This document shows, in pieces, positions 1 through 6,487 of a stretch of DNA of 6,487 nucleotides. The DNA lies in contig JAFVMP010000149.1 of the NCBI GenBank assembly GCA_017506845.1, positions 1 to 6,487 on the forward strand. The letters run 5' to 3'. Origin of the DNA: Campylobacter sp. (GTDB taxonomy: Bacteria > Campylobacterota > Campylobacteria > Campylobacterales > Campylobacteraceae). The notes below the pieces were generated by a model. That model saw only the letters and a program-made list of their open reading frames with translations, was not told where the DNA came from and searched no databases. A program made the translations under genes and the position numbers. Position 1 is the stretch's first letter. The number at the start of each line of letters is the position of its first letter.

Positions 1-699
1 AAATAGTCCAGTAACATTTACTCTTTTTAGCTCTTCATCGCTTGGATATGTATAAAAATATAGATCTTTTTCATCAAGCCCATCAACTCCTATCATATCT
101 TCTATGCTAGTTCCTAAAAGACCTCCAAATTTATCAAGCCAATTTTTATCTAAGATATTATTATCTTTTGAAGTAGCTGGACCACCATATTCTATTTGGG
201 GACTCTCTCCCCAAATAATTAATGGAATTCCAAAATTTACAGCGATTCTTGGTACGCAAGTAAATATTCCAAGATGGTTTTGCCATTCATTATCTCCAGT
301 TCTTTTAAAAGCCTCTTTTGCAAGTTTTTTATAGACTATTGGATCTCTTTTGATATGGATTATATCTACACCTAGATTATTTAAATTTTTTAAATTTTTA
401 CGACCTACTTTAGTTGGAATTGTAGGTTCAAAACATACACAAAGTGGGTTAAGTCCCAAATTTAACATAGTTAAAACCTGAAAAGTAGAATCTTTACCCC
501 CACTTACACCAATAACACAATCATATATTGGATGTTTTTTATATTTTTTAATAAGCTCTAAAAACTCAATCTTTCTAGCATTCCAATCAATATCTACATT
601 TTTATTCTCTTGAGATCTACAAGCATCACAGACTCCATCTTGGTCAAAATGTAAATTTGGCTTAGTCTCTGGCATTACGCATTTTGTGCAAAATCTCAT
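1..699 (-). CDS. N-acetyl sugar amidotransferase, PseA/WbuX type (3' end outside window)
   Basis: I translated this from the minus strand: 233 codons from the ATG at 699-697 stay open to the window edge, so the C-terminus is missing. The N-terminus has a zinc-ribbon-like pair of CxxC motifs (C4/C7 in CTKC, C24/C27 in CDAC). A PP-loop ATP-pyrophosphatase motif SGGKDS follows at residues 66-71, and WGESPQ and YGGP lie at about 163-174. This arrangement is typical of the family that converts an N-acetyl group of a nucleotide-activated or glycan sugar to an acetamidino group. Family members usually work with HisH/HisF-like glutaminase and synthase partners, which are not visible here. In Campylobacter the best known member is PseA, which acts on pseudaminic acid of flagellin. 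Legionaminic acid or O-antigen paralogues are equally possible, so I give no symbol. The start is supported by AGGAG at 710-706, six bases upstream. The gene diverges from the sulfur operon. Family is confident; substrate is inferred. Confidence 0.88.
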   Translation of the reverse strand, partial: MRFCTKCVMPETKPNLHFDQDGVCDACRSQENKNVDIDWNARKIEFLELIKKYKKHPIYDCVIGVSGGKDSTFQVLTMLNLGLNPLCVCFEPTIPTKVGRKNLKNLNNLGVDIIHIKRDPIVYKKLAKEAFKRTGDNEWQNHLGIFTCVPRIAVNFGIPLIIWGESPQIEYGGPATSKDNNILDKNWLDKFGGLLGTSIEDMIGVDGLDEKDLYFYTYPSDEELKRVNVTGLF

Positions 700-725
700 A
701 TATTGCTCCTAAATTTCAAACTATT

Positions 726-762
726 TGCCGCAATTATACACAAAAAGAAAAAAAAAAAAAAA
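726..762 (-). promoter_or_regulatory. Promoter of the sugar amidotransferase
   Basis: On the minus strand a perfect -10 TATAAT lies at 738-733, preceded by TGTG. The predicted transcription start is near 726, which gives a leader of roughly 27 bases containing the AGGAG ribosome site. No -35 hexamer is visible. Instead the upstream region is a T-tract (15 consecutive T at 762-748), consistent with the T-rich upstream region that replaces the -35 box in Campylobacter sigma-70 promoters. Confidence 0.7.
748..762. repeat. Homopolymer of 15 A (T on the coding strand of the amidotransferase)
   Basis: Fifteen uninterrupted A bases read on the plus strand, flanked by G at 747 and T at 763. The tract lies 9 bases upstream of the -10 box of the divergent sugar amidotransferase, in the spacer/-35 zone of its promoter. 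Runs of this length are prone to slipped-strand length change and to sequencing error. It could be a length-variable promoter element or simply the T-rich promoter region of this lineage. Confidence 0.85.
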
Positions 763-792
763 TAAAACCAAGCAAAAATAAATATAAACTTA

Positions 793-813
793 ATATATTT
801 AAATTTAATATAT
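793..813. promoter_or_regulatory. 21-bp AT-only imperfect palindrome, possible operator
   Basis: The inverted repeat ATATATT-TAAATTT-AATATAT is symmetrical about position 803 with one mismatched pair (800/806). It lies between the divergent amidotransferase and metY promoters. Palindromes of this kind arise easily in such AT-rich DNA, so an operator role is only a possibility. Confidence 0.25.
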
Positions 814-871
814 AATATTAGTATATATTTAAAATAGCGTTTATATCGATATTTTATAGGTTAAATTTATA

Positions 872-887
872 AAAATATATATATTTT
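872..887. promoter_or_regulatory. 16-bp perfect palindrome upstream of the metY -35, candidate operator
   Basis: AAAATATATATATTTT is a perfect dyad ending 10 bases before the TTGACA at 898. With a predicted start near 933 it is centred at about -53, where an activator, a repressor or an AT-rich UP element could act. The Rrf2 regulator encoded in the operon is the obvious candidate ligand. The element is pure A/T in an AT-rich stretch, so chance remains a serious alternative. Confidence 0.3.
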
Positions 888-897
888 ATTTATTTAC

Positions 898-926
898 TTG
901 ACATTACTTAAATTTTATGCTACAAT
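898..926 (+). promoter_or_regulatory. Sigma-70 promoter of the metY-rrf2-cysK operon
   Basis: TTGACA (898-903) and TACAAT (921-926) are separated by exactly 17 bases, with TGC directly before the -10 (extended -10, TG at 918-919). The predicted start is near 933, leaving a leader of about 25 bases that carries the ribosome site at 947-952. A perfect -35 is uncommon in Campylobacter, where most promoters lack one, so this is probably a strong promoter whose output is limited by a regulator. The leader is too short for a known S-box or other riboswitch. Confidence 0.8.
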
Positions 927-946
927 TCTGCTCATAATTCAATCAA

Positions 947-952
947 AAGGAG
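947..952 (+). promoter_or_regulatory. Ribosome binding site fixing the metY start
   Basis: AAGGAG lies five bases before the ATG at 958. It decides the start: the same frame is open back to a TTG at 898, but that TTG is the first half of the -35 hexamer and has no ribosome site. Confidence 0.85.
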
Positions 953-957
953 ATAAA

Positions 958-2229
958 ATGCAAAAGGAAACTTTAGCAACGCATTATGGATACGATACAA
1001 AAGTTGGCACAGGAGCTATGGCAGTGCCTATCTATCAAAGCACAGCTTATGACTTTGGTAACGCTCAAACTGCTGCAAATAGATTTACATTAAAAGAGCT
1101 TGGGCCTATCTATTCACGCCTTACTAATCCAACCCTTGATGTATTTGAATCTCGCATAGCAGCACTTGAGGGTGGCAAGGCTGGAATTAGCACTTCAAGC
1201 GGTCAAGCTGCGATATTTTTCGCTATTGCAAATTTAGCTCAAGCTGGTGATAATATCATAGTAGCTAAGAAAATTTATGGTGGTGCTACAACACTTCTTA
1301 CTCACACTATTAAAAGATTTGGTATTACAGCTAAAATTTTTGACTCTGAGAGCGTAGAAGATCTAGAAGCATTAATAGATGATAATACAAAAGCAATATT
1401 TTTTGAAACTCTATCAAACCCACAAATTGCAATTGCAAATGTAGAAAAAATCGTTGAAATAGCTGATAAATATGGTGTTGTAACAGTAGCTGATAACACA
1501 GTTGCAACTGCAATTTTATTTAACCCTATTAAAAAAGGTGTAGATGTAGTAGTTCATAGCGCTAGTAAATATATCAGCGGTCAAGGACTTAGCGTAGCTG
1601 GCGCAATAGTAGCTGGCGAACAACTAAATAAAAAACTAGTAGGTAATAAAAGGTATGATCACTTCAACACAGCTGATGAGAGTTATCATGGCCTAGTTTA
1701 TGCTGATTTAGCTGGTGCATTTGATATATATACTCTTAGAATTCGTCTAAGCCTACTAAGAGATATCGGTGCTACACTATCAGCATTTAATGCTTGGCAA
1801 CTAATCCAAGGACTAGAAACTCTAAGTATCAGAGTTAAAGAACATTCTAAAAATGCTCTAAAAGTTGCTGAATTCTTAGAATCACATCCTAAGGTAAAAT
1901 CTATAAATTATCCAGGATTAAAAAGCTCAAAATTAAATGAGTATGTAAAAGCAAATTTCACTGATGGGCTAGCTAGTGGTCTTTTAAGCTTTGAAGTAGC
2001 TGATTTTGAAACTGCTACAAGCGTACTTGATAATGTTAAAATCTTTAGCGTAGTAGTAAATATTGGTGATAGTAAGTCTATAATTACTCATCCAGCTAGC
2101 ACAACTCACCAACAACTCCCAGCTAATGAGTTAGCAGCTGCTGGTATTAGCCCAGGACTGATTCGCCTAAGTATTGGATTAGAAAATGCAGATGATCTAA
2201 TCAATGACTTAAAAGAAGCATTAAAATGA
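958..2229 (+). CDS. metY: O-acetylhomoserine sulfhydrylase (homocysteine synthase), Cys/Met metabolism PLP enzyme
   Basis: This 423-residue cytosolic PLP enzyme of the gamma-synthase/lyase family makes homocysteine from O-acetylhomoserine and sulfide for methionine synthesis. Visible signatures are ETLATHYGY and VPIYQSTAY at the N-terminus, YSRLTNPT (52-59, Tyr and Arg that contact the neighbouring PLP phosphate), SSGQAA (80-85), ADN at 178-180 (Asp for the PLP nitrogen), and HSASKYISGQG with the Schiff-base lysine K204. GDSKSIITHPASTTH (370-384) and the C-terminal LIRLSIGLEN (401-410) follow. The 423-residue length and the internal RYDHFNTADESYHG segment fit MetY rather than the shorter MetB (about 380). 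The start is set by AAGGAG. The stop overlaps the next gene as ATGA. In Wolinella a MetY takes sulfur from a thiocarboxylated carrier protein (HcyS); no carrier is encoded here, so free sulfide is the simplest assumption. Use of O-succinylhomoserine cannot be excluded. Confidence 0.93.
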   Translation: MQKETLATHYGYDTKVGTGAMAVPIYQSTAYDFGNAQTAANRFTLKELGPIYSRLTNPTLDVFESRIAALEGGKAGISTSSGQAAIFFAIANLAQAGDNIIVAKKIYGGATTLLTHTIKRFGITAKIFDSESVEDLEALIDDNTKAIFFETLSNPQIAIANVEKIVEIADKYGVVTVADNTVATAILFNPIKKGVDVVVHSASKYISGQGLSVAGAIVAGEQLNKKLVGNKRYDHFNTADESYHGLVYADLAGAFDIYTLRIRLSLLRDIGATLSAFNAWQLIQGLETLSIRVKEHSKNALKVAEFLESHPKVKSINYPGLKSSKLNEYVKANFTDGLASGLLSFEVADFETATSVLDNVKIFSVVVNIGDSKSIITHPASTTHQQLPANELAAAGISPGLIRLSIGLENADDLINDLKEALK

Positions 2230-2639
2230 GCCTACTTACTACAAAAGGCGTATATGGCTTAATGGCAATTATTGAGATATCAAAAGGAGATAGGACAAAT
2301 CCTGTCTCCCTAAAAGATATCTCACTTGTTACAAATATCTCTAAAAATTATCTTGAACAACTACTAAATAATCTACGAAAAAACGGTATAGTAAGTAGTA
2401 TAAAAGGGATAAAGGGGGGATATTATCTAAGCAAAGCATTAGATGAGATAACTCTTTTTGATATATTTAATAGCTTAGAAAATGAATTTAATTTAGTTAG
2501 CACAGAATTAAGAAATAGTCCATATGGCGCCTTTTTTGACGAGTATGACAAAAAATTAAAAGAGCTATTTACCCATCCACTAAGTAGTATAAAAATTAAT
2601 TCAGAACAAGCTGGTAAATATCTAAACTATGTAATTTAA
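2226..2639 (+). CDS. Rrf2-family transcriptional regulator, cysteine-free, CymR-like
   Basis: This 137-residue winged-helix DNA-binding protein opens with the family pattern LLTTKGVYGLMAIIEIS. It has a helix-turn-helix at about 27-56 (VSLKDIS...ISKNYLEQLLNNLRKNGIV) and a wing containing GIKGGYYLSK (61-70), followed by a linker and helical C-terminal region. It has no cysteine at all, so it cannot carry the Fe-S cluster of IscR or the redox/metal thiols of other family members. It starts inside the metY stop codon (ATGA overlap), so translation is probably coupled, and it is followed nine bases later by cysK. This position and the C-terminal ...KYLNYVI suggest a sulfur regulator that senses O-acetylserine or cysteine status through CysK, as CymR does in Bacillus. 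It probably regulates its own operon. Family is firm; regulon and signal are inference. Confidence 0.88.
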   Translation: MSLLTTKGVYGLMAIIEISKGDRTNPVSLKDISLVTNISKNYLEQLLNNLRKNGIVSSIKGIKGGYYLSKALDEITLFDIFNSLENEFNLVSTELRNSPYGAFFDEYDKKLKELFTHPLSSIKINSEQAGKYLNYVI

Positions 2640-2644
2640 GGAAG
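2638..2644 (+). promoter_or_regulatory. cysK ribosome binding site embedded in the rrf2 stop codon
   Basis: AAGGAAG begins at the second base of the TAA stop of the regulator gene and ends four bases before the cysK ATG. Termination on the upstream gene therefore brings ribosomes to the cysK start, which supports coordinated translation of the two genes. Confidence 0.75.
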
Positions 2645-2648
2645 AAAT

Positions 2649-3557
2649 ATGAAAATTGCAAATAGTGTAAGCGAACTAATTGGCAACACTCCGCTTATAA
2701 AAATAAATAAATTTGGCAATGAGGCTAATATTTTAGCTAAATGCGAATTTCTAAATCCAAGCCACTCTGTAAAAGATAGAATTGCTCTAAATATGATAGA
2801 AAACGCAATTGCAACTAATAAAATAGATACAAACACTACAATTATCGAACCAACAAGTGGCAATACAGGCGTTGGTTTAGCAATGATAGCGGCTGAACGC
2901 GGTTTAAAAATTATTCTTACAATGCCTAGTTCAATGAGTATTGAACGCCAAAAACTTCTTAAAGCATTTGGTGCTCAGTTAGTACTAACCGATCCAAAAT
3001 ATGGTATGCAAGGCGCAGTAGATGAAGCTATAAGACTATCTAAAGAGATTCAAAATAGCTTTATACCAAGCCAATTTGATAATCCAGCCAATCCAGATAT
3101 GCACAAAAGAACAACTGCACTTGAAATTTGGAATGATACTGATGGCAAAGTAGATATATTTGTAGCAGGATTTGGCACTGGTGGAACAGTAAGCGGCGTA
3201 GGTGAGATATTAAAATCTAAAAATCCAAATATTAAAGTTATTGCCGTAGAACCAGCCAAATCACCACTTATAAGCAAAGGTGAAGCAGGCCCGCATATGA
3301 TCCAAGGTATAGGTGCAAACTTTATACCAAAGAATTTAAATAGAGATATTATAGATGAGCTTTTTACTGTATCAAATGAAGATGCAATCGCCACAGCTAA
3401 AGCTTTAGCTCAAAGCGAAGGTTTATTAGTAGGTATCTCAAGTGGAGCAAACATTTACGCAGCTAGTCAAATAGCCAAAGAAAATCCAGGTAAAACAATA
3501 GTTACAATCCTATGCGATACTGGTGAGAGATATCTATCAACTGTACTTTATGAGTAA
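2649..3557 (+). CDS. cysK: Cysteine synthase (O-acetylserine sulfhydrylase A)
   Basis: This 302-residue PLP enzyme of the cytosol makes cysteine from O-acetylserine and sulfide. Key motifs in order are IGNTPL (11-16), NPSHSVKDR with the Schiff-base lysine K42, PTSGNTG (68-74, substrate carboxylate loop), GFGTGGT (174-180, PLP phosphate loop), GISSGA (262-267) and CDTGERYLST near the C-terminus (289-298). HMIQGIGANFIP (216-227) and the 302-residue length point to CysK rather than the thiosulfate-preferring CysM. Partner proteins such as serine acetyltransferase are known to bind CysK by inserting a C-terminal isoleucine into the active site; the upstream regulator also ends in isoleucine. It is the last gene of the operon, co-transcribed with metY and the Rrf2 gene, and is followed by a hairpin. 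No separate promoter was seen. Confidence 0.95.
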   Translation: MKIANSVSELIGNTPLIKINKFGNEANILAKCEFLNPSHSVKDRIALNMIENAIATNKIDTNTTIIEPTSGNTGVGLAMIAAERGLKIILTMPSSMSIERQKLLKAFGAQLVLTDPKYGMQGAVDEAIRLSKEIQNSFIPSQFDNPANPDMHKRTTALEIWNDTDGKVDIFVAGFGTGGTVSGVGEILKSKNPNIKVIAVEPAKSPLISKGEAGPHMIQGIGANFIPKNLNRDIIDELFTVSNEDAIATAKALAQSEGLLVGISSGANIYAASQIAKENPGKTIVTILCDTGERYLSTVLYE

Positions 3558-3581
3558 ATTTGGAGTGGTTTCACTCCAAAT
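3558..3581. terminator. Hairpin between convergent cysK and the unknown gene
   Basis: ATTTGGAGTG (3558-3567) and CACTCCAAAT (3572-3581) form a perfect 10-bp stem with the four-base loop GTTT. It begins directly after the cysK stop and includes the first base of the opposing gene's stop codon, so it can serve both strands. Neither strand has a proper T-run after the stem, so termination may be partial. Confidence 0.6.
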
Positions 3582-3994
3582 CATATAACTGCAAATAACT
3601 TTTTAAGACTACTATTTTCTAATTTTTCACTATCGTAGGCTGAATTTAATTTTTGTAAATCTTTTTTATACCTATCTAGTGTCTCTTCGATACTAGCAAG
3701 TGCTGCTGCTTTATCCGATGGATTCATATTTGAAACATCTAATGCCTTTAAAAGCTCAGCTCTTTTAATCTCTAATTGCTTTTCAATTTTCTCATTATTC
3801 ATAATATTTACAGTATTCATTATACCGTATTTATTTATATTATCTCTAAAAGTATCAACGCTATCTACACTACTACTTTTGCTATCACTTTGTAGCATTT
3901 GAGATAATATATCTTTAAATTCAGCATCACTTTCATAATGCTTTGAAGTGCCATATACTTCATTTTGATATTTTGATATATTATTTATTTGCAT
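3581..3994 (-). CDS. Unrecognised 137-residue helical protein, possibly sigma-54 dependent
   Basis: I do not recognise this protein. It is small, hydrophilic and without cysteine or tryptophan. It begins MQINNISKYQNEVYG, has a serine-rich stretch at 36-45 (QSDSKSSSVD) and two probable amphipathic helices at about 66-86 and 93-117 that could form a helical hairpin or coiled coil. There is no signal peptide or membrane segment. AAGGAT at 4005-4000 supports the ATG at 3994. Directly upstream is a GG-N10-GC element that fits a sigma-54 promoter, the class used for hook, rod and other mid-stage flagellar genes in Campylobacter. A flagella-associated or flagellum-exported small protein is therefore a reasonable guess, but nothing in the protein proves it. 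It converges on cysK and lies downstream of the ankyrin gene, so read-through from katA-ank is also possible. Coding is likely, given good start signals and a clean amphipathic helical pattern. Confidence 0.75.
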   Translation of the reverse strand: MQINNISKYQNEVYGTSKHYESDAEFKDILSQMLQSDSKSSSVDSVDTFRDNINKYGIMNTVNIMNNEKIEKQLEIKRAELLKALDVSNMNPSDKAAALASIEETLDRYKKDLQKLNSAYDSEKLENSSLKKLFAVI

Positions 3995-4026
3995 ATTTTA
4001 TCCTTAATAATTATTAGATAAAATAA

Positions 4027-4040
4027 GCAATTTTTATTCC
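4027..4040 (-). promoter_or_regulatory. Putative sigma-54 (RpoN) promoter
   Basis: Read on the minus strand, AAGGAATAAAAATTGCTT contains GG (4040-4039), ten bases, then GC (4028-4027): the invariant -24/-12 spacing. The -12 half TTGCTT is a perfect match to the Campylobacter form, and the -24 half GGAA matches in part. The predicted start is near 4015, leaving a leader of about 20 bases with AAGGAT before the ATG at 3994. The element fills the 46-base gap between the ankyrin stop and this gene. No sigma-28 motif is visible in the same gap. Confidence 0.55.
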
Positions 4041-4517
4041 TTAGGCAGCACTATTTTTACTAAATATTCCAAGTATTTTAGCACTTATTATTTTCAATAT
4101 ACCTCTTTTTTTGCTTTTACTTAATAGATACTTAGCAATTTCTGCCCTATTAAACATAATAGCAAAACTATATGGAGTAAGCCCCATTCCATTATTTGCA
4201 TCGATATCAGCTCCTGCTTCTACAAGTAGCTTAACTATTTCAAAATTGCCTTTAAAGCATACTCCAGCTAACGGGGTTTGACCACGATCGTTTCTCTCAT
4301 CAACATTTGCACCACGCTCTAAAAGCATCTTAGTTGTCTCATATGAGCCATTATAACTAGCTAGCATTAACAAACTATCGCCTTTATGATTTTTAAGATT
4401 TACATTTAATCCTGCATTTAGCATTAACTCTAACTGAGCAAATTCATTATTTCTAGCAAAATTAAACGCATATCCGCACAGCTCTTCATATCGTTTTTCT
4501 TCTTCTTGTGTTATCAT
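4041..4517 (-). CDS. Ankyrin-repeat protein, Cj1386-like heme-trafficking partner of catalase
   Basis: This 158-residue protein has about three full ankyrin repeats and a degenerate first one: about 14-44, 45-77 (GDSLLMLASYNGSYETTKML), 78-110 (GQTPLAGVCFKGNFEIVKLL) and 111-135 (GLTPYSFAIMFNRAEIAKYL). A lysine-rich, hydrophobic tail (134-155, SKSKKRG...ILGIF) follows. There is no signal peptide. It lies directly downstream of katA on the same strand. In C. jejuni the equivalent neighbour, Cj1386, is an atypical hemin-binding protein that delivers heme to KatA, and a tyrosine is its reported ligand. Y55 or Y59 in the second repeat are candidates here, by position only. AAGGA before the ATG supports the start. 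A strong hairpin separates it from katA, so expression may depend on read-through or on a weak promoter of its own. Fold is sure; role is inferred from context. Confidence 0.87.
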   Translation of the reverse strand: MITQEEEKRYEELCGYAFNFARNNEFAQLELMLNAGLNVNLKNHKGDSLLMLASYNGSYETTKMLLERGANVDERNDRGQTPLAGVCFKGNFEIVKLLVEAGADIDANNGMGLTPYSFAIMFNRAEIAKYLLSKSKKRGILKIISAKILGIFSKNSAA

Positions 4518-4530
4518 TTTAATTCCTTAT

Positions 4531-4547
4531 TGCAAATTTAAATTGCA
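4531..4547. promoter_or_regulatory. 17-bp near-perfect palindrome before the ankyrin gene
   Basis: TGCAAATTTAAATTGCA is symmetrical about 4539 with one mismatched pair (4536/4542). It lies 14 bases upstream of the ankyrin start, just before the AAGGA ribosome site. It could be an operator for an ankyrin-gene promoter, or a small mRNA hairpin near the ribosome site. I cannot assign a regulator. Confidence 0.35.
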
Positions 4548-4570
4548 TTTTTATGATACTTAAATTTACA

Positions 4571-4598
4571 ATAAGCCCCCAAAAATTGGGGAGCTTAT
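4571..4598 (-). terminator. Hairpin terminator or attenuator after katA
   Basis: On the minus strand the stem pairs ATAAGC-(T)-CCCCAA with TTGGGG-GCTTAT: twelve base pairs with one bulged base and a loop of three. It begins one base beyond the katA stop and is GC-rich for this genome. What follows is TTGTAAATTT rather than a clean T-run, so some transcription may continue into the ankyrin gene, giving more katA than ankyrin mRNA. Confidence 0.75.
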
Positions 4599-4599
4599 A

Positions 4600-6033
4600 C
4601 TACTTAGCTAGTGCAGCTTTTACGCCATCAGCGTAAGCTGGGTCAATTAATCTAAAATGATTTAACGCTTTTTGGATTATATCATCGCTTACACCATTCA
4701 TACTTTGTGCTATATTAGAATGAAGTCTAGCTTTCTCATCACTTGGCAATATTGCATATAATGACCTAGCATCTGTATAATAATCAGCATAGTATTCTCT
4801 ATGATTAAATCTTTGCGCTATCTCGCCTATAGCCAAATCTGGTTCAGCGAACTTAGCATTTTCAACTGGCCCACCATTGCTATTTGGCTCATAATATGCT
4901 GATTTTTCTTGTGCATAGCTACCATTATTCATAGCTCCGCCTACATAGTAGTTATTGACTTCAACTATTGGCTTATTAACTTCAAGTTGTTGATAATGCA
5001 CACCAACTCTATATCTTTGAGCATCTGGATAGCTAAAAATTCTAGCTTGAAGCATTCTATCTGGGCTATAACCAATACCTGGAACTATATTACTTGGACT
5101 AAATGCTACTTGTTCTACCTCGTTAAAATAGTTTTTAGGATTTTGATTAAGAGTTAAGACACCTACATTTATAAGTGGATATTTAGAGTGAGGCCAGATT
5201 TTAGTTAGGTCAAATGGATTAAACTCGCACTCATTAGCCTCTTCTTGACTCATTATTTGAATTTTAAAATCCCACTGAGGGAACTCACCTCTATCAATTG
5301 CCTCATATAGATCTCTTTGATGGCTCTCTCTATCTACGGCTATGATCTTAGCTGCTTCTTCATTGGTTAGATTTTTAATGCCTTGGCGAGTTTTAAAGTG
5401 GAATTTAACCCAAAATCTCTCACCATTTTGATTTATTAAGCTATATGTATGACTACCAAAACCATGCATATGACGATAACTTGCTGGAATTCCCCTATCG
5501 CTCATTAAGATCATAACTTGATGCATTGTCTCAGGGTTTAGCGTCCAAAAATCCCACGCAGCGTTTGCTGATCTTAAGTGTGTTCTTGGGTCTCTTTTTT
5601 GCGAGTGGATAAAATCTGGGAATTTCATACCATCTTTGATAAAAAATGTCGGTGTATTATTACCTACTAAGTCCCAATTGCCCTCTTTAGTATAAAATTT
5701 AATTGCAAATCCTCTAACATCTCTTTCTGCATCTGCTGCACCAGCCTCACCAGCAACTGTGCTAAAGCGTAAAAATAATTTAGTTTTTTCACCTTTTTGA
5801 AGTACACTTGCTTTAGTATATCTACTAATATCTTCAGTAATCTCTAAAACACCATATGCACCACTACCCTTAGCATGAACTGTTCTTTCTGGAATTCTCT
5901 CTCTATTTTGAAATGCAAGTTTTTCAATCAATTGATAATCTTGAAGTAATACTGGGCCGGTGGCACCTGCTGTGATACTAAACTGATTTGAGCTAATTGG
6001 ATTTCCACTAGCTGTATTTAATTGTTTTGCCAT
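4600..6033 (-). CDS. katA: Monofunctional heme catalase
   Basis: This 477-residue small-subunit (clade 3 type) catalase splits hydrogen peroxide into water and oxygen, close to the length of C. jejuni KatA. Catalytic His53 lies in [12 protein letters not shown] and catalytic Asn125 in [14 protein letters not shown]. The proximal heme ligand Tyr335 with Arg331 lies in the family signature [12 protein letters not shown] (331-342). The heme-pocket [10 protein letters not shown] (89-98) and DPRTHL are intact, as is the C-terminal helical part. There is no signal peptide, so it is probably cytosolic; short small-subunit catalases lack the extra flavodoxin-like domain. The start has AAAAGGAA six bases upstream. 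A TATAAT promoter and a 39-bp palindrome lie upstream; PerR and Fur control of katA is known in C. jejuni. A hairpin and the heme-delivery ankyrin gene follow. All catalytic residues are present. Confidence 0.97.
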
Positions 6034-6069
6034 ATGATTTCCTTTTTGATAAATTTAATATGTAGCAAA

Positions 6070-6075
6070 ATTATA
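6070..6075 (-). promoter_or_regulatory. katA -10 promoter element
   Basis: TATAAT reads at 6075-6070 on the minus strand, giving a predicted start near 6063 and a leader of about 30 bases with the AAAAGGAA ribosome site at 6046-6039. No -35 hexamer is visible. The position where it would lie is covered by the long palindrome at 6090-6128. Confidence 0.7.
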
Positions 6076-6089
6076 TGGCTTTTTTTAAA

Positions 6090-6128
6090 ATATTTTGTAA
6101 ATAATAAAAATTATTATTTACAAAATAT
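6090..6128. promoter_or_regulatory. 39-bp palindrome, candidate PerR/Fur-type operator of katA
   Basis: Two perfect 18-base arms, ATATTTTGTAAATAATAA (6090-6107) and its exact complement (6111-6128), flank the spacer AAA. Relative to the predicted katA start the element spans about -27 to -65, where a bound protein would block polymerase. Its centre (6102-6116, TAATAAA-A-ATTATTA) matches 11 of 14 arm positions of the Bacillus PerR box TTATAAT-N-ATTATAA. The symmetry extends well beyond one such box. An alternative is an AU-rich hairpin downstream of cmoA; the lack of any G/C core makes that less likely. Confidence 0.6.
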
Positions 6129-6224
6129 AAAACTATTTTTTGCTGGGGATATTTTATAAATATTGGTTTTAGTGCAATCTTAGTATGATTAAAAATCAAA
6201 TATTAACCCATTTTAATTAATAGT

Positions 6225-6487
6225 TTATTTAAAAGCTATAAAAGAAGCAAAATTTGCCCATTTAAACAAGGTTTCTACATTACAAAATCCAGCATTTTTA
6301 CATAGCTCCTTATTCTCATTTTCACTATATGGTATCAAAACATTTTCTAATGCTTGACGCTTTTGAGCTATCTCAAATTTAGAGTAACCTTGAGCTTCTT
6401 TATACTCTTGATATATATTAATCATCTCTAAATCTAGCTTTTTATCATCATATACTAGCTTTTCGCTAAATACAAATAAACCATCAT
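6225..6487 (-). CDS. cmoA: Carboxy-S-adenosyl-L-methionine synthase, C-terminal part (5' end outside window)
   Basis: The frame is open to the window edge, so only the last 86 residues are visible; an ATG at 6425 is internal. They read from [10 protein letters not shown] (end of the methyltransferase-like fold, resembling the LVLSEK strand of E. coli CmoA) through [19 protein letters not shown] and [10 protein letters not shown] to the terminal [22 protein letters not shown]. The GYS-x-EI-x-QKR-x-x-LENV block is the family hallmark. CmoA makes carboxy-SAM from SAM and prephenate; CmoB then uses it to modify wobble uridine-34 of tRNAs to 5-carboxymethoxyuridine. The gene is transcribed toward katA, 191 bases away, with no clear terminator and with a separate katA promoter between. 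Confidence 0.9.

Follow-up and report, generated by a model that had tools for sequence, protein, structure and literature searches.

Introduction

The CymR-CysK pair of Bacillus subtilis was reportedly described by Tanous and colleagues in 2008. The systems of B. subtilis and Listeria are cited in excerpts of PMC12895370, PMC4961446 and PMC9239247. According to the excerpt of PMC4961446, CysK slows the release of CymR from DNA approximately 7-fold. The excerpt of PMC12895370 reports the classical cysteine synthase complex to be absent from B. subtilis and attributes about 80% of the CysK-binding energy to the terminal Ile. Further detail comes from the excerpt of PMC9547175, in which the peptide MNYDI, with Tyr at position −3, binds Salmonella CysK at 0.22 µM vs 11.8 µM for the organism's own CysE tail, and this Tyr joins two Phe in an aromatic cluster. 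With the CysK of H. influenzae, binding improved only approximately 1.75-fold, MNYDI and MNWNI performing alike. The best published CysK-binding peptides in these excerpts combine an aromatic residue at −3 with Ile at −1.

Here we analyze a stretch of 6,487 nucleotides from Campylobacter sp. (contig JAFVMP010000149.1 of assembly GCA_017506845.1), referred to as the window, which encodes an Rrf2-family regulator next to cysK, and we compare it with these systems.

Results

The metY-rrf2-cysK row

Judged from the sequence, metY, rrf2 and cysK form an operon-like row, the features of which are listed in Table 1. The start codon of rrf2 overlaps the stop codon of metY (ATGA at 2226-2229), and a good ribosome site for cysK begins within the rrf2 stop codon. 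The product of rrf2 ends in AGKYLNYVI. Thus, the preliminary description of a regulator ending in YLNYVI directly before cysK, with the ribosome site in its stop codon, was borne out by the open reading frames and sequence of the window. The CysK protein carries a Pfam PALP domain, and its gene is the only one found over the cysKM cut-off in the window's genome, which is 84% complete.

Table 1. Positions of the features discussed, numbered along the window.
Feature	Position	Strand	Basis
Predicted sigma-70-type promoter of the metY-rrf2-cysK operon: TTGACA (898-903), 17-base spacer, TACAAT (921-926)	898..926	+	sequence
Putative ribosome site AAGGAG of metY	947..952	+	sequence
metY, O-acetylhomoserine/O-acetylserine sulfhydrylase	958..2229	+	TIGR01326, 536.7 bits vs cut-off 495.1
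rrf2, Rrf2-family regulator, 137 aa, no cysteine	2226..2639	+	PF02082, 88.1 bits
C-terminal tail YLNYVI: Tyr135 (2628-2630), last residue Ile137 (2634-2636)	2619..2636	+	family conservation and pLDDT
TAAGGA, rrf2 stop codon overlapping the cysK ribosome site	2637..2642	+	sequence
cysK, cysteine synthase A	2649..3557	+	TIGR01139, 451.7 bits vs cut-off 350.95
CysK T69-S70-G-N-T73-G, loop that, in known complexes, binds the terminal Ile carboxylate of the docked partner	2853..2870	+	motif match; excerpt of PMC3805590
CysK Gln142-Phe143, docking pocket	3072..3077	+	motif match; excerpts of PMC3805590/PMC12895370
CysK Q219-GIG-AN-F225, OASS-A-type pocket (Gln, Gly kept)	3303..3323	+	motif match; role from excerpts of papers

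A promoter of the window's layout was present in all 55 metY upstream regions (42 distinct) that the start-finder recovered; the search demanded one TTGAC-like and one TATAAT-like box. Around the metY promoter, the highest-scoring dyad is centred 12 bases 5′ of the −35 box and scored 0.46 vs a shuffle maximum of 0.43, and since rival centres reached up to 0.452, the margin is slight. No shared palindrome appeared, and no conserved operator emerged.

The C-terminal isoleucine across Campylobacterota

To describe the regulator family we pooled 151 distinct members from Campylobacterota. The pool comprised closed frames from loci of at least 100 bits, made distinct by their last 125 residues. It left aside the database proteins from the protein searches, including the 120 that were listed of 2209 hits, and locus L367, which was fetched after the count. 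Two duplicates of the window (L002 and L004) were dropped, and L001 and L028 were treated as a single gene. Sixty regions had been hand-picked across the phylum among the matches listed; as one of them (L269) is a filler stretch without rrf2, 59 of the 60 were counted.

The terminal Ile is present in 150 of the 151 members. By sample, it was found in 30/30 loci examined from the family search, 15/15 further loci, 80/80 loci of a genome scan seeded with N-terminal patterns, and 58/59 loci picked across the phylum among the matches listed. The first protein search gave 87 Ile-terminated proteins among 92 hits, the remaining five (P0026, P0030, P0035, P0045 and P0087) being apparently truncated or frame-shifted. 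Among other Rrf2 proteins (15 distinct, all of the window's genus) none ends in Ile.

The near-invariant residue persists in relatives down to 32% identity. Among 46 representatives less than 60% identical to each other, 45 are Ile-terminated and 45 have Tyr or Phe at −3. Position −2 varies freely (entropy of 3.43 bits vs 0.15 bits at −1). This free −2 position beside a near-fixed −1 position in such divergent representatives indicates that relatedness does not explain the terminal Ile. The Ile is encoded by ATA in 79, ATT in 58 and ATC in 13 tails, and all three stop codons are in use, which argues that selection acts on the amino acid. The tail consensus in the window's relatives resembles [Y/F]LN[Y/F]xI. 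Both L133 and I137 are invariant in the 43 aligned members, as are G61, G64, G65 and Y66 of the Rrf2 DNA-binding domain.

The AlphaFold2 model of the regulator monomer has a mean pLDDT of 86.7; the value drops below 50 for at least three residues in a row only at 133-137. The last five residues are thus predicted to form a free tail.

A variable or extended C-terminus among close relatives had been named beforehand as an outcome that would speak against a docking tail. The near-invariance of the Ile answers this point for the family except in one genus, whose tail is TFGL (L228 and L367) although cysK adjoins. In two CysK proteins of this genus, no compensating change was seen at ten positions of CysK, and the docking residues are the usual ones.

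Gene neighbourhood

We counted cysK as directly downstream when the CysK frame started between −200 and +400 bases from the regulator's end. By this definition, 112 of the 151 distinct members are followed by cysK, 21 have a more distant cysK or another tested sulfur gene, and for 18 none of the tested sulfur genes lies within the fetched flank. Family neighbours include cysH, cysD, DUF2061 and sirohaem synthase genes, and some members adjoin sirohaem synthase or DUF4395 genes. The gene company of the family is sulfur metabolism.

Under the preliminary description, conservation of the Ile was expected to be confined to regulators with an adjoining cysK. This did not hold: the residue is kept in all 39 distinct members that lack a cysK directly behind them, a few of which (e.g. 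L093) lie at contig ends, and the adjacency-only model was therefore rejected. All 13 checked genomes in which cysK is not adjacent to the regulator contain, at another site, a cysKM-family gene that exceeds the cut-off.

The CysK pocket and the CysE tail

Matched by motif, the CysK of the window retains T69, S70, T73, Q142, F143, Q219, G222 and F225. With these docking residues in place and a TIGR01139 score above the cut-off, it belongs to the OASS-A type. F225 probably represents a Phe that takes part in the aromatic cluster. On the regulator side, the conserved C-terminal Ile sits on a tail predicted by AlphaFold2 to be free, as expected of a CysK-docking tail, and the natural tails of the family carry an aromatic residue at −3 and Ile at −1, as in the best CysK-binding peptides.

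CysE, which supplies the docking tail elsewhere, lacks a terminal Ile in 84 of 85 Campylobacterota loci and has it in one; L160 and L161 did not pass the cut-off as CysE and are not among these loci. Among loci chosen from the matches listed, an Ile-ending CysE occurred in 0/20 regulator-positive vs 1/20 regulator-negative cases. An inverse distribution, with the CysE Ile found where the regulator is missing, was rejected on these counts. The lack of the Ile in CysE is phylum-wide and not linked to the presence of the regulator. As CysE lacks a docking tail, competition between regulator and CysE for CysK is not expected.

Relation to CymR and IscR

The regulator exceeds the cut-offs of the Rrf2 superfamily models (PF02082, 88.1 vs 30 bits; TIGR00738, 92.6 vs 73.3 bits). 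It falls below those of the CymR model NF047409 (82.4 vs 195 bits) and of the IscR model (82.8 vs 207.55 bits), and the three Cys ligands of IscR are absent. NF047409 matches all 43 aligned family members, with a best E of 1.4e-30. Over the last 125 residues, 86 of the 151 members contain no Cys and seven contain at least three; in these seven a cluster is conceivable.

The closest solved fold is B. subtilis CymR (2y75), with IscR close behind. In the tree, a clade of seven sequences from other phyla (support 92/99, short of the starred level) unites CymR-like proteins, the T. potens protein, the Ilyobacter protein and IscR, and stands separate from the Campylobacterota lines; 25 of the 56 internal branches are open and many forks have less than 80% support. 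CymR orthology is unsupported by the model score or by a tree with so many weak forks. By score and tree, this CymR-like Rrf2 protein stands apart from CymR.

The S. aureus CymR chain 3t8r and the Listeria homologue 3lwf both end in GYMFYI, and the window's regulator shares with CymR a C-terminal Ile after an aromatic residue. We also looked at Rrf2 proteins of other phyla through a plasmid search, which yielded six records, five of them examined. Ile-ended were the CymR-like proteins (our label) of Listeria (L346, GYMFYI) and Paenibacillus and an Ilyobacter Rrf2 protein beside metH; the IscR of Klebsiella and a protein of Acetoanaerobium next to an iscS-like frame were not. The Paenibacillus Rrf2 protein with the Ile tail adjoins a cysteine desulfurase gene, and 4cic, titled T. 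potens IscR, is Ile-terminated. The Ile tail is therefore not exclusive to cysK-linked regulators.

Discussion

By analogy with the known systems, we consider it probable that the Tyr-x-Ile tail of this CymR-like regulator docks in the active site of CysK, and that CysK acts with it as a co-repressor that senses sulfur. With ample sulfide, O-acetylserine would be low and the tail would stay in CysK, so that the regulator-CysK complex would keep the promoter of metY closed, along with others that serve sulfur assimilation. Under sulfide shortage, O-acetylserine would build up, occupy the active site and free the tail. The operon would then be switched on, giving MetY, more regulator and more CysK. 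The regulator would stand in place of CysE at the docking site that CysE uses in enterobacteria and plants; if the tail docks as proposed, it would have taken over this site.

The same tail might serve other ends. It could bind a different partner, such as a protease, an adaptor or a PLP enzyme other than CysK, or pack against the regulator's own dimer, with cysK a mere target gene. The retention of the Ile in all members without cysK directly downstream would suit such a partner, as would the members found by sirohaem synthase or DUF4395 genes, but the tail has the −1 and −3 residues of the peptides that bind CysK best, was modelled with very low confidence in the monomer, and occurs in genomes that have a cysKM-family gene elsewhere in 13 of 13 checked non-adjacent cases; we hold this explanation to be unlikely. 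Improbable in our view is that the tail docks chiefly to inhibit or stabilize CysK in the manner of CysE, with transcriptional sensing secondary or absent. By docking, the tail would obstruct the active site, as excerpts of the literature describe for CysE and CdiA-CT. The co-encoding of rrf2 and cysK with overlapping signals and the tailless CysE would also fit, but the Rrf2 DNA-binding domain is kept, with G61, G64, G65 and Y66 invariant. Moreover, DNA-binding proteins are, as a matter of general knowledge, usually far scarcer than biosynthetic enzymes.

It is hardly credible that the tail has no docking function and that its Ile is fixed by close kinship or by the nucleotides which the overlapping ribosome site of cysK requires. 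That site does begin in the rrf2 stop codon of the window, but the use of three Ile and three stop codons, the free −2 position and the persistence of the Ile where no cysK lies directly behind all speak against it. The ribosome-site constraint in particular was rejected on codon diversity and on the members without cysK behind them.

A broader reading has about an even chance of being right. Throughout Campylobacterota, the CysK docking site would have passed from CysE to a transcription factor, leaving no classical cysteine synthase complex. A non-CymR Rrf2 lineage with a naturally high-affinity Tyr-x-Ile tail would let the O-acetylserine occupancy of CysK govern sulfate assimilation, metY and cysK, and lineage-specific tails (TFGL, YEI, MYFI) would be tuned to their own regulons. 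Among the papers listed in literature searches on CymR, Rrf2 or CysK, no title or abstract opening mentions a sulfur sensor of this type in Campylobacterota. If true, the proposal would provide a sulfur regulator for a large phylum that includes Campylobacter, Arcobacter, Sulfurospirillum and Sulfurimonas, would fit the missing docking tail of the phylum's CysE, and would make enzyme-as-sensor regulation by CysK far wider than Bacillota.

Among known systems, CymR-CysK shares with this locus the Rrf2 regulator, the end with an aromatic residue and then Ile, and the nearest fold, with a CysK partner that is predicted here. Unlike in the CymR system, the genes for the regulator and CysK here mostly share a row with metY, frequently accompanied by cysH or cysD, and the tail in the window's relatives is [Y/F]LN[Y/F]xI-like vs GYMFYI in CymR. 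IscR has the Rrf2 fold and gives close fold matches, whereas the window's protein has no cysteine at all and Klebsiella IscR ends in KLRA. The CdiA-CT/CysK and EGL-9/CYSL-1 pairs, as far as excerpts of the literature describe them, likewise involve proteins other than CysE that dock to a CysK homologue by a terminal Ile; these proteins are unrelated to the regulator and serve as precedents only. As in CysE-CysK, a C-terminal Ile is predicted to enter the CysK active site, and competition by O-acetylserine is expected; in contrast to that complex, the partner here would be a transcription regulator, in a phylum whose CysE has no such tail in 84 of 85 loci.

Gene order and sequence features of the window

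The coordinates of the metY-rrf2-cysK operon are collected in the table below. The start codon of the regulator lies within the metY stop (ATGA), and the final residues of the protein are YLNYVI. The preliminary description had reported this end together with a cysK ribosome site inside the rrf2 stop codon. Both are exact in the window sequence and, with the gene order, confirm that observation to the letter. An operator was sought at the metY promoter region and among shared palindromes, and none was found there. The -35 box of the metY promoter is complete and conserved across 42 distinct upstream regions, where it is mostly ACTTGACATT. The locus L051 (also numbered L085) has a perfect palindrome, TATACTTATTTGATAAGTATA, a short way upstream of this box.

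Features of the metY-rrf2-cysK operon in the window
Feature	Position	Strand or context	Basis
metY	958-2229	same strand as rrf2 and cysK	sequence, profile match
Rrf2 regulator gene	2226-2639	same strand as metY and cysK	sequence, profile match
cysK	2649-3557	same strand as metY and rrf2	sequence, profile match
Promoter-like TTGACA-17-TACAAT	898-926	upstream of metY-rrf2-cysK	sequence
TAAGGA, cysK ribosome site	2637-2642	opens with the rrf2 stop codon	sequence

Elsewhere in the window, an ankyrin-repeat protein is encoded directly downstream of a catalase gene (4041-6033, minus strand), and the two genes are likely a co-transcribed pair. An N-acetyl sugar amidotransferase (WbuX-type, TIGR03573; 1-699, minus strand), partial at the window edge, probably serves surface sugar synthesis. 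For the 137-aa protein at 3581-3994 (minus strand), neither Pfam nor NCBIfam gave a match at E 0.001.

Conservation of the C-terminal isoleucine

Relatives of the regulator were gathered by routes independent of the last residue. In a family search across 153 genomes, the loci read numbered 30, one per genome, and all ended in Ile, as did 15 further loci. A contig scan seeded with two N-terminal patterns kept 80 loci, with identity down to 32%, and every one ended in Ile. We also picked 60 regions across families of the phylum, among the matches listed for 397 phylum genomes; one had no regulator, and 58 of the 59 regulators read carried the Ile. These locus sets overlap, and when pooled and made distinct they comprise 151 members, 150 of which end in Ile. 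A protein database search returned the same end in 87 of 92 matches, the other five appearing truncated or shifted. The score distribution of relatives is empty between 60 and 100 bits; below this gap lie 15 distinct Rrf2 proteins of other kinds, all from the window's genus, and none of them ends in Ile. Among 46 representatives (<60% identical), 45 have Ile as the last residue (-1) and 45 have Tyr or Phe at -3, with an entropy of 3.43 bits at the highly varied position -2. Across the 151 members the Ile is written with each of its three codons, and each of the three stop codons occurs. On this comparative evidence, the Ile tail is a real, strongly selected feature.

The sole non-Ile member belongs to one genus, in which the regulators of both genomes end in TFGL and adjoin cysK, with unchanged CysK docking residues, as far as these were looked at. 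This genus (L228 and L367, in genomes G270 and G411) is the only lineage seen without the Ile, and possibly has an altered docking motif.

The AlphaFold2 monomer of the regulator (43-member alignment) had a mean pLDDT of 86.7, with residues 133-137 below 50; the tail is probably free and unfolded. An invariant residue in such an end points to a binding partner.

Gene neighbourhood of the regulator

cysK lies directly downstream of the regulator in 112 of the 151 distinct members, including the TFGL one with adjacent cysK. Of the other 39, a few of them at contig ends, 4 have cysK at another place in the fetched flank, 17 have a different tested sulfur gene and 18 have no tested gene. Their neighbours include cysH, cysD, DUF2061, DUF4395 and sirohaem synthase. 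The earlier expectation that the Ile would be conserved only beside cysK is not borne out, since all 39 of these members retain it, and the tail therefore tracks the regulator family and not the neighbour. A cysKM-family gene scored over the cut-off in all 15 genomes checked, 13 without and two with adjacency. Within the window's genus the regulator is found in 14 of 16 genomes, all 14 with a cysKM gene over the cut-off; one of the two regulator-less genomes has such a gene and the other has none over the cut-off.

Sulfurimonas/Sulfuricurvum-type genomes contain a second family branch (L240, L243, L245, L247, L248, L268, L142-L144 and L246), in which tails like QPHYYEI occur and the fetched flank lacks cysK. 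At L142 a DUF4395 gene lies directly upstream of the regulator, and L143 (the same locus as L246) is near sirohaem synthase. DUF4395 recurs beside the regulator at L140, L234-L236, L275, L232, L237 and L272, five of these loci being also near cysH/cysD, which suggests a role in sulfur assimilation.

CysK as the putative partner

In enterobacteria, serine acetyltransferase (CysE) carries the Ile docking tail. Here, only one of 85 CysE loci read ends in Ile. This locus, L344 (YQPEYSI), comes from a regulator-negative group, and its genome (G051) is a candidate for the classical cysteine synthase complex.

In docked complexes the terminal Ile supplies most of the CysK-binding energy, with its carboxylate held by two loop Thr and its side chain on PLP and a Phe (PMC12895370, PMC3805590). 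On Salmonella CysK, a pentapeptide ending in Ile with Tyr at -3 bound at 0.22 µM, versus 11.8 µM for the natural CysE tail; on H. influenzae CysK the gain of the Tyr -3 peptide was only ~1.75-fold, and Trp at -3 was equally good (PMC9547175). The regulator family shares that pattern: its tails end in Ile and have Tyr or Phe at -3. The Thr loop known from docked complexes is matched by TSGNTG in the window CysK, which by motif retains T69, S70, T73, Q142, F143, Q219, G222 and F225. The first seven of these do not vary across 49 aligned CysK, of which 48 keep F225; all three motifs are exact in 117 of 131 distinct CysK-like frames. OASS-A and OASS-B are distinguished at two pocket positions (PMC3805590), which Q219 and G222 appear to match in the manner of OASS-A. 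These pocket residues are common to CysK generally and alone cannot single out the regulator as partner. The most likely partner of the tail is CysK.

Proposed mechanism and comparison with CymR and IscR

Gene order, tail, CysK pocket and the missing CysE tail are established here. In the mechanism we propose, the regulator tail would dock in CysK, which would serve as co-repressor. When sulfide is short, O-acetylserine would displace the tail from CysK and the operon would be derepressed. No description of such a system in Campylobacterota was found in titles and abstract starts among the matches listed, a scope outside which most subscription journals lie.

An Ile end is also seen in 4cic, titled T. 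potens IscR, three Ser of which align by eye with cysteines of an Acetoanaerobium protein; such a tail may therefore occur on a cluster regulator as well. In Paenibacillus, an Rrf2 protein that also ends in Ile is encoded next to a cysteine desulfurase gene. Both examples make it harder to regard the tail as exclusive to cysK-linked regulators. JGI labels one match 'Rrf2 family cysteine metabolism transcriptional repressor', a hint that some automated labels already point to a sulfur-regulator role.

Among solved folds, B. subtilis CymR (2y75) comes closest to the regulator and IscR follows closely; S. aureus CymR and the Listeria homologue 3lwf end in GYMFYI, also with Ile. CymR is bound by CysK, which makes it ~7-fold more stable on DNA (PMC4961446), and the Listeria cystine transporter operon is repressed by both CymR and CysK (PMC9239247). 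Within 3 kb of the Listeria CymR-like gene, no frame matched the cysK reference. The window regulator falls outside CymR membership, since it scores 82.4 bits where the cut-off is 195, and CymR and IscR of other phyla group apart from Campylobacterota in a tree with support 92/99 and many inner forks open. By analogy, the Ile tail of this CymR-like regulator very likely serves for docking in CysK, and the predicted system is a variant on the CymR-CysK theme.
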